Of a DNA stretch of 61,738 nt, positions 1 to 61,738 are shown in pieces (the first letter of the stretch is position 1; each line of letters starts with the position of its first letter). This DNA comes from Nitrospiraceae bacterium (GTDB lineage: Bacteria > Nitrospirota > Thermodesulfovibrionia > Thermodesulfovibrionales > Dissulfurispiraceae): assembly GCA_021371915.1 (NCBI GenBank), contig JAJFVG010000061.1:1-61738 (forward strand). Direction: 5' to 3'. The notes under the pieces are model-generated. The model had not been told where the DNA came from. It ran no database searches and was given only the letters and a program-made list of their open reading frames with translations. A program made the translations under genes and the position numbers.

Positions 1-533
1 CCGCCTATAAGGTCAGAGTTGATTTCTGTTATAAGAAGATTGAGGTCAGTAATTTTTGATGTCAGATCGCCCCGTTCGCCTGCTGTGTTTTCTAGCAGTA
101 TCTTTGCGCTCCACTTGTGTTTAACAGAGAGCTCCTTAATGCCTTTTGCTGCGCTGCGCAAGGCCTCGGCAGCATCGCTGTGCGCTGTGCCTGTGTGCAG
201 CACAATGTATTCAGCCCCAAGCTGGTCAGCGATATCAAGCTCGCGCTTCAGCAGCCGGAATGACTTTTCTTTAACCTCATTGTTGGATGAACAGAGATTT
301 ATCAAGTACGAAGTGTGTATGAATACAGGATCAATGCCGAGTTTTTTCCTCAGGGATTTGAACTCGTGCACTGTTTCATCAGAAAGGGGTTTTACATCCC
401 ACTGCCGGGGATTGTGCGAAAAAATCTGCATGGTTGTACAGTCGAGATCAGCTGCCCTCTGGAGCGCCATGTGCAGACCGCCTGCAACTGATGTATGCAC
501 TCCTATCCTTCGGCCTGTCTTTTTCATAAGCAT
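1..533 (-). CDS. nfo: Endonuclease IV (deoxyribonuclease IV), cut by the left edge
   Basis: Only the N-terminal ~177 residues lie in the window; the frame runs off base 1. The family is a zinc-dependent AP endonuclease that nicks DNA 5' of abasic sites in base excision repair. The translation shows the N-terminal strand RIGVHTSVAGGL, then QIFSHNPRQW, FIHTSYLINL, the zinc-ligand segment YIVLHTG and the glutamate-bearing LLENTAGE, all in endonuclease IV order. Two ATGs (533 and 527) are possible; 533 is nearer the purine-rich AAGGAAAAGGGA stretch upstream. It is divergent from ileS across about 60 bases. Family call is firm; the missing C-terminus cannot be assessed. Confidence 0.9.
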   Translation of the reverse strand, partial: MLMKKTGRRIGVHTSVAGGLHMALQRAADLDCTTMQIFSHNPRQWDVKPLSDETVHEFKSLRKKLGIDPVFIHTSYLINLCSSNNEVKEKSFRLLKRELDIADQLGAEYIVLHTGTAHSDAAEALRSAAKGIKELSVKHKWSAKILLENTAGERGDLTSKITDLNLLITEINSDLIG

Positions 534-558
534 AATTGTAACACTGATTCCCTTTTCC

Positions 559-588
559 TTGACTTAAAAAAGCTATTAGTGGTAATTT
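559..588 (+). promoter_or_regulatory. Putative ileS promoter with near-zero leader
   Basis: TTGACT (559-564), an 18-base spacer and TAATTT (583-588) precede the ileS ATG at 596. The predicted transcription start falls on or next to the ATG, and no Shine-Dalgarno sequence is visible, so a leaderless mRNA is likely. Inference from motif spacing only. Confidence 0.4.
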
Positions 589-595
589 CTTCTTT

Positions 596-3382
596 ATGCC
601 AATAGATTATAAAGACACACTGAATCTGCCGCAGACAGGCTTTCCCATGAAGGCAAACCTCAGCCAGAAAGAGCCTGAGCTGCTCGAATTCTGGAAAAAC
701 GAGTCTGTCTACTTCAAGATGCAGGAGAAGAACAGAAAGAACAAGAGCTATATACTGCATGACGGGCCGCCTTATGCCAACGGCAACATACATATCGGAC
801 ATGCGCTCAACAAGATACTCAAGGACATAATCGTAAAATACAGATCCATGCGCGGCTTCTACTCTCCGTATGTGCCTGGATGGGACTGCCACGGCCTGCC
901 TATCGAGCTTCAGGTGGACAAGAACCTTGGCGACAAGAAGGATCAGGTTGACAGTCTCAAAAAGAGGCAGCTCTGCAGAGAGTATGCTGAAAAGTTCGTG
1001 AATGTGCAGAGAGAGGAGTTTGAAAGACTCGGCGTGTTCGGCGACTGGATGGACCCTTATCTTACGATGGCTTTTGCGTATGAGGCATCGATTGTGCGCG
1101 AGTTTTTCAGCTTCGTAAAAAAGGGTTCAGTGTACAAGGGCAAAAAGCCTGTGCATTGGTGTTCGTCATGCGTAACAGCCCTTGCTGAGGCTGAGGTTGA
1201 GTATGCTGACAAGGAATCTCCGTCAGTATTCGTGAAGTTCAGCATTCCCGAAGACCAGATACTAAAATACCTGCCTTCACTCAAAGGCAAAAAGGTGTAT
1301 GCGCTTATCTGGACAACCACTCCGTGGACGCTCCCTGCAAACCTCGCTCTTGCTGTGAATCCTGAGCTTGAATATGCAGTGGTAGAGCATAACGGCAGCG
1401 CCCTTATAGTTGCTGAAGGCAATCTTGAAGCATTGAAAGAAAAGATACAGCTCACAGGCGATGTGCTGCTTAAAATAACAGGCGACAAGCTTGAAGGCTT
1501 GGCAGCGAGGCATCCGTTCATAGACAGGGAATCGAAGATTGTGCTCGGTGATTTCGTGGCAGTGGGCGAGGGCAGCGGCATTGTGCATATTGCTCCGGGA
1601 CATGGTGAAGATGACTATGCAGTCGGCCTGAAATACGGATTGGACATATACGCTCCTGTTGATGACAGGGGCAGGTTCACAAAGGCAGTGCCTGAGCTGG
1701 AAGGCCAGTTTGTGTTCAAGGCCAATGAGGCGATCATAGGTATTCTCACTGAAAAAGGCGCGCTTGTCGGCAGAGAAAATATAAGGCATTCATATCCGCA
1801 CTGCTGGAGATGCAAAAAGCCTGTGATATTCAGGGCAACTGCGCAGTGGTTCATATCAATGGAGGCGAACAGTCTTCGTGAAAAGTGCATCAACGAAATA
1901 AACCGCGTTCAGTGGGTTCCGTCATGGGGAAGGGAGCGCATACTCGGCATGGTCTCAAACAGGCCTGACTGGTGCATATCCAGGCAGAGGAGCTGGGGCG
2001 TGCCGATCATGCTTATAACCTGTGAGGACTGCGGAGCATTCGTAAATGACAATAATCTATTTGACCGCATAACAAAGCTTGTTGAAGAAAAAGGCGCTGA
2101 CATATGGTACTCGATGAGCGTGCAGGATATTCTTGGTGAAGGCTGCAAATGCCCTTCATGCGGAAGCACATCTCTCAAAAAGGAGATGGACATACTTGAC
2201 GTGTGGTTCGACTCGGGCGTGAGCCATGCTGCTGTGCTCGAACAGGACAAACGGCTTTCGTGGCCTGCTGACCTGTACCTCGAGGGCAGCGACCAGCACA
2301 GGGGATGGTTCCAGAGTTCACTCCTTGCATCAACAGGCACTCGTGACAAGGCTCCGTACGGCACAGTGCTTACGCACGGCTTCACAGTGGACGGCCAGGG
2401 CAAAAAGATGTCCAAATCCCTCGGCAATGTCATATCACCACAGGAGATAATCAAGGCAAACGGCGCTGAGATAATCAGGCTTTGGGTATCTGCTGAAGAT
2501 TACAGCGATGATGTGAGACTCTCGAAAGAGATCATAAGCAGGCTCACAGAGGCATACAGAAAGATCAGGAACACAGGCAGGTATCTGCTCGGCAATATAT
2601 CGGACTTTGACGGCAAAGACTACAGCAGCTCGCTCACAGAGCTGGACAGATGGGCAATGTCTCGGCTCCAGCGCCTGATCAAAAAGGTTACAGAGGCATA
2701 CGAGAGGTTTGATTTTCATGAGGTGTTTCACGCGCTCTACAACTTCTGCATAGTGGACATGAGCTCTTTTTACCTCGATATACTCAAGGACAGGCTTTAC
2801 ACTTACAGAAAGGACTCTACAGATCGTCGTGCAGCACAATGGGTGCTCTACCAGATACTTGTTGACATGACAAGGCTGATGGCCCCGGTGCTTTCATTCA
2901 CAGCAGAAGAGATCTGGAAATACACGCCAGGCAGGGATGAGGCTGAAACAAGCGTTTTCCTTGCGGGTTTTCCTGAATACAGGCAGCAGTATCATGATGA
3001 AGAACTTGAAGCAAGATGGCAGACGCTGATCACGATAAGAGACGAGGCCAATAAGGCGCTCGAAATAAAGAGAAAGGATAAATTTATCGGCAATGCCCTC
3101 GAAGCAAAACTGGTTTTTCATCTCGAAGACGAAGAATACGGTCTTCTTGACAGGTATTCGGACCTCCTGCCCGCGCTTTTCATCGTATCAGAGGTGGAGA
3201 TACGCAAGGCAGGGGGTCCGCCTCTTGATGCCTTCAGGAGCGAAGAGGTAAAAGGCATGAGCATAGAGGTGCTGCGGGCCTCCGGCGCAAAGTGTGAAAG
3301 GTGCTGGAACTGGAGAGTCAGTGTCGGAGCTTCTGCTGAACATCCGGCAATCTGCGACAGGTGTCTAAAAGCCATCTCATGA
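596..3382 (+). CDS. ileS: Isoleucyl-tRNA synthetase
   Basis: Class I aminoacyl-tRNA synthetase that charges tRNA-Ile and edits valine. The protein is 928 residues, usual for the bacterial type. The ATP-binding HIGH motif is at residues 66-69 (NGNIHIGHA), the CP1 editing insertion follows with the TTPWTLPAN signature, and the KMSKS loop (GKKMSKSLGN) is near residue 604. The C-terminal zinc finger is present (CERCWNW ... CDRC). Start at ATG 596 gives the standard N-terminus beginning MPIDYKDTLNLP. Its stop overlaps the lspA start (ATGA), the ileS-lspA pairing common in bacteria. Confidence 0.98.
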   Translation: MPIDYKDTLNLPQTGFPMKANLSQKEPELLEFWKNESVYFKMQEKNRKNKSYILHDGPPYANGNIHIGHALNKILKDIIVKYRSMRGFYSPYVPGWDCHGLPIELQVDKNLGDKKDQVDSLKKRQLCREYAEKFVNVQREEFERLGVFGDWMDPYLTMAFAYEASIVREFFSFVKKGSVYKGKKPVHWCSSCVTALAEAEVEYADKESPSVFVKFSIPEDQILKYLPSLKGKKVYALIWTTTPWTLPANLALAVNPELEYAVVEHNGSALIVAEGNLEALKEKIQLTGDVLLKITGDKLEGLAARHPFIDRESKIVLGDFVAVGEGSGIVHIAPGHGEDDYAVGLKYGLDIYAPVDDRGRFTKAVPELEGQFVFKANEAIIGILTEKGALVGRENIRHSYPHCWRCKKPVIFRATAQWFISMEANSLREKCINEINRVQWVPSWGRERILGMVSNRPDWCISRQRSWGVPIMLITCEDCGAFVNDNNLFDRITKLVEEKGADIWYSMSVQDILGEGCKCPSCGSTSLKKEMDILDVWFDSGVSHAAVLEQDKRLSWPADLYLEGSDQHRGWFQSSLLASTGTRDKAPYGTVLTHGFTVDGQGKKMSKSLGNVISPQEIIKANGAEIIRLWVSAEDYSDDVRLSKEIISRLTEAYRKIRNTGRYLLGNISDFDGKDYSSSLTELDRWAMSRLQRLIKKVTEAYERFDFHEVFHALYNFCIVDMSSFYLDILKDRLYTYRKDSTDRRAAQWVLYQILVDMTRLMAPVLSFTAEEIWKYTPGRDEAETSVFLAGFPEYRQQYHDEELEARWQTLITIRDEANKALEIKRKDKFIGNALEAKLVFHLEDEEYGLLDRYSDLLPALFIVSEVEIRKAGGPPLDAFRSEEVKGMSIEVLRASGAKCERCWNWRVSVGASAEHPAICDRCLKAIS

Positions 3383-3828
3383 CAAAAAGGGTTTGTCTTT
3401 TATTCCTGCTGGCTGCAGCGGTATTCGTGTTGGATCAGGCAACAAAGCTGGTCATCCTCAGATATGTCGGGCCGCATGACATAATCAGCGTTACATCATT
3501 CTTCAACATCGTGTTTGTCGAGAATACCGGCTCAGCGTTCGGCATGTTCAAGAGCTTTGGCAACATTTTTTTCATAACAGTGGCATCGGCAGCAATGATT
3601 GCTGTCTCTTTTTTGATAGTCAGGGGCAGGTATGATGGCGCAGCGTTTGCCCTTGTGCTCGGCGGCGCAGCAGGCAACCTGCTGGACAGGATCACAAGAG
3701 GCGCTGTTGTGGACTTCCTGGACTTTCATGCTTCAGGCTGGCACTGGCCTGCATTCAATGTTGCCGACTCTGCGCTTACGATCGGCGTAGGCCTGCTCTT
3801 TCTGAGTGTTTTCTTCAGGAAGGAATAG
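3379..3828 (+). CDS. lspA: Lipoprotein signal peptidase (signal peptidase II)
   Basis: Inner-membrane aspartyl protease that removes signal peptides from diacylglyceryl-modified prolipoproteins. The 149-residue product has four predicted membrane helices and the family motifs FVENTGSAFG, GGAAGNLLDR (first catalytic Asp region) and FNVADSALTIG (second catalytic Asp). I place the start at ATG 3379, whose ATGA overlaps the ileS stop; a GTG at 3361 in the same frame would add six residues inside ileS and is less likely. Its substrates would include the lipobox protein at 40196-40588. Confidence 0.95.
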   Translation: MTKRVCLLFLLAAAVFVLDQATKLVILRYVGPHDIISVTSFFNIVFVENTGSAFGMFKSFGNIFFITVASAAMIAVSFLIVRGRYDGAAFALVLGGAAGNLLDRITRGAVVDFLDFHASGWHWPAFNVADSALTIGVGLLFLSVFFRKE

Positions 3829-3834
3829 CAGACC

Positions 3835-4614
3835 ATGAAAGAATACTCCTCGTTTCATCCGCTTTATATGTCTTTTTATTCTCCTGACATCTACAGGCAT
3901 GCAGCGCGAAAAGGCATGGGACTCGGATTTGTGTACCTGGCTATACTCGTTGCGGTTTTTCTCATCCCCAAAGTTATGTCATTTGACAGAATAGTGTCGG
4001 ACATCATCTTAAAAGAGGGCACTTCAGTTGCAAACCAGACACCGGACATGATTATCAAAAAGGGCAAGGTCTCCATCAGCGATACTCAGCCGTATGTGAT
4101 AACCAGATCGGACGGCAAGACTCCCTTTATAGTGATAGATACAACAGGCAAGACCTCGTTCAGCAATACAGAGGCGCCGCTGTATATCGTAACAGAATCA
4201 AAAGTGCTGGTAAGGCCGGGGCAGGGCGGATGGCAGCATATAGACCTTTCTTCTCTTGACGGTGTTGTGATAAACAGGACAACAATGTATGAGTTTCTCG
4301 ACTGGCTTGAGGACTGGACATTCTTCCTGATATATCCGTTTGCGTTTGTGATGGCGCTCGGTTTCAGGTTTATGCAGGCATTTATGTGCGGTATTGTCGG
4401 CTTTGCGTTTGCCAGATCAAAGGGCCATCCATTCACATACAGCGCTGTTGTCAGGATAGCATCTGTTGCGCTCACTCCGGTTGTTGTTGCCGGAACACTG
4501 CTGGTTGTGCTGAATGTGAGCATTCCCTACTGGGATATCATCTCTTTTGCTGCTGCAATAGGCTATACAATCTTTGGAGTCAGGTCTTCAATGGGGGCTG
4601 ATGTAACAGCCTGA
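3835..4614 (+). CDS. DUF1189 family membrane protein
   Basis: A 259-residue membrane protein with one helix near residues 28-46, a long extracytoplasmic segment (about 50-155), and four hydrophobic helices towards the C-terminus. The N-terminus (FHPLYMSFYSPDIYR) and overall architecture match the DUF1189 family, whose function is unknown. It starts seven bases after the lspA stop, so it is probably the last gene of the ileS-lspA operon. The stop codon abuts the stop of the convergent TraB-like gene with no gap. No catalytic motif is visible. Confidence 0.75.
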   Translation: MKEYSSFHPLYMSFYSPDIYRHAARKGMGLGFVYLAILVAVFLIPKVMSFDRIVSDIILKEGTSVANQTPDMIIKKGKVSISDTQPYVITRSDGKTPFIVIDTTGKTSFSNTEAPLYIVTESKVLVRPGQGGWQHIDLSSLDGVVINRTTMYEFLDWLEDWTFFLIYPFAFVMALGFRFMQAFMCGIVGFAFARSKGHPFTYSAVVRIASVALTPVVVAGTLLVVLNVSIPYWDIISFAAAIGYTIFGVRSSMGADVTA

Positions 4615-5520
4615 TCACATCTGCTGTACTTTGAATCCCTTTTTCTGCAGAAGATTTATTATCCCTGACTTTCCAACAAGATGACCTGCTCCTACAACAA
4701 TGAAATATGTTCCCCTGTTTTTCAGTATGGATTCGATCTTCGATGTCATCGAAAAGTTTCGCTCAGTAAACAAACGCCTGTATACCTGCTGAAGTTCAGG
4801 AGCATCCTGGATGCCTGATGCTATCAAACGTTCGAGTGTTGCTGCATCTCCTGCCTTCCATGCTGTGATGAGCGAGTTCATGTCATTGCTCACATTGTCG
4901 AGGTCTTTTATTGTGTACATGAGGAAAAGCTCATCTTCCCTGTCGCTGAAGGTGTTGAAGAGGGATATCTGGAAATCAAAGCTCTCAAGCTCGATGATCT
5001 TTTTTGTGCCCGACTTTTTCAGGAAGTAGATGTCAATGCCGTGCATCGGATCGAAACCTAATTTGCGAAGCGATATGTCCGTAAGCGTCATCGCAACCAT
5101 CCAGGGTTTTGTCTTCTGGAATATGTTTATGTCCATGCCGATTTCCCGCAGCTTTGACTCTGTCTGCCTGTATGTTGATTCAGAGACCGCTGATTTAAGG
5201 GTGCGGCTGTCAGTGTATATGGCGCTCGATGCGATCATGTTTGCAGCCTTTGCCATGTCAACATTATTGAGATTAACCTCTACAACGAGAGAATCAGCGC
5301 TCTTGAAGGCTGTTTCGATTGCAGGATTCAGAGGATACATCTCGGGCTTCATTAGATGTATGGAGCCGAGTATGTATGCAGTGGAATTCGGAGTGATAAC
5401 CTTCCACAGGAAGTTCTGCTGCTTCTGCGGAGCATGTGGAGCAGGACCGGCAACTCCGGCCAGTATTACAAAAAGAATCAGATACAGCAGAGGCAGCAAG
5501 CAGTATTTCAGCCTTTTCAT
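4615..5520 (-). CDS. TraB/GumN family protein, secreted or membrane-anchored
   Basis: A 301-residue protein with an N-terminal hydrophobic segment (residues 5-24; export signal or anchor). It then shows the TraB/GumN hallmarks: the GSIH motif at 52-55 (YILGSIHLMKP), acidic VVEVNL, and the C-terminal VVGAGHLVG strand. The family is related to Tiki-type metalloproteases, where GxxH and GxGH supply metal ligands. Bacterial members are mostly uncharacterised, so substrate is unknown. It lies 11 bases downstream of gatB on the same strand and may be cotranscribed with gatAB. Confidence 0.8.
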   Translation of the reverse strand: MKRLKYCLLPLLYLILFVILAGVAGPAPHAPQKQQNFLWKVITPNSTAYILGSIHLMKPEMYPLNPAIETAFKSADSLVVEVNLNNVDMAKAANMIASSAIYTDSRTLKSAVSESTYRQTESKLREIGMDINIFQKTKPWMVAMTLTDISLRKLGFDPMHGIDIYFLKKSGTKKIIELESFDFQISLFNTFSDREDELFLMYTIKDLDNVSNDMNSLITAWKAGDAATLERLIASGIQDAPELQQVYRRLFTERNFSMTSKIESILKNRGTYFIVVGAGHLVGKSGIINLLQKKGFKVQQM

Positions 5521-5531
5521 GGCTGCTCCTT

Positions 5532-6992
5532 TTACAGACCGAGTTTTTTCTTAAGTATCTCGTTAACCATGCCTGGGTTTGCCTTGCCCTTTGTGGACTT
5601 CATTATCTGGCCCACAAGAAATCCGAGCAGCTTTTCCTCTCCGGCCTTCAGTCTCTCAACCTCAGCAGGGTTTGCGTTTATCACATCATCAACAGCCTGC
5701 TCTATTGCAGAACTGTCGCTTATCTGCACAAGGCCCTTTTCCTTTACGATCTCTTCAGCTGCTTTGCCTGTTTTGTACATATCCTCAAAAACCGTCTTGG
5801 CTATCCTGCCGCTGATTGTGCCTTTGTCTATCAGCTTGAGCATGTCCGCCAGCATTGAGGGCTTGATCCTGCAATCTTCAATGCTTATGCCTTCATCATT
5901 CATAAGTCCGGTCAGGTCTCCCATTATCCAGTTTGCTGCTGCCTTTGGAGTGCCACCGGTTTTAACAACATCCTCAAACCAGTCAGCAAGCGCTCTTTCT
6001 GATGCGAGCTGTTCAGCGTCCTGCTCAGGCAGGCTGAAGTCTGACATGAACCTGCTGATCTTATGGTCAGGCAGCTCAGGCAGGCTGGATTTTATCTCAT
6101 CAATCCATTCGAGCGATACCTCAATAGGCACAAGATCAGGATCAGGGAAGTAGCGGTAGTCATGGGCTTCTTCTTTTGAACGCATCGAGTTTGTAACTCC
6201 TGCTGCCGAGTCCCAGAGCCTTGTCTCCTGAATGATTTTCCCGCCGTCCTCTATCACCCTTATCTGTCGCTTTATCTCGTACTCTATCGCTTTTTCGACA
6301 AACCTGAATGAATTGATGTTCTTGAGCTCCGTCCTTGTGCCGAATTCCTTTGCGCCGACAGGCCTTACAGATACATTCGCATCGCACCTTAGAGACCCCT
6401 GATCCATATTGCCGTCGCATACGCTGAGGTATCTGAGTATACTCCTCATCTTTTTCATGTATGCTGAAGCCTCTTCAGGACTTCTCAGGTCAGGCTCAGA
6501 TACAATCTCCATCAGCGGAGTGCCTGTCCTGTTGAGGTCAACCAGGCTGTAGCTGCTGCCTGATTCGTGTATGCTCTTGCCTGCATCCTCTTCCATATGA
6601 ATGCGGGTGATGCCGATGGTCTTGTGCTCTCCGTTTATTGTTATGTCAACATGGCCGCCCTCGCAGATAGGCAGCTCGTACTGGCTTATCTGGTATGCCT
6701 TTGGCAGGTCAGGATAGAAGTAGTTCTTTCTCGCAAACCTGCTGTGCCTTGATATGCGGCAGTTCATCGCGAGGCCTGTCTTTATCGAGAACTCGACAGC
6801 TTTTTTATTCAGAACAGGCAGCACACCGGGCAGACCTTCACATACAGGGCAGGTCTGTGTATTGGGTTCTGATCCGAACTTTGTAGAGCAGCCGCAGAAT
6901 ATCTTTGATTCCGTAAGCATCTGGGCATGAACTTCCAGCCCTATAACAGCTTCGTATTTGCCGTTTCCGTATGTTGGATTGTTCGTTGACAT
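5532..6992 (-). CDS. gatB: Aspartyl/glutamyl-tRNA amidotransferase subunit B
   Basis: GatB is the kinase and tRNA-binding subunit of GatCAB, which converts Glu-tRNA-Gln and/or Asp-tRNA-Asn to the amidated forms. The translation carries [19 protein letters not shown] ... CPVCEGLPG (zinc-binding Cys pairs), [10 protein letters not shown] and YRYFPDPDL, and ends with the GatB/YqeY tail domain. I choose ATG 6992 (486 aa): it overlaps the gatA stop as TAATG with AGGAGG about 10 bases upstream, typical translational coupling. A longer in-frame extension to 7019 sits inside gatA and is unlikely. Confidence 0.97.
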
Positions 6993-8446
6993 TAAAGCGC
7001 AGGCCTCCTCTTGTGCCATTCTGTGCTCTGTTCAAATGCGTATGCAGCCCTGAATATTGATGACTCATCAAAGTGTCTGCCGATTATCTGGAGACCTATC
7101 GGCAGTCCTGATGAAGAAAATCCGCAGGGCAGTGATATTGCAGGCACTCCTGCAAGGTTTACTGATATGGTGAATATGTCTGACAGATACATCTGGAGCG
7201 GGTCTTTTGACTTTTCGCCGACCTTGAATGCAGGGGTTGGCGCAGTAGGCGTAACAATAAGGTCAACAGATTCAAATGCCCTGTCAAAGTCCTGTTTTAT
7301 AAGAGTGCGCACCTGCTGCGCTTTTTTGTAGTATGCGTCATAGTACCCTGCTGAAAGCGCGTATGTGCCGAGCATTATCCTGCGCTTCACCTCAGGGCCA
7401 AAGCCCTGCGCCCTAGTGTTCATGTACATGTCGATCAGATCTTTTCCCTGCGCCCTGAAGCCGTATCTCACTCCATCGTAGCGCGCAAGGTTTGATGATG
7501 CCTCTGATGTTGCGAGCAGATAGTATGTTGCAACAGCATAGCCTGTATGCGGCAGTGAAACTTCAACAGGTATTGCTCCGAGGGATTCGAGTTTGCGGAT
7601 GGCATCTTTTACAGATGCCTCCACCTCTTTATCCATGCCGTCTATGAAGTATTCACCTGGGATGCCTATCTTAAGGCCCTTTATATCCTTGCCGAGAGAT
7701 TCTGCAAAATCAGGCACAGTTACCGGAGCTGATGTGGAGTCAAGAGTGTCATGGCCTGCGATTGCATTGAGCAGTATGGCTGAGTCTGTAACATCTTTTG
7801 TTAATGGCCCGATCTGGTCGAGTGAAGATGCGAACGCAACAAGCCCGTATCTTGATACAAGCCCGTATGTAGGCTTCATGCCCACAACTCCGCAGAGCGA
7901 TGCAGGCTGTCTTATCGAGCCGCCTGTGTCAGAGCCTAATGCTGCGATGCATTCGTCAGCTGCAACCGCTGCTGCTGAGCCTCCGCTACTGCCTCCCGGC
8001 ACACACTCTGTGCTCCAGGGATTTTTTGTTGTATGAAATCCGGAGTTCTCTGTTGAAGAGCCCATGGCAAATTCATCCATGTTCAGTTTTCCTGTGAGCA
8101 CATATCCCTGCTTTAGCATCTTTGATGTGGCTGTACTCTCGTATGGCGGGATGAAGTCAGCGAGCATCTTTGATCCGCATGTGGTGCGGATGCCCTCTGT
8201 GCACATGTTGTCTTTTACAGCTATTGGAATACCTGTAAGTAGGTTGGGCCTGCCTCCTGCTATCATGGCAGCAGCATCATCCGCCATTTTTGCAGCGCCT
8301 TCTTTTGTAATGCTTATATATGCTTTCACCCTGTATTCAACAGCATCCACGCGGTTGTAAACATCATTCAATATCTCTGATGGAGTTATTTCCCTGTTGT
8401 CCAGCAGTTTTCTGAGTTCATGAATGGTGAGTTCATTGAGTTTCAA
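6992..8446 (-). CDS. gatA: Aspartyl/glutamyl-tRNA amidotransferase subunit A
   Basis: Amidase-signature subunit that releases ammonia from glutamine for GatB. The 484-residue protein has the catalytic Lys in [10 protein letters not shown] and the Ser-cisSer segment [13 protein letters not shown] followed by [13 protein letters not shown]. It begins with TTG at 8446, four bases after a GGAGGA Shine-Dalgarno sequence; no in-frame ATG lies nearby. The gene leads a gatA-gatB unit, while gatC is separate at 23878-24165. Confidence 0.97.
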
Positions 8447-8491
8447 AATTTCCTCCGGTAGGCGGCTTTGCGATCCATAATTCTATCACTC

Positions 8492-8500
8492 TGATATAAT
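8492..8500 (+). promoter_or_regulatory. Extended -10 element before the RluD-type gene
   Basis: TG-A-TATAAT, an extended -10 box, ends 13 bases before the ATG at 8514. No good -35 and no Shine-Dalgarno are visible, so the 5' leader would be only about 7 bases. Motif inference only. Confidence 0.4.
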
Positions 8501-8513
8501 AGTTTTCAAGAAA

Positions 8514-9446
8514 ATGAAAGAGATATTGAGAGTATCAGAAGAAGACTCAGGAAAAAGGCTGGATGTCTTTGTTGCTGACAGCGCATCACTGACCCGCTCG
8601 CGCGTGCAGAAGCTTATTGAAGAAGGGCTGATAACCGTGAACGGTCTTTCAGCAACAAGCAGCAGAAGGATGGTTGCGGATGATGAGGTGAGCATACAGC
8701 TGCCGCAGGAGCAGGAGATGCAGCTTGTGGCTGAGGACATACCTCTTAAAATACTTTACAAGGATGATTATCTGGCTGTTGTGGATAAACCCGCAGGCAT
8801 GGTCGTCTATCCTTCAGCAGGACATAACAGCGGCACACTTTTAAATGCGCTGCTCTTTCAGACAGGCAGACTTGCCAATATCGGCGGCCCGCTCAGAAAC
8901 GGTGTTGTGCACAGGCTCGACAAGGATACAACAGGCGTTATGGTTGTGGCGCTCGATGACGCTGCGTATCACGGCCTTGTTGAGCAATTCAAAGAGAGAA
9001 CAATTAGCCGTAAATATGTTGCGCTGGTTTACGGGTCTTTTAAAGAAGAATCCGGCGAGATATCCCTCGGCATAGGCAGGTCTTCTGCTGACAGAAAAAA
9101 GATGTCAACAAAGGCGAAGATCAAGAAAACTGCTGTCACATCATGGCGTGAGCTAAAAAGGTACGGTATAGCCACTTTGATAGAGGCAAAGCTCGCAACA
9201 GGCCGCACGCATCAGATAAGAGTGCACTTTGCTGATATAGGCCACTCAGTGCTTGGAGATGATACATATGGGAATAAAAAAGTTATAAATGTTCACAGAC
9301 ACAGGATAGAGTTTCCGCGCCAGATGCTGCATGCAAAAAAACTCGGGTTCGCCCATCCTGTGACAGGCAAATATATGGAGTTCAGAAGCCCCATTCCCGA
9401 AGATATGCAGGCATGCATAAGGGAGCTTGAAAAGCTGTATGAATAG
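8514..9446 (+). CDS. rluD: RluA/RluD family 23S rRNA pseudouridine synthase
   Basis: The 310-residue protein joins an N-terminal S4 RNA-binding domain (SRVQKLIEEGLITVNG, residues ~34-50) to the RluA catalytic domain. The catalytic Asp lies in HRLDKDTTG near residue 138, and the C-terminal signature ATGRTHQIRVH is present. This is the RluD/YlyB-type layout, which modifies helix 69 of 23S rRNA in E. coli; the precise target uridines here are inferred by family. It stands alone, divergent from gatA. Confidence 0.9.
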   Translation: MKEILRVSEEDSGKRLDVFVADSASLTRSRVQKLIEEGLITVNGLSATSSRRMVADDEVSIQLPQEQEMQLVAEDIPLKILYKDDYLAVVDKPAGMVVYPSAGHNSGTLLNALLFQTGRLANIGGPLRNGVVHRLDKDTTGVMVVALDDAAYHGLVEQFKERTISRKYVALVYGSFKEESGEISLGIGRSSADRKKMSTKAKIKKTAVTSWRELKRYGIATLIEAKLATGRTHQIRVHFADIGHSVLGDDTYGNKKVINVHRHRIEFPRQMLHAKKLGFAHPVTGKYMEFRSPIPEDMQACIRELEKLYE

Positions 9447-9477
9447 AAGCTGGATCTGAAGGTATAACTCTGCCTAT

Positions 9478-9990
9478 TTACCTGTCTGCCTTGAATGCTT
9501 CGTGGAATGTGACATTGCCCTGCGGAATGAATCCATCGAAAGATAACACGAAGAATATCTCCTGCGGCACGCTTTTATATATGAGTCCGGCAATATTTTT
9601 GAACCCGAATTTCGGGTAGTAGGCAGGATGTCCCACAAGGCAGCATCCACGGGCATTCAGGTTTTTTAGTTGTGACAAGCCTTTTTCGATCAAGGCTTTG
9701 CCAATGCCCTGCCTCTGGTATTCAGGCAGCACAGAGACAGGCCCCAGTCCATACCAGTTATCTGTGCCATCTGAAATGGTTACAGGAGAGAAGGCTATAT
9801 GCCCCACTACATGGCCATGATCTTCTGCGACAAGTGAGACAGTCAGGGCTTTAGCAGCGCGCAGCGCTGCGATGACGAACTGTTCTGTGTGATGGCTGAT
9901 TACGAGGGTTTTGAATGCAGATATGGTTATGCTATTTATTGCATCAACATCTGAACCTGTTTCGCTTCTGATTTGTATTCCAGTGTTCAT
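9478..9990 (-). CDS. GNAT family N-acetyltransferase (YhbS-like)
   Basis: A 170-residue single-domain GNAT protein. The acetyl-CoA pyrophosphate loop is visible as VLPEYQRQGIGKAL (Q/RxxGxG/A), preceded by the GLGPVSV strand and followed by GHPAYYPKFGF, a pattern typical of YhbS-like acetyltransferases. Substrate is unknown. Its start lies about 10 bases past the stop of the upstream purine permease, so the two are probably cotranscribed. Confidence 0.85.
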   Translation of the reverse strand: MNTGIQIRSETGSDVDAINSITISAFKTLVISHHTEQFVIAALRAAKALTVSLVAEDHGHVVGHIAFSPVTISDGTDNWYGLGPVSVLPEYQRQGIGKALIEKGLSQLKNLNARGCCLVGHPAYYPKFGFKNIAGLIYKSVPQEIFFVLSFDGFIPQGNVTFHEAFKADR

Positions 9991-9999
9991 AGGGGGCCC

Positions 10000-11343
10000 T
10001 TATAAAAAAATATAGCGCGCTATGAAAAGTACTGCAACCATATATACAAGCCAGTGTGCATCCCTGGTTCTGCGCGTGACGAGTTTAAGCAGCACATATG
10101 AGATGAATCCGAAGGCTATTCCCTCGGTGATGCTCACAGTGGTCAACATGATTATTATTGTGAGAAACGCGGGGATCGCCTCGGTTGTGTCTTCCCAGTT
10201 TATGTTCCTTACGCTTTTTAACATTATGCTGCCTATTATGATCAGCACAGGCGCAATAACAGGATAGAGGAACATGCCCTTTGAAACTTCATATCCGCCG
10301 CCTATCATCTTTGCGAGAGGCGAGATGAATAGCGCCAGTATAAAAAGCGCGCCTGTGGCCATGTTCGAAAGACCTGTCCTGCCGCCTGATGCAACGCCTG
10401 CTGCGCTCTCGATATAGCTTGTGATTGTTGATGTGCCGAGCAGCGCGCCGGCTGTCATGCCTGCTGAATCTGACAGGAGCGCTTTTTCAGCGCGCGGGAG
10501 TTTTCCGTTTTTCAGCAGACCTGCCTGTTCGCTCACTCCAACGAGCGTGCCGATTGTATCAAAGAGTGCGAGAAAAAAGAATACAGCAATAACTGTTGCG
10601 CCTGACAAAGTAAAGATGCCGCTCAGTTCAAGCTTTAAAAATGTCGGCGCTATTGATGGAGGCAGGCTGAAGATACCCTGATACTTGACTATGCCGAACG
10701 GCAGTCCCGCGAGCGCTGTCAGGATAACTCCCAGCAGCAGGGCTCCTTTGACTCTTTTCACATACAGTATGCCTGTGAGTACAAGACCGAACAGTGCCAG
10801 CATGACAGGAGGCTGTTTCAGGTTTCCAATGCTTACGAGTATGCCGGGTGCGGCTACAACTATTCCTGCCCATTGCAGGCCGACAAAGGCGATGAGCAGG
10901 CCTATTCCCACAGCGATCGCGTGCTTGAGAGATTCAGGTATGGCGTTCAGCAGCATCTCGCGGAATCCGAACTTTGTTAGAAGCACAAAGAGCAGTCCTG
11001 ATATAAATACAGCGCCGAGTACTGTCTGCCAGCCAAGGCCCATGCCTCCCGCAGCGGATGCGCCGCACACGATAAAGGCGAAGTAAAAGTTATGGCCCAT
11101 GGCAGGAGCAAGCGCTATGGGATAGTTGGCGTACAATCCCATCAGCAGGGTGGCAAAGGCGCTTGCAAGGCAGGTGGCTGTCATCACAGAGCCAAAGTCC
11201 ATGCCTGTAACTGAAAGTACGGCAGGCTGCACAAAGATGATGTAGGACATGGTTACAAAGGTTGTTACACCGGCTGCCAGTTCTGTTTTTATTGTGGTCT
11301 GGTGGTGTTTAAGCCTGAAGATCCTTTCGAGCATCGCGTTCAT
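10000..11343 (-). CDS. NCS2-type purine permease (AzgA/GhxP-like)
   Basis: A 447-residue polytopic membrane protein with about 13 hydrophobic segments. The N-terminus (KTELAAGVTTFVTMSYIIFVQP) and ALAPAMGHNFYFAF segment match the AzgA-like subfamily of nucleobase permeases that import adenine, guanine or hypoxanthine; FDTIGTLVGVSEQAGL is the other conserved stretch. Usual AzgA members carry NAYF-type residues where this one has GHNFYF, so the exact specificity is unsure. ATG 11343 follows AGGAG with a 6-base spacer. Confidence 0.9.
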   Translation of the reverse strand: MNAMLERIFRLKHHQTTIKTELAAGVTTFVTMSYIIFVQPAVLSVTGMDFGSVMTATCLASAFATLLMGLYANYPIALAPAMGHNFYFAFIVCGASAAGGMGLGWQTVLGAVFISGLLFVLLTKFGFREMLLNAIPESLKHAIAVGIGLLIAFVGLQWAGIVVAAPGILVSIGNLKQPPVMLALFGLVLTGILYVKRVKGALLLGVILTALAGLPFGIVKYQGIFSLPPSIAPTFLKLELSGIFTLSGATVIAVFFFLALFDTIGTLVGVSEQAGLLKNGKLPRAEKALLSDSAGMTAGALLGTSTITSYIESAAGVASGGRTGLSNMATGALFILALFISPLAKMIGGGYEVSKGMFLYPVIAPVLIIIGSIMLKSVRNINWEDTTEAIPAFLTIIIMLTTVSITEGIAFGFISYVLLKLVTRRTRDAHWLVYMVAVLFIARYIFL

Positions 11344-11435
11344 GCAGCACTCCTGAATGGATTTTACATATCGTGGTTTTTACCATGTATGGCCATTGTA
11401 AATCAATACGCTGCTCACATTTTCAGGCTGCGATA

Positions 11436-11444
11436 TGCTAAAAT
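11436..11444 (+). promoter_or_regulatory. Extended -10 element for tRNA-Arg
   Basis: TG-C-TAAAAT ends 13 bases before the mature tRNA 5' end, the expected spacing for a short tRNA leader. No clear -35 was found. The same TGCTAAAAT string occurs in front of mtnP. Confidence 0.45.
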
Positions 11445-11457
11445 AATCGCTCAACCT

Positions 11458-11531
11458 GCGCCCATAGCTCAGCTGGATAGAGCGTCGGACTACGAATCCG
11501 CAGGCCGGGGGTTCGAATCCCTCTGGGCGCG
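11458..11531 (+). tRNA. tRNA-Arg (anticodon ACG)
   Basis: Full cloverleaf: acceptor stem GCGCCCA/TGGGCGC, D arm GCTC...GAGC, anticodon loop CTACGAA with ACG, T loop TTCGAAT, and discriminator G at 11531. CCA is not encoded: the next bases are a T run, which may double as the terminator. The ACG anticodon implies A34-to-inosine editing by TadA. Confidence 0.97.
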
Positions 11532-11701
11532 TTTTTTTCTTGCCTCTTTTGTTTTCTCGGTTATAATATTGAATAGTCTAATATCTTAAGGTATAAATAT
11601 TTTTTTGCAGCCTCCGATAACCTATGAAGAGAGCATTGGAAATTGACAACAAATGCCTCATTTTGAGACAAGTATCAATACAAAAGCAGAGGAGGTTTTT
11701 T

Positions 11702-12436
11702 ATGCAGAAGATGAAATTTTTTGCTGTGCTGCTTGTTGTACTCTCGATGGTGATATTCGTTTCATCGCAGACACCGTCAGCAGGTCCTAAAGAGGAGGCT
11801 GTTGCAAAGGCTATAACAGACTACCTGATAGAAGCCAGGGGCGTTATAGCAAGAAACCAGCCGATTATAAACGATGCGGCAAAAGGCGATAAGGGCTTTA
11901 CGCCTGAAGCATATGAGTCTCAGGTTGCAGCCGGACTCAAGGCAAAAGGTGTGGATCTCCAGGGCGCAAATGCGGATGACCCGGTAGGAAAGGCTCTTAT
12001 AGAAGTTAACAAGGCTGCAAAAGAGACAGTGGCTGACGCTCAGCCTGTTATCAATGAAGCCGGCAAGGGCTTCAAGGCATTTACACCTGCTGTTTTTGGC
12101 GCGAGAACCGGAGACAAATTCTACAAGGCAACCGGCATAAGGCTTAAACAGACAAGCATAAAGTTCAGAGGCGACTACAACAGGCCTGACGAGTTTGAAG
12201 AGGCTATTCTGAAGAAATTCGAATCAGGATGGGAAAAGGGCAAGTCTTATGTCGAAGAGACAACAGTGGGCGGCAGAAAAGTTGTCCGTTCGATGACTCC
12301 CCTCTACATTGCCAAGGCATGCCTGCCTTGTCATGGCGACCCTAAGGGCGAGATCGATATATCAGGCCGCGTAAAGGAAGGGTACAAGGAAGGCGACTTG
12401 AGAGGAGCGATCAGTACAGTTGTTCCGATAAGATAG
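11702..12436 (+). CDS. Secreted Tll0287-like (DUF3365) c-type heme protein
   Basis: The 244-residue product begins with a signal peptide (hydrophobic residues ~6-22) and carries a Tll0287-like/DUF3365 domain. Near its C-terminus is a CxxCH heme site (CLPCHGDPKG) followed by the family segment GYKEGDLRGAISTVVPI. Such domains occur as periplasmic heme sensors in kinases and chemoreceptors; here it is a free protein. AGGAGG sits 6 bases before ATG 11702, so the longer frame from 11624 is rejected. The chemoreceptor gene follows after 115 bases, suggesting this heme protein is its soluble partner or ligand sensor. That link is inference. Confidence 0.85.
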   Translation: MQKMKFFAVLLVVLSMVIFVSSQTPSAGPKEEAVAKAITDYLIEARGVIARNQPIINDAAKGDKGFTPEAYESQVAAGLKAKGVDLQGANADDPVGKALIEVNKAAKETVADAQPVINEAGKGFKAFTPAVFGARTGDKFYKATGIRLKQTSIKFRGDYNRPDEFEEAILKKFESGWEKGKSYVEETTVGGRKVVRSMTPLYIAKACLPCHGDPKGEIDISGRVKEGYKEGDLRGAISTVVPIR

Positions 12437-12448
12437 CGATAAGTTATG

Positions 12449-12476
12449 CAAGGGCGGGGGGCATCCCCTGCCCTTG
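12449..12476 (+). terminator. Intercistronic hairpin between heme protein and chemoreceptor genes
   Basis: CAAGGGC (12449-12455) pairs with GCCCTTG (12470-12476) around an inner GGGG/CCCC stem. It is followed by TTCAGT rather than a long T run, so it may be an attenuator or mRNA-stabilising hairpin rather than a full terminator. A TATAAT at 12505-12510 could give the chemoreceptor its own promoter. Confidence 0.5.
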
Positions 12477-12551
12477 TTCAGTATACAAACGGGAAACAAT
12501 TTTATATAATTTAAAACGATAATTCATAAATAATCAGGAGAGGGGAACTGA

Positions 12552-15086
12552 ATGCTGATAACAAAGATACTGAACAGGCTTTCGATTAAAAAGATGGTTG
12601 TGCTGAACAGTCTGCTTATTTTCAGCATAGCCTGCGGAGCCACTCTTTTTACTCTGATAAGCACAGGCTTCATTCAGGAAAAACTCTCTCATCTTACAAA
12701 ACAATCCACACCGTTTCAGGTTAAGACCATACAGGCCCAGGCCACGCTTCAGGAAGCCACAACAGTGCTCAACAAGATGGCTGCTGCCTCCTCTCCCAAG
12801 GAATTGGAAGAGAAAAAGGCGCAGATGAGCAAGGTGCTCAGCGAACTCAAGACAGTCAGCTCTGATCTTACCGCTCTCTCTATGGGTGACGACAGAATAG
12901 AGAAGGTGGTCGGCGACTTCAGCAAGACATCGGATACAGTTTATTCAGTAACCAAAGAGAAGCAGGAGGCTGAGGCTACTGCAAAGGCAGCCGGCAAGAA
13001 CATGTCAGTGAAGCTTGCCGAGATAGCCAAAAGGCTTCAGGAGATAGACGCAAAGATACAGAACATACAAAAAGGGGCATCCACGAAGCTCAACTCAGCA
13101 TCAGGCACGGTTACAAGGGCATTTGGTGTTGTAAGAGACCTTTATGACCTTTCTAAGGTGCTCAGGGATGTTGAGGTCGCATACAGCGAAGTCAGGCGGT
13201 CTGACAACAAGGCAATGCTAGACATAGCAAAAGGCAAATACTTCCTGGCGAGCAACAAGGTGCTGACTGCTGATTTTCTAAAAGCCAGGACAAAAGATGC
13301 GGAAATAAAGAAGATTTACGACAGGGTAAAGGACGTGCAGGATGCTGTCATGATGAAGGGTGGTGCAGCTGACCTGCTTGATACATATATAAAGGACAGA
13401 AATCCGGCTTCAAAAAAGAAGTTCGATGATGTTGACGCCAAGATCGGTAGCAAGCTATACACGCTCTCTTCGGAAATTACAGGCTATATAGACGCCCAGC
13501 TCGAGGATATATCCTTCAGCAGCAAAGACCTTACTGACTCTGTAAAGGTGTCAGGCCTTTCAAATAATGTGCTCCTTCTGAGTTCAGAGCTTATATCCAT
13601 GGGCTATTCAATTGAAGGAGACGCAACAAAACTGCTGCTTGCGGACAATGAGCAGGCGCTTAATGCGCAGGTCAATGCGATAAATGCGAAATTCAACAGC
13701 GTTGAGAGCACCCTCAAGAAACTTACTGACATGTTTGTTTCGCTCGGCAGAAAGGATGACATAGCTTTTCTGAAGAAGGTTGGTGAGTTTTTCAGGGATA
13801 TAAAGGCCACGCTTACAGGCGGCAGCGGACTTGCCGGCCGCATAGGTATGACCCTCAAGGCTCAGAAACGCGCCCTTGAGATAAGTCATGAAATAGAAAA
13901 GATGGTCTCAGAGCAGCAGCAAAAGAGCAAGACAGGCCTCAGCAAGGCCACAGGCGAGCAGGAGAAGGCCACAAAAGAGGTGAGCAGGGTTGTAAGGGTC
14001 ACACTTACCGGTTCCATAGTTATGGGTGTAGTTGCCATTTTGATAGGCCTGATAGCCGGCACTCTCGGAGGCAGGGCTGTCAGTAAATCCCTCTCGCAGG
14101 TTACTGATGTTGCAAATGCCATTGCGCAGGGAGATCTCTCAAAAGACATAAAGGTGGAAGGTCCGCCAGAGATACGTTCAATGGGCGAGAGCTTTTTGAA
14201 GATGAAGACAGACCTTAAGGATATGATTCAGAAGATAATCGATTCTGCCAATGTTGTTACCTCGAATTCATCCCAGATAATGGGCACTGCCGAGGAGCTG
14301 AGCGGCAATATGCATAATCAGGCCTTTCAGGTGGAGCAGGCAGCCTCATCCATAGAAGAGATGAGCCAGACTGTTGCTGATGTTGCCAAGAATGCATCCA
14401 ACGCAGCCATAGAATCCAGAAAGGCATCCGAGACAGCTGACAAGGGACGCAGCGCTGTTGAGGCCACGGTTGAGGAGATGAACCAGATTGTGAGCACGTT
14501 CCAGCATATATCAGACACCATACAGAAACTCGGCGCAAGGTCTGACGAGATCGGCAAGATCGTAAGCGTTATTAACGACATAGCAGAGCAGACAAACCTG
14601 CTGGCACTCAATGCCGCGATAGAGGCAGCACGCGCCGGCGAACAGGGCAGGGGCTTTGCAGTTGTTGCTGATGAGGTGCGCAAGCTGGCTGAGAGGACAT
14701 CTGACGCAACAGGCCAGATAGGCAGTATGATACGCGGCATACAGACCGAGATAGGCGAATCCATAAACTCTATGGAGACAGGAACTGTTATGGTAGGCAA
14801 GAGTGTTGAGACAGCAAAACATTCACAGCTGCTGCTTGATGACATAGTTCATTCATCCAACACCAGTTCAGAGATGATACAGCTTATAGCTACAGCAGCT
14901 GAAGAGCTTTCACAGGTCTCTGACAGCATATCCGAGAATATGGACAAGGTGTCAACTCATGCAAAGTCTTCCGAGGAGTCTGCAAACTTCATGAAGACAA
15001 CCTCAGAAGAGCTTGCAGAACTGGCTGAGGGCCTTCATAAACTGGTTCTCTGGTTCAAGCTTGAAGAGGACAGAAGGGATATTTAG
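12552..15086 (+). CDS. Methyl-accepting chemotaxis protein with large extracytoplasmic domain
   Basis: An 844-residue chemoreceptor. TM1 is near residues 15-40, followed by an unusually long helical extracytoplasmic region (~40-475). TM2 lies near 480-505, then HAMP, then a full MA signalling domain. The conserved hairpin tip ([20 protein letters not shown]) is near residues 678-697. There is no C-terminal CheR/CheB tether pentapeptide; it ends in acidic/basic residues. ATG 12552 follows GGAGAGGGG. No che genes are nearby. The preceding secreted heme protein suggests redox or gas sensing through a partner. The sensor domain itself I do not recognise. Confidence 0.93.
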
Positions 15087-15110
15087 GAATATAACCGGAC
15101 AAATAAATCA

Positions 15111-15150
15111 GATACGGGATCAGCGTCAGCTGATCCCGTATCTTTTTCTT
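15111..15150 (+). terminator. Rho-independent terminator for the chemoreceptor, shared with the thyX 3' end
   Basis: A perfect 14-bp stem (GATACGGGATCAGC, 15111-15124, with its complement at 15129-15142), GTCA loop, then TTTTTCTT. The thyX stop codon on the other strand (15126-15128) lies in the loop, and its last codons form the stem. Confidence 0.9.
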
Positions 15151-15854
15151 ACACCCTTTATCTTTCCGCAGGAATATTCACCCTCCGGGCATGGCGCATA
15201 AAGACAGCCCGGCCCGGACTTTGCGAATATCACCGGCGCTGCTTCTTTTGCGAGTCTAAGCATCTCCTCTGCCATTGCCCTTATCTCCCACTGCGCCCTG
15301 TTGCAGCATCTCTGGCGGAAAAAGTGGATGAGCTCTCTTGCGTTCATGGTTATGATAATCTTTGTCTCTGCTGCATTTGGCAGCACAAACCTGGCATCCT
15401 GATTGGCAGCTTCGCCCTCAATGCCTGACTCATTCAGCTTTTGGACAATATGATTGTAGGCTGCCTGGCTGTCTGACATGAATTTGATGAAATACTGCTT
15501 AAGCTCTTTATTGTCTTTTATCGACTCTGGAATAATGTAGTCAAACCCTGATGATTCGCTCACATATCTCTGTGACTGCTGCGAGTAGGATGCTATGCGG
15601 TGGCGCACAAGCTGGTGGGAGCAGGCCCTTGATATGCCTTCAACTCCGAATGTGAATGACACATGCTCCACAGGACTCATATGCCCCATCTTCATCAGCC
15701 GTTCAACGAATGAGCGCTGGTCTTTTGCAGCTGTCTTGCCTTTTAAAGAGGCAATATCAGCAGGGCTGTAGCATAGTTTTGCGGCCATTGCCACTGTCTC
15801 TTCAGGCTGGGGAGTGTGCTTCAGCAGAATGACTTTAAGTTTTGCCTCTGACAT
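15126..15854 (-). CDS. thyX: FAD-dependent thymidylate synthase ThyX
   Basis: Flavin-dependent conversion of dUMP to dTMP with methylenetetrahydrofolate, releasing THF rather than DHF. The 242-residue protein has the diagnostic ThyX motif RHRX7S at residues 84-94 (RHRIASYSQQS) and the second conserved segment NARELIHFFRQRCC with the QWEIR region. No thyA or folA is seen in the window. The start ATG 15854 lacks a Shine-Dalgarno sequence and lies six bases from a TATAAT box. The final codons are inside the convergent terminator hairpin. Confidence 0.96.
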   Translation of the reverse strand: MSEAKLKVILLKHTPQPEETVAMAAKLCYSPADIASLKGKTAAKDQRSFVERLMKMGHMSPVEHVSFTFGVEGISRACSHQLVRHRIASYSQQSQRYVSESSGFDYIIPESIKDNKELKQYFIKFMSDSQAAYNHIVQKLNESGIEGEAANQDARFVLPNAAETKIIITMNARELIHFFRQRCCNRAQWEIRAMAEEMLRLAKEAAPVIFAKSGPGCLYAPCPEGEYSCGKIKGVRKRYGIS

Positions 15855-15860
15855 TAGAGG

Positions 15861-15890
15861 ATTATAATTTTTTGAGCAGCGCTAAAGCAA
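15861..15890 (-). promoter_or_regulatory. Putative thyX promoter, leaderless
   Basis: On the minus strand TTGCTT (15885-15890), an 18-base spacer and TATAAT (15861-15866), six bases from the ATG. Transcription would start at about the first base of the start codon. Confidence 0.5.
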
Positions 15891-16001
15891 TAGCCTGTTA
15901 TCGCTATGCTAAAAGGCTCTATGCATTTTATGCGGGATTTTTTTATGCTGGTTTGGGATAAAATTATCTATGGCCTCAAACAACAGGAGAGATATTAACA
16001 G

Positions 16002-16988
16002 ATGAAAAAAATCATCAGGATATCAGCTGCGGCACTAATTACAGCTGTTGTTGCTGTGATTGTACTATATATGATTTTACCGGTTGAGAGTTATGTGATA
16101 AGCACTATGGAGAAGGCCACGGATAATGCGGTATCAGCAGGCTCTGTAAAAATACGATGGAACATGGTCAGGGCTGATGATGTGATTGTAAAGGCCCGGG
16201 ACGGGTCTGAATTTCTTCGTGCCTCAAAAATGAGGGTGGGGCTTTCATTTATCGGTCTGCTGAAAAGAAATGTTGATATCAAATATATTGAGGCTGATAA
16301 TATGCAGCTCAACCTGAAAAGGAACAGGGACGGGAAATGGGTGCTGCCAGAGTTCAAGAGGAGCGGAAGCAGCACTCCATCATTCAGCATCAGAGGTCTT
16401 GATGTGAGCAACAGCACTATAAATATTGATGACAGGCCTAAAGGCGCAAGGCTTGTTTTGAGTAATGTGAAGATCGATATACAGCGGACAAACCCTGTTT
16501 TCAGTCCGTCGAAAATCAAATACACGGCATCGGCTGAAACAGGACCTTCAGGATCAATAAGCATCGAGGGGCAGGGCGATGCAGCTCAGAAAACATATAA
16601 AGGGTTGGTTCATTTTAAAGACATTGATATAAATATGCTCAAACCGTACATGCAGGGCAGGTCAAAGATCAAGCGCGGATTGTTGAGCATGGATTCAACA
16701 GTGGCTGTGGAAAATGGATATGTAAGAGCGCCTTCGAAACTGAAACTCAGGAGTTTTGATATTGAAAAAGGCGATGTGCTTATGGGAGTTGCCGGGCCTT
16801 TGATTGTAGAGCTGATAAAAAAGCATGGCGAGATCAACCTGGACTTCAATATATGGGGCAGATGGGACAATCTTCAGAATAATTTGAGCGAAGTCTTTCA
16901 GAAAAAGGTGATAGCTGAAACAGGCAGATCCATAACATCACCAGTGCAGGAAGTTATAAAAGGCATTGGGAAGCTGCTGCCCTTTTAG
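16002..16988 (+). CDS. AsmA-like / DUF748-type envelope protein
   Basis: A 328-residue protein with one N-terminal membrane anchor (~residues 5-27) and a beta-rich periplasmic remainder. It shows the AsmA-superfamily repeat pattern: ADDVIVKARDGSEFLRASKMRVGLS, ADNMQLNLKRNRDGKW, LDVSNSTINIDD. AsmA/YhdP/TamB-like proteins bridge the periplasm and are linked to lipid transport and outer-membrane assembly; this one is short. ATG 16002 follows AGGAGAG. It is monocistronic and convergent with hisB. Confidence 0.7.
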   Translation: MKKIIRISAAALITAVVAVIVLYMILPVESYVISTMEKATDNAVSAGSVKIRWNMVRADDVIVKARDGSEFLRASKMRVGLSFIGLLKRNVDIKYIEADNMQLNLKRNRDGKWVLPEFKRSGSSTPSFSIRGLDVSNSTINIDDRPKGARLVLSNVKIDIQRTNPVFSPSKIKYTASAETGPSGSISIEGQGDAAQKTYKGLVHFKDIDINMLKPYMQGRSKIKRGLLSMDSTVAVENGYVRAPSKLKLRSFDIEKGDVLMGVAGPLIVELIKKHGEINLDFNIWGRWDNLQNNLSEVFQKKVIAETGRSITSPVQEVIKGIGKLLPF

Positions 16989-16993
16989 CCGGG

Positions 16994-17578
16994 CTACAGC
17001 TTCCCTTTTGTTGTTGGCAGCTTCTTCATGCGCGGGTCAATGGATACCGCATTCATCAGGGCCTTTGCAAAGGCCTTGAACACAGCCTCAAAAATGTGAT
17101 GCAGGTCACGGCCATACCTCACGTTTATATGCAGGTTCATCATCGCATGGTTGCTCAGGGATCTGAAGAAGTCCTCAAAGAGCGAAGATTCCAGTTCGCG
17201 CAGATTTCCCTTTGCGGGCTTCACCTTGTATATGAGGTATGGCCTTCCGCTCAGGTCCAGTGTGACCTCAGCAAGGCTCTCGTCCATGGGTATGCATGCG
17301 TGGCCGTATCTCTTTATTCCTTTTTTGTCACCCAGCGCCTTTTTGATAAGCTCTCCGAATGTTATGCCAAGGTCTTCCATCAGGTGGTGGTAATCAATCT
17401 CTATATCGCCTTTTGCCTTTACCTTCAGGTCGAACAGACCGTGAAACGCAAACAGGTTCAGCATGTGATCCATGAATGGCACGGATGTATTGGCATCGCA
17501 GGCGCCTGAGCCGTCCAGGTTGAGGCCCATTGTTATGGATGTTTCCTTTGTTTTTCTCTCAAAAGAAGCCTTTCTCAT
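16994..17578 (-). CDS. hisB: Imidazoleglycerol-phosphate dehydratase
   Basis: Sixth step of histidine synthesis. The 194-residue monofunctional enzyme carries both Mn-binding His motifs: PFMDHMLNLFAFHG and DYHHLMEDLGI, and the second half repeats with SNHAMMNLHINVRYGRDLHHIFEAVFKA. It has no N-terminal phosphatase domain. Start ATG 17578 overlaps the hisC stop as TAATG with GGAGG upstream (GGAGGCA), so the two are translationally coupled. Confidence 0.97.
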   Translation of the reverse strand: MRKASFERKTKETSITMGLNLDGSGACDANTSVPFMDHMLNLFAFHGLFDLKVKAKGDIEIDYHHLMEDLGITFGELIKKALGDKKGIKRYGHACIPMDESLAEVTLDLSGRPYLIYKVKPAKGNLRELESSLFEDFFRSLSNHAMMNLHINVRYGRDLHHIFEAVFKAFAKALMNAVSIDPRMKKLPTTKGKL

Positions 17579-18654
17579 TATGCCTCCTGTCTATTTTTTG
17601 CTGATTGATTTTTGGTTATGATGCCCAGCGCTTTCAGAAAGGCGGTGTTCTCTTTTTCAGTGCCGACTGTCACCCTGAGGCATCCTTTTATCGAGGATGA
17701 GAGGTTTTTTATCAGTATGCCCCGCTTCAGCAGATTGCTGTATACAGCATCAGCTGATCTGGTCTTGAACAGTATGAAGTTGGCTTCAGACGGGAATGTC
17801 TCTATGCCGCTTATGGAGCATAAACCGTTAAATAAACGTTCGCGCTCTGATACGATCTTCTTTATGTTCAGCCTGATCTCTTTTTTTTGTTTTAGTCCTT
17901 CAACAGCAGATGCCTGCGAAAGTGAGTTCACGTTGTAAGGCAGCCGCACCTTGTTGAGCTCGTTTATGATCACAGGGCTGGCAGCTGCGTACCCTGTGCG
18001 CAGGCCTGCAAAGCCGATCTTGCTGAGTGTGCGCAGAATGACAAGATTCGGAAAGTCTTTCAGCATAGGCATAAAACCTCTGTCACTCGCAAACGGCTGG
18101 TAAGCCTCATCAACAACCACAATGCCTTTTGATGCGCGTATGATCTTTAGTATCACATCTGAAGAAAAACAGTTGCCAGTGGGATTATTCGGAGTGCTAA
18201 GGAATATAAGCTTTGGCCTGGATTTTTTTATGGCCTGGAGCATCTTGTCCTCATCCAGATCGAATTCAGCATTGAGCGGTATGCCTATGCACTCTTCATC
18301 AAGCGTCCTTGAGATGATGCTGTACATTGAGAAGGTCGGCACTGGATAGAGCACAGGTCCGCCAAAGGTTGCTATCAGGCAGCTAATAAGCTCATCCGAA
18401 CCATTGCCGCAGATTATCATGTCAGGAGTTATGCCTGCGTCTTTTGATATTTCTTTTCTGAGCGCTTTTGCTTCTGGATCAGGGTATCTGTTCAGGGGCA
18501 GGGAAAGGGCTTTTTTAACGAATGCGGATGAAAGCGCGTAAGGGCTTTCATTGCCATCCAGCTTAATGCTGCATTTGATCTCTTTTGCTGAATACGGTTT
18601 GAGCTGTCTGATGTTGTTTTTTACGAGGTTCTTAAGTTGTTTTTCATTCATCAT
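17578..18654 (-). CDS. hisC: Histidinol-phosphate aminotransferase
   Basis: PLP enzyme that transaminates imidazole acetol phosphate. The 358-residue fold-type I aminotransferase has KLDGNESPY near the N-terminus, the ICGNGSDELI loop, STPNNPTGN, DEAYQPFA and the PLP Lys in RTLSKIGFAGLR around residue 210. Two adjacent ATGs (18654, 18651) are possible starts. The genes hisC and hisB form a two-gene fragment of the pathway; the remaining his genes are not here. Confidence 0.93.
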   Translation of the reverse strand: MMNEKQLKNLVKNNIRQLKPYSAKEIKCSIKLDGNESPYALSSAFVKKALSLPLNRYPDPEAKALRKEISKDAGITPDMIICGNGSDELISCLIATFGGPVLYPVPTFSMYSIISRTLDEECIGIPLNAEFDLDEDKMLQAIKKSRPKLIFLSTPNNPTGNCFSSDVILKIIRASKGIVVVDEAYQPFASDRGFMPMLKDFPNLVILRTLSKIGFAGLRTGYAAASPVIINELNKVRLPYNVNSLSQASAVEGLKQKKEIRLNIKKIVSERERLFNGLCSISGIETFPSEANFILFKTRSADAVYSNLLKRGILIKNLSSSIKGCLRVTVGTEKENTAFLKALGIITKNQSAKNRQEA

Positions 18655-18681
18655 CGTCTATATTATCCTGAAGGTATGTCA

Positions 18682-18710
18682 TTGTCAATGTTGAACGCGT
18701 GCTGTATAAT
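18682..18710 (+). promoter_or_regulatory. Sigma70-type promoter for the inositol-phosphatase-like gene
   Basis: TTGTCA (18682-18687), exactly 17 bases, TATAAT (18705-18710). The start codon at 18721 is only 10 bases past the -10 box and no Shine-Dalgarno is seen, so the mRNA is predicted leaderless or nearly so. Confidence 0.6.
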
Positions 18711-18720
18711 GTCCGCATAA

Positions 18721-19506
18721 ATGGATATCAATTCACTCAGACAGATCGGCAAGAGGCTTTTTGGCGAGATAGGCAGCATGAGGCTCGTGCCGTTTTCACA
18801 GGAACCTCTTGCAAAGGGCGCAGGAGGAGACAAGACCTTTGCTGTGGATAAAAAGGCTGAGGACATAATCATCAGCTCTCTTGAATCGCTCAATATGCCG
18901 CTCAGTATTATCTCTGAAGAACTCGGCACAATGGAGATTAAAGGCGGAGGCCAAAGGGTTGTTATAGACCCTGTTGATGGCAGCAAAAACGCGATAACCG
19001 GAATACCGCTCTACTGCACTTCCATCGCTGTTGCTGACTCTGATAATGTCTCGAGTATAAGGCTCGGATATGTGATAAATCTGCTTACAGGAGATGAGTT
19101 CTGGGCAGAGCGCGGAACAGGAGCCTTCTTCAACAGCAGGCGCATATCTGCACAGCAGGATGATGTTATCTATATGGTCGGCTATGAGGCGCAGAACCCT
19201 GGAAGGGATATCCCCAGGCTGCACAAACTCTTTTCAGAGGCAAGGCGCACAAGATGCTTCGGCGCAACAGCCCTTTCGATCTCGTATGTCGGCTACGGAG
19301 CTGTGAGCGTGTTTGTGTCGCCTGCTCCATCAAGGACATTCGATTTCGGCGCTGGCTATCTTATTGTGCGCGAGGCCGGCGGCATTGTCACAGATACTGA
19401 GGGCAGGCCTGTTGAGTCTGTTGAGCTCAACCTGAAAAAGAGCACCCCTCTGCTTGCAGCAGGCAACCGGCAGCTGCATCAAAAGGCGCTTTCACTGCTG
19501 GGCTGA
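18721..19506 (+). CDS. Inositol monophosphatase-family phosphatase (archaeal-type FBPase/IMPase-like)
   Basis: A 261-residue Mg-dependent, lithium-sensitive-type sugar phosphatase. Metal-binding motifs are SIISEELG (Glu), VIDPVDGSKNAITGIP (DPxDG) and the C-terminal FDFGAGYLIVREAGG. SKN in place of the common SxN/TxN after DPVDG resembles archaeal FBPase/IMPase dual-activity enzymes, so fructose-1,6-bisphosphate is a plausible substrate. Single gene with its own promoter. Exact substrate unresolved. Confidence 0.82.
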   Translation: MDINSLRQIGKRLFGEIGSMRLVPFSQEPLAKGAGGDKTFAVDKKAEDIIISSLESLNMPLSIISEELGTMEIKGGGQRVVIDPVDGSKNAITGIPLYCTSIAVADSDNVSSIRLGYVINLLTGDEFWAERGTGAFFNSRRISAQQDDVIYMVGYEAQNPGRDIPRLHKLFSEARRTRCFGATALSISYVGYGAVSVFVSPAPSRTFDFGAGYLIVREAGGIVTDTEGRPVESVELNLKKSTPLLAAGNRQLHQKALSLLG

Positions 19507-19605
19507 CCCAGGTCAAATAGGAGTTTTTTATAAGTCTATTGCTCTCATCCAATCGCTCGATAAGTGTGTTACATTATTAATATAAAGAGCCGTAAAGGAG
19601 ACGAT

Positions 19606-19959
19606 ATGACCGGCATAAACTATAAAAACTACTCTCCGGAAGAAGACAGAATATATGAAACCGCAATAAGCAGGATAAGAGAAGGGCTTAAGGGCGGACT
19701 CAGCTTCAGCGAGGCGTGCAGCATTATGGATGTGAACGATCCTGAGCTGAGGCGGTTTATTGAGGATGACGCTCTCAAGATAATGATTGCTGAGCTGCAT
19801 TACGGCAAGGGTACGCCGCTAAAGGATCTGTCAAAGATGCTCAGGGTTTCTTACAAGGCTGTGCATGAGGCAAACCTCGAGATGCTGGAGGATGTGGGCA
19901 TTACAGCAGCAGAGATATACAAAAAGAACAATTTCGACGGCGCTGCGGGCAATGCCTGA
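19606..19959 (+). CDS. Small hypothetical protein, helical, possible helix-turn-helix
   Basis: A 117-residue protein that I do not recognise. It is almost entirely helix-forming and has two blocks that look like helix-turn-helix units: GLSFSEACSIMDVNDPELRRFIEDD and TPLKDLSKMLRVSYKAVHEANLEML. No enzyme motif or export signal is seen. AAAGGAG precedes ATG 19606 by five bases, so the longer frame starting 19564 is rejected. The next small gene follows 25 bases later and is probably cotranscribed. Confidence 0.7.
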   Translation: MTGINYKNYSPEEDRIYETAISRIREGLKGGLSFSEACSIMDVNDPELRRFIEDDALKIMIAELHYGKGTPLKDLSKMLRVSYKAVHEANLEMLEDVGITAAEIYKKNNFDGAAGNA

Positions 19960-19984
19960 GCCTGTCATTGAATGGAGATATTGA

Positions 19985-20347
19985 ATGTTTCAGAATGTGC
20001 TGAGCTTCAACGAGATCAAGAATGAGCAGTTTGTGAAAGAAAATATCAGATGGGACCTTGCCCCTGCGGACTGCATGAAACCTGCTTTTGGCAACCCGGA
20101 TTCATGTAAATCCACTTACAGCCAGAGAAAGGGGTATGTATTTTATATAGACACGCTTGGCGACAAGCCCGGTCTTTTTCTTATGCGCCAGACCTCGGCA
20201 GGCTATGCTGAAACCCTCGCGAGGGTTGATGAGATCCCGGACGAACTTCTAATAGCAGCTGTTGAGCAGGGCAGTGGCAAGGCTGCTTTTGGCATGCTGC
20301 CGATAACGAAAGAGATAGAGGACTGGCTGAAAAAAGAGCTGGGTTAG
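19985..20347 (+). CDS. Hypothetical protein, 120 residues
   Basis: No family recognised. It is a soluble, mixed alpha/beta protein with two Cys (in ADCMKPAFGNPDSCKSTYS) about 15 residues apart and a hydrophobic strand YVFYIDTLG. The C-terminal part (LPITKEIEDWLKKELG) is amphipathic helix. It follows the previous small gene closely, and its stop is seven bases from the convergent HAD gene's stop. Confidence 0.6.
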   Translation: MFQNVLSFNEIKNEQFVKENIRWDLAPADCMKPAFGNPDSCKSTYSQRKGYVFYIDTLGDKPGLFLMRQTSAGYAETLARVDEIPDELLIAAVEQGSGKAAFGMLPITKEIEDWLKKELG

Positions 20348-20353
20348 AGTAGT

Positions 20354-21028
20354 CTAGAATCTGTCCTGCACAGGCAGCATTCTGGAGAGTTCGCTGAAGT
20401 CGTCAACAGCAGTAAATTCATTGTTCAGCACAGGCTCTTTTTTTGAGTTGGGCCTGTTTTTCAGATAAAGATGTTTTATTCCGTATTGCCTGGCTGCCCG
20501 CAGCACCTCCACAGTGTCATCAATGAACATGGTGCGCTGCTTGTCAAAACCTATAAGGTCTTCTGCCTTGCGCCAGAATTCCTGCATCTCTTTTGGATAT
20601 CCCATTTCGAATGACGTGATGCAGTTGTCAAAGTACTCGCCTATGGCAGTCTCTCTGAGTTTGATCTCAAGCACCTTGTAGTGTGCGTTAGTTACCATGA
20701 AGACCTTTTTTTTGTTCATCTTGAGCAGCCTGAGAAAATCCTTCACATGCGGGTGCGCCTCTATCATATGCTTTATCTGCTCTTTGAGCGCGGGAATGTC
20801 GATTGAGAGCTCTTTTGACCAGAAGTCTATGTCCGTCCAGTTGAGAGTGCCTTCGTGGGCCTTGTATTTTGACATGAGCAGTTCTTTTGCCCTGCCAAAG
20901 GTGATGTCATGTTTCTCAGCGTATTTTTCAGGTACAAGGTGCTCCCAGAAGTAGTCATCAAAATATTTGTCCAGCAGAGTGCCGTCCATGTCGAGCAGCA
21001 CATGGGTTATGCTGTCAAAAGGAATCAA
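20354..21028 (-). CDS. HAD-like phosphatase, GMP/IMP 5'-nucleotidase YrfG type
   Basis: A 224-residue haloacid dehalogenase-superfamily protein. Motif I is LLDMDGTLLD (catalytic Asp pair), motif II MVTNAH, motif III Lys in MGYPKEMQEFW, and motif IV MFIDDTVEVLRAA. The spacing and the YFDDYFWEHLVPEKYA cap segment match YrfG, described in E. coli as a purine nucleotidase. Its start overlaps the stop of the upstream acidic unknown gene by four bases (ATGA), indicating coupled translation. Confidence 0.82.
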   Translation of the reverse strand: MIPFDSITHVLLDMDGTLLDKYFDDYFWEHLVPEKYAEKHDITFGRAKELLMSKYKAHEGTLNWTDIDFWSKELSIDIPALKEQIKHMIEAHPHVKDFLRLLKMNKKKVFMVTNAHYKVLEIKLRETAIGEYFDNCITSFEMGYPKEMQEFWRKAEDLIGFDKQRTMFIDDTVEVLRAARQYGIKHLYLKNRPNSKKEPVLNNEFTAVDDFSELSRMLPVQDRF

Positions 21029-21588
21029 TCCTGCTCCTCATACCATGACCTGTCAACATACCTGCGGGTTGTTTCGTGGGAAAGCGACATTATCTCGCGC
21101 AGCTCGCTGAATATTTCGTCAAATAGCTCTGTCTCTTCGACATCATCCATGTCTATCTCATAGAAATATGAAAGTTCGTGCTCTGTTATGTCTTCTTCAG
21201 GGCCTGTGATATTTTTTTCGAGCAGGAAGGCTTCTATGTCAGGGAACTCCTCCTGAATGTCGTTTGTGAGGCTGCTGAGGTCAGGATTGCCATGCATTAT
21301 GGGCAGCTTTATAGAGAAGCTTATCTCTATGAAGTTGTCATCCTCCTCATCTTCTCTTTCTTCAAGGTTGTCCTTGTAGATGGTTGCGCCTGACTGTATG
21401 ACATCGTAATTGAATGACACGACAGCAGTAAGCGGATAGGGCAGGGTGTCCATATCAGGCAGGGTAAGGGTTATCCTGCTTTCGCGCTCGAGTGAAAACT
21501 GCTCTATGAATACCTGCATGCTCAGTATCTGTAGATGTTTTCTTGCTGACTCGGCGATCGCCATCTGGAGTTCTTCAAACCGGACCAT
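21025..21588 (-). CDS. Hypothetical acidic protein coupled to the nucleotidase gene
   Basis: An unrecognised 187-residue soluble protein. It has a strongly acidic middle (LEEREDEEDDNFIEI) and a second acidic patch (YEIDMDDVEETELFDEIF). The first ~60 residues predict helix then beta strands. No motif identifies a function. It is the first gene of a two-gene unit with the HAD phosphatase, overlapping it by four bases, so the partners may act together. The start ATG 21588 follows a weak GGAGGG-like stretch (CACGGAGGGCAT). Confidence 0.6.
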   Translation of the reverse strand: MVRFEELQMAIAESARKHLQILSMQVFIEQFSLERESRITLTLPDMDTLPYPLTAVVSFNYDVIQSGATIYKDNLEEREDEEDDNFIEISFSIKLPIMHGNPDLSSLTNDIQEEFPDIEAFLLEKNITGPEEDITEHELSYFYEIDMDDVEETELFDEIFSELREIMSLSHETTRRYVDRSWYEEQD

Positions 21589-21646
21589 ATGCCCTCCGTG
21601 AAAAGTGCCGCAATGTTTCAGAAACTTGCTTTAAGCGGTTTGAAAT

Positions 21647-21652
21647 TATAAC
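21647..21652 (+). promoter_or_regulatory. Putative -10 box of the SDR-bioD unit
   Basis: TATAAC lies nine bases before ATG 21662. A TTGCTT at 21626-21631 gives a short 15-base spacer. If used, transcription starts within a few bases of ATG 21662, excluding the upstream ATG at 21653. Confidence 0.35.
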
Positions 21653-21661
21653 ATGAATGCT

Positions 21662-22378
21662 ATGGATTTAACGAACAGGACAGCGCTTATAACAGGGGCT
21701 GCCGGAGGTTTGGGCATGGCCCTGGCTGAGGAGTTTTTCAGCAATGGATACAGCCTTGCGCTTAACTACCGCTCATCCGCTGCAACTGCCAATGCTATGG
21801 CAGAGAAGATGAGCAACAGGGCAGTTGCGCTCAAGGCAGATGTGAGCATTGCTCCAGAGGCTGATGCAATGGCAAAAGCTGCTGCTGATTTTTTGGGCAG
21901 CATACGCATGGTTGCAGCTAATGCCGCTATAACTCAGGATGCCCTTATGATCAAGCAGAAAGAGGCTGACTGGGACAGGATAATGGACATCAACCTCAAG
22001 GGTGTTTTCAATACAGTCAGGGCCTGCGTGCCGCACATGAAGCATGGCGGCCATATAGTCATCATTTCATCATATTCAGGACTGAAGGGCAAGGCAGGAC
22101 AGTCTGCATACGGTGCGTCAAAAGCAGCGCTGCTGGGCTTTATGAAGACAGCTGCAATAGAGCTTGCTGATAAAGGGATAAGAGTGAACGCTGTGCTGCC
22201 CGGATATATGGATACTGAAATGGGCAGGCGTAATTCTGGGGCTATGGATGCAGCAAAAGCTGACAGCCTGCTTCATACACTCTCATCAGCGCAGGAAGCT
22301 GCAAGGTTTGTCTACACCATAGCAACAACATCATGTATAACAGGACAGACATTCTGTCTGGACAGCAGGATTGTATGA
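21662..22378 (+). CDS. Short-chain dehydrogenase/reductase, FabG-like
   Basis: A 238-residue SDR with the Rossmann TGAAGGLG motif near the N-terminus, NAAI, catalytic Ser in IVIISSYSG and YGASK (YxxxK), followed by RVNAVLPGYMDTEMG. It resembles 3-oxoacyl-ACP reductases. It sits 27 bases before bioD, so a role in making the pimeloyl moiety of biotin is possible, but generic FabG activity is equally likely. I prefer ATG 21662 (MDLTNRTALITG), which matches FabG N-termini; an in-frame ATG at 21653 adds three residues. Confidence 0.82.
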   Translation: MDLTNRTALITGAAGGLGMALAEEFFSNGYSLALNYRSSAATANAMAEKMSNRAVALKADVSIAPEADAMAKAAADFLGSIRMVAANAAITQDALMIKQKEADWDRIMDINLKGVFNTVRACVPHMKHGGHIVIISSYSGLKGKAGQSAYGASKAALLGFMKTAAIELADKGIRVNAVLPGYMDTEMGRRNSGAMDAAKADSLLHTLSSAQEAARFVYTIATTSCITGQTFCLDSRIV

Positions 22379-22405
22379 ATATTTTTTACGGAAGGATGTT
22401 TTGAC

Positions 22406-23131
22406 ATGAAGCAGGGTGTTTTTATAACAGGCACAGACACAGGGGTTGGCAAGACCTTTGTCACCTGCATGCTGCTGCGCAGCCTGGTCAATAAAGGCAT
22501 AAAGGCAGCAGGCATGAAGCCTGTTGAGACCGGGTGCAAGCCGAGCGGTTTTGCGCTTGTGCCTGCTGACGGAACGGCAATAAAGGCTGCTGCTAAAATG
22601 CAGGATAATATCAATTTGATCGTGCCGTACATGTTCGAAAAACCGCTGTCTCCATATGCAGCATCAATGATCGAGGGACGGATAGTAGAGCCTGCCGGAA
22701 TTCTTGACAGCTACGCAGCCCTTGCGAAGGCGTATGATTTCATGGTTGTCGAGGGAGCAGGCGGGCTTATGGTTCCTGTATGCAGCGGCACAAACGCCGG
22801 CATAAACAGGAGCGCATATTATTATTCCGACCTTGCCGGAGACCTTGAGCTGCCGCTCCTTATTGTTGCCAGGGCTGGGCTTGGCACAATAAACCACACC
22901 ATGCTCACTGTGAGGTGTGCGCTTGAAGAAGGTCTGAGGGTTGTCGGTGTGGTGCTCAACAGCACATCCGGCAGCGCATACGACATATCAGAGGATACAA
23001 ATTTGCAGGTGCTAAGGAACATCTGTCCTGTGCCTGTTATAACCAGGCTGAGTTATGCTGAACCGGAAAATGATGAAACCAGGGCTGCTGTGCAAGAGAT
23101 TATCTCTGCGGTGCTCTCGTTTGGCAGCTGA
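22406..23131 (+). CDS. bioD: Dethiobiotin synthetase
   Basis: ATP-dependent closure of the ureido ring from 7,8-diaminopelargonate. The 241-residue P-loop protein opens with FITGTDTGVGKTFVTC (Walker A), followed by GMKPVETGC, VVEGAGGLMVPV (metal/substrate loop) and GVVLNS. GGAAGG sits upstream of ATG 22406. The bioF gene is far away at 47736-48878; bioA and bioB are not in the window. Confidence 0.95.
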   Translation: MKQGVFITGTDTGVGKTFVTCMLLRSLVNKGIKAAGMKPVETGCKPSGFALVPADGTAIKAAAKMQDNINLIVPYMFEKPLSPYAASMIEGRIVEPAGILDSYAALAKAYDFMVVEGAGGLMVPVCSGTNAGINRSAYYYSDLAGDLELPLLIVARAGLGTINHTMLTVRCALEEGLRVVGVVLNSTSGSAYDISEDTNLQVLRNICPVPVITRLSYAEPENDETRAAVQEIISAVLSFGS

Positions 23132-23136
23132 AGGGA

Positions 23137-23484
23137 TTAATACTCCAGCTCTTTTACAACTTCTTTTTTGATGGTGGATATGAGGGATTCAAATGCCGGC
23201 AGCACATCTGTTCTGAACCTTCCTGCAACAAGCACATACATTATGTTGTCGCCGGGCTTTAGCGAGCCTTCGTTTATCCAGGCTTTTACTGCTGCTATGC
23301 CGTCTTTTGCCTGGTACTGTGATACAAGCTCGTTCAGCTTCTGCTTGTCGTAAGACAGATCAATGCCGCGCACATCGCTGCCGTCTTTTGATGTGGCTCT
23401 AACAATGCCGTTATGCACAAGGATCATGCCCAGGTCTCTGGGCGCTGCCTCCTGCTTAACTTCTGTAAGCCATTTGTCTATCAT
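23137..23484 (-). CDS. MoaE-like molybdopterin synthase catalytic subunit-type protein
   Basis: A 115-residue protein resembling the short MoaE-like proteins of anaerobic delta-proteobacteria (LGMILVHNGIVRATSKDGSDV, then GDNIMYVLVAGRFRTDVLPAFESLISTIKKEVVKE). It ends where canonical MoaE carries its catalytic C-terminal Lys segment, so it may not be a working molybdopterin synthase subunit. ATG 23484 has GGGGGA seven bases upstream; ATG 23490 is too close to it. Molybdenum or tungsten cofactor is needed by the formate dehydrogenase in this window, but no moaD is adjacent. Confidence 0.65.
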   Translation of the reverse strand: MIDKWLTEVKQEAAPRDLGMILVHNGIVRATSKDGSDVRGIDLSYDKQKLNELVSQYQAKDGIAAVKAWINEGSLKPGDNIMYVLVAGRFRTDVLPAFESLISTIKKEVVKELEY

Positions 23485-23513
23485 TTCCATATCCCCCGGT
23501 TTATGCCATGCAG

Positions 23514-23861
23514 CTAAACAGGATTGTTCTTTTCATCAACCTTTATGATTATAGGTTTGAAGCCGGCTATTGACTTGTCATCAAGATAGCAGTAAGAGAA
23601 GATTATTACTGTGTCTCCAACCACGCCTTTTCTTGCTGTCGGGCCGTTAAGGCATATCTCTCTTGAGCCTCTTTTGCCGGGTATGACATATGTTTCAAAT
23701 CTCTCGCCATTATTGAGGTTGCTTATCATCACCTGCTCGTAAGGCAGGATATTAGCCAGCTCTATAAGTTCGCTGTCTATGGTTATGCTGCCTTCATAGG
23801 AGAGGTTTGATTCGGTTATTGTTGCCCTGTGAATTTTTGATCTGAGAAAACATCTGAGCAT
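23514..23861 (-). CDS. panD: Aspartate 1-decarboxylase precursor
   Basis: Pyruvoyl enzyme that makes beta-alanine for pantothenate. The 115-residue proenzyme begins LRCFLRSKIHRATIT and has the self-cleavage site in YEGSITID (Gly-Ser; the Ser becomes pyruvoyl), then GERFETYVIPG and LNGPTARKG. Length and motif positions are standard. It is followed on the same strand by the MoaE-like gene and preceded by gatC, so all three probably share a transcript. Confidence 0.97.
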   Translation of the reverse strand: MLRCFLRSKIHRATITESNLSYEGSITIDSELIELANILPYEQVMISNLNNGERFETYVIPGKRGSREICLNGPTARKGVVGDTVIIFSYCYLDDKSIAGFKPIIIKVDEKNNPV

Positions 23862-23877
23862 TTGTGCGTTGTCCTTC

Positions 23878-24165
23878 CTATTCTATTATTTTCGGGACCC
23901 TGTAGAACTTGTCAGTATGATCAGGCGCATTTCCAAGCGCAGACTCTCTGGACAGGGATTCCCTGACAACATCCTCACGCATCACATTATTGAGCGGCAG
24001 AACATGCGAAGTGGGTTCGACGCCCTCTGTATCAAGCCTGCCGAGCTGTTCCACATAGTCAAGGATTCTGTTCAGCTGATCTTCATAAAGAGCTGTGTCA
24101 TCCTCATCAAGATGAAGCCGTGACAGGCTGCCGATCTTGCGCACTTCTTCTTTTGTTATTTTCAT
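23878..24165 (-). CDS. gatC: Aspartyl/glutamyl-tRNA amidotransferase subunit C
   Basis: GatC stabilises the GatA-GatB complex. The 95-residue protein has the family pattern ITKEEVRKIGSLSRLHL, LNRILDYVEQLGRLDTEGVEPTSHV and the C-terminal FYRVPKIIE. It lies 12 bases downstream of pcrA rather than with gatAB, a split arrangement known in several phyla. Confidence 0.95.
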   Translation of the reverse strand: MKITKEEVRKIGSLSRLHLDEDDTALYEDQLNRILDYVEQLGRLDTEGVEPTSHVLPLNNVMREDVVRESLSRESALGNAPDHTDKFYRVPKIIE

Positions 24166-24177
24166 AATGAGCAGGCC

Positions 24178-26283
24178 CTATATCTTTTCGAGGTTGGCGA
24201 ATTTGGCGCAGAGCCGTTTTATGCCGACTCCGGTGAAGTTGACCGTTACCTTGGTGTCTTCACCGTCTCCGCTGCAATCCCTTATTATGCCGACACCCCA
24301 GGACGGGTGTTTTACCCTGGAACCTATAACGTAAAGGGCTTTTGGTTTTTTCGGCTGCAGCTTGACAGGGGCAAGAGCTGCCTCTGGTTTTTTCTGAATT
24401 TTGTCGATACATTTGCAGTAGTCTTTTGGTATGTCGAGCAGGAATCTTGACGGCTCCTGGTCCTGAACCCTGGAGTAGAGCTTTCTTCTCTTTACGCTAG
24501 TGAGGCACAGGATGTTTCTGGCGCGCGTCATGCCGACATAGCAGAGCCTTCTTTCTTCCTGAAGTTCAAGCGGACTCTTCATGGCCTTGAAGTAGGGCAG
24601 TATTCCCTCTTCCATGCCTACCATGAATACCACAGGGAATTCGAGACCTTTTGCGCTGTGCAGCGTCATCAATGACACAGCAGGCCCGTCAGAGAGGTTG
24701 TCTGTGTTCGATGCGAGAGAAACCCTGTCCATGAAGTCTTTTACTGATATGTTCTCTGCTGAAGAGACCAGTTCGAGCAGGTTCTGTATGCGTTCGTCCT
24801 CAAGCTCGTCAATGTATCCTGTGGATTCTATTATGTCCTTGAGCATTTCGGAAGAGCTCTTGTATGTTTTTGCTGAGATCTTTTTTACTATCTTTGTGAA
24901 CTCGGAGAGCTTGTCCTTCATGGACTGAGGGAGGTTGCCTGATTTTACGATAGAGCCGATCGCATCAAAAAGACTAATACCGTTCTTTTTTGCCTCCTGC
25001 TCTATCTTTGAAAGGGTGGAGGCGCCGATGCCGCGGGAAGGGCTGTTGATCACCCTGCGCAGGCTCACGTTGTCGCTGTTGTTGCTTATAAGGCGCATAT
25101 AGGAGATAACATCTTTGATCTCCTTGCGGTGATAAAAGCTGATGCCGCTTATGACATTGTATGGAATGCCTTCACTCCTGAGTGAGTCTTCGAGCGCCCT
25201 TGCCTGCATGTTTGTCCTGTAAAGAATGGCAAAGTTGTTATATTCAAAGCTGCCCCTCAGGTAGAAATCTTTTATTATCCGCGACACATATTTGGCTTCT
25301 TCGTCCTCGTTCTGGAGCACGCAGTAAGAGACCTTTTCGCCTTCGCCCTGGTCAGTCCAGAGGCTCTTGGATTTGCGGGCTGTGTTCTTTGCTATTACCG
25401 CGCCTGATGCATCAAGTATATTCTGTGTGGAGCGGTAGTTCTGCTCGAGTTTTATCACAGTAGTGTCCGGGAAGTCTTTTTCGAAGTTGAGTATGTTGCT
25501 CACATCAGCGCCCCTGAATCCGTATATGCTCTGGTCGTCATCTCCCACAGCGCATATGTTTTTGCCCTTTGACGCAAGTATCTGCATCAGCCTGTACTGA
25601 GCCTGATTGGTATCCTGGAACTCATCAACAAGGAAGTATGAAAATGCATCCTGGTATTTTTCCAGTATCTTGGGGTTTTCGGTAAAGAGCTTTACAGACA
25701 ATGTGATCAGATCGTCGAAGTCGAGAGCATTGCACTTTTTCAGGTCGTCGGTATATTTGAGATATACGCGGCCCAGCTTTTCGTCAAAGCTGTATCCATC
25801 GCCCTCTGACAGAAACTGCTCAGGAGACACGAGTGAAGACTTCAGGTTGCTTATTCTTGCCACAACGCCCTTGTAAAGCGCTTCGTATATTTTGAACTCG
25901 CGCAGTATGTGGCGTATCAGACCGCACTGGTCATCATCATCGTATATTGTAAAGTCAGGCTTGTAGCCCAGAGCCTTGATCTCTTTGCGGAGTATCTTGT
26001 TGCACTGCGAATGGAATGTGCCTATCCATGAAGACCTCATGCCGTCCCCTATGAGAGAGGATATCCTCGTCTTCATTTCGTTGGCAGCCTTGTTGGTGAA
26101 CGTGACTGTGAATATCGAATCTGCTTCCGTCTTTTTCTTTTTTGCCAGATAAGCGAACTTGTGGGTTATTACCCTCGTCTTGCCGCTGCCCGCACCTGCA
26201 AGCACAAGCAGAGGCCCTTTCGAATGAAGGATCGCCTCTTTTTGCTGTGGATTAAGGTCGTCTAATAGGACTTCTTTTGCCAT
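24178..26283 (-). CDS. pcrA: UvrD/PcrA-type superfamily 1 DNA helicase
   Basis: A 701-residue 3'-5' helicase. The Walker A is LAGAGSGKTRVIT, the Q-motif LNPQQKEAI is at the N-terminus, and the Walker B region is FLVDEFQDTNQAQ. Motif III is GDDDQSIYGFRGA, motif V LMTLHSAKGLEFPVVF and motif VI RRLCYVGMTRARN. The C-terminal RVKHPSWGVGIIRDCSGDG region resembles the Tudor-like RNA polymerase-binding tail of PcrA/UvrD, supporting a role in repair coupled to transcription. PcrA and UvrD cannot be separated on motifs alone. Confidence 0.93.
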   Translation of the reverse strand: MAKEVLLDDLNPQQKEAILHSKGPLLVLAGAGSGKTRVITHKFAYLAKKKKTEADSIFTVTFTNKAANEMKTRISSLIGDGMRSSWIGTFHSQCNKILRKEIKALGYKPDFTIYDDDDQCGLIRHILREFKIYEALYKGVVARISNLKSSLVSPEQFLSEGDGYSFDEKLGRVYLKYTDDLKKCNALDFDDLITLSVKLFTENPKILEKYQDAFSYFLVDEFQDTNQAQYRLMQILASKGKNICAVGDDDQSIYGFRGADVSNILNFEKDFPDTTVIKLEQNYRSTQNILDASGAVIAKNTARKSKSLWTDQGEGEKVSYCVLQNEDEEAKYVSRIIKDFYLRGSFEYNNFAILYRTNMQARALEDSLRSEGIPYNVISGISFYHRKEIKDVISYMRLISNNSDNVSLRRVINSPSRGIGASTLSKIEQEAKKNGISLFDAIGSIVKSGNLPQSMKDKLSEFTKIVKKISAKTYKSSSEMLKDIIESTGYIDELEDERIQNLLELVSSAENISVKDFMDRVSLASNTDNLSDGPAVSLMTLHSAKGLEFPVVFMVGMEEGILPYFKAMKSPLELQEERRLCYVGMTRARNILCLTSVKRRKLYSRVQDQEPSRFLLDIPKDYCKCIDKIQKKPEAALAPVKLQPKKPKALYVIGSRVKHPSWGVGIIRDCSGDGEDTKVTVNFTGVGIKRLCAKFANLEKI

Positions 26284-26293
26284 TTGGTTATTT

Positions 26294-26302
26294 AGTATAG
26301 CA
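26294..26302 (-). promoter_or_regulatory. Extended -10 element before pcrA
   Basis: On the minus strand TG-C-TATACT ends 10 bases before ATG 26283; no Shine-Dalgarno is present in the AAATAACCAA leader. Predicted leader is about three bases. Confidence 0.4.
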
Positions 26303-26351
26303 TAAGCATCAGATTATGCGAAAGGGCAAGCCTGCTCAGGCACAGGCTTGC

Positions 26352-28178
26352 TTACTCCACGGTTACGCTTTTTGCCAGATTGCGGGGCTGGTCAACATCG
26401 CATCCCCTGAGCACGGCCACATGATATGACAGCAGCTGAAGTGGAACTGTCATCAATATGGTATCGAGGTATTCATTACTCGATTCGGTTGTGATGGTGC
26501 GGCTGGAGACCTCTTTGAGCTGCGGTTTGTCTCCTGCGGTTACAGGTATTATCATGCCGCCTCTGCTCTTAACCTCTTCGATATTCGAAAGCAGTTTTTC
26601 ATAGAGTTGTCCGCCTGGGACAAGCGCTACAACAGGCACGTCGCTGTCTATAAGCGCGATCGGGCCGTGCTTCATCTCTCCGGCCGGATAACCCTCTGCA
26701 TGTATATAAGATATCTCTTTCATCTTGAGCGCTCCTTCAAGGGCGATCGGATATTCCACGCCGCGACCGAGATAAAGGAAGTCTTTTGCCTTGTGCACCT
26801 CTTTGGCTATTGCCAGCACCTCAGAATCCAGTTCGAGTGTTTTCTCTATTTTCGCCGGCAGTGCCAGGCAGTCCGTAAGCAGCTCGGAAGCCTTCTGGGT
26901 TGATATGGTCTTATTGGCAGATGCAAGGGCAACTGCCAATAAATAGAGCGCTGTTATCTGGGTGGTGAAGGCCTTTGTGGATGCGACTCCTATTTCCGGT
27001 CCGGAGTGCGTATAAAAAACATAGTCAGACTCTCTTGATGCTGTGCTGCCTATCACATTGCATATGGTCAGCACCTTTGCGCCGAGCCGCTTTGCCTCTC
27101 TCATTGCTGCAAGGGTGTCAGCAGTCTCACCGGACTGCGTTATGGATATGAAAAGTGTGTCAGGAGACAGCAGAGGGTTTCTGTATCTGAATTCAGAAGC
27201 AAGGTCAACATCAACAGGCACTCTTGCCATCGCCTCTATCATGTATTTCGCCACAAGCGCTGCGTGGTATGATGTGCCGCAGGCGGCTATGAATATGTTT
27301 TTGACATTCTTTATTGTTTCTGACGTAAGGCCGAACTCATCGAGTGCAACCTCGCCCTTGTCAGGATATATCCTGCCCATGAGCGTGTCAGCCACTGCGC
27401 GGGGCTGTTCGTATATTTCCTTCAGCATGAAGTGCTTGTATCCGCCTTTTTCAGCCATGGAAGGGCTCCATGATATTGTGACAACATCTTTCTGTATGGG
27501 GCTGCCGTCAAGGTCTGTAACTATGACGCCGTCCCTGTACATGATAGCCATCTCGTTGTTGTCCAGGAAGATTACCTCTTTTGAGTGGTTCAGAAATGCC
27601 GGCACATCCGAGGCGAGAAAGTATTCGCCTTCTCCAAGGCCTATCACTAGCGGGCTTTCTTTTCTGACAGCCACAATCTTGTCCGGCGCGTTTTCATCCA
27701 TCGCTGCAAATGCGTAGGCGCCCTTAAGCTTTTTGACGGCATTTCTGGCTGCGTCTTCAAGTGTATTGCCGGGCAGGAATTTGCTTATAAGGTGGCAGAG
27801 CACCTCTGTGTCTGTCTCCGAGGTGAAGGCATAACCTTCGTTTATCAGCTCCTGCTTCAGTTCGAGATAGTTTTCAATTATTCCGTTATGGACGATGACA
27901 ATGCTGTTTGATCTGTGGGGATGCGCGTTTTCTGTAGAGGGCTTGCCGTGAGTGGCCCATCTTGTGTGGCCTATGCCAAGGTTGCTTGTTATATTCATGC
28001 TGCTGACAATGTTGTCGAGCTCTTTTATCTTGCCCTTGCATCTTTTTACCTCAAGGCTGCTGCCGTTGAAGTAGGCTATGCCTGCGGAATCATATCCCCT
28101 GTATTCGAGTTTTTTGAGGCCTTCCATTACAATGGGAATCGCGTTTTTTGCGCCTATGTAGCCAATGATGCCGCACAT
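26352..28178 (-). CDS. glmS: Glutamine-fructose-6-phosphate aminotransferase (isomerizing)
   Basis: First step towards UDP-GlcNAc. The 608-residue enzyme has the N-terminal nucleophile Cys2 (CGIIGYIG), the glutaminase loop HTRWATHGKPS, two SIS sugar-isomerase domains (SITQSGETADT; ALEGALKMKEISYIHAEGY) and the C-terminal DQPRNLAKSVTVE. It starts immediately after the glmU stop, forming a glmU-glmS unit. No glmS ribozyme is apparent in the gap, which is only one base. Confidence 0.98.
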   Translation of the reverse strand: MCGIIGYIGAKNAIPIVMEGLKKLEYRGYDSAGIAYFNGSSLEVKRCKGKIKELDNIVSSMNITSNLGIGHTRWATHGKPSTENAHPHRSNSIVIVHNGIIENYLELKQELINEGYAFTSETDTEVLCHLISKFLPGNTLEDAARNAVKKLKGAYAFAAMDENAPDKIVAVRKESPLVIGLGEGEYFLASDVPAFLNHSKEVIFLDNNEMAIMYRDGVIVTDLDGSPIQKDVVTISWSPSMAEKGGYKHFMLKEIYEQPRAVADTLMGRIYPDKGEVALDEFGLTSETIKNVKNIFIAACGTSYHAALVAKYMIEAMARVPVDVDLASEFRYRNPLLSPDTLFISITQSGETADTLAAMREAKRLGAKVLTICNVIGSTASRESDYVFYTHSGPEIGVASTKAFTTQITALYLLAVALASANKTISTQKASELLTDCLALPAKIEKTLELDSEVLAIAKEVHKAKDFLYLGRGVEYPIALEGALKMKEISYIHAEGYPAGEMKHGPIALIDSDVPVVALVPGGQLYEKLLSNIEEVKSRGGMIIPVTAGDKPQLKEVSSRTITTESSNEYLDTILMTVPLQLLSYHVAVLRGCDVDQPRNLAKSVTVE

Positions 28179-28179
28179 T

Positions 28180-29565
28180 TTATTTCCCCTTTTTCTCTGT
28201 TTTTGGTGCTCTCTTTTTTACCCATCCGCTTATGTTCTTCTGCGGAGTCCTGCTTACGGCAAGCGCATCCGCAGGCACATCATGGGTTATTGTGGAGCCT
28301 GCACCCACATAAGCTCTCCTGCCGACCTTTACAGGTGCGACAAGCTGTGTGTCGCTTCCTATGAAAACATTGTCCTGTATCTCTGTCCTGAACTTGTTTT
28401 TACCGTCGTAGTTGCACGTTATGGTGCCTGCTCCTATATTCACGTCTTTGCCGATAACAGCATCTCCAATGTAGGTCAGGTGGGATGCTTTTGAGCCTTT
28501 GCCCACGACTGATTTTTTTATCTCTACAAAGTTGCCGATTTTTGCGGATTCACCTATCACGGAGCCGGGTCTAAGATGCGCGAACGGGCCGACTGCTGCG
28601 CCCTGTTTAATCTCTGAGGACTCGATCAGTGTGGAGTCTTTTATGATAACTCCGTCAGCAAGTCTGCTGTCTGCTATTCTTGAGTTGGGGTATATGGTGC
28701 ATCCTTTGCCTATTATGGTTTTGCCTTCGATATGCACATTGGGATATATGATTGTGTCCTGCCCGATTTTTGCCTCACTGCTTATGAATACGGAAGATGC
28801 ATCAATAAATGTTACGCCTTGCTGCATGAGGTCTGCTGTTATTCTGTACCTCATGAACAGTGTAGCCCTCTGCAATTCTGCACGGGTGTTTATGCCAGTA
28901 AGCTCTGTCTCGCTGCCGAGCATGTGCGCTCCTGCCTTTAAACCTTTTTTTAGCGCTATTGCTACAATGTCTGTGAGGTAGTATTCCCCTTTTGCCTTGT
29001 TCAACGATATGTTGCGCAGGAGTTTGAGCACGGATGATTTCATCAGGTATATGCCGCTGTTTACTTCATTGATCTGCTTTTCTTCAGGAGATGCGTCCTT
29101 GTCTTCGACAATCCTGGCGATCTTTCCTGACTCACGGATTATCCTGCCATAAGCGTGCGGAGGCTCTGCATTGAATGTCATAACAGAGAGGTCTTTCTTG
29201 TTCTGCTTGTGCTGCTTGAGGAATTTTTTAAGAAGCTCTGGAGTGACCAGCGGCGTGTCGCCGCTTAGTATGAGAACATCTCCGTTGAAGCCTCTCAGTG
29301 CCGGGAGTGCTGCCCTTAATGCGCCGGCTGTGCCGTCCTGCTTTTCCTGCAGAGCATAGGTTATCTGATTCGTTCCTAGAATATCCTTTGCAGCCTGTGT
29401 ATGTTTGCCGAGTACGACAATGCATTTGCTGCTGCCAAAGGCATGCGCAGCATCAACAACGTGTGCGATAAGCGGCTTGCCCATAAGTTTATGCAAAACC
29501 TTTGGAACGGATGACTTCATCCTGGTTCCTGCTCCTGCTGCCAATATTATGGTAGTTGGTTTCAT
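28180..29565 (-). CDS. glmU: Bifunctional GlcNAc-1-P uridyltransferase / GlcN-1-P acetyltransferase
   Basis: Makes UDP-GlcNAc for peptidoglycan and lipid A. The 461-residue protein has the N-terminal pyrophosphorylase motif LAAGAGTRMKSSVPKVLH and a long left-handed beta-helix of hexapeptide repeats from about residue 255. The acetyltransferase active-site region is VGPFAHLRPGSVIGESAKIGNFVEIK, and the end has HLTYIGDAVIG and GAGTITCNYDGKNK. It ends in a Lys-rich tail. It lies between the DUF502 gene (12-base gap) and glmS. Confidence 0.97.
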   Translation of the reverse strand: MKPTTIILAAGAGTRMKSSVPKVLHKLMGKPLIAHVVDAAHAFGSSKCIVVLGKHTQAAKDILGTNQITYALQEKQDGTAGALRAALPALRGFNGDVLILSGDTPLVTPELLKKFLKQHKQNKKDLSVMTFNAEPPHAYGRIIRESGKIARIVEDKDASPEEKQINEVNSGIYLMKSSVLKLLRNISLNKAKGEYYLTDIVAIALKKGLKAGAHMLGSETELTGINTRAELQRATLFMRYRITADLMQQGVTFIDASSVFISSEAKIGQDTIIYPNVHIEGKTIIGKGCTIYPNSRIADSRLADGVIIKDSTLIESSEIKQGAAVGPFAHLRPGSVIGESAKIGNFVEIKKSVVGKGSKASHLTYIGDAVIGKDVNIGAGTITCNYDGKNKFRTEIQDNVFIGSDTQLVAPVKVGRRAYVGAGSTITHDVPADALAVSRTPQKNISGWVKKRAPKTEKKGK

Positions 29566-29577
29566 AATGAATAAATA

Positions 29578-30219
29578 TTATTCGGATATTGTTGTGCTGC
29601 CTTTAATCTGTCCCGGCGTTGTTATGCCGCCCGAAAGGATTATCTTGATGCCGTCCTCTATGTTGATATCCGTATATGTGATGCTCTCTTCAGGCAGCAG
29701 GATGATCTCTCCAAGGTACAGGTTGTTTGTCGGTATGTATACAGTTTTAAGGCACTCTGATGAACTGCTTTTAATTACCTGGCACTCCTTGGTCAGAAAG
29801 CCGAAGGCATAGGCTCCCTTGCGCGGATATTCCACTATTACGAATTGCTTGAAAGATGTTTTGTTGTCAGGGGAAAAAGCATCTATAAGCTGTTTGACCG
29901 CATTGTACAGGCTCTTGAATACCGGAATCCTCTGGAATGCGTGCTCCACAATGTTCAGCATTTTCTTGCCGAACACATTCGTGGAAATGATGCCTATAAG
30001 AAATATGCATATTACAGCCGCTATAAAGCCGAGGCCCGCTATGTGCCTGCCTATTATGGAGTCCAGGAACGGGCCGAGTATTCCGTCCACAAACTTGAAT
30101 AGACCGACGATCACAAATGCGGTTATAACGCCGGGGATGGTTATGAATAGTCCGGCGAGAAACTTGCGTTTAAAGGTGATCTTGAAAAAATTTACAAAGT
30201 CATCCTGATGTATGTGCAT
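29578..30219 (-). CDS. DUF502 family membrane protein
   Basis: A 213-residue protein with two strong membrane helices (about residues 22-45 and 62-82) followed by a soluble beta-rich C-terminal domain. The stretches GLFITIPGVITAFVI, RIPVFKSLYNAVKQ and YPRKGAYAFGFLT identify the DUF502 family, widespread and of unknown role. It lies upstream of glmU-glmS on the same strand, which hints at an envelope-related job, but that is inference only. Confidence 0.88.
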   Translation of the reverse strand: MHIHQDDFVNFFKITFKRKFLAGLFITIPGVITAFVIVGLFKFVDGILGPFLDSIIGRHIAGLGFIAAVICIFLIGIISTNVFGKKMLNIVEHAFQRIPVFKSLYNAVKQLIDAFSPDNKTSFKQFVIVEYPRKGAYAFGFLTKECQVIKSSSSECLKTVYIPTNNLYLGEIILLPEESITYTDINIEDGIKIILSGGITTPGQIKGSTTISE

Positions 30220-30248
30220 GGACTTGTGGCCTTAGCAGGACAATATCA

Positions 30249-30992
30249 TCAAACCGCTGCCTCTTCGGGCAGATCGAAGTTTGAGTATACGTTCTGTACA
30301 TCATCATTGTCCTCAAGCGCTTCCATCAGGCGCACCATCTGATCAGCGGCAGCGCCTTCGAGGGCAACATAGTTTTTAGGGAGCATGGTGACTTCTGCCA
30401 TGCTGAAGGGTATGCCGGACTTTGTAAGCGCTTCTTTAGTAGCATCAAGCGACTCTGGCGCGGTTGTGATCTCATAGCTGTCTTCATCAGGATCATTAAT
30501 CATGTCTTCAGCGCCTGCATCGAGCACAAGAGACATTAAAGTTTCTTCATCTGCCTTGTTTTTTTCCACAAGTATGTAGCCCTTCTTTTCGAACATCCAT
30601 GCCACGCAGCCGGCTTCTCCCATGCTGCCGTTATTCTTTGAGAGGATGTGCCTCACTTCAGAAACAGTGCGGTTTTTATTGTCAGTGAGCGCCTGTATAA
30701 GAAGCGCTGCACCGCCGGGTCCGTAGCCCTCATATGTTATCTCTTCATAAGCAGCGCCGGGCAGTTCGCCTGTTCCCTTCATTATCGCGCGCTTAACATT
30801 ATCAGAAGGCATGTTTGCTTCCTTGGCTTTTTCAAGAGCAGTGCGAAGCCTCGGATTGCCGCCTGGATCTCCGCCGCCGCACCTTGCAGCAACAGCGATC
30901 TCCTTGACTATTTTTGTGAAGGCCTTGCCTCTTTTTGCGTCTGTGTGGGCTTTTTTATGTTTGATCTGCGACCATTTGGAATGTCCTGACAT
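30249..30992 (-). CDS. yebC: YebC/PmpR family protein
   Basis: A 247-residue YebC family member with the classic N-terminus [21 protein letters not shown], then [15 protein letters not shown] and [13 protein letters not shown]. The family was first described as DNA-binding regulators; more recently members (YebC2/YeeI) have been linked to relief of ribosome stalling at polyproline. Which function applies is unknown here. The gene is followed by DUF502 30 bases later. Confidence 0.96.
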
Positions 30993-31081
30993 CTGTCCTC
31001 CGGAAAGATTTAAAGGGATATTTTAATTGCAGTATTGCGCGGGTGTCAAGAAACCTGGCTGAAATTACAGCCGGATGCAAC

Positions 31082-31867
31082 TCAGAGGGATGAGTCCTTG
31101 AGCGCGTCCTTGCATCCGCAGGTCCGCTGGCCGGGTATCTGTCCAATGACTGTTTTGATGAGTTTTCTGACCTTGTCTGTTGAAGAACGCATGGTCTCTA
31201 TCACTTCAGATGTGGTGAGCCGCTCCTTTGTGATGCCCGCGGCAAAATTAGTCACGATGCATATGCCGCAGTAGCATATCTCCAGCTCTCTTGCAAGCAC
31301 AGCCTCGGGCATTGCTGTCATGCCGACAACATCCGCCCCGATCCTTCTGAAAAATTCTATCTCCATGGCTGTTTCGAGGCGGGGTCCATTTACGCAAATG
31401 TATGTGCCGCTGTCATATATATTTATATCGGATTTTTCAGCAGCGGATATAAGGTGCGCTCTCATCTCGCTGCAGTACGGATCAGTGAAGTCAACATGCA
31501 CGACTTTGCCGCTGTCATAAAATGTGGATTCCCTTGCGCCGTATGTGGTGTCTATTATCTGGTCTGGGATCAATATGGAGCTGGGTTTGATGTCAGGATC
31601 AATGCTGCCCACAGCAGTAACAGCTATGATTCTGTCTATGCCGAGTGATTTTAAACCCCATATGTTTGCCCTGTAGTTGACCTTGTGCGGAGGAATGCTG
31701 TGAGCCGTACCGTGTCTGGGCAGAAATACCAGAGAGGTGTTGTCTATGATTCCCTTTTTGTATGGGGCGGATGGGGTTCCATAGGGTGTGGCAACTGATG
31801 CTTCACTCTCAACCTTCAGGCCCTCGATCTCATATAGTCCGCTTCCGCTTATTAGTGCAATTGACAT
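31082..31867 (-). CDS. mtnP: 5'-methylthioadenosine/methylthioinosine phosphorylase
   Basis: A 261-residue purine nucleoside phosphorylase-family enzyme. Visible motifs are ALISGSGLYE (phosphate loop), FLPRHGTAHSIPPHKVNYRAN, VTAVGSI and GMTAMPEAVLARE. VDFTDPYCSEMR resembles methylthioinosine phosphorylases, so 6-oxopurine preference is possible; plain MTA phosphorylase is the alternative. It clears methylthioadenosine made by polyamine or radical-SAM chemistry. It has its own extended -10 five bases from the ATG. Confidence 0.85.
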   Translation of the reverse strand: MSIALISGSGLYEIEGLKVESEASVATPYGTPSAPYKKGIIDNTSLVFLPRHGTAHSIPPHKVNYRANIWGLKSLGIDRIIAVTAVGSIDPDIKPSSILIPDQIIDTTYGARESTFYDSGKVVHVDFTDPYCSEMRAHLISAAEKSDINIYDSGTYICVNGPRLETAMEIEFFRRIGADVVGMTAMPEAVLARELEICYCGICIVTNFAAGITKERLTTSEVIETMRSSTDKVRKLIKTVIGQIPGQRTCGCKDALKDSSL

Positions 31868-31872
31868 GCGTT

Positions 31873-31881
31873 ATTTTAGCA
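31873..31881 (-). promoter_or_regulatory. Extended -10 element before mtnP, leaderless
   Basis: On the minus strand TG-C-TAAAAT ends five bases before ATG 31867, so transcription should begin at the start codon or one or two bases inside it. Same string as in the tRNA-Arg promoter. Confidence 0.45.
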
Positions 31882-31910
31882 TGAAACAAAAATATGGAAG
31901 GCAGATGATT

Positions 31911-32085
31911 AATAAAGGCAGGTGATTTGATTTCTGAAGCTTCTAAACTACCTTGTAGCAAGCGTTGAAGATAAATAAACTTAAAAGTAATACTCAAATA
32001 TAAAGCCTCAGTCTCCCGCTTCGACTCCCGACTGAGTAACAGTTATCCGTGATAAGCTTCCGAAATCAAACCACCTGCCTTCATT
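31911..32085. repeat. Inverted-repeat element between mtnP and tldD
   Basis: The arm at 31915-31942 (AAGGCAGGTGATTTGATTTC then TGAAGCTT) is matched in inverted orientation at 32054-32081, 26 of 28 positions complementary. Pairing extends outward three more bases after one mismatch. About 111 bases separate the arms and contain a CTCAGTC/GACTGAG inverted pair. A direct partial copy AAGGCAGATGATT lies at 31898-31910. No ORF and no clear target-site duplication. It occupies most of the divergent intergenic region (31868-32131); it could be a miniature mobile element or a structured or operator element. Confidence 0.75.
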
Positions 32086-32131
32086 TGTGTTATAACTACA
32101 TAATATGCGGTTGATTCTACAGGAGGGTGTT

Positions 32132-33523
32132 TTGATACACGAAGATGTGCTGGCCAGGCTGCTCAAAAAAGCGCTTTCAAATGGCGGTGATTTTGCCGAC
32201 GTGTTTGTTGAAAGGCGCAGCTCCACTGCTGTGCAGCTTGAGGACAGCATTATAGAGAAGGTTACATCAGGCACGGTTGCCGGAGCCGGCATAAGGGTTA
32301 TCCACTCAGGCAGGACAGCCTATGCATACACAAATGATTTTTCAGAAGCCGTGCTCATGGATATCGCCGGCACTGTTAGCAGGGCAGCTGCTGAAGGCAG
32401 CAGGGAGCCGATGGCATTGATAAAGTCCAGGCCATCCAAACAGGCGGATATCAAGGTTGATCCTGCATCAGTTCCTGCATCATTCAAGATTAAACTTGTA
32501 AAAGCTGCTGACACTGCTGCGCGAAAGATAGACAGCAGAATACGGCAGGTCTCTGTTTCGTGCCGCGATATGAGACAAAATGTTCTCATCGCATCTTCTG
32601 ACGGCACATTTTGTGAAGATGCCCGCGTGTATGTGCTTGGTCTTGTTCATGCTGTTGCTTCTGACGCAGAGGTGATACAGACCGGATATGAAACCGCCGG
32701 AGGTCTTACAGGGTTTGAGCTTTTTGAGGAGCATAGCATCGAGAATATGGCTGAAGCAGCAGCTAAAAGAGCTGTCATGATGCTGAGTGCTGAGAGGGCT
32801 CCAGGAGGCAGGATGCCTGTTGTTATATCTTCTGACGCAGGCGGCACAATGATACACGAAGCCATAGGCCACGGGCTTGAGGCTGATCTTGCCAGGGCAG
32901 GGCTGTCAGTATATTCAGGCAAACTCGGACAGCAGGTGGCATCGGGACTGATTACTGTTATCGATGATGCGACCATAGCAAAGGCGCGCGGTTCATTCTG
33001 TTATGACGATGAAGGTATTGAAGCCCAGAAAAAGGTGCTTGTTGAAAAAGGAGTGCTCAAGGGATATATGCATGACAGGCTCACTTCTTCTCTTGATGCG
33101 ACCAGGCCTACGGGCAATGGCAGGCGCGAATCATTCCATCACCGGCCGATACCGCGCATGACTAACACATACATAGCGCCTGGGGATTCCTTGCCGCAGG
33201 ATGTTGTCAAGTCTGTGCAGCATGGACTGTTTGTGAAAAAAATGGGAGGCGGCCAGGTAAATACAGTCAATGGAGATTTTGTGTTCGAGGTGCAGGAGGG
33301 CTATCTTATTCAGAATGGTTCGATCAGCGCGCCTGTACGTGGAGCAACACTTGTAGGAAATGGCCCTGACGTGCTGATGTCTATTGATATGGTTGCGTCT
33401 GATCTCGGTTTTTCAATTGGCACATGCGGAAAGGACGGTCAGGGGGTGCCTGTTTCAGATGCAATGCCCACCCTTCGCATTCCAGAGCTTGTTGTTGGCG
33501 GTGAGATAAAAAACCGCAGATAA
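32132..33523 (+). CDS. tldD: TldD family metalloprotease
   Basis: A 463-residue zinc peptidase-family protein; TldD with TldE processes small peptides and degrades unfolded peptides in E. coli. The active site is MIHEAIGHGLEAD (HExxxH) in the middle of the protein, with GSFCYDDEGI and the C-terminal IGTCGKDGQGVPVSDAMPTLRI. The start is TTG 32132, five bases after AGGAGG; the in-frame ATG 32105 precedes the Shine-Dalgarno and is rejected. No tldE partner is adjacent. Confidence 0.93.
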   Translation: MIHEDVLARLLKKALSNGGDFADVFVERRSSTAVQLEDSIIEKVTSGTVAGAGIRVIHSGRTAYAYTNDFSEAVLMDIAGTVSRAAAEGSREPMALIKSRPSKQADIKVDPASVPASFKIKLVKAADTAARKIDSRIRQVSVSCRDMRQNVLIASSDGTFCEDARVYVLGLVHAVASDAEVIQTGYETAGGLTGFELFEEHSIENMAEAAAKRAVMMLSAERAPGGRMPVVISSDAGGTMIHEAIGHGLEADLARAGLSVYSGKLGQQVASGLITVIDDATIAKARGSFCYDDEGIEAQKKVLVEKGVLKGYMHDRLTSSLDATRPTGNGRRESFHHRPIPRMTNTYIAPGDSLPQDVVKSVQHGLFVKKMGGGQVNTVNGDFVFEVQEGYLIQNGSISAPVRGATLVGNGPDVLMSIDMVASDLGFSIGTCGKDGQGVPVSDAMPTLRIPELVVGGEIKNRR

Positions 33524-33615
33524 TGCACTGTTTATGTGTGGCAGGACGGCCTCATGGTCGCAATTTGTACACATGGCGCTATAGCTCAACAGATTGAAAT
33601 TCAAGGATAAATAAT

Positions 33616-34545
33616 ATGGCACGCTATTTGCTTATAAGCTGCCATATTATGAGACTCCAAAGAACAATAAAGAGAGAAGTTTCCTTCAGCGGCATAGGTC
33701 TGCATACCGGCAGATACGCAACAGTAAGGCTGAAACCTGCTGCGCGGGATACGGGAGTGGTCTTCTACAGGACCGACAAGGGCGCGCTCATAAGGGCCAA
33801 TGTCGCATCTGTCGTTGATACTGCTTTTGCAACAACCATAGGATTTGACAGCATAAAGGTGAGGACAATCGAACACCTTATGTCAGCGCTCGCCGGCCTC
33901 GGCATAGATAACATATTGATAGAGATCAACGGGCCTGAGGTGCCTATATTGGACGGAAGCGCTACAGAACTTGTGGGCATAATACTTGAGGCTGGCATTG
34001 CCAAACAGGCAAAGAGCAAGACCTTTATCCAGATACTCAAGCCTGTTGTTTATGAAGATGCTCATTCAAGGGTGGTGGCTCTGCCCTATGAAGGCAGGAA
34101 GATATCATATTACATAAGCTTCAACCACGCCTATTTGAGGCATCAGGAGCTTACAGTTGATATTGACGAGGCTGCATTTGCCAGAGAAATTGCGCCTGCA
34201 CGCACATTCGGTTTTCTCAATGATGTTGAAGCGCTCAAGGCCAATGGATTTGCAAAGGGCGGCTCGCTTGATAATGCTGTGATAGTCGGTGACGAAGGCA
34301 TACTCAACAAGAGCGGCCTCAGGTTCAATGATGAGTTCGTTCGACACAAGATACTCGATTCGATTGGTGATCTTTCACTGATCGGACATCCGATACAGGG
34401 TCATCTGATGCTGGAGAAGTCAGGACATACGGCTAACACAAGATTTCTGAAAAAACTGCTCGCATCTCCTGATTCATACAGACTAGTGTCTGAACCCGAG
34501 TCCCGCCATTACATCCATCCGGTAGCTGCTGTAGCAGCAAGATAA
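33616..34545 (+). CDS. lpxC: UDP-3-O-acyl-N-acetylglucosamine deacetylase
   Basis: Zinc enzyme for the committed step of lipid A synthesis. It carries SFSGIGLHTGR, first zinc His in TIEHLMSALAGLGIDN, PILDGSA, FGFLNDVEALKANG, the HKILDSIGDL zinc motif and IQGHLMLEKSGHTANT. From ATG 33616 the product is 309 residues; AAGGA is eight bases upstream. Family N-termini instead favour ATG 33649 (MRLQRTIKREVSF), which has no Shine-Dalgarno and would give 298 residues. Its presence argues for an LPS-containing outer membrane. Confidence 0.96.
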   Translation: MARYLLISCHIMRLQRTIKREVSFSGIGLHTGRYATVRLKPAARDTGVVFYRTDKGALIRANVASVVDTAFATTIGFDSIKVRTIEHLMSALAGLGIDNILIEINGPEVPILDGSATELVGIILEAGIAKQAKSKTFIQILKPVVYEDAHSRVVALPYEGRKISYYISFNHAYLRHQELTVDIDEAAFAREIAPARTFGFLNDVEALKANGFAKGGSLDNAVIVGDEGILNKSGLRFNDEFVRHKILDSIGDLSLIGHPIQGHLMLEKSGHTANTRFLKKLLASPDSYRLVSEPESRHYIHPVAAVAAR

Positions 34546-34546
34546 T

Positions 34547-34612
34547 AAAAAAATAGGGAATACCCTTAACTCTTTCAAAGTATCCAGCTTGAACAGCCGG
34601 ACGGGTATCCCC
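34547..34612 (-). terminator. Terminator downstream of the Lys/Ala microprotein
   Basis: On the minus strand GGGGATACCC (34603-34612) pairs with GGGTATTCCC (34556-34565), with an inner CCGGCT/AGCTGG stem, followed by a T7 run (34547-34553 on the plus strand as A7). It abuts the lpxC stop. Confidence 0.7.
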
Positions 34613-34639
34613 TCATTAACACCTCTACGACGTATTACC

Positions 34640-34717
34640 TTATTTCTTCTTTGCTGTCTTCTTAGCAGCAGCCTTCTTCGGAGCAGCCTTCTTAGCAGGA
34701 GCCTTTTTTGTCGCCAT
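34640..34717 (-). CDS. 25-residue Lys/Ala-rich microprotein, histone H1-tail-like
   Basis: A very short ORF with a strong start: AGGAGGTG six bases before ATG 34717, and stop TAA at 34640. After MATKK the peptide is only Ala, Lys, Pro and one more Thr, built of repeating AKK/PKK units, and ends KKK; 11 of 25 residues are Lys. This resembles the C-terminal tails of bacterial histone H1-like proteins (Hc1, AlgP) and could bind DNA or RNA. It lies 56 bases downstream of the winged-helix gene on the same strand and is followed by a terminator. Function is inference. Confidence 0.7.
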   Translation of the reverse strand: MATKKAPAKKAAPKKAAAKKTAKKK

Positions 34718-34773
34718 TTTCTTCACCTCCTTTTTTCCCCTTAGTAATCGTTTGATCCGGGGAAATCTTTAGC

Positions 34774-35319
34774 CTAAACGCGTCCCAAAAGCGGAATCCG
34801 CTTGCTCGAGAGTATGCGCTTGAGGCTGGTATCTTTTCTTTTTTTGTTTTTGTAGTCGTTCTCATCAATAACAAGGCAGTTCATTTTCTTTCCGAACTTC
34901 TTCTCTATATTCTGAAGTCCCATGAGCAGAGCCGGAGTTGACGGGCCTATCAGTACAAGATCTACTGTTGGAGTTTTTTCATCCTCTGCATATGGACCGT
35001 AGATAAAGGCGGTCTTGATGTTGTTTACGCGGAGAAGGCTCTTGAGGGCTCCGGGCAGGCCGAGGGATTTTGCGATAAGGTCCTTGAGCTCAGAAAAAAG
35101 CGGCGAGGCCTTGCTTGCCTGAAAGTATCTCAAATTTGCCACCCTCTCACTCACAACCAGTCCCATCTCTTCGAGCTTGTCGAGCTCGCGCTTGACTCCT
35201 GATGGGTTTTTGCGGAGGAGCTTGGCAATTTCACGGACATAGAATTTTTCTTCAGGACTATTAAGCAGAAGGGCCAGCACATCAGCCCTGATGGATGAAG
35301 AGAAGAGGCCTTTAAGCAC
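34774..35319 (-). CDS. Winged-helix regulator with degenerate nucleotidyltransferase-like domain
   Basis: A 181-residue protein. Residues ~1-70 form an ArsR-like winged helix (FYVREIAKLLRKNPSGVKRELDKLEEMGLV). Residues ~95-160 look like a MNT-type nucleotidyltransferase fold (TAFIYGPYAEDEK ... TVDLVLIG). The usual GS and DxD catalytic residues are replaced (GP; TVD), so catalysis is doubtful. GTG 35319 follows AAGGAG with seven bases spacing. Fused HTH-NTase proteins of this kind are predicted transcriptional regulators; the microprotein gene downstream may be cotranscribed. Confidence 0.75.
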   Translation of the reverse strand: MLKGLFSSSIRADVLALLLNSPEEKFYVREIAKLLRKNPSGVKRELDKLEEMGLVVSERVANLRYFQASKASPLFSELKDLIAKSLGLPGALKSLLRVNNIKTAFIYGPYAEDEKTPTVDLVLIGPSTPALLMGLQNIEKKFGKKMNCLVIDENDYKNKKRKDTSLKRILSSKRIPLLGRV

Positions 35320-35468
35320 CCGTTAACTCCTTCATGTTTAAATCGTATTTGATTGAATACCATTTGTCAACAAAAAAATCATAAAAGTCAACAAAGGTTC
35401 TATTTTTGTAAACGCTCACTTTGCACTGAATCGATAACCGCTTTGTGCGTGCCGCATCAGAAGCAAGA

Positions 35469-35477
35469 TGATATAAT
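35469..35477 (+). promoter_or_regulatory. Extended -10 element before the tsaC-type gene
   Basis: TG-A-TATAAT ends six bases before ATG 35484, so the mRNA is predicted leaderless. No Shine-Dalgarno sequence. Confidence 0.5.
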
Positions 35478-35483
35478 GGATTT

Positions 35484-36083
35484 ATGATACTGAAGGTCAC
35501 TGTTGACAACTATGCTGATGCCGTATCCAGGGCCGCTGCTGTTATCAAGGGCGGCGGAGTGGTGGCATGCCCGACAGAGACGTTTTATTGCCTTGCTGTC
35601 AGGTATGATGATCCTGCTGCTCTCAACAGACTCTACACCATTAAAAACAGGCCGTCTGAAAAGTCCTTTCCGATTATAATCGGCAGCATGGAACAGTTGT
35701 ATCTTTTAACGCAACATATTCCGCCGGAGGCGCGGAGCCTTGCCAGTAAATACTGGCCAGGCCCTCTCACAATACTGTTCGACGCAGCCCAGGGCCTGAA
35801 TGATTCGCTTGTATACAAGGGCAAGGTGGCTGCGCGTATGGCAGGCAAGTCCTTTGCGTTTGATCTTAGCGCAGTTTCGGGCCTGCCGATAACCGCCACA
35901 AGCGCCAACATGTCGGACATGCCTCCTTCGGTTACTGCTGCTGATGTGCTCAGTTATTTTGGAGAAGCGCTGGATATGATTATTGATGCAGGCGCAGCTC
36001 CTGGCGGCCTGCCGTCGACAATAGTGGATGTATCAGGCAGCAGCATAATGGTGCTGCGGCATGGCGCAGTTGTATTAAAGTAA
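35484..36083 (+). CDS. tsaC: Threonylcarbamoyl-AMP synthase (Sua5/YrdC family)
   Basis: A 199-residue YrdC-domain protein that makes threonylcarbamoyl-AMP for the t6A37 tRNA modification. Signature segments are GGVVACPTETFYCLAV, IKNRPSEKSFPI, YWPGPLTILFDA and ITATSANMSDMPPS. There is no C-terminal Sua5 domain. TsaB is also in the window (44463-45155). The YciO subgroup is an alternative. Confidence 0.9.
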   Translation: MILKVTVDNYADAVSRAAAVIKGGGVVACPTETFYCLAVRYDDPAALNRLYTIKNRPSEKSFPIIIGSMEQLYLLTQHIPPEARSLASKYWPGPLTILFDAAQGLNDSLVYKGKVAARMAGKSFAFDLSAVSGLPITATSANMSDMPPSVTAADVLSYFGEALDMIIDAGAAPGGLPSTIVDVSGSSIMVLRHGAVVLK

Positions 36084-36120
36084 AATCAAAAAACAGAATA
36101 AACCCGCCTGCTTTTTGTTA

Positions 36121-36167
36121 ATTCATATTTGAATATGCTCTGCGCCAATTGATATAGTAATATTACT
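36121..36167 (+). promoter_or_regulatory. Putative fdhA promoter with overlapping palindromic operator
   Basis: TTGAAT (36129-36134), 18 bases, TATAGT (36153-36158). A perfect 12-bp palindrome AGTAATATTACT (36156-36167) overlaps the -10 box and start point, and a second inverted pair ATTCA/TGAAT spans 36121-36134 over the -35. The layout suggests repression at the start site. Inference only. Confidence 0.45.
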
Positions 36168-36207
36168 GTTCAAACAGGGCAGGCAGGGCAGGTTGCGGAG
36201 GTTGTCT

Positions 36208-38913
36208 TTGAGAGTTAGGGTTACTATAAATGGCGAACCCATGACAGTGGAGCCTGGCAGAACTATACTTGAGGTCTGCCGGACAGCAGGCATTCGCATA
36301 CCAACTCTTTGCCATGATGAACGGCTCGAACCATATGGCGGATGCAGGCTCTGCCTTGTGGAGATCAAGGGCATGGCGAGGCCGCTTGCATCATGCACCA
36401 CTCCTGTGCAGGAAGGCATGGAGATAACCACAGAGAGTCCGGCGCTGAGGCAGCTGCGCAGAACAACCCTTTCGCTCATACTTTCAAACCATCCCAATGA
36501 CTGCATGAAGTGCGAGCAGACCGGCAGCTGCACCCTTCAAGACCTCGCATATGAATATGATGCGGACGGTGATCTGTACAAAGGCGAAAAGTGGGATCTG
36601 CCAAAGAGAGAGGACAATCCATTCATCACCTATGAGCCCAACAAATGCATACTCTGCGGCAGATGCACAAGGATATGCAATGAGGTGGTGATGGCAGGCA
36701 CAATAGACATTACTGGCAGGGGATTCAGGGCAATGCCTGACACTGCCTTCAGCAAACCGCGCACGCTCGATAACTGTGAGTTCTGCGGCCAGTGCGTATC
36801 CACATGTCCGACAGGGGCGCTCACTGACAAAAGGGGCAGGGGACTCGGCCGCGACCATGAAATGAAAAAGGTCAAGACCACATGCTCATACTGCGGCACA
36901 GGCTGCAATTTTTATCTGAATGTAAAAGACAACAAAGTGGTTAAGGTGACATCAGCACTTGATGCGCCTGTAAACAGGGGCAACCTCTGCATAAAGGGCA
37001 GGTACGGATATGAGTTCATACACAGCCCTGACCGCATAAAGACTCCTCTCATAAAAAAGAATGGTGTGTTTCACGAGGCATCATGGGATGAGGCTCTCGA
37101 TCTTGTCTCAACAAGATTCAAAAGTCTTATCGAAAAATACGGGCCTGAAAAGGTGGGCGCGTTTTCATCAGCCCGCTGCACTAATGAAGAGAATTATCTG
37201 CTGGCCAAGTGGGTGAGATGCGCGGTTGGGTCCAATAATGTGGACAACTGCGCGCGGGTCTGACACGCTCCAACTGTGGCCGGTCTGGCCACCAGCCTCG
37301 GTGCAGGAGCAGCAACCAATTCTCTCGATCAGATGCCTGATATCGACACACTGTTCCTGTTTGGCTCAAATCCTACTGAAGGACATCCGATTGTTTCTCT
37401 CTGGCTCAAAAAGGCACTCAGAAACGGCGCAAAGCTTATAGTGGGCGATCCTAGAAAGACATGGATGGCAAAACGCGCTGACGTATGGCTTAATCTCAAA
37501 CCCGGCAGCAACATTGCGCTTTTAAACGGTATGCTCAATGCGATATTCCAGAATGGATGGGAAGATAAATCATTCATCACAAAAAGAACAGAAGGCATTG
37601 AAGAACTCAAGAAAAAAGTTGCTGAGTACGGGCCTGATGTGGTCGAAAAGATCACAGGCGTGTCGTGGGACAGTGTTGTTGAGGCAGCAAGGCTCTATTC
37701 CCATGCTGACAAGGCGATGATAGTCTACGGCCTCGGCGTGACTGAACATAAAACAGGCACTGAAAACGCAATAGCAATAGCAAATCTTGCGCTCGCTTGC
37801 GGACAGATAGGCAGGCCCTCAACAGGCATAATGGCACTGAGGGGGCAGAACAATGTGCAGGGCGCGTCAGATCTTGGGCCGTATCCTTCATCACTGCCTG
37901 GTTATCAGTCAGTGATGGATGCAAAGGCCAGGGAAAAATTCGAGAAGGCATGGGGCGTGCAAATAAAAGACAAGCCCGGCCTTAAATCCGTCGAGATGCT
38001 GGATGAATGCACAAAGGGAAACTTCAAGGGCCTCTATGTGCTCGGCTATGACATAGCGCAGACAGACCCGAACCTCAATCATGTATGGAAGGCTCTTGAG
38101 TCTGTAGAGTTTCTTGTTGTGCAGGATATATTCCATACAGAGACGACCAGGTTTGCTGATGTTGTGCTTCCGGGCGCGAGCTTTGCGGAAAAGGACGGCA
38201 CTTTTACAAACGGGGAGCGCAGGGTGCAGCGTGTGCGCAAGGCTATAGAGCCTCTATGCGGTATGGCAGACTGACAGGTTATATGCGAACTCTCATCCAG
38301 GATGGGCTATGAAATGAGCTACAGCCATCCGTCAGAGATAATGGATGAGATAGCTTCCCTTGTGCCTAATTACGGCGGCATCGATTATAAAAGAATTGAT
38401 GAGATGGGGCTTCAGTGGCCGTGTCCAACAAAAGATCATCCAGGCACATCCACTCTATACACTGACATATTCTCAAGGCCTGGCGGCCTGGCCCAGTTTA
38501 TGCCGCTTGACCATTCAGGCTCCGGAGAGAATCCGGATAATGAGTATCCGTTTGTGCTCGTAACGGGCAGAGTAAGGGAGCACTACAACAACGGTTCGAT
38601 GACAAGAAGATGCAGAGGCATTTTAGAGCTTGTGCCTGAAGAGCTGCTGGAGATAAGCCATGAGGATGCAGCAGAACTTGGAGTGCTTAACGGCGACTGG
38701 GTGAATGTTGCATCACGCAGGGGACAGATAAAGGTAAAGGCAAAGGTTACCAGCCGTTCTCAGGCAGGCAATGTGTTTCTTACATTCCATCATCCTGAAG
38801 CACTCACCAATATGCTCACATCAGGCTTTAGAGACCCGGTAACAGGCACTCCTGAATACAAGGTCTGCGCAGTCAAGATCGAAAAGACATACATTGAAGG
38901 CGACTGGTCATAG
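36208..38913 (+). CDS. fdhA: Selenocysteine-containing formate dehydrogenase, alpha subunit, with a second in-frame UGA
   Basis: One frame of 902 codons with internal TGA at 37261 (residue 352) and 38272 (residue 689). Domains in order: N-terminal [2Fe-2S] (CHDERLEPYGGCRLC), NuoG-like His/Cys site (NHPNDCMKCEQTGSC), two 4Fe-4S clusters (CILCGRCTRIC; CEFCGQCVSTC), the MopB Fe-S site (CSYCGTGC), the bis-MGD catalytic domain, and the C-terminal molydopterin-binding domain. UGA 352 sits in CARV-U-HAPTVAG, the catalytic selenocysteine site. UGA 689 (GMAD-*-QVICEL) falls where relatives usually have Trp. Termination there would remove 212 residues. Start TTG 36208 follows GGAGG by six bases. No fdhB-type partner is adjacent. 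Confidence 0.88.
37261..37295 (+). promoter_or_regulatory. Selenocysteine UGA and bacterial SECIS hairpin in fdhA
   Basis: TGA at 37261-37263 is followed by a stem GTGGCC (37276-37281) / GGCCAC (37287-37292) closing the loop GGTCT (37282-37286). The lower stem extends through a bulged C. The GGUCU loop starts 18 bases after the UGA, as in E. coli fdhF, where SelB binds it. Confidence 0.93.
38272..38274 (+). other. Second in-frame UGA in fdhA, at a normally Trp codon
   Basis: TGA in the same frame as both flanking parts of fdhA. The downstream 45 bases have no GGTCT-type loop, only a weak CATC/GATG pairing. One base (TGG to TGA) would explain it. Confidence 0.85.
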
Positions 38914-38964
38914 TTTTATTTCCGTTACTTTTTGACCTGTGTAATTAAAAAAACGAGGTGAAAA

Positions 38965-39041
38965 TGGCGGGGCGGACGGGGCTCGAACCCGCGACCTCCG
39001 GCGTGACAGGCCGGCGTTCTAACCAGCTGAACTACCGCCCC
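38965..39041 (-). tRNA. tRNA-Asp (anticodon GTC)
   Basis: Minus-strand cloverleaf: acceptor GGGGCGG/CCGCCCC, anticodon loop CTGTCAC with GTC, T loop TTCGAGC, discriminator G, and an encoded CCA (38965-38967). Confidence 0.97.
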
Positions 39042-39059
39042 ACAAGCGGTAAGTAAGAA

Positions 39060-39135
39060 TGGTAGGCGGAACAGGGATCGAACCTGTGACATCAGCCTTG
39101 TAAGGGCTGCGCTCTCCCAGCTGAGCTATCCGCCC
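39060..39135 (-). tRNA. tRNA-Val (anticodon TAC)
   Basis: Minus-strand cloverleaf: acceptor GGGCGGA/TCCGCCT, D arm GCTC...GAGC, anticodon loop CTTACAA with TAC, T loop TTCGATC, discriminator A and encoded CCA (39060-39062). It lies 18 bases upstream of tRNA-Asp, probably one transcript. Confidence 0.97.
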
Positions 39136-39181
39136 AAGAGAAAGTATATTTAACACTAGAGCACATGTTTTTGTCAACGCC

Positions 39182-39211
39182 TTGATTGAAGATCAGACAC
39201 TCCGTTATTAT
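39182..39211 (+). promoter_or_regulatory. Promoter for the L,D-transpeptidase gene
   Basis: TTGATT (39182-39187), 18 bases, TATTAT (39206-39211); ATG 39220 is eight bases further with no Shine-Dalgarno, so leaderless or nearly so. Confidence 0.5.
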
Positions 39212-39219
39212 CAAAGATA

Positions 39220-40119
39220 ATGACAAAACTTTTATTCAAATACGCAGCGGTTTTTTTTACGGTTTTTATCACATTTTTACTCTTGTGCAGCCCTTTGTTT
39301 GCGCAAACATACGCGTTCAGCAGCGAGGAATCAGTTGTTGGAATGGACCAGAACCATGTTGTGGCGGACAGGGAGTCTCTTATAGAGATAGCCAGAAAGT
39401 ACGGCATAGGATTTAATGCCATACACGCTGCCAATCCATCTCTGGATGAGTTTCTGCCCGGCAGCGGGGCAGAGGTTTTTATACCAACATCATTCATACT
39501 GCCTGATGAGAAGAAGAATTCGATAGTTATAAACCTTTCTGAAATGCGGCTCTACTATTTTTTCAGCAAAGGCAAATCCAGATATGTGAGCACGTTTCCG
39601 ATAGGTATAGGCACAGAGCTTGCCAATACTCCTGTCGGCGTTTTCAAGGTTACTCACAAAACCGTCAACCCCAGCTGGTATGTGCCGCCTTCCGTTCAGA
39701 AGGAGAGACCTGAACTGCCGAAGGTGGTGCCCCCAGGTCCTGAGAATCCTCTGGGCACTCATGCGATGAGGCTTTCTTCATCAACAGTGCTTGTTCATGG
39801 CACTCACAGGCCGTATGGTGTGGGCAGGCGGGTTAGCCACGGATGTATAAGGCTCTATCCGGAACATATTCCCCAGTTGTTCAGAATTGTGCCGATAGGC
39901 ACTCAGGTTTTTATCATCCAGCAGCCTGTAAAGGTTGGACAGCGTTTTGGTCGCGTATATGTTTCAGTTCATGATGATGACCATCTTCAGGGCTTCAATT
40001 ATTTGAGCGCTGCCATCGGGCAGCTCAAGCAGAAGAATCTGCTCGACAGAATAAGCACTGACAAGCTTTATGATGCGGTTGAGCATAAAAGCGGATATCC
40101 GGTAGATATAACAGAGTAA
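39220..40119 (+). CDS. L,D-transpeptidase with LysM-like domain (ErfK/YbiS/YcfS type)
   Basis: A 299-residue exported YkuD-domain enzyme. Signal peptide at residues ~8-29 (ending LFAQ), a LysM-like segment (DRESLIEIARKYGIGFNAIHAANPSL, ~50-92), and the YkuD domain ~100-220. The active site is SHGCIRLYP with Cys209, His207 and upstream LVHGTH (His193). The family makes 3-3 crosslinks or links lipoprotein Lys to meso-DAP. It converges on a lipoprotein that ends in Lys-Lys, which favours a Braun-lipoprotein-attaching role by inference. Confidence 0.92.
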   Translation: MTKLLFKYAAVFFTVFITFLLLCSPLFAQTYAFSSEESVVGMDQNHVVADRESLIEIARKYGIGFNAIHAANPSLDEFLPGSGAEVFIPTSFILPDEKKNSIVINLSEMRLYYFFSKGKSRYVSTFPIGIGTELANTPVGVFKVTHKTVNPSWYVPPSVQKERPELPKVVPPGPENPLGTHAMRLSSSTVLVHGTHRPYGVGRRVSHGCIRLYPEHIPQLFRIVPIGTQVFIIQQPVKVGQRFGRVYVSVHDDDHLQGFNYLSAAIGQLKQKNLLDRISTDKLYDAVEHKSGYPVDITE

Positions 40120-40138
40120 GGAATAAAGAGATGAAAAT

Positions 40139-40176
40139 AAAGAGAGGGCGTTCGCTACAGCGAACGCCCTCTCTTT
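40139..40176. terminator. Bidirectional terminator
   Basis: A perfect 18-bp inverted repeat (AAAGAGAGGGCGTTCGCT and its complement, 40139-40156 / 40159-40176) separates the convergent L,D-transpeptidase and lipoprotein genes. The ends are A-rich on the left and T-rich on the right, serving both strands. Confidence 0.9.
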
Positions 40177-40195
40177 ATTTTAAGTTGTTCAGTAA

Positions 40196-40588
40196 TTATT
40201 TCTTCTGGTGTAATTCAAATGCTTTTTTGGCTTTGTCTGAAGCGGACTCAGCCTTGCCAAGTGCAGCTTCAGCCCTTGCAGCAGCAGCTTCAGCGCGTTT
40301 TACAGCGTCATTAAGAGCAGCATCATTAGCACTGCAGCACTTCTTTGCATCAAGTGCAGCAGCCTTTGCGTCAGCAGCGTCTTTCTTAGCGGCATTAAGA
40401 TCAGCAGCTGATACAGAACCCTTGCTCTCAAGTGCAGCAACCCTTGCCTCCAGGGCAGAGTTCTTTGCCTCGAGCTTGCTTATTCTGTCTACGAGGGGAG
40501 TAATCTCCTGTTTTACATAGTCCTTTGTTGCGCAGCCGAATGCGAACATCAGTACAACCGCGAGAACGAGCAACATCAGTTTCTTCAT
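40196..40588 (-). CDS. Ala-rich coiled-coil outer-membrane lipoprotein (Lpp/OprI-like)
   Basis: A 130-residue lipoprotein with signal peptide and lipobox MFAFGC (Cys19), then a continuous heptad coiled coil. The first part is mixed (LVDRISKLEAKNSALEARVAALES) and the second an alanine zipper (AEAAAARAEAALGKAE). It ends HQKK. A terminal Lys is the residue by which Braun lipoprotein is bound to peptidoglycan. AGGAGGTG precedes ATG 40588. It is twice the length of E. coli Lpp and has an unusual CC pair in the middle (KKCCSAND). Other alanine-zipper lipoproteins are the alternative. Confidence 0.82.
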   Translation of the reverse strand: MKKLMLLVLAVVLMFAFGCATKDYVKQEITPLVDRISKLEAKNSALEARVAALESKGSVSAADLNAAKKDAADAKAAALDAKKCCSANDAALNDAVKRAEAAAARAEAALGKAESASDKAKKAFELHQKK

Positions 40589-40689
40589 AGTACACCTCCT
40601 TTCTAAAATATAATGGATTATTTTTATTCAATATACAACTATTGAAACTAAAATGCAACTCTTAACACCAAGGGCACATGTCTTTCATA

Positions 40690-41511
40690 TCAGCTGTTTT
40701 TTCTGAACAAATATGCCGTTAAAAAGCAGAGCGCCATTATGAGTACGATCGATCCGCCAGGGGCGAGGTTGAGCAGGTACGAGACAACTATGCCCGAGAC
40801 TACCGAAAAGAGCGTTATCAGCGAAGACACCAGTATCATCCTGAACAGGCTGTTTGTCAGCAGGTTCGCAGCAGCGCCAGGTATTACAAGAAGAGCAGAT
40901 ACCAGGATTATTCCAACAAGCTTTATCCCTGTAACAATGGCGATGGCCATGCAGATTATGAATATGAATTTAATTAGTCTTACCCTTATGCCGCTTGCAT
41001 AGGCAAGCTCTTCGTTGAATGTTATGAAGTGCAGCTCTTTTGTTATCAAAATAACGACTGTTGTGAGGACAAGTGTTACTGCTATCGCAACAGTCATGTC
41101 GGATTCGGTTATTGCGAGTATGCTGCCGAAGAGGTATCCGTACAGGTCAATATTGTATGAAGCTGAAAGTCCGATCAGCACTATGCCAAGCGCCATGGAT
41201 GATGAAAAAAATATGCCGATGGCAGTGTCTTCTGATAACCTGCCTTTCGAACTGATGTGTTCTATGCCTATGGCTGTTGCGATGGAGTATCCCAGTGCAG
41301 TGAGAATGGGGTTGATGCCTGTCATAAAGCCTATGGCAACTCCTCCGAACGCAGCATGCGATATGCCTGACCCGAGAAAGGATATGCGTCTGAGCACTAT
41401 AAAGACAGAGATTATGCCTGAAAATATGCCGAGCATCACGCCAGAAACAAGCGCCCTCTGTATAAATCCCATTGAAAGGGCTTCGCTTATCATGTTCATA
41501 TATTCAGTCAT
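40690..41511 (-). CDS. znuB: Zinc/manganese ABC transporter permease
   Basis: A 273-residue ABC-3 family integral membrane protein with about eight helices. It shows the family stretches SGIISVFIVLRRISFLGSGISHAAFGG and EELAYASGI near the ATPase-coupling loop, and VIPGAAANLLTNSL. It overlaps the znuC end by eight bases. The znuA-znuC-znuB order on the minus strand forms a complete importer. Zinc is favoured by the His-rich loop of ZnuA; manganese or iron cannot be excluded. Confidence 0.92.
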   Translation of the reverse strand: MTEYMNMISEALSMGFIQRALVSGVMLGIFSGIISVFIVLRRISFLGSGISHAAFGGVAIGFMTGINPILTALGYSIATAIGIEHISSKGRLSEDTAIGIFFSSSMALGIVLIGLSASYNIDLYGYLFGSILAITESDMTVAIAVTLVLTTVVILITKELHFITFNEELAYASGIRVRLIKFIFIICMAIAIVTGIKLVGIILVSALLVIPGAAANLLTNSLFRMILVSSLITLFSVVSGIVVSYLLNLAPGGSIVLIMALCFLTAYLFRKNS

Positions 41512-42277
41512 GCTTCAGCCTCTGGCATGTATGGCAGCACTCGCTGTGCGTCATTATATCAACATCCCTGCCGTAGAGTTTTTTGAGCACCGACTCTTCA
41601 AGCGCTCCAACAGGATGTCCGTGGTAGTGTAGTGTTTTGTTCAAACAGGCGATCTCATCCACATATGATGTGATGGCTCCTATATCGTGAGATACCATTA
41701 TGATCGAGAGCCCCATGCTGCGCTGGAGCTCTTTCAGAAGCTGGTAAAAATCATTTTGCCCGAGCATGTCTATGCCTGTGTTCGGCTCATCCAGCAGCAG
41801 CAGGCATGGCTTGTTGATAAGCGCTCTGGCAATGGACACCCTCTGCTGCTGTCCGCCGGAGAGTCTGGAAAACGAAGCTTCTTCAAGGCCTGACATGCCG
41901 AGCGTGGCGAGCGCTTCATATGCCCGGTGCCTGTGTTTGATTGACGGCCATCGCAGCATTCCCAGCTCGTGGTATAGACCCATAAGCACCACATCAACTG
42001 CCCTTGCCGGAAAATTGCTTATGATATTCTGCGTCTGAGGCAGATAGCCCAGCAGGTTTTTTCTCACAGCCTCATACGGAGTCATGCCGCAGACCGATAC
42101 GTTGCCTGTTGTTGGTCTGATGCTTCCTATCAACGTCCTCAGTAAAGTGGTTTTGCCGCAGCCGTTTGGGCCGACTATGCCGAGGAATTTTCCGCTTTCA
42201 AGCGACAGGGTAATATTGCTGAGCACTTTCGTGTTGTTGAGGATTACGCTCAGGTTTTCAATAGCTATTGAGTTCAT
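41504..42277 (-). CDS. znuC: Zinc/manganese ABC transporter ATPase
   Basis: A 257-residue ABC ATPase: Walker A GPNGCGKTTLLR, Q-loop LPQTQNI, signature LSGGQQQRVSIARAL, Walker B LLLLDEPNTGID and switch His in VSHDIGAI. It ends with a short His/Cys-containing tail (HSECCHTCQRLKHD), which could bind metal. It overlaps the znuA stop by four bases. Confidence 0.94.
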   Translation of the reverse strand: MNSIAIENLSVILNNTKVLSNITLSLESGKFLGIVGPNGCGKTTLLRTLIGSIRPTTGNVSVCGMTPYEAVRKNLLGYLPQTQNIISNFPARAVDVVLMGLYHELGMLRWPSIKHRHRAYEALATLGMSGLEEASFSRLSGGQQQRVSIARALINKPCLLLLDEPNTGIDMLGQNDFYQLLKELQRSMGLSIIMVSHDIGAITSYVDEIACLNKTLHYHGHPVGALEESVLKKLYGRDVDIMTHSECCHTCQRLKHD

Positions 42278-43182
42278 TTCATCGCCCGCTGCATCTGCGC
42301 GGTATTGTACCTCATGAGCTTCAGATATGTTGATGTATCGCTGTTTTGCGGAGATCCTATCGGATCGAGGAGCACCACTTTTGCGCCGGCCTCGGCAGCT
42401 ATTGCTTCAGCTATCTTTGGATTGAACTGTGGTTCGGCAAATACGACCTTTGCCCTGCTCTTTTTGAGTCTGGTGATTATATTAGAGACGTTTTTTGGAG
42501 ATGGCTCTCTGCCGGGTGCTTCTTCTATAACTCCCAGAATGTCAAGATTGTATCGGTGAGAAAAATATGCCCATGCAGAATGAAATGTTACATACCCGCG
42601 GTTTGTGAAGCCTGCTGTCTTTTCTGATATATCTCTATGCAACATGTCGAGTTCTTTTTTGTAGGCAGCAGCATTTTTGGCGTATTGTGTCTTTGAAGCC
42701 GGATCAATTTGAGAAAGGGTTGCTGCTATTTTATCAACCATCATGGAACAGAGCACAGGGTCGAGCCAATAGTGCGGGTCAGGGTGCTTCCGGTTTTTTG
42801 AATGCTTGTGTTCTGCATCGTGACTATGTGATGCGTATATCAGCGGCATCCCCTCTGACAGGTCGACAACTCTAAGGTCTTTTTTGCCGGCTGCTTTTAT
42901 TATCTTGTCTGCCCATAGCTCAAGGTCTGCCCCGATTTTGAAAAAGCCTTTTGCCTGCTGTATCTCACTCATAATTCCCGGAGTGGGTTCGAATATATGC
43001 GGGGAAGCACCTGCCGGAAGGAGAGTTATTACCTCTACCCTGTCTGATCCTATGTTCCTGATAATGTCTGCAAGGGGATGAATGGTTGCGATGACCTTTA
43101 TCTTTGCAGCAGGCTGCGCATCAATAGATGAAACCGAAAAGATCAGGAGTATTAGGGTTATTAGGACTGCTGCTGTTTTCAA
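42274..43182 (-). CDS. znuA: Zinc/manganese ABC transporter substrate-binding protein
   Basis: A 302-residue cluster A-I binding protein. It has a signal peptide (residues 1-22), metal ligand His in SPHIFEPTP (His62), a His-rich loop at 119-137 (SHSHDAEHKHSKNRKHPDPH) typical of zinc-specific ZnuA, and later ligands in TFHSAWAYFSHRY and EPQFNP. It begins with TTG 43182 four bases after AGGAGG. It is divergent from the MFS gene with 63 bases between; no clear Zur box was identified there. Confidence 0.93.
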   Translation of the reverse strand: MKTAAVLITLILLIFSVSSIDAQPAAKIKVIATIHPLADIIRNIGSDRVEVITLLPAGASPHIFEPTPGIMSEIQQAKGFFKIGADLELWADKIIKAAGKKDLRVVDLSEGMPLIYASHSHDAEHKHSKNRKHPDPHYWLDPVLCSMMVDKIAATLSQIDPASKTQYAKNAAAYKKELDMLHRDISEKTAGFTNRGYVTFHSAWAYFSHRYNLDILGVIEEAPGREPSPKNVSNIITRLKKSRAKVVFAEPQFNPKIAEAIAAEAGAKVVLLDPIGSPQNSDTSTYLKLMRYNTAQMQRAMK

Positions 43183-43245
43183 CCTGCCTCCTGTCCAGAT
43201 AATGTGTATGCAGTAAGATGTGTGAAATAATTGTTATTATAGCAG

Positions 43246-44466
43246 ATGGCAGATGCTTATAAGTTTTCAGCCCTCTACTACAGGGATTTCAGGCTCTTCT
43301 GGACAGGCCAGGTCATATCTCTCTCAGGCACATGGATGCAGAGCGTGGTGCAGAGCTGGCTTGTCTATTCCCTGACAAAATCGGCTCTTTATCTCGGTAT
43401 TGTGGCATCACTGGCCTCGCTGCCCATACTGGCGTTTTCTCTGCTGGGCGGGCATGTGGCGGACATTTACCCAAAAAGGAATATCATCATTACAACCCAG
43501 ATTCTCTCGATAATACCGGCGCTTTTGCTCGGACTGCTAACAGAGGCTGGAACCGTGAAGTTCTGGCACATAGCACTGGCAGCTCTCTTTCTCGGCACTG
43601 TGAACGCATTTGATGTGCCTGCCAGACAGGCCTTTATGTTCGATCTTGTGGGCAGGGCTGACATAACAAATGCCATAGCACTGAATTCAGCGGCATTCAA
43701 CGGCGCCAGAATAGTAGGGCCTGCTATTGCAGGTGTAATAATAGCAAGCATAGGCATACCAGCATGTTTCTTTATTAATGCCATAAGTTTTGTGCCTGTT
43801 GTTGCTGCCCTGTTTGCAGTAAAGGCAAGAGGCATTTCAAATGACTCCCGGCATGGAGGAATGTTCAAGGGCATTGCAGAGGGCTGGAGATTTGTGGCCA
43901 AAGAGAAGGATATATTTTATATACTATCGCTGATAGCTGTGTTCAGCCTCTTCGGCATACCATATGCCGCTCTTCTTCCTGTGGTCGCTGTAGAGACACT
44001 TGGCGGCGGGTCTGACACTTACAGCGCCTTGGTGGCAGCAGGAGGCGCGGGCTCTTTTATCGCTGCTGTTACAATAGCTGTTAAAGGCGAGGTAAAGAGA
44101 AAAGATATATTCATGCCGGCTACTGCGGTTATGTTTTCATCAGCGCTTGTGGCGCTGGCGTTTTCACGCAACCAGTATGCGAGTATGGCGCTCGTATTTA
44201 TAGCAGGATGCGGCATAGTAAGCTTTCTTGCAACAGCCAACAGCTTTATACAGCAAAAAGTGGCGGATTCATTGCGGGGCAGAGTGATGAGCCTTTACAC
44301 ACTGGTCTTTCTGGGGCTCGCTCCGATAGGCAATTCGATAATAGGTTTGAGCGCCCATTATACAGGAGCAGTAAATTCTCTTGGGCTATTTGCTTTGGTA
44401 TGCCTTGCCGGGTCAGCGATCTTGATGAGGCTTTTTAAAACGCAATACAACAGGAGCGCAAAATGA
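43246..44466 (+). CDS. MFS transporter (MFS_3/EntS-like exporter)
   Basis: A 406-residue 12-helix major facilitator. The N-terminus FRLFWTGQVISLSGTWMQSVVQSWLVY and the loop GGHVADIYPKRN match the EntS/MFS_3 subgroup, whose known members export siderophores or small molecules. Substrate is unknown. TATTAT at 43235-43240 is five bases before the ATG, without a Shine-Dalgarno, suggesting a leaderless mRNA. It overlaps tsaB by four bases. Confidence 0.88.
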   Translation: MADAYKFSALYYRDFRLFWTGQVISLSGTWMQSVVQSWLVYSLTKSALYLGIVASLASLPILAFSLLGGHVADIYPKRNIIITTQILSIIPALLLGLLTEAGTVKFWHIALAALFLGTVNAFDVPARQAFMFDLVGRADITNAIALNSAAFNGARIVGPAIAGVIIASIGIPACFFINAISFVPVVAALFAVKARGISNDSRHGGMFKGIAEGWRFVAKEKDIFYILSLIAVFSLFGIPYAALLPVVAVETLGGGSDTYSALVAAGGAGSFIAAVTIAVKGEVKRKDIFMPATAVMFSSALVALAFSRNQYASMALVFIAGCGIVSFLATANSFIQQKVADSLRGRVMSLYTLVFLGLAPIGNSIIGLSAHYTGAVNSLGLFALVCLAGSAILMRLFKTQYNRSAK

Positions 44467-45155
44467 AATGTCTTGCTGTGGAAACCTCCACAATGCTCGG
44501 CGGAGCTGCCATTGTTGAAGATAACAGACTGGTGGCAGAGTTAAGGATTAATGTCAGGACAACTCACTCAGAGGGTCTTATGCCTGCCATTGACTTCCTG
44601 CTGCACCGGGCAGGACTCAGTATTGGAGATATGGACCTGTTCAGCGTATCAGCAGGCCCTGGATCATTTACCGGACTGAGGGTAGGCCTGAGCACTGTAA
44701 AGGGGCTGGCGTTTTCAACAGGCAAGCCGATTGCAGCTGTCTCTTCACTAGAAGCGCTTGCCTGGAATTTGCCGTTCAGCGCGCATCAGGTATGTCCGCT
44801 TTTTGATGCCCGCAGGAAAGAAGTTTATGCAGGAATATACAGATGGGGCGCGCAGGGATTCGAGCCTGCAATGCCTGAGAAGGCGCAAAAGATAGAGGAC
44901 CTCCTTTCAGCCATTGATCAGCCGACTGTATTCATTGGAGAGGCTGCGGATTTGTGCAGGGATATAATTATCGGGAGGCTCGGCAGTCTGGCGCTTTTTG
45001 CTCCGCCTCAGAAGATGTCGCCTTCTCCTGCAAATGTGGGTTATCTGGGAATAGTCAGCGCAAGCCGCGGAGAGCTGCATGAGGCAGCTGATATTATGCC
45101 GAGGTATCTCAGGAAGTCAGAGGCAGAGGTTAAGTTTGACGCAGGGAAGGTGTAG
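44463..45155 (+). CDS. tsaB: tRNA threonylcarbamoyladenosine synthesis protein TsaB
   Basis: A 230-residue ASKHA-fold protein that partners TsaD and TsaE in t6A synthesis. Diagnostic stretches: CLAVETSTMLGGAAIV, TTHSEGLMPAIDFLL, VSAGPGSFTGLRVGLSTVKGLAF and PLFDARRKEVYAG. ATG 44463 overlaps the MFS stop (ATGA). The following rimI gene starts directly after the stop. Confidence 0.95.
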   Translation: MKCLAVETSTMLGGAAIVEDNRLVAELRINVRTTHSEGLMPAIDFLLHRAGLSIGDMDLFSVSAGPGSFTGLRVGLSTVKGLAFSTGKPIAAVSSLEALAWNLPFSAHQVCPLFDARRKEVYAGIYRWGAQGFEPAMPEKAQKIEDLLSAIDQPTVFIGEAADLCRDIIIGRLGSLALFAPPQKMSPSPANVGYLGIVSASRGELHEAADIMPRYLRKSEAEVKFDAGKV

Positions 45156-45599
45156 ATGTATAAATTATGTATTCGCCCAATGACTCAGGAAGACCTGCCA
45201 CAGGTGCTCAATATAGAAAAATCGTCTTTCACTGCACCATGGTCAGAGGCGTCTTTTCTGAGTGAACTGTATAACCGTTATGCGATATGCAGGGCTGCTG
45301 AGGTTGGGAAAACCATTGCAGGATACATATGCGTGCGCCAGATATCGGATGAGTGCCACATAATGAATCTGGCTGTACACAGCCTTTACAGGCGCAAGGG
45401 AATAGCATCATTAATGCTCCGTGATGTGCTTGGCGATCTCAGATCGCAGGGACACACTGCTCTTCACCTGGAGGTGAGGTCATCCAACATAGCTGCGCAG
45501 AACCTCTACACGAAATTCGGTTTCAGTCAGGCCGGACTAAGAAAAAACTACTACACCTATCCGTCTGAAGACGCTGTGCTTATGCTGCTGCGGATATGA
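45156..45599 (+). CDS. rimI: Ribosomal protein S18-alanine N-acetyltransferase
   Basis: A 147-residue GNAT enzyme. FTAPWSEASFLSEL at the N-terminus, MNLAVHSLYRRKGIASLMLRDVL (acetyl-CoA loop) and LEVRSSNIAAQNLYTKFGFSQAGLRKNYY are the RimI signatures. Linkage to tsaB is the classical arrangement. ATG follows the tsaB TAG without gap. Confidence 0.95.
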   Translation: MYKLCIRPMTQEDLPQVLNIEKSSFTAPWSEASFLSELYNRYAICRAAEVGKTIAGYICVRQISDECHIMNLAVHSLYRRKGIASLMLRDVLGDLRSQGHTALHLEVRSSNIAAQNLYTKFGFSQAGLRKNYYTYPSEDAVLMLLRI

Positions 45600-45683
45600 T
45601 TTTATTAGACCGCGGTCAGTCAAATGCTGGTCTAATATGACGGCGCTGTGGGATAATAAAAAACAATCGGCAAGGAGGTAAGC

Positions 45684-45860
45684 ATGCCCATATACGATTA
45701 CAGCTGCAAAAAATGCGGCGTTGATTTCAGCAGTATCCAGAAGAGCGCGGAAGATTCAGTAAAGTGCCCTGTATGCGATTCAGAAGAGGTCCAGAAAAAG
45801 ATATCTTCGTTCAATTTTGGAGGTTTTTCTTCTTCAGGATACAGCGGTTTTGGAGGCTGA
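45684..45860 (+). CDS. FmdB-type zinc ribbon protein
   Basis: A 58-residue protein with the FmdB/putative regulatory zinc-ribbon pattern MPIYDYSCKKCG ... KCPVCDSEEVQKK, then a Ser/Gly/Phe-rich tail (SFNFGGFSSSGYSGFGG). Two CxxC knuckles would bind one zinc. AAGGAGGT lies six bases before ATG 45684. Function of the family is unknown; members often follow housekeeping operons. Confidence 0.92.
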   Translation: MPIYDYSCKKCGVDFSSIQKSAEDSVKCPVCDSEEVQKKISSFNFGGFSSSGYSGFGG

Positions 45861-45917
45861 GGCCCTAAATCCTGCTGAACCGTGAGTTCAGCTTAAAGCT
45901 TAAAAGTCAAAAACAAT

Positions 45918-45949
45918 AAGCCGGCAGGCGCGCAAGCGCCTGCCGGCTT
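45918..45949. terminator. Terminator hairpin at the larB 3' end
   Basis: Perfect 14-bp stem (AAGCCGGCAGGCGC / GCGCCTGCCGGCTT) with a GCAA loop. On the minus strand it is followed by ATTGTTTTTGAC, fitting termination of larB. It also sits 57 bases past the zinc-ribbon gene. Confidence 0.85.
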
Positions 45950-46685
45950 ATCTCTGGATGTTTATTTTATGAGCAAGACACGCGGCCCCAAAGCCGTTGT
46001 CTATATTAACCACAGCTATGCCAGGCACGCATGAGTTGAGCATTGCAAAGAGCGCTGTCAGTCCTCCGAAGCTGGTGCCGTATCCTGCTGAAGTCGGCAC
46101 GGCTATAACAGGCCTGTCTGTAAGGCCTCCCACTACAGAAGGAAGAGCTCCCTCCATTCCTGCTGCCACAATAACAGCACGTGCGGAATTCAGCAGCTCT
46201 TTATGGTGCAGCACTCTATGTATTCCTGCTACTCCGACGTCGTAGAGCGCTTCTGCCCTGCTTCCGAGAAACAGCAGCGTCTCTTTTGCCTCTTCAGCAG
46301 CAGCGATGTCTGATGTGCCGGCTGTTACAACAAGGACAAATCCTTTTTTTCTGGCCGGCTGTCCGCAATGTATTGTGCCTGCCCGGGGATTGAAAGATGC
46401 CTCTTTGATGTCGAGCTTGTTGTAGACTTCATCGCCTGTCTTGGTGATAAGGAATCTTTTGCCTTTTGAATACATTGCCCTGGCTATTGATAAGGTCTGC
46501 TCTGTGGTTTTGTTCATTGCGAATATCACTTCAGGTATGGAGCTGCGCACTGCCCTGTGATGATCCACTTTTGCGAAATCAATATCTTCGTAAGGCAGGT
46601 TTTTGAGCGCGGACAGGGCTTCGTCCATGCTGATGCTGCTGTTTTTGATCTTTCTGATGAGTGCCTTTATCCTGTCAGTATGCAT
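45948..46685 (-). CDS. larB: Nickel-pincer cofactor synthesis protein LarB
   Basis: LarB carboxylates and hydrolyses nicotinic acid adenine dinucleotide to start the nickel-pincer nucleotide used by lactate racemase-family enzymes. The 245-residue protein has a family-typical N-terminal helix region, AKVDHHRAVRSSIPEVIF, then a PurE-like core with VVTAGTSDIAAAEEA, DVGVAGIHRV, VVAAGMEGALPSVVGGL and VPTSAGYGTSFGG. It overlaps the upstream gpsA by 11 bases. LarC, LarE and LarA are not in the window. Confidence 0.92.
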   Translation of the reverse strand: MHTDRIKALIRKIKNSSISMDEALSALKNLPYEDIDFAKVDHHRAVRSSIPEVIFAMNKTTEQTLSIARAMYSKGKRFLITKTGDEVYNKLDIKEASFNPRAGTIHCGQPARKKGFVLVVTAGTSDIAAAEEAKETLLFLGSRAEALYDVGVAGIHRVLHHKELLNSARAVIVAAGMEGALPSVVGGLTDRPVIAVPTSAGYGTSFGGLTALFAMLNSCVPGIAVVNIDNGFGAACLAHKINIQR

Positions 46686-47697
46686 TGAATTCGGACTTGA
46701 GCGACCTTGTCATAAGGTCTTTCAAGGCCTCGCGCGGCGGCTTGTTGTTATAGAGCGTCTGATATATCTGCTCTACGATGGGCATCTCCACAGAGAGCTT
46801 TTGTGCCAGCTCCCGCGCGGACATTGTTGTGGGCACGCCCTCAGCCACTGATCTGGTGGATTTGATTATCTCATCAAGGGTCTCGCCCTGGCCGAGCCTT
46901 ACGCCCACAGAATAGTTGCGCGAAAGTGACGATGTGCATGTGAGCACAAGATCGCCCAGTCCGCTCAGGCCTGAGAAGGTGATCTCTTTTGCGCCTGATT
47001 TGACTCCGAGTCTGATTATCTCCGACAGCCCTCTTGTGATGAGCGCTGCAAGCGCGCTTCTGCCCAGGCCCAGGCCGGCGGTGATGCCCGATGCTATTGC
47101 TATGACATTTTTGAGCGCGCCGCCGAACTCAGCGCCTATTGTATCATCATGGGTATAGACCCTGAAGGTTTCAGTGTTGAATATCTCCTGAAGAATAAGT
47201 CCTGTTTTTTTGTCTTTCACAGCGAGTGTTACAGCTGTGGGCTGGCCGGCGCTGACTTCCGAGGAGAAGCTTGGGCCGGATATAACCGCAACCTGTCTGT
47301 TGAATATGCTGCCGAGTATGGCGGATGGAGTGAGCAGGGTGTTTATCTCTATGCCTTTTGATGCGCTTATTACAACAGCGTCTTTTCTTGCAGCGCTCGA
47401 TATGCCTTCAAATACTCTCCTGATATGCTGGGTGGGCACTACTGAGAGTATGAACCTGGCCTGCGACACAGCTGATTGCAGCGAGGTTGTGGCTGTAAGG
47501 CTGTCCGGCAGGATTACGCCGGGCAGATAAGTGCTGTTCATGCGCGTTTTGTTTATCTGGTCAACAACATCCTGCTCAAATGCCCAGAGCATGACATCGT
47601 AGCCTTTTTTGCCGAGCATTGAGGCAAGCGCTGTGCCCCAGCTGCCAGCGCCTATTACAGATATATATGGCTGGTTAAAGGAAGAGTTGTTTCTCAT
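46675..47697 (-). CDS. gpsA: NAD(P)-dependent glycerol-3-phosphate dehydrogenase
   Basis: Makes sn-glycerol-3-phosphate for phospholipids. The 340-residue protein has GAGSWGTALASMLGKKGYDV (dinucleotide loop), SASKGIE, SGPSFSSEVSAGQPTAV, catalytic Lys in GGALKNVIAIASGI, and TFSGLSGLGDLVLTCTS. A TATAGT box (minus strand, 47706-47711) is eight bases before ATG 47697 with no Shine-Dalgarno, again a possible leaderless mRNA. Confidence 0.96.
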   Translation of the reverse strand: MRNNSSFNQPYISVIGAGSWGTALASMLGKKGYDVMLWAFEQDVVDQINKTRMNSTYLPGVILPDSLTATTSLQSAVSQARFILSVVPTQHIRRVFEGISSAARKDAVVISASKGIEINTLLTPSAILGSIFNRQVAVISGPSFSSEVSAGQPTAVTLAVKDKKTGLILQEIFNTETFRVYTHDDTIGAEFGGALKNVIAIASGITAGLGLGRSALAALITRGLSEIIRLGVKSGAKEITFSGLSGLGDLVLTCTSSLSRNYSVGVRLGQGETLDEIIKSTRSVAEGVPTTMSARELAQKLSVEMPIVEQIYQTLYNNKPPREALKDLMTRSLKSEFNAY

Positions 47698-47735
47698 GGA
47701 GATAAACTATAACAAAAAACATTCTGTCCAGTAAA

Positions 47736-48878
47736 TCAGCGCAGCTCTGCAAGCGCATTGAGCAGAGCGTCGAGGTCCTGCCCGGTGTGTGACGCAGTTG
47801 TTGTGAGTCTTATTCTTGGTATGGATACTGAAGGCGGTTTTATTGTGGGCGCATAGATTCCCCTGTTGAACAAAAACTCCGAGTGTCTGATGGTCTGCTC
47901 CAGCGTGCCTGTTTGTATGGGTATTATGGGGCTGGCGCTGCCAAAGGTATTGAGCCCGAGCCTTTCTATTCCAGAGAAGAGGCGCTGCCTGTTTGTCCAG
48001 AGAGCATCCACAAGGCTGCTTTCCTGTTCCACAAGCTTTAGCGCTGCGATGGAGGCTGCTGCTGCGCATGCAGGCAGCGCAGTGGAAAATATCAATCCCC
48101 TGCATGTGCTTGTGAGCAGGTCTGTAATCTCTTTTGCAGCTGCTATGAATGCTCCTAAAGAACCTAGTGCTTTTGAGAATGTGCCCATCTGTATTATATG
48201 ATCCGCTGGTTTGAGTCCGAAGTGAGCGAGACTGCCTCTGCCCCTGCCGAGCACTCCTGTTGCGTGGGCATCGTCAATATAGAGTAATGCGCCATGCGCA
48301 AGGCAGAGATCATTAATTCTGTCGATCGGCGCTATGTCACCGTTCATGCTGAACACAGAGTCAGTCACAATAAGTTTGCGCCCGGCCTTTTCTTCAGAGA
48401 GGATGCGTTCAATTTCGCTCAGGCTGCAATGGCTGTAGACAATGGTTCTGGCTCTGCTTAATCTGCATCCGTCAATAATGCTCGCATGGTTCAGCTCATC
48501 GCTCAATATCAAATCCCCACTGCCTGCGAGTGCCGGTATTGCGCTTGAGTTTGCTGTGTAACCTGAATTAAGGAGTAGGGCTGCCTCAGTGCCTTTGAAT
48601 GCTGCTGTCTTGTCCTCCAGTTCAGCATGAAGTTCTGTGCCGCCGGACAGCAGTCTTGAAGAGCCGGCCCCGAATCCATATAAATGAAGGCTCTGAATAA
48701 CTGCTTCCATTAGCTTTGGATGGCTGGACAGACCGAGGTAATCGTTTGAGGCAAAGTTTACAAGCTCAGTGCTATTGAGCATCAGTTTTCGTGAAAATGG
48801 GACTTTTAGAGTCTGCCTGTCCCTGATATGGCGCATTAGATCCTGATCAGCCAGTATTTTAAGCTCATTTTCGAACAA
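47736..48878 (-). CDS. bioF: 8-amino-7-oxononanoate synthase (BioF) or close AOS-family homologue
   Basis: PLP-dependent alpha-oxoamine synthase. Landmarks: NFASNDYLGLSSHPK, GFGAGSSRLLSGGTELHAELE, LSDELNHASIIDGCRLS, YIDDAHATGVLGRGRG, PLP Lys in MGTFSKALGSLGAF. Its length (380 residues) and motif pattern fit BioF; glycine C-acetyltransferase is the alternative. I take TTG 48878 as start, six bases after AAGGTGAG; an in-frame ATG at 48905 adds nine residues but has no ribosome site. It is divergent from mraZ. BioD is 25 kb away. Confidence 0.85.
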   Translation of the reverse strand: MFENELKILADQDLMRHIRDRQTLKVPFSRKLMLNSTELVNFASNDYLGLSSHPKLMEAVIQSLHLYGFGAGSSRLLSGGTELHAELEDKTAAFKGTEAALLLNSGYTANSSAIPALAGSGDLILSDELNHASIIDGCRLSRARTIVYSHCSLSEIERILSEEKAGRKLIVTDSVFSMNGDIAPIDRINDLCLAHGALLYIDDAHATGVLGRGRGSLAHFGLKPADHIIQMGTFSKALGSLGAFIAAAKEITDLLTSTCRGLIFSTALPACAAAASIAALKLVEQESSLVDALWTNRQRLFSGIERLGLNTFGSASPIIPIQTGTLEQTIRHSEFLFNRGIYAPTIKPPSVSIPRIRLTTTASHTGQDLDALLNALAELR

Positions 48879-48968
48879 AATCCCCTCACCTTGAAAGCAC
48901 AACATATAGTGGTGTGTCTAAAAAATTGATACATTTTATTGATATTTCTGAAAAAAGTGTCTTTTTCC

Positions 48969-48998
48969 TTGACATGTGTTCTTTTCTACCCCTATTAT
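48969..48998 (+). promoter_or_regulatory. Promoter of the dcw cluster (PmraZ)
   Basis: TTGACA (48969-48974), 18 bases, TATTAT (48993-48998), the strongest sigma70-type match in the window. Predicted start near 49005, about 30 bases before the mraZ ATG. Confidence 0.75.
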
Positions 48999-48999
48999 T

Positions 49000-49034
49000 G
49001 TGGTAAAAAGTGGTAGAAAGTGGGAGAAAAGGGA
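49000..49034 (+). promoter_or_regulatory. MraZ operator: GTGG repeats with 10-bp period
   Basis: GTGG(T/G)A at 49000, 49010 and 49020, with a weaker AGGG at 49030, spaced exactly 10 bp on one face of the helix. Each is preceded by an A-rich stretch. This matches the direct GTGG-type repeats bound by MraZ ahead of its own gene. The repeats cover the transcription start and the ribosome site, implying autorepression of the whole cluster. Confidence 0.8.
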
Positions 49035-49490
49035 ATGACGTCTTTCCTCGGCAAATATTATTACACCTTAGACCCCAAGGGCAGGGTCATCATACCGGCA
49101 CCTCTGCGCGAAATTATTTTTCAAAAATATAACAACACCAAACTATATATCACCAATGCTCCGGTTGACAAGTGTCTGCAGATATACCCGCTTGATGAGT
49201 GGAACAGGCTTGAAGAGAAGGTTCGCACTCTGCCAAAAACAGATGAGGCGGTCAAGTATTTCATGCGCAGGGTTATAGCCTCTGCGGTTGATTGCGACCT
49301 GGACAAGCAGGGCAGGATCCTTGTGCCTTCAGCACACCGTGAAGACTCTGAGATCAAGAATGACATCGTGATAGTCGGGCAGATAGACAAGATAGAGATC
49401 TGGGACAAACAGCAGTGGGAGATTGTGACAGACCCTTCAAAGATAGATGTGAAGTCAGTGGAATCGGCCCTTGCAGGCTATGGATTGTAG
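49035..49490 (+). CDS. mraZ: Transcriptional regulator MraZ
   Basis: First gene of the division and cell wall cluster; a 151-residue protein of two AbrB-like halves. Each half has the D-x-K/Q-GR signature: TLDPKGRVIIPAPLRE and DLDKQGRILVPSAHRE. MraZ forms ring-shaped oligomers that bind the GTGG repeats at the promoter and represses the operon in E. coli. ATG 49035 (MTSFLGKYYY) is preferred over an in-frame GTG at 49020, which is part of the operator repeat. Confidence 0.95.
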   Translation: MTSFLGKYYYTLDPKGRVIIPAPLREIIFQKYNNTKLYITNAPVDKCLQIYPLDEWNRLEEKVRTLPKTDEAVKYFMRRVIASAVDCDLDKQGRILVPSAHREDSEIKNDIVIVGQIDKIEIWDKQQWEIVTDPSKIDVKSVESALAGYGL

Positions 49491-50361
49491 CAGCGTGCAT
49501 GTACCGGTTCTATTCAGGGAGGCTCTTGAGATGCTGGATGTAAAAAAGAGCGGCATATACATAGACGCTACTGTAGGTCTGGGAGGCCACTCAGCAGGCA
49601 TACTCAGCGCTGCCGGACAATCAGCAACCCTCCTAGGCATAGATCGCGATGATGCAGCGCTTGCCAAGGCATCTGAAAGGCTTGCTGACAAAAGAGCCGT
49701 CCTACGCAAAGGCAGCTTTGGCGATCTGGCTGAAATCGCATCAGAAGAGGGCATAAGCAGCGTTGACGGCATACTCTTTGACCTCGGGACCTCGATGCTC
49801 CAGATGAAGGATATGCAAAGAGGGTTCAGCTTCATGTCTGATGAACGGCTCGACATGAGGATGGATGCGGATCAGAGGCTTACAGCCTGGGATGTGATAA
49901 ACAGGTACACGCAGGAAGAGCTTGAAAGGGTTATCAGGGAGTATGGCGAGGAGCCTTTTGCAAGGAGAATAGCAAGGGCGGTAGTGAGCGCCAGAAAGAT
50001 AAAGAGCATAGACACATGTTCGGAACTCGGTTCACTCATTCAAAAGGCATGCGGCAGGCACGGCAAAACCCATCCTGCAACAAGGACATTCCAGGCATTG
50101 AGGATAGAGGTGAACAGAGAGCTTGAACAGCTTCGCAAGGGGCTTGCAGAGTCAATCGGGCTTTTGAAGCACGGAGGAAGACTTTGCGTAATCTCCTACC
50201 ATTCGTTGGAGGACAGGATAGTTAAAAATTTTTTGAGGGACAGCGCCAGGGAGGGCCGGTTGAAAGTGCTTACAAAAAAACCTTTGGTTCCGCAGAGGGA
50301 CGAGGTCAGGCAGAACCCTTCATCGCGCAGCGCAAAAATGCGGGGAGCGGAAAAGATATGA
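49480..50361 (+). CDS. rsmH: 16S rRNA (cytosine-N4) methyltransferase RsmH
   Basis: Methylates C1402 of 16S rRNA. The 293-residue protein shows HVPVLFREALEML, SAM-binding YIDATVGLGGHSAGIL, LGIDRDDAAL, FDLGTSMLQ, GFSF-type substrate loop and the C-terminal RLCVISYHSLEDRIVKNF. ATG 49480 overlaps the mraZ stop by 11 bases; a TTG at 49471 is possible but less likely. Confidence 0.96.
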   Translation: MDCSSVHVPVLFREALEMLDVKKSGIYIDATVGLGGHSAGILSAAGQSATLLGIDRDDAALAKASERLADKRAVLRKGSFGDLAEIASEEGISSVDGILFDLGTSMLQMKDMQRGFSFMSDERLDMRMDADQRLTAWDVINRYTQEELERVIREYGEEPFARRIARAVVSARKIKSIDTCSELGSLIQKACGRHGKTHPATRTFQALRIEVNRELEQLRKGLAESIGLLKHGGRLCVISYHSLEDRIVKNFLRDSAREGRLKVLTKKPLVPQRDEVRQNPSSRSAKMRGAEKI

Positions 50362-50723
50362 GATCAAGAAATTCGGGAAAGTTCTCATTTTTCCTCAAGA
50401 CATTGTCAGTAGTGCTGCTGTTGGCTTCGGTCTTTTCGATAGTCTGGCTCAGGTCGAGCGTTGTCTCGATGGAGTACAGGCTCGGAAAGCTTGAAAACAC
50501 AAAAATGGAGATGCTGAAAGAGCGGAAGCATCTTGATGCGCAGAGGGCCAGCCTGATGTCCGTAGAAAGGCTCGGCAAGGCTGCTGCCCGCGAATACGTG
50601 TTCCCTGACAGGGTGAAGGTTGTATATGTGAAGAAAGACCCTGGTCAGCAGACCCACAAGACAGCTGTTTCATCAAAATCCGGCGACAACCGGAACAATC
50701 TGCTCGGGATGGTGAGGGATTAA
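50358..50723 (+). CDS. ftsL: Cell division protein FtsL (probable)
   Basis: A 121-residue bitopic protein at the position expected for FtsL between rsmH and ftsI. Short cytoplasmic N-terminus, one membrane helix (~13-32), then a periplasmic coiled coil (MEYRLGKLENTKMEMLKERKHLDAQRASLM) and a VERLGKAAAREYVFP-like segment typical of FtsL. Sequence conservation in the family is low, so synteny carries much of the call. It would bridge FtsB/FtsQ and FtsWI. Overlaps rsmH by four bases (ATGA). Confidence 0.85.
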   Translation: MRSRNSGKFSFFLKTLSVVLLLASVFSIVWLRSSVVSMEYRLGKLENTKMEMLKERKHLDAQRASLMSVERLGKAAAREYVFPDRVKVVYVKKDPGQQTHKTAVSSKSGDNRNNLLGMVRD

Positions 50724-50732
50724 AAAAAGTTG

Positions 50733-52436
50733 ATGAAAAAAAGGGCTGTGATACTCAGTACTGCTGTCATATTCGGGTTTGTCATAGTTCTGCTGCGCAT
50801 GGTTGACATAATGCTTGTGAACCATGACAGGTTTCTCGCAAAGGCCCAGTATCAGCAGGTCCGCAAAAAGGCTGTTCCTGTCAAGCGCGGCGTCATATAT
50901 GACAGAAGAGGCAGGGAGCTTGCCATCAATCTCGATACAGAATCGATCTTCTGCGATCCTTCAGAAATATCAGCTCCGGAAAAAGCCGCATCAGCGCTCT
51001 CTGCTGCACTCAATACCGCACCGAATGTGATACTCACAAAACTGTCAGGCGAGGGCAGATTCAACTGGATAGAGAGAAAACAGCATCCTGATCTCGGCAG
51101 CAGGATCAACAAGCTCAAGATAAGGGGCATAGGCACAATATCCGAGCCGATGAGATCTTATCCAAAAGGCAGACTCGCATCGCAGATACTCGGATTTGTT
51201 GACATAGACAACAACGGCATTGAAGGCATAGAGAGACAGTACGAAAAATTTCTTGCTGCCAGGCCTGAACACGTAAAAGTGCACAGAGATGCCAGAGGCA
51301 ATATGCTTTCTGACGGCATGATGAAGGAGCTGAAGGGCAATAACATAGTTCTCACCATAGATGAAGGGCTCCAGTACATACTCGAGAAAAATCTCAACGA
51401 AGCGGTTGTGCACTGGAAGGCCGCAGGAGCAACAGCGATAATAATGTCTCCTGCAACAGGCGAGATACTTGCAATGACAAGCCTGCCTGATTATGACCCC
51501 AATGATGCCTCCGGATCAAAACCAGAACAGAGAAGAAACAGGGCGCTTACGGACATTTACGAGCCAGGCTCTACATTTAAAATAATAGCTGGCGCAGCAG
51601 CGCTCGAAGAAAATATCGTAACACCTTCAACAAAGTTCGACTGCAGCGCAGGAAATATCGAAGTCGGCGGAAAAAAGATAAAGGACGCGCACAGGCATGG
51701 AGTGTTGAGTTTTGCAGAGGTTATCCAAAAATCCTCGAATGTCGGAACCATAAAGATCGCACAGAGACTCGGCAAGGACAAGGTATATGAATACATCAAA
51801 AAATTCGGGTTCGGAGAAAAGACAGGCATCGATATAGCCGGAGAGATATCCGGACTTGTGAGGCCTCCGCACAGATGGTCCGGCATGTCCATAGGAGCCA
51901 TTGCGATCGGCCAGGAGGTTGGGGTAACACCGCTTCAGGTGCTCAGGGCCTATGCTGCCATAGCAAACGGCGGGTATCTGGTTACACCGCATGTTGTCTC
52001 AGAGATCCGCACGCCTGAGGGCGGGCTTGTGCACAAGACAACCCCGAATGCCAAAAAAATAATATCCGACAGCACGGTCGAGACATTCAGAGAGATACTC
52101 AAAACAGTCACCCAGGAAGGCGGCACCGCGCTTGAAGCAGCGATTGACGGCAACAGCGTTGCAGGCAAGACAGGCACAGCGCAGATTATTGATCCGCGCA
52201 CAAAGAGATATTCAAAAGACAGATACATAGGCTCGTTTGTCGGGTTTGTTCCTGCTGACAAGCCGAGGCTAGCGATGATAGTTGTGATAAATGAGCCTAA
52301 AGGAAAGATATACGGCGGCACGGTTGCAGGCCCTGTATTCAGAAAAACAGCCAATGAGGCGCTCTCGTACCTGAGCGTGCCGCGGGATGATTCAAGGGAA
52401 AAAGGCCTGCTGCTCATCTCGACAACAGGAAGATAA
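50733..52436 (+). CDS. ftsI: Septal peptidoglycan transpeptidase FtsI (PBP3)
   Basis: Class B penicillin-binding protein of the divisome, 567 residues. One membrane anchor (~residues 5-25), PVKRGVIYDRRGRELA dimerisation motif, and a transpeptidase domain with the nucleophile in YEPGSTFK (SxxK), SSN in IQKSSNVGTIKIA and KTG in VAGKTGTAQI. The sequence ends shortly after the transpeptidase domain with no PASTA repeats. ATG 50733 preferred over adjacent TTG 50730; no strong ribosome site is seen. Confidence 0.94.
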   Translation: MKKRAVILSTAVIFGFVIVLLRMVDIMLVNHDRFLAKAQYQQVRKKAVPVKRGVIYDRRGRELAINLDTESIFCDPSEISAPEKAASALSAALNTAPNVILTKLSGEGRFNWIERKQHPDLGSRINKLKIRGIGTISEPMRSYPKGRLASQILGFVDIDNNGIEGIERQYEKFLAARPEHVKVHRDARGNMLSDGMMKELKGNNIVLTIDEGLQYILEKNLNEAVVHWKAAGATAIIMSPATGEILAMTSLPDYDPNDASGSKPEQRRNRALTDIYEPGSTFKIIAGAAALEENIVTPSTKFDCSAGNIEVGGKKIKDAHRHGVLSFAEVIQKSSNVGTIKIAQRLGKDKVYEYIKKFGFGEKTGIDIAGEISGLVRPPHRWSGMSIGAIAIGQEVGVTPLQVLRAYAAIANGGYLVTPHVVSEIRTPEGGLVHKTTPNAKKIISDSTVETFREILKTVTQEGGTALEAAIDGNSVAGKTGTAQIIDPRTKRYSKDRYIGSFVGFVPADKPRLAMIVVINEPKGKIYGGTVAGPVFRKTANEALSYLSVPRDDSREKGLLLISTTGR

Positions 52437-54064
52437 TGAAACTGCAACAGCTTGTAAAAAATGAATGGAAAGTGCGCGGCAGCCTCTCAACAGAGGTGGC
52501 GGGCCTGTCATATGATTCAAGGACAGTCAGGATGGGCGATATCTTTGCCGCTCTCAAAGGCGTTGCAGCAGACAGCCACGAGTATGTTGAAGATGCTATT
52601 AAAAGAGGCGCTTCAGCAGTGATAGTTGAGTCAGGAAGGATCAATACGGACTACTACACTGACAAGTATCCGCAGACCGCAATTGTGGAGACTGACGATA
52701 CGCGCTCAGCGCTGGCTTACGTGTCTGATGCTTTTTACGGACATCCGTCAAATGAGATGGATGTGGTAGGCATAACAGGCACAAACGGCAAGACAACAAC
52801 CTCATACATAACAAGGTCGATCCTGATGAAGGCAGGTTACAAGGCAGGACTGATCGGCACCATCAGCTATATTGTCGGCAGCGAGCAGTTCAACGCGCCG
52901 CACACCACTCCGGAGGCGCCGGATTTTCAGTCGCTTTTAAGAAGGATGAAGGACGACGGATGCAGCGCTGTTGTATCTGAAGTGTCTTCGCATGCCCTTG
53001 CACAGAAGAGGGCGGATTTCACCAGGTTCAGGACAGCTGCCTTCACAAATCTCACAAGAGACCACCTCGACTATCACAAGGACATGGATGATTATTATTC
53101 AGCAAAAAAAAGACTCTTCGCTGACCTGCTTGTTGATGGCGGCTGCGCTGTTATAAACATTGACGATGAATACGGCAAAAGACTCGCAAAAGAGCTCAAG
53201 GCAGAGAGGGGCGGTTCGGTAAAGATACTCACCTATTCACTCAAAGACAGCAGCGCTGACCTGTTTGCTGATGATGTGAGGCTTTCATATAGCGGCACAA
53301 AGTTCAGGCTAAAGACAGCGGATGCGGAGACAGAGATAACAATCGGCCTTGTCGGTTATGTGAACGTTTACAACGCCCTATGCGCAGCAGGGATAGGGCT
53401 GTCAATCAATATATCAATCGAAGATGTCAAGGAGGGTATTGTTATGACCGAAATGGTTAAAGGAAGATTCGAGTGTGTTGATCTCGGCCAGGATTTTCTG
53501 GCTGTTGTCGACTATGCTCACACTGAGGACGCGCTTGAAGGACTGCTCAAAACAGCACATCAGCTTCTTGATGCGTACCACTATGCCGGAAAGGTGGGCA
53601 GGCTCGCAAAGATGCGCAAGGATCGTTTCTCCTTGCCGACTGTGAAGGGCCACGGAAAGATTATCACTGTCTTTGGCTGCGGAGGAAACAGGGACAAGGG
53701 CAAGAGGCCTAAGATGGGCGAGCTGGCTGCAAAGCTGAGCGATTTTGTTATCATCACTTCCGACAATCCCAGGGGCGAGGATCCAAAAAAGATACTCAAG
53801 GACATAGAGAAGGGCATCAAGGGTGACAACTACATAGTTATCCCTGACAGGGCTGTTGCAATAAGTCTTGCGGTTGAGCTGGCATCATCCGGCGACATCG
53901 TGCTTGTTGCAGGCAAGGGCCATGAGGAGTATCAGGAGATAAAAGGCACTCGCCTTAATTTCAGCGATAAAGTGACTTTGGAAACAGCTATTAAACGCAC
54001 AATCACCAGACCTGCTTTTGGCGGGGGCACAACATTCATGGGGTCGGAAGCAGCAAGGTGCTGA
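52436..54064 (+). CDS. murE: UDP-MurNAc-tripeptide synthetase MurE (meso-DAP type), with an insertion
   Basis: Adds meso-diaminopimelate to UDP-MurNAc-L-Ala-D-Glu. The 542-residue protein has the ATP loop GITGTNGKTTT (112-122), HTTPEAPD, carbamylated-Lys region YYSAKKRLF, VVDYAHTEDAL and the DAP-selecting motif DNPRGEDP (443-450). Between the AH-TEDALEGLLKTA helix and the FGCGGNRDKGKRP strand there are roughly 28 additional residues (~379-406, basic, AGKVGRLAKMRKDRFS) compared with E. coli MurE. ATG 52436 overlaps the ftsI stop; its end overlaps murF by seven bases. Confidence 0.95.
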   Translation: MKLQQLVKNEWKVRGSLSTEVAGLSYDSRTVRMGDIFAALKGVAADSHEYVEDAIKRGASAVIVESGRINTDYYTDKYPQTAIVETDDTRSALAYVSDAFYGHPSNEMDVVGITGTNGKTTTSYITRSILMKAGYKAGLIGTISYIVGSEQFNAPHTTPEAPDFQSLLRRMKDDGCSAVVSEVSSHALAQKRADFTRFRTAAFTNLTRDHLDYHKDMDDYYSAKKRLFADLLVDGGCAVINIDDEYGKRLAKELKAERGGSVKILTYSLKDSSADLFADDVRLSYSGTKFRLKTADAETEITIGLVGYVNVYNALCAAGIGLSINISIEDVKEGIVMTEMVKGRFECVDLGQDFLAVVDYAHTEDALEGLLKTAHQLLDAYHYAGKVGRLAKMRKDRFSLPTVKGHGKIITVFGCGGNRDKGKRPKMGELAAKLSDFVIITSDNPRGEDPKKILKDIEKGIKGDNYIVIPDRAVAISLAVELASSGDIVLVAGKGHEEYQEIKGTRLNFSDKVTLETAIKRTITRPAFGGGTTFMGSEAARC

Positions 54065-55449
54065 CAGCAGAATTCATTAAAACTGCTGCCAATGCTGACA
54101 TCTGCACCAGCTCTGCTGTCATATTCAGCGGGGTGTCGATAGATTCCAGAACAGCAGTTGAAGGCGATTTGTTTGTTGCCCTGGCAGGAGACAAATTCGA
54201 TGGCCACGACTTTGTTGCATCAGCGCTCATAAAGGCTTCAGGCGCTGTTGTAAACAAGGAACATGCCGACAAGCTCTGCTCATCGGTGTCAGGCAAAACC
54301 ATATTTGCGGTTGACGACACACTGAAGGCGCTTCAGGACATGGCTAATGCCAGGAGAAAGGCCTTTAGCGGGCCTGTTGTGGCTGTTGCGGGCAGCAACG
54401 GCAAGACCACAACAAAAGAGATAACAGCATCCGTGCTTTCAGAAAAATTCAGGGTGCACAAGACATCAGGCAATTTCAACAATCATATAGGCATGCCCCT
54501 TACGATCACAAGAATGGAGGATTCCACAGAGGCGCTTGTGCTCGAAATGGGGACTAACAGGCCTGGAGACATCAATGAGCTCTGCTCAATAGCGCTGCCT
54601 GATACTGCTGTAATAACCAATATCGGATACGAGCACATCGAGGGATTCGGAAGCCTGCACAAGGTGCGCGAATCAGAACTCGAGATCATGCCGTTTGTAA
54701 AAACTGTCATTTACAATGCTGATGATGCATTTCTTGTGGAAGGCGTACTCAGCAGGCAATGCGACAGGCGTATAAGCTTCGGCATAGATGCTCCTGACGC
54801 TGATGTTAAGGCGTCAGATATCGAGTACGGTCAGGATGGAATGCGGTTTGTGCTTTCATATGCGGATCAAAACTGTACTGTAAGCACTAGCCTTCCAGGA
54901 CTGTTCAATGTATACAACCTGCTTGCTGGTGCAGCAGCAGGCATATCAGCCGGAATGCTGTTGGAAGAAATAAAAGCCGGCCTTGAAAAATTCAGCGGCG
55001 TGCCTATGCGGTGCAGAGTGATATCTCTTGGCAGCGCTACATTTATCGATGACGTGTACAATGCAAATCCGTCATCCATGGCAGAGTCACTTAAAGAACT
55101 CTCTCGCAGGGCAGGCTCATGCAGCGGTCAAAAGAGCAGGGCAATAGCTGTGCTGGGCGATATGCTTGAACTGGGCTACTACGGAATAGAGGCGCACAAG
55201 AATATCGGCAGGCTTATGACAGAACTCGGAATAGACATCTTTATAGGCGTTGGCCCGTTAATGGAGCTGGCAGCTGCGGAGTTTGCAGGCAAGTCAATTA
55301 CAGCGGACACCCCTGAGCAGGCAGCAGCGGCGCTCAGGAAAGAGCTGATCCCCGGAGATACTGTGCTGCTTAAAGGATCAAGGGGCATGAAGATGGAGAT
55401 GGTGCTCGAATCGCCGATAATGAAAGAAGAGGCCAACAATGCTGTATGA
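54058..55449 (+). CDS. murF: UDP-MurNAc-tripeptide-D-Ala-D-Ala ligase
   Basis: Final Mur ligase step giving UDP-MurNAc-pentapeptide. 463 residues: substrate loop SIDSRTAVEGDLFVALAGDKFDGH in two halves, ATP loop VAGSNGKTTTKE, NFNNHIGMPLT, VLEMGTNRPGDI and C-terminal VLGDMLELG ... LLKGSRGMKMEMV. Starts at GTG 54058 inside the murE end; overlaps mraY by 11 bases. Confidence 0.96.
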   Translation: MLTAEFIKTAANADICTSSAVIFSGVSIDSRTAVEGDLFVALAGDKFDGHDFVASALIKASGAVVNKEHADKLCSSVSGKTIFAVDDTLKALQDMANARRKAFSGPVVAVAGSNGKTTTKEITASVLSEKFRVHKTSGNFNNHIGMPLTITRMEDSTEALVLEMGTNRPGDINELCSIALPDTAVITNIGYEHIEGFGSLHKVRESELEIMPFVKTVIYNADDAFLVEGVLSRQCDRRISFGIDAPDADVKASDIEYGQDGMRFVLSYADQNCTVSTSLPGLFNVYNLLAGAAAGISAGMLLEEIKAGLEKFSGVPMRCRVISLGSATFIDDVYNANPSSMAESLKELSRRAGSCSGQKSRAIAVLGDMLELGYYGIEAHKNIGRLMTELGIDIFIGVGPLMELAAAEFAGKSITADTPEQAAAALRKELIPGDTVLLKGSRGMKMEMVLESPIMKEEANNAV

Positions 55450-56521
55450 ATTTTTTTATTATCTTTCGCAGTACATCAGCCCTCTGAATGTTTTCAGGTA
55501 CATAACATTCAGGACCTCTGTAGCTGCGATCACCGCTCTTGTAGTGACCGTGATGATAGCGCCGTATGTGATCAGATGGTTGAAGAAGATCAGCATGACT
55601 CAGCAGATAAGGGATGACGGTCCCAAAACGCACTACGCAAAAGCAGGCACCCCAACCATGGGCGGCATAATAATAATCGCGGCCATCACCGTCTCTATGG
55701 TAATGTGGGGAAATTTCAAGAGCGTATACGTGTGGGTAATGATGACAGCTCTGCTCGGGTTTGGCGCGATCGGCTTTCTTGATGACTATCTAAAGGCCGT
55801 GAAAAAAAATCCCCAGGGTTTAAAGGCAAAATACAAATTCGGCGCTCAGCTTTTGCTTTCCCTGATAATCGGAGTGTTTCTTTACAATAATCCGAATGAT
55901 CCCAACACATCATATCTCAGTGTGCCTTTCTTCAAAAAATGGTTTTTCGACATAGGACTTTTTTACATTCCGTTTTCAATACTCGTTATTGTAGGCTCAT
56001 CAAACGCAGTGAACCTTACCGATGGAATTGACGGGCTCGCTATCGGCCTGATCGCCATAGCCACAATGGCAAACGGCGCGCTCGTATACATATCAGGCCA
56101 CGCGCAGTTTGCGAAATACCTTCAGGTGCTTTATCTTCCCGGCACAGGAGAGCTGACTGTCTTTTGCGGCGCCATGCTTGGGGCTGCGCTCGGATTTTTG
56201 TGGTATAACGCCTATCCTGCTGAAGTGTTCATGGGAGATGTCGGATCACTGAGCCTCGGCGGCTCGCTCGGCACTCTCGCTGTGGTCACAAAGCATGAGA
56301 TCGTGCTTGCAGTTGTGGGAGGAGTTTTTGTTATAGAAACGATATCTGTGGTGCTGCAGGTAGCGTCATACAAGCTGACCGGCAAGAGGATTTTCCTTAT
56401 GGCGCCGCTGCACCATCATTTTGAATTGAAGGGCTGGCCGGAGCCCAAAGTGATAGCAAGATTCTGGATAGCCGGAATAATACTTGCCTTATTTAGCCTC
56501 GCAACTTTAAAATTAAGGTGA
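55439..56521 (+). CDS. mraY: Phospho-MurNAc-pentapeptide transferase
   Basis: Integral membrane enzyme that makes lipid I. 360 residues with about ten helices. Signature segments: KTHYAKAGTPTMGGI, FLDDYLKAVKKNPQGLKAKYK (Asp-rich loop), NLTDGIDGLAIG, GDVGSLSLGGSLG and MAPLHHHFELKGWPEPKV. ATG 55439 overlaps the murF stop. Confidence 0.97.
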   Translation: MLYEFFYYLSQYISPLNVFRYITFRTSVAAITALVVTVMIAPYVIRWLKKISMTQQIRDDGPKTHYAKAGTPTMGGIIIIAAITVSMVMWGNFKSVYVWVMMTALLGFGAIGFLDDYLKAVKKNPQGLKAKYKFGAQLLLSLIIGVFLYNNPNDPNTSYLSVPFFKKWFFDIGLFYIPFSILVIVGSSNAVNLTDGIDGLAIGLIAIATMANGALVYISGHAQFAKYLQVLYLPGTGELTVFCGAMLGAALGFLWYNAYPAEVFMGDVGSLSLGGSLGTLAVVTKHEIVLAVVGGVFVIETISVVLQVASYKLTGKRIFLMAPLHHHFELKGWPEPKVIARFWIAGIILALFSLATLKLR

Positions 56522-56534
56522 TTTGGGGAGAGGA

Positions 56535-57629
56535 ATGAATAATCTTATTATGCGAACACCAAAACAGATATTTATTGCATGTGTCATAGCCTTTGTTATT
56601 GCCTTTATGCCTGTATACGCGTCAGCGGTTGCGGTTGATGATATATCAGCCCGTTCAGCCATAGTGCTCGACCCGCGCAACGACAGAATACTATATGGCA
56701 TTAATCCCAACATGAAGCATCCGCCAGCAAGCACAACAAAAATACTTACCGCAATGGTGGCTCTGGACAAACTCAAGCCTGACGACATTGTAACAATAAG
56801 CAAAAACGCTGCTAATACCTCTTCTGTGGCACCGCACCTTGTTGCAGGTTCCAAACTGACGGTTAAGGATCTGCTTTATGTCGCGCTTATGAGGTCAGTA
56901 AACGGCGCAGCAGTAGCGCTTGCCGAGGCTGCGGCAGGCACTGAGGCTGAATTCGCAAAACTGATGAACGAGAAGGCTGCTGAGGTGGGTGCAGACAATA
57001 CAGTATATGCCAATGCCTCAGGTTTGCCTGGCGGCGTGCAGTATACAACTGCTTATGACCTTGCAAGGATAATGAAGGCTTCGCTCGCTTATCCGCTTAT
57101 AAGGGAGATAATAAATACACGCACCAAGAGCGTGGAGACCGCTTCAGGAAGGAGCCTTTATCTCAAAAACACAAATGAACTGCTCTGGAGCGATGATGAC
57201 CTGCTTGGAGGAAAGACCGGTTATACGCGTGCAGCACGGCACTGTTTTGTCGGCGCGGCTGCGAAAGACGGAAACATGCTCATCACTGTTGTGCTGGGTG
57301 AGGCAATAAGAGGAAACATATGGCACGATACCACCGCGCTGATGGCAAGAGGCCAGGCAGTTCTTAACAACGCGGTAGAGCCTGTGATAAACATAACAAA
57401 CGATGATGACGAGCGCATTATAAAGGCTTCGTACAGCAGCAAGCGTACCAAAAATTCCAGGTCAAAGGCGAATATTGAGAGCGCAACGCCAAAATCAAAA
57501 AAGACAAAGTCCGCCATATCCAAAAAGAAGCGCTACAAATCAAAGCCCGTACAGAGCGCAAAGAGCAGCAGCTCAAAAAAGAAAGGAAGCTTTTCAGCTC
57601 AATCCGCCAGGACTGACGGAAGGTCCTGA
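56535..57629 (+). CDS. D-alanyl-D-alanine carboxypeptidase (PBP5/DacA-like) with Lys/Ser-rich tail
   Basis: A 364-residue low-molecular-weight PBP in the S11 peptidase family. Signal peptide or anchor at ~10-32, then SxxK in PPASTTKI (Ser66-Lys69), SxN at SVN (121-123) and KTG at GGKTGYT (227-229). After residue ~295 comes a tail of about 70 residues dominated by Lys, Ser and Arg instead of the usual beta domain and amphipathic anchor. It trims the terminal D-Ala of pentapeptides. Its place between mraY and murD in the dcw cluster is unusual. ATG 56535 has GGGGAG just upstream. Confidence 0.88.
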   Translation: MNNLIMRTPKQIFIACVIAFVIAFMPVYASAVAVDDISARSAIVLDPRNDRILYGINPNMKHPPASTTKILTAMVALDKLKPDDIVTISKNAANTSSVAPHLVAGSKLTVKDLLYVALMRSVNGAAVALAEAAAGTEAEFAKLMNEKAAEVGADNTVYANASGLPGGVQYTTAYDLARIMKASLAYPLIREIINTRTKSVETASGRSLYLKNTNELLWSDDDLLGGKTGYTRAARHCFVGAAAKDGNMLITVVLGEAIRGNIWHDTTALMARGQAVLNNAVEPVINITNDDDERIIKASYSSKRTKNSRSKANIESATPKSKKTKSAISKKKRYKSKPVQSAKSSSSKKKGSFSAQSARTDGRS

Positions 57630-57694
57630 CGCGCAGATGTCCCTGCTCAGGACAAAATACCGCCAATATCATAAGAAAGGTCCAGTCTCAACAA

Positions 57695-59134
57695 ATGCGC
57701 AAAAAATATCTCGATAAAAAAATTGTTGTTGTCGGCATGGCAAGAAGCGGCATAGGCGCTGCAAATCTGCTGGCGCAGATGGGTGCCAAGGTTACGCTTA
57801 ATGACAAAAAACACTCTGATGAATGCAGCAGCGCTGCAGCCGCGCTCGACAGCAGGATCAAACTCGAATTCGAAGGCCATCCTGAGGAGCTTTTTGCAAG
57901 CGCTGATCTCATTGTGGTAAGTCCCGGAGTGCCGCTGGATATCCCGGCGATAAAGACTGCTGCAAATAAGGGTGTTGAAGTTATCGGAGAACTCGAACTC
58001 GGGTATGAAATACTCTGCTCAGGTGCTTCCGGCCCGCAGTTTTTTGCTGTAACAGGCAGCAACGGCAAATCCACCACTACTACCTTGCTGTACGAGATGA
58101 TGCGCGCATCCGGATTCCGGACAATGATCTGCGGAAATATAGGCAACGCGATAACCGAAGAGATATTAACAGCAGCCGCATCCATTGAAGGCGAGGATAT
58201 TTATGAAAAGATAGAGAAACTTTCAGCAACCGTTCAGAGGGTTGTTGTGGAAGTTTCGAGTTTTCAGCTCGAGGCCATCAGCTCTTTCAGGCCGAAAGGC
58301 TCTGTAATACTCAATATCACCCAGGACCACATGGACCGCTACCACGGCATGCAGTTGTACAAGGATGCAAAGCTGAGGGTTTTTATGAATCAGTCAGAAG
58401 GCGACCTGGTGGTGCTCAATGCTGATGACAGGCATACTGAAGATGCCGGCCTGATGCTCATGCAGAAATCAGCTCGCGGCGCGCGGGTTGCAAAGGTGCT
58501 ATTCTTCAGCAGAAAGAAAGAAGTCAAAGGCGCTTTCCTTGACGGAGACATAATAAGGTTCAATGCATACGGGGACAGCAGCTTTGTTCTGAAACCTGAA
58601 GAGCTTGGCATAAAAGGCGTGCATAATATCGAAAACGCAATGGCAGCATCTCTCCTTGCGCTCGCTGCTGGATGCAGCACATCAGCAGTGGAATCAGCAG
58701 CCAGGAGCTTTCAGGGGCTTGAGCATAGGCTCGAATTCGTGAAAGAGATAGATGGCGTAAGGTACATAAATGATTCCAAGGGCACGAATGTAGGAGCAGT
58801 GATCAAATCACTCGAAGGGTTTAGCGAGAAGGTGATTCTTATAGCCGGAGGAAGGGACAAGGACAGTGACTTTACCGAACTGAGGCCGTATGTAGAAGGA
58901 CGCGTGAAGGCTGTCATAGTAATCGGCGAGGCTGCTGACAAGATTAGTAATGCGCTTAAAGGCTCCACAGAAATAGTTCACGTAAGCAGCCTTGCTGACG
59001 CTCTGTCCAGGGCGAGGGGTATCGCGTCAAAAGGCGAAGTTGTTCTTTTGTCTCCTGCCTGCGCCAGTTTTGACATGTTCAGGGATTTTGAAGACAGAGG
59101 GCGGCAGTTCAAGGAGATTGTGAGGTCCATGTGA
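57695..59134 (+). CDS. murD: UDP-MurNAc-L-Ala-D-Glu ligase
   Basis: 479 residues. N-terminal Rossmann-like KKIVVVGMARSGIGAANLLA, VVSPGVPLDIPAIK, ATP loop VTGSNGKSTTTTLLYEM, EVSSFQLEAI, NITQDHMDRY, and C-terminal GLEHRLEFVKEIDGVRYINDSKGTN and LIAGGRDKDSDF. An additional short stretch (EGEDIYEKIEKLSATVQ) precedes EVSSFQLE. ATG 57695 is in the gap of 65 bases after the carboxypeptidase gene. It overlaps ftsW by four bases. Confidence 0.95.
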   Translation: MRKKYLDKKIVVVGMARSGIGAANLLAQMGAKVTLNDKKHSDECSSAAAALDSRIKLEFEGHPEELFASADLIVVSPGVPLDIPAIKTAANKGVEVIGELELGYEILCSGASGPQFFAVTGSNGKSTTTTLLYEMMRASGFRTMICGNIGNAITEEILTAAASIEGEDIYEKIEKLSATVQRVVVEVSSFQLEAISSFRPKGSVILNITQDHMDRYHGMQLYKDAKLRVFMNQSEGDLVVLNADDRHTEDAGLMLMQKSARGARVAKVLFFSRKKEVKGAFLDGDIIRFNAYGDSSFVLKPEELGIKGVHNIENAMAASLLALAAGCSTSAVESAARSFQGLEHRLEFVKEIDGVRYINDSKGTNVGAVIKSLEGFSEKVILIAGGRDKDSDFTELRPYVEGRVKAVIVIGEAADKISNALKGSTEIVHVSSLADALSRARGIASKGEVVLLSPACASFDMFRDFEDRGRQFKEIVRSM

Positions 59135-60465
59135 CAGCCAGGCATGATAAATGGATAGTGGTGCTGCTTATTCTGCTGATAATAATCGGGCTCACTGCTG
59201 TCTACAGCTCCACCTCTGTGCTGTCGCCTGATCTTGTGGACAAGTACAAGAAAAAGGGAGTTGAACTCACCCAGTTCTTCTATCTTAAGCGTCAGCTTTT
59301 TACCCTGATGCTCGGCATAATAGCCATGCTGGTTGCATACAGGCTTCCGGCAGATCTCCTGAAAAAACTTTCGATCCCGATGCTTGCGGTCTCGATGGTC
59401 TGCCTGCTGCTGGTATTTACGCCTTTGGGCGTATCAGCCGGAGGAGCCAGAAGGTGGCTCAGGCTATGGCCGTCTGTTTTCCAACCGTCAGAGCTTGTGA
59501 AGCTTTCTATGGTGATATTCATGTCATGGTATCTGTGCGCAGCAAGCTATAACAAGGAGAAGTTCAGTTCTTTCATAATGCCAATAGGCGTGATGGGTGT
59601 ATTTCAGATCGTTTTTCTGAAACAGCCTGACTTTGGAGCTGTTATGAGCCTCGGCATAATCACGCTCTTCATGCTCCTGCTTTCAGGCACAAGGCTCAGG
59701 TATGTTTTTTCACTGGGGCTGATAGCTGTGCCTGTGCTGATAAAGCTTGTATCAGAACCATACAGATGGAAGAGGGTTGTATCGTTTCTGGACCCATGGA
59801 AGGATGCGCAGGGCAGCGGATTTCAGCTCGTACAGTCTTTTATAGCCCTCGGCAGCGGCGGAGCAACAGGTGTTGGGCTTGGCGAGAGCAAGCAGAAGCT
59901 CGCTTTTTTGCCTGAGGTGCATACTGATTTTATATTTTCGCTCATTGGCGAAGAGCTCGGCTTCATAGGCGCGTCAGTGGTGGTTCTTTTATTCCTGCTG
60001 CTCTTTCTAAGGGGCATGAGGGTTGCCAACAGGGCTTCTGACAATTTTTCATATTACCTCGCATTCGGTATTTCAGTGATGATAGCTGTACAGGCAATAA
60101 TAAACTTTTCCGTTGTCACAGGCATGGTTCCCACCAAGGGGCTACCCCTGCCGTTTGTGAGCTATGGCGGCTCCTCACTGATAATCAATATGACAGCAAT
60201 AGGCATTCTGCTTAATGTGTCCAGGGGCAGGAGGGTGCAGGCTTCAGCACAAGTTGCTGAAAGCGAAAATGCCTATCATAGCAGAGATGATTTTCAGAAT
60301 GATCCCGCGCGCAAGGCCAGGCAAATGGCGCTTGCTGACACCAGGCCAAAGAAGAAGGGTTCAAGCCCTGTTCATTCGTGGCGCTATGGTCCGCCTGCCA
60401 GGCGGCCGCGCCTTATATGGAAGGCTGATCCAATGAAGCGCAGCAGCATGGGAGACGACAGATGA
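59131..60465 (+). CDS. ftsW: Septal peptidoglycan polymerase FtsW (SEDS), with long C-terminal tail
   Basis: 444 residues, ten predicted helices. SEDS landmarks: GGARRWLRLWPSVFQPSELVKLS, KQPDFGAVM, FLDPWKDAQGSGFQLVQSFIALGSGG, GLGESKQKLAFLPEVHTDFIFSLIGEELGF and KGLPLPFVSYGGSSL. After the last helix (~residue 368) there is a hydrophilic, basic tail of about 75 residues rich in Arg and Pro. GTG 59131 overlaps the murD stop. Works with FtsI at the septum. Confidence 0.95.
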   Translation: MTARHDKWIVVLLILLIIIGLTAVYSSTSVLSPDLVDKYKKKGVELTQFFYLKRQLFTLMLGIIAMLVAYRLPADLLKKLSIPMLAVSMVCLLLVFTPLGVSAGGARRWLRLWPSVFQPSELVKLSMVIFMSWYLCAASYNKEKFSSFIMPIGVMGVFQIVFLKQPDFGAVMSLGIITLFMLLLSGTRLRYVFSLGLIAVPVLIKLVSEPYRWKRVVSFLDPWKDAQGSGFQLVQSFIALGSGGATGVGLGESKQKLAFLPEVHTDFIFSLIGEELGFIGASVVVLLFLLLFLRGMRVANRASDNFSYYLAFGISVMIAVQAIINFSVVTGMVPTKGLPLPFVSYGGSSLIINMTAIGILLNVSRGRRVQASAQVAESENAYHSRDDFQNDPARKARQMALADTRPKKKGSSPVHSWRYGPPARRPRLIWKADPMKRSSMGDDR

Positions 60466-61565
60466 AGGCGGTAATAGCAGGCGGCGGCACAGGCGGTCAT
60501 CTCTTCCCAGGCATAGCCATAGCAGAGGCGCTGCGCGAATCTGATGAGAGGGCAGGCATTCTCTTTGTCGGCACCACGCACGGCATAGAGTCAAAGGTTA
60601 TACCGCGTGAAGGCTATCCGATAAAATTCATAAAGGCAGAGGGCATTGCAGGCAAGTCCCTGCTGAAAAAGATAAAGGCAATATTCACTTTGATTTTTTC
60701 GTTCAGGGATGCCTTTAGCATACTAAGGTCAGCGAGGCCGGATATCGTTATCGGAGTCGGCGGATACGCCTCTGTTGCCATGGTGCTTGCTGCCTGCGCA
60801 AAAAAGATACCAGCGATAATCCTTGAGCAGAACTCCGTGCCTGGCTTTGCAAACAGATTCCTCGCAAAGGTTGCTGATGCTGTATGCGTTACGTATCAGG
60901 AGAGTCTGCAGTTTTTTCCTCCAGGCAAGGCGTTTCTTACCGGCAATCCTGTCAGAAAGCTCATAGCCGAGGGGGATGAGAACCTGGCTGCTGATTCGCT
61001 CGAGCTGGACAGGGACAGGTTCACGGTCTTTGTATTTGGCGGCAGCCTAGGCGCAAGGAGCATAAACAACGCTGTTGTCGATTCGTTGAATTATCTTCTG
61101 GATATCAGGCAAAATATCCAGTTTCTGCACCAGACAGGCGAGCGCGACAGCCAAAAAGTGAGCGAGGCATACAGCAGACTCAACTTTATGGCAGTGGTCA
61201 AGCCTTTTATCTACAACATGGCAAATGCCTATCGTGCCTCTGACATAGTTGTGTGCAGGGCAGGAGCCACCACACTGGCGGAGCTCACGCTCATCGGCAA
61301 GCCGGCCATACTGGTGCCGTATCCTTTTGCAGCATCTGACCATCAGGTGCATAATGCGCTGAAGCTGGCTGACATGGGCGCAGCAAAGGTGATACTCGAG
61401 AGGAACCTTTCCGCTGAGGCATTGTCATCGGCAATAAGGGATCTCTATCTAGATACAGCAAAGAGGAGAGAGATGGAGAGATCAGCAAGGGCATTCGGCA
61501 GGCCTGATGCTGCTGAAAGAATAATAAGTATAGCCAGAAGTATTTTAAAGAAGGGAAAGAGATAA
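60462..61565 (+). CDS. murG: UDP-GlcNAc:lipid I N-acetylglucosaminyltransferase
   Basis: Makes lipid II on the inner membrane face. 367-residue GT28 enzyme: N-terminal AGGGTGGHLFPGIAIAEAL, GVGGYASVAMVLAA, LEQNSVPGFANRFLAK, FGGSLGARSINNAV, and VVCRAGATTLAELTLIGKPAILVPYPFAASDHQ. ATG 60462 overlaps the ftsW stop by four bases. Confidence 0.97.
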   Translation: MKAVIAGGGTGGHLFPGIAIAEALRESDERAGILFVGTTHGIESKVIPREGYPIKFIKAEGIAGKSLLKKIKAIFTLIFSFRDAFSILRSARPDIVIGVGGYASVAMVLAACAKKIPAIILEQNSVPGFANRFLAKVADAVCVTYQESLQFFPPGKAFLTGNPVRKLIAEGDENLAADSLELDRDRFTVFVFGGSLGARSINNAVVDSLNYLLDIRQNIQFLHQTGERDSQKVSEAYSRLNFMAVVKPFIYNMANAYRASDIVVCRAGATTLAELTLIGKPAILVPYPFAASDHQVHNALKLADMGAAKVILERNLSAEALSSAIRDLYLDTAKRREMERSARAFGRPDAAERIISIARSILKKGKR

Positions 61566-61738
61566 ATGTTCAATTCGTACAGGGTAATACATTTTGTAGG
61601 CATAGGTGGCGTTGGCATGAGCGGAATTGCCGAGGTGCTTCACAACCTCGGATATGATGTTACAGGCTCTGACATGAAAGAGACCGAGACCACCACAAGG
61701 CTGAGGCAGCTAGGCATAAAGATACATATAGGGCATCA
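61566..61738 (+). CDS. murC: UDP-MurNAc-L-alanine ligase, cut by the right edge
   Basis: The first 57 residues are visible: [20 protein letters not shown], then [15 protein letters not shown] and [15 protein letters not shown]. This is the MurC N-terminal dinucleotide-type fold with the GIGGVGMSG loop. ATG directly follows the murG TAA. The rest lies outside the window, where ddl, ftsQ, ftsA and ftsZ would be expected by synteny. Confidence 0.95.

Follow-up and report, generated by a model that had tools for sequence, protein, structure and literature searches.

A lipoprotein/L,D-transpeptidase gene pair in Nitrospirota as a probable Braun-type outer membrane tether of double length

The window analyzed here, that is, the whole stretch of 61,738 nucleotides, is one contig of a 1.8-Mb draft genome of a Nitrospiraceae bacterium and contains two convergent genes lying 76 bp apart. 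The first (positions 39220 to 40119, + strand) encodes a probably exported protein of 299 amino acids with a YkuD L,D-transpeptidase (LDT) domain (PF03734, 92.3 bits against a cutoff of 23.4). The YkuD motif (S/T)XGCh(R/N) is present as SHGCIR (39835 to 39852), with the predicted nucleophile Cys209 at 39844 to 39846 and, at position 211, the Arg of the transpeptidase type. The second gene (40588 to 40196, − strand) encodes a coiled-coil lipoprotein of the Lpp/OprI kind, with a precursor of 130 residues and a predicted mature form of 112. It has a signal peptide, a lipobox (FGC) whose Cys19 (40532 to 40534) would be the acylated N terminus, Ala at position +2, a Leu-zipper first half, and an Ala-rich second half, and it ends in ELHQKK, the final Lys-Lys occupying positions 40199 to 40204. 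The original prediction of a YkuD enzyme converging on a lipobox lipoprotein with a QKK tail was thus confirmed in its description of the locus. The gap between the two stop codons holds an inverted repeat (40134 to 40181; −37.7 kcal/mol, z −9.6) that the terminator scan flags on the − strand and that, being palindromic, could act as a two-way terminator for both genes. Farther along the + strand (52436 to 54064), a protein that we take to be MurE carries DNPR, presumably the motif of the meso-DAP-adding enzymes, in line with the assumption that stem peptides of this organism contain meso-DAP.

The enzyme aligned with E. coli LdtA, LdtB, LdtC, and LdtE over its full length, at 34 to 38% identity and 302 to 315 columns (LdtC, 37.8% over 315 columns; LdtA, 36.4%; LdtB, 34.7%; LdtE, 34.0%), while BLASTP against E. 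coli DpaA returned no match. Among the NCBIfam models LdtE scored best (168.8 bits versus 159.6 and 153.5), short of the equivalog cutoff of 480. The AlphaFold2 (AF2) model (pLDDT 90.4) had as its best PDB match 4lzh, an L,D-transpeptidase of Klebsiella (TM 0.79). A LysM stretch was weak in the window copy (14.9 bits, below the cutoff of 20.9) and reached an E value of ≤0.01 in 8 of 22 orthologues. Named relatives of the enzyme were mostly labeled Nitrospirae or Thermodesulfovibrionales. Judged by its sequence, the enzyme is of the LdtA/B/C/E (ErfK) group and not of the DpaA type. The accessible part of PMC10434034 associates SXGChR with transpeptidases and proposes SXGChA for DpaA-type amidases.

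DpaA is likewise a YkuD protein, and the paired enzyme could in principle release the lipoprotein from peptidoglycan instead of attaching it. This we regard as next to impossible and rejected as its function, given that the motif reads GCIR and not GCxA, with G208, C209, and R211 invariant in all 22 paired enzymes, that DpaA gave no BLASTP match, and that the genome has a separate DpaA-like gene. The latter (G000:C47) is the only other YkuD protein of the genome; it has the motif TDGCIA and, across 121 amino acids, 37% identity with E. coli DpaA, and its sole NCBIfam match is LdtF_DpaA_YafK (55.5 bits, below the cutoff of 365), so that we consider it a putative DpaA-like protein of the Lpp-releasing type. 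Within a set of 40 genomes that includes the window's own, such a protein was found in 25, comprising 18 of the 22 that carry the gene pair (weakly in G039) and 7 of the 18 others. The motif of 23 of these matches was GC-hydrophobic-Ala in 21 and GCIG in one, and one yielded none. The window's genome also has a match to LolA and a single good match to the OmpA domain, whose protein might serve as a second tether, of the non-covalent type.

The lipoprotein family was examined with an alignment of 21 sequences, from the 22 paired lipoproteins minus one with a run of N (G011), in which G18-C19 of the lipobox is invariant. The window copy scores below the cutoffs of the Lpp/OprI family model NF040598 (26.1 bits, cutoff 43) and of the Alanine_zipper model PF11839 (18.2 bits, cutoff 23.1); at an E value of ≤0.01, NF040598 matched all 21 orthologues (best, 3.5e-12) and PF11839 matched 20 (best, 8.2e-16). 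The models of E. coli Lpp itself fit only some of them, PF04728 matching 4 of 21 (best, 4.8e-9; not listed for the window copy) and NF011925, major outer membrane lipoprotein, 6 of 21. The two best Pfam matches of the window lipoprotein are other coiled-coil models, and several orthologues are hit by a large number of unrelated coiled-coil models as well, as is usual for such sequences. In profile the orthologues resemble OprI of Pseudomonas aeruginosa, which ends in Arg-Lys and whose gene, we assume, also adjoins that of its LDT. OprI, too, is an Ala-zipper lipoprotein, and the LDT that anchors it comes from the lineage of the window enzyme: according to PMC10434034, as far as accessible, LdtPae2, of the ErfK/YbiS/YcfS/YnhG lineage, is the sole OprI-anchoring enzyme and also anchors E. 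coli Lpp. Unlike the window protein, OprI exceeds E. coli Lpp by just four residues (PMC8824477, accessible part).

The two genes tend to occur together within the phylum. Among the 40 genomes, the lipoprotein was found in 24, an enzyme match in 32, and the convergent adjacent pair in 22, the two exceptions among the lipoprotein-bearing genomes being G023, with the lipoprotein at a contig end, and G029, with the genes on different contigs. In a sample of 395 genomes of the phylum, 102 had a lipoprotein match, a count slightly too high for including two longer proteins with an OmpA-like end that are not family members (G302 and G060), and 134 had an enzyme match (1e-40), most genomes having neither at these thresholds. 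The pairing profiles were built on paired genes, and the counts consequently apply to orthologues of the pair and not to YkuD enzymes at large. Co-occurrence in relatives had been put forward as a check of the original prediction and was borne out: among the matches listed, all 56 genomes with an enzyme of ≥410 bits hold the lipoprotein, convergent and adjacent in 51 and elsewhere in 5. Again among the matches listed, the arrangement was convergent for 20 of 30 enzymes of 340 to 410 bits (elsewhere or farther away for 7, no lipoprotein match for 3), 1 of 5 of 300 to 340 bits (no match for 4), and 2 of 16 of 250 to 300 bits (elsewhere for 5, no match for 9), and none of the 15 paralogues of 180 to 250 bits was adjacent to a lipoprotein. 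This tally omits the weakest lipoprotein matches (mostly with E values above ca. 1e-4) and enzymes below ca. 185 bits, and in some of the unlinked cases the gene is at the end of a contig. Reading of the DNA revealed that the seven apparently matchless enzymes of 300 to 410 bits do face a convergent lipobox ORF missed by the profile. Lipoprotein-bearing genomes with no enzyme among the matches listed were G023 (contig end), G219, and G314.

The pair also extends beyond the phylum. The best 80 named enzyme loci belong to Nitrospirota, Thermodesulfobacteriota, Pseudomonadota, and a few others, and 59 of them have, no more than 1 kb from the enzyme gene, a lipobox ORF that is rich in Ala and has Lys or Arg as its last residue. 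By placement, 54 Lys-ended and 1 Arg-ended ORFs are downstream and convergent, 5 are upstream on the same strand, and 1 is downstream on the same strand, with locus L105, which has three such ORFs, shared by two of these counts. As 6 of the 59 loci have a non-convergent layout, the link between enzyme and lipoprotein survives rearrangement. Regardless of their ending, ORFs passing the filter numbered 67 in 151,866 bp near the enzyme versus 1, not Lys-ended, in 266,575 bp far from it; the composition thresholds were set after a first pass over the same loci and applied equally to the far control. The filter misses at least one K-ending ORF (L142), and the 21 of the 80 loci with no detected partner include some at contig ends. 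The convergent layout is also seen in E. coli K-12, where lpp and ldtE have 63 bp between them. In a quick tree, 109 enzymes fell largely into a Nitrospirota/Thermodesulfobacteriota side and a Pseudomonadota side; pairs occur on either side, and LdtA/B/C/E of E. coli formed one clade (SH-aLRT 99). A shared origin of the pair is at most suggested by this tree, which has weak support (77) for its deepest split and was built on sequences selected for their similarity.

These loci bear on whether the two genes stay together merely as passengers of a conserved region. Some of the surroundings are indeed kept, with ZnuABC-like zinc transporter genes in 9 to 11 and an MFS-like gene in 11 of the 21 other loci, i.e., about half, and an FdhA-like gene in 1 (gene names being our reading of the sequences, and some of these loci lying on short contigs). 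However, the pair persists where the neighbors differ, recurs across several phyla, keeps an adjacent partner in another orientation in the 6 named loci mentioned above, and is held complete by the non-adjacent genomes (5 of 5 at ≥410 bits; some at contig ends). Passive synteny is ruled out as the whole explanation by the cross-phylum loci, the unlinked genomes, and the unstable neighbors, and we find it very improbable altogether.

The C terminus was compared in 99 lipoproteins. A first set comprised 94 (the 22 paired ones, those of G025 and G037, and 70 more, of which 53 are adjacent to the enzyme gene, 15 are not, and 2 are second copies), to which we added five adjacent ones missed by the profile (G256, ending in Lys; G129 and G332, in His; G155 and G169, in Glu). 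The last residue is Lys in 91 of the 99, the rest being His (4), Glu (3), and Arg (1), and among the first 94, 60 end in KK and 21 in RK. Of the named loci, L203, cut by a contig end, and L216, with no recognizable lipobox, yielded no mature protein, both ORFs being Lys-ended. Among the other ORFs called greedily around the pairs, Lys is the last residue in only 52 of 426, and KK or RK the ending in 9; since the pair is conserved as well, the combination of Lys tail and pair goes beyond chance. The tail is retained even though the central part of the lipoprotein varies in length and sequence; part of this conservation is explained by common descent.

The expectation that orthologues end in Lys or Arg held for the large majority and failed in one family (f3). 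All seven His and Glu tails (His in G025, G037, G129, and G332; Glu in G155, G169, and G386), each adjacent to the enzyme, are confined to genera g17 and g37 of this family, while two other f3 genera (G172 and G189) are Lys-ended; the single Arg tail (G365) is not adjacent to an enzyme. Going by these termini, the Braun mechanism in its plain form, which uses a Lys at the very end, cannot hold unmodified in g17 and g37, where Lys residues adjoin the C-terminal end, as in the tail KKH. We also considered a link between these tails and the changed His of the catalytic motif, which reads SSGC in G025 and G037, and discarded it, SSGC being found in E. coli LdtC and LdtE too; because of these two, the catalytic motif can be said to vary in ordinary enzymes.

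Adjacency by itself does not prove attachment, because the LDT next to lpp in E. coli, LdtE, is a cross-linker: in the accessible text of PMC12729407, it is assigned 3-3 cross-linking, with LdtA, LdtB, and LdtC attaching Lpp. The Nitrospirota enzyme might in the same way form 3-3 cross-links (or exchange D-amino acids), the lipoprotein staying free and the linkage reflecting shared envelope regulation or ancestry. The best NCBIfam score, to LdtE, and the seven adjacent f3 lipoproteins that lack a terminal Lys are what one would expect in that case, and anchoring and cross-linking enzymes are not separable by lineage (PMC10434034, accessible part). On the other hand, the best pairwise match in E. 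coli is LdtC, an Lpp-attaching enzyme, and the terminal Lys is kept in 91 of 99 lipoproteins. Moreover, the specialization of LdtE may have followed duplication within the E. coli lineage, whose four enzymes form a single clade, and in G026 (and in G009, with an odd motif) the paired enzyme is the only YkuD protein found. We therefore judge cross-linking unlikely as the sole role of the pair; it may be partly true alongside attachment, since one LDT can do both.

The interpretation that we favor, and consider probable, is that in Nitrospirota the pair serves as a tether of the Braun type that is attached and released by enzymes and whose spacer is naturally of double length. The original prediction of a candidate Braun-lipoprotein system is supported by the co-occurrence of the genes, the Lys tails, the Lpp/OprI profiles, and the likeness of the enzyme to LdtA/B/C/E, from which we infer the covalent bond. 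The addition of the non-Lys tails has made us slightly less confident in this reading. In the proposed sequence of events, the lipoprotein would be exported, receive its lipid at Cys19, and travel via the Lol pathway to the outer membrane, where it would form a parallel, presumably trimeric, coiled coil, its Leu/Val/Ile-zipper half lying near the membrane and its Ala-zipper half facing the wall. In the periplasm, the YkuD enzyme would cleave the meso-DAP3-D-Ala4 bond of a stem peptide, supplied through MurE, to give an acyl-enzyme on Cys209, and then transfer the tripeptide onto the side-chain amine of Lys130, the last residue and predicted attachment site. The lipoprotein-peptidoglycan bond would be cut again by the DpaA-like YkuD protein, whose gene lies elsewhere in the genome. 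Compared with the E. coli system (Lpp, LdtA/B/C, DpaA, and ldtE beside lpp), the convergent lipoprotein/LDT pair, the lipobox, the predicted zipper coil, the C-terminal Lys, the grouping of the LDT with LdtA/B/C/E, and a DpaA-like second YkuD are alike. The differences are the mature length, the internal Cys-Cys, the number of transpeptidase-type YkuD proteins (one in the window's genome versus five in E. coli), and the lineage, Nitrospirota versus Enterobacterales.

The mature window lipoprotein, with 112 residues versus 58 in E. coli Lpp, is indeed about twice the usual length, as had been claimed, and at 0.15 nm per residue a fully helical form would span ca. 17 nm versus ca. 9 nm for Lpp. 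Lengths and Cys positions were counted in 88 of the first 94 lipoproteins, leaving out G011 (N run), G357 (misread start), and G386, G365, G025, and G037 (non-Lys ends). Mature lengths range from 72 to 131 residues, with a median of 103, and are a multiple of 7 in 59 of the 88, the next class being 7n+3 (15 of 88). Counting each combination of genus and length once, 37 of 63 are 7n (binomial test against 1/7, p = 4e-16, with rows that are not independent). Nine other moduli of lipoprotein length gave no comparable peak, and the lengths of 25 enzymes had no peak modulo 7. The commonest class was 7n+3 in the named Pseudomonadota (19 of 36) and Thermodesulfobacteriota (6 of 12) groups. In the 7n lipoproteins, the fraction of LIVMF at heptad positions a and d of the first half is 0.63 and 0.73, and that of Ala in the second half is 0.70 and 0.74. 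This sequence pattern fits a single coil that gains or loses whole heptads.

Whether the extra length widens the periplasm is a separate question. The tether could be real and the protein bend, tilt, or fold back, leaving the periplasm no wider, a possibility that we take seriously and rate at somewhat less than an even chance. The AF2 monomer of the window copy would agree with it, having helices at residues 3 to 55, 61 to 84, and 90 to 129 with breaks at 56 to 60 and 85 to 89; its mean pLDDT is only 64 and its pTM 0.40, and we set it aside as evidence on shape, retaining from this model only that the window lipoprotein may deviate from a straight rod. Against a folded tether speak the whole-heptad lengths in 59 of 88 lipoproteins and the succession of Leu/Ile/Val and then Ala at positions a and d along the 7n proteins, as in one continuous in-register coil. 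So does the behavior of E. coli Lpp itself, for which the accessible part of PMC5736177 reports that lengthening by 14 or 21 residues made the envelope wider by 3 or 4 nm.

The internal Cys-Cys of the window lipoprotein (residues 84 and 85; 40334 to 40339, − strand) had been described as odd. It is present as described, but it is no quirk of this copy, as CC recurs in 31 of the 88 orthologues; for 26 of these its distance from the C terminus is 36, 43, or 50 residues, a spacing in steps of 7. That of the window, a candidate inter-chain disulfide site, lies 47 residues from the end and is out of phase with this series. In the named Pseudomonadota group, CC is found in 14 of 36, at 15, 19, or 20 residues from the end. 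We propose that a heptad-phased CC, placed at a core and a neighboring position, would suit disulfides between chains; the window's genome has one DsbA-family match.

What appears new is the phylum and the approximately double length, the parts and layout being those already known from the Braun system. The literature matches listed, which covered few subscription papers, included neither an Lpp/LDT pair from Nitrospirota nor a disulfide-linked Lpp. In a 2025 paper, outer membrane tethering by Lpp is placed within a subclade of gammaproteobacteria (PMC12274547, accessible part). Should covalent tethering by the Nitrospirota pair prove real, the Braun system would be far older and far more widely distributed than is commonly described. 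We advance, as a tentative and on balance doubtful extension, that Braun's lipoprotein is not a gammaproteobacterial invention, and that the lipoprotein/LDT unit, together with a DpaA-like releaser in many genomes, is an old tether common to Nitrospirota, Thermodesulfobacteriota, and Pseudomonadota. In Nitrospirota it would act as a molecular ruler, with whole-heptad forms of 11 to 18 heptads (ca. 11 to 19 nm as a helix), changing in length mostly by whole heptads and often stapled by an inter-chain Cys-Cys disulfide, hence keeping the outer membrane at a greater distance from the wall. If the pair does form a covalent tether, the neighborhood of lpp and ldtE in E. coli would be a relic of the ancestral pair and not a coincidence, and the natural length series would let a comparison of species test whether tether length sets periplasm width.

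Naturally long lipoproteins of this kind have a precedent in Geobacter. According to the accessible part of PMC8824477, Lpp usually has 78 residues and its upper end, at least 99, is found in that genus, whose periplasm is described there as lacking direct measurement. The Nitrospirota precursors are mostly longer still, the mature proteins alone having the 72 to 131 residues given above. Three loci of Geobacteraceae among those named here (L117, L123, and L126) also show the lipoprotein/LDT pair.

The genome carrying the window encodes a second YkuD protein, on another contig (G000:C47, positions 8988 to 9392, forward strand), which is DpaA-like and has the motif TDGCIA. As DpaA is the E. coli YkuD type that releases Lpp, the window enzyme and this protein may form an attach/release pair.

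In family f3 (genera g17 and g37; loci L236, L239 to L242, L101, and L102), a Lys-rich lipoprotein adjoins and faces the enzyme, and its tail ends in His or Glu rather than Lys (KKH, KKAE, and KAQE), from which the attachment signal would appear to be changed or lost in these genera. In genome G009 (locus L085), where the only YkuD found has TAGCVR and the partner tail reads LMLIK, both differing from near relatives, the two genes are possibly a decaying pair. Nitrospirae RBG_13_39_12 (L105) has a small tandem family, a row of three Lpp-like lipoprotein ORFs downstream of the enzyme with mature lengths of 108, 35, and 61, the two short ones ending in QQQK and QQEK, respectively. The lipoprotein of G011 (L086) contains near-identical tandem heptads (SSLEGKV) flanking a run of N, which suggests length change via heptad duplication. 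At L263 (G302) and L264 (G060), the membrane-proximal start is the same as that of the lipoprotein (GCATKSYVEEKIAPMNTRV and GCATNDFVKQEI) but lies on longer proteins that, judged by eye, carry an OmpA domain and may represent a tether of non-covalent type.

In the window, two reverse-strand tRNA genes (38968 to 39041 and 39063 to 39135) lie immediately upstream of the gene for the enzyme. A formate dehydrogenase alpha-like gene (36193 to 38913, forward strand) contains an in-frame TGA at 37261 to 37263, common to the relative G001, that is plausibly a selenocysteine site; a tRNA-Sec match in the genome scored 71.4 bits. Another in-frame TGA (38272 to 38274) is a mutation or assembly error, G001 having Trp at the same place.
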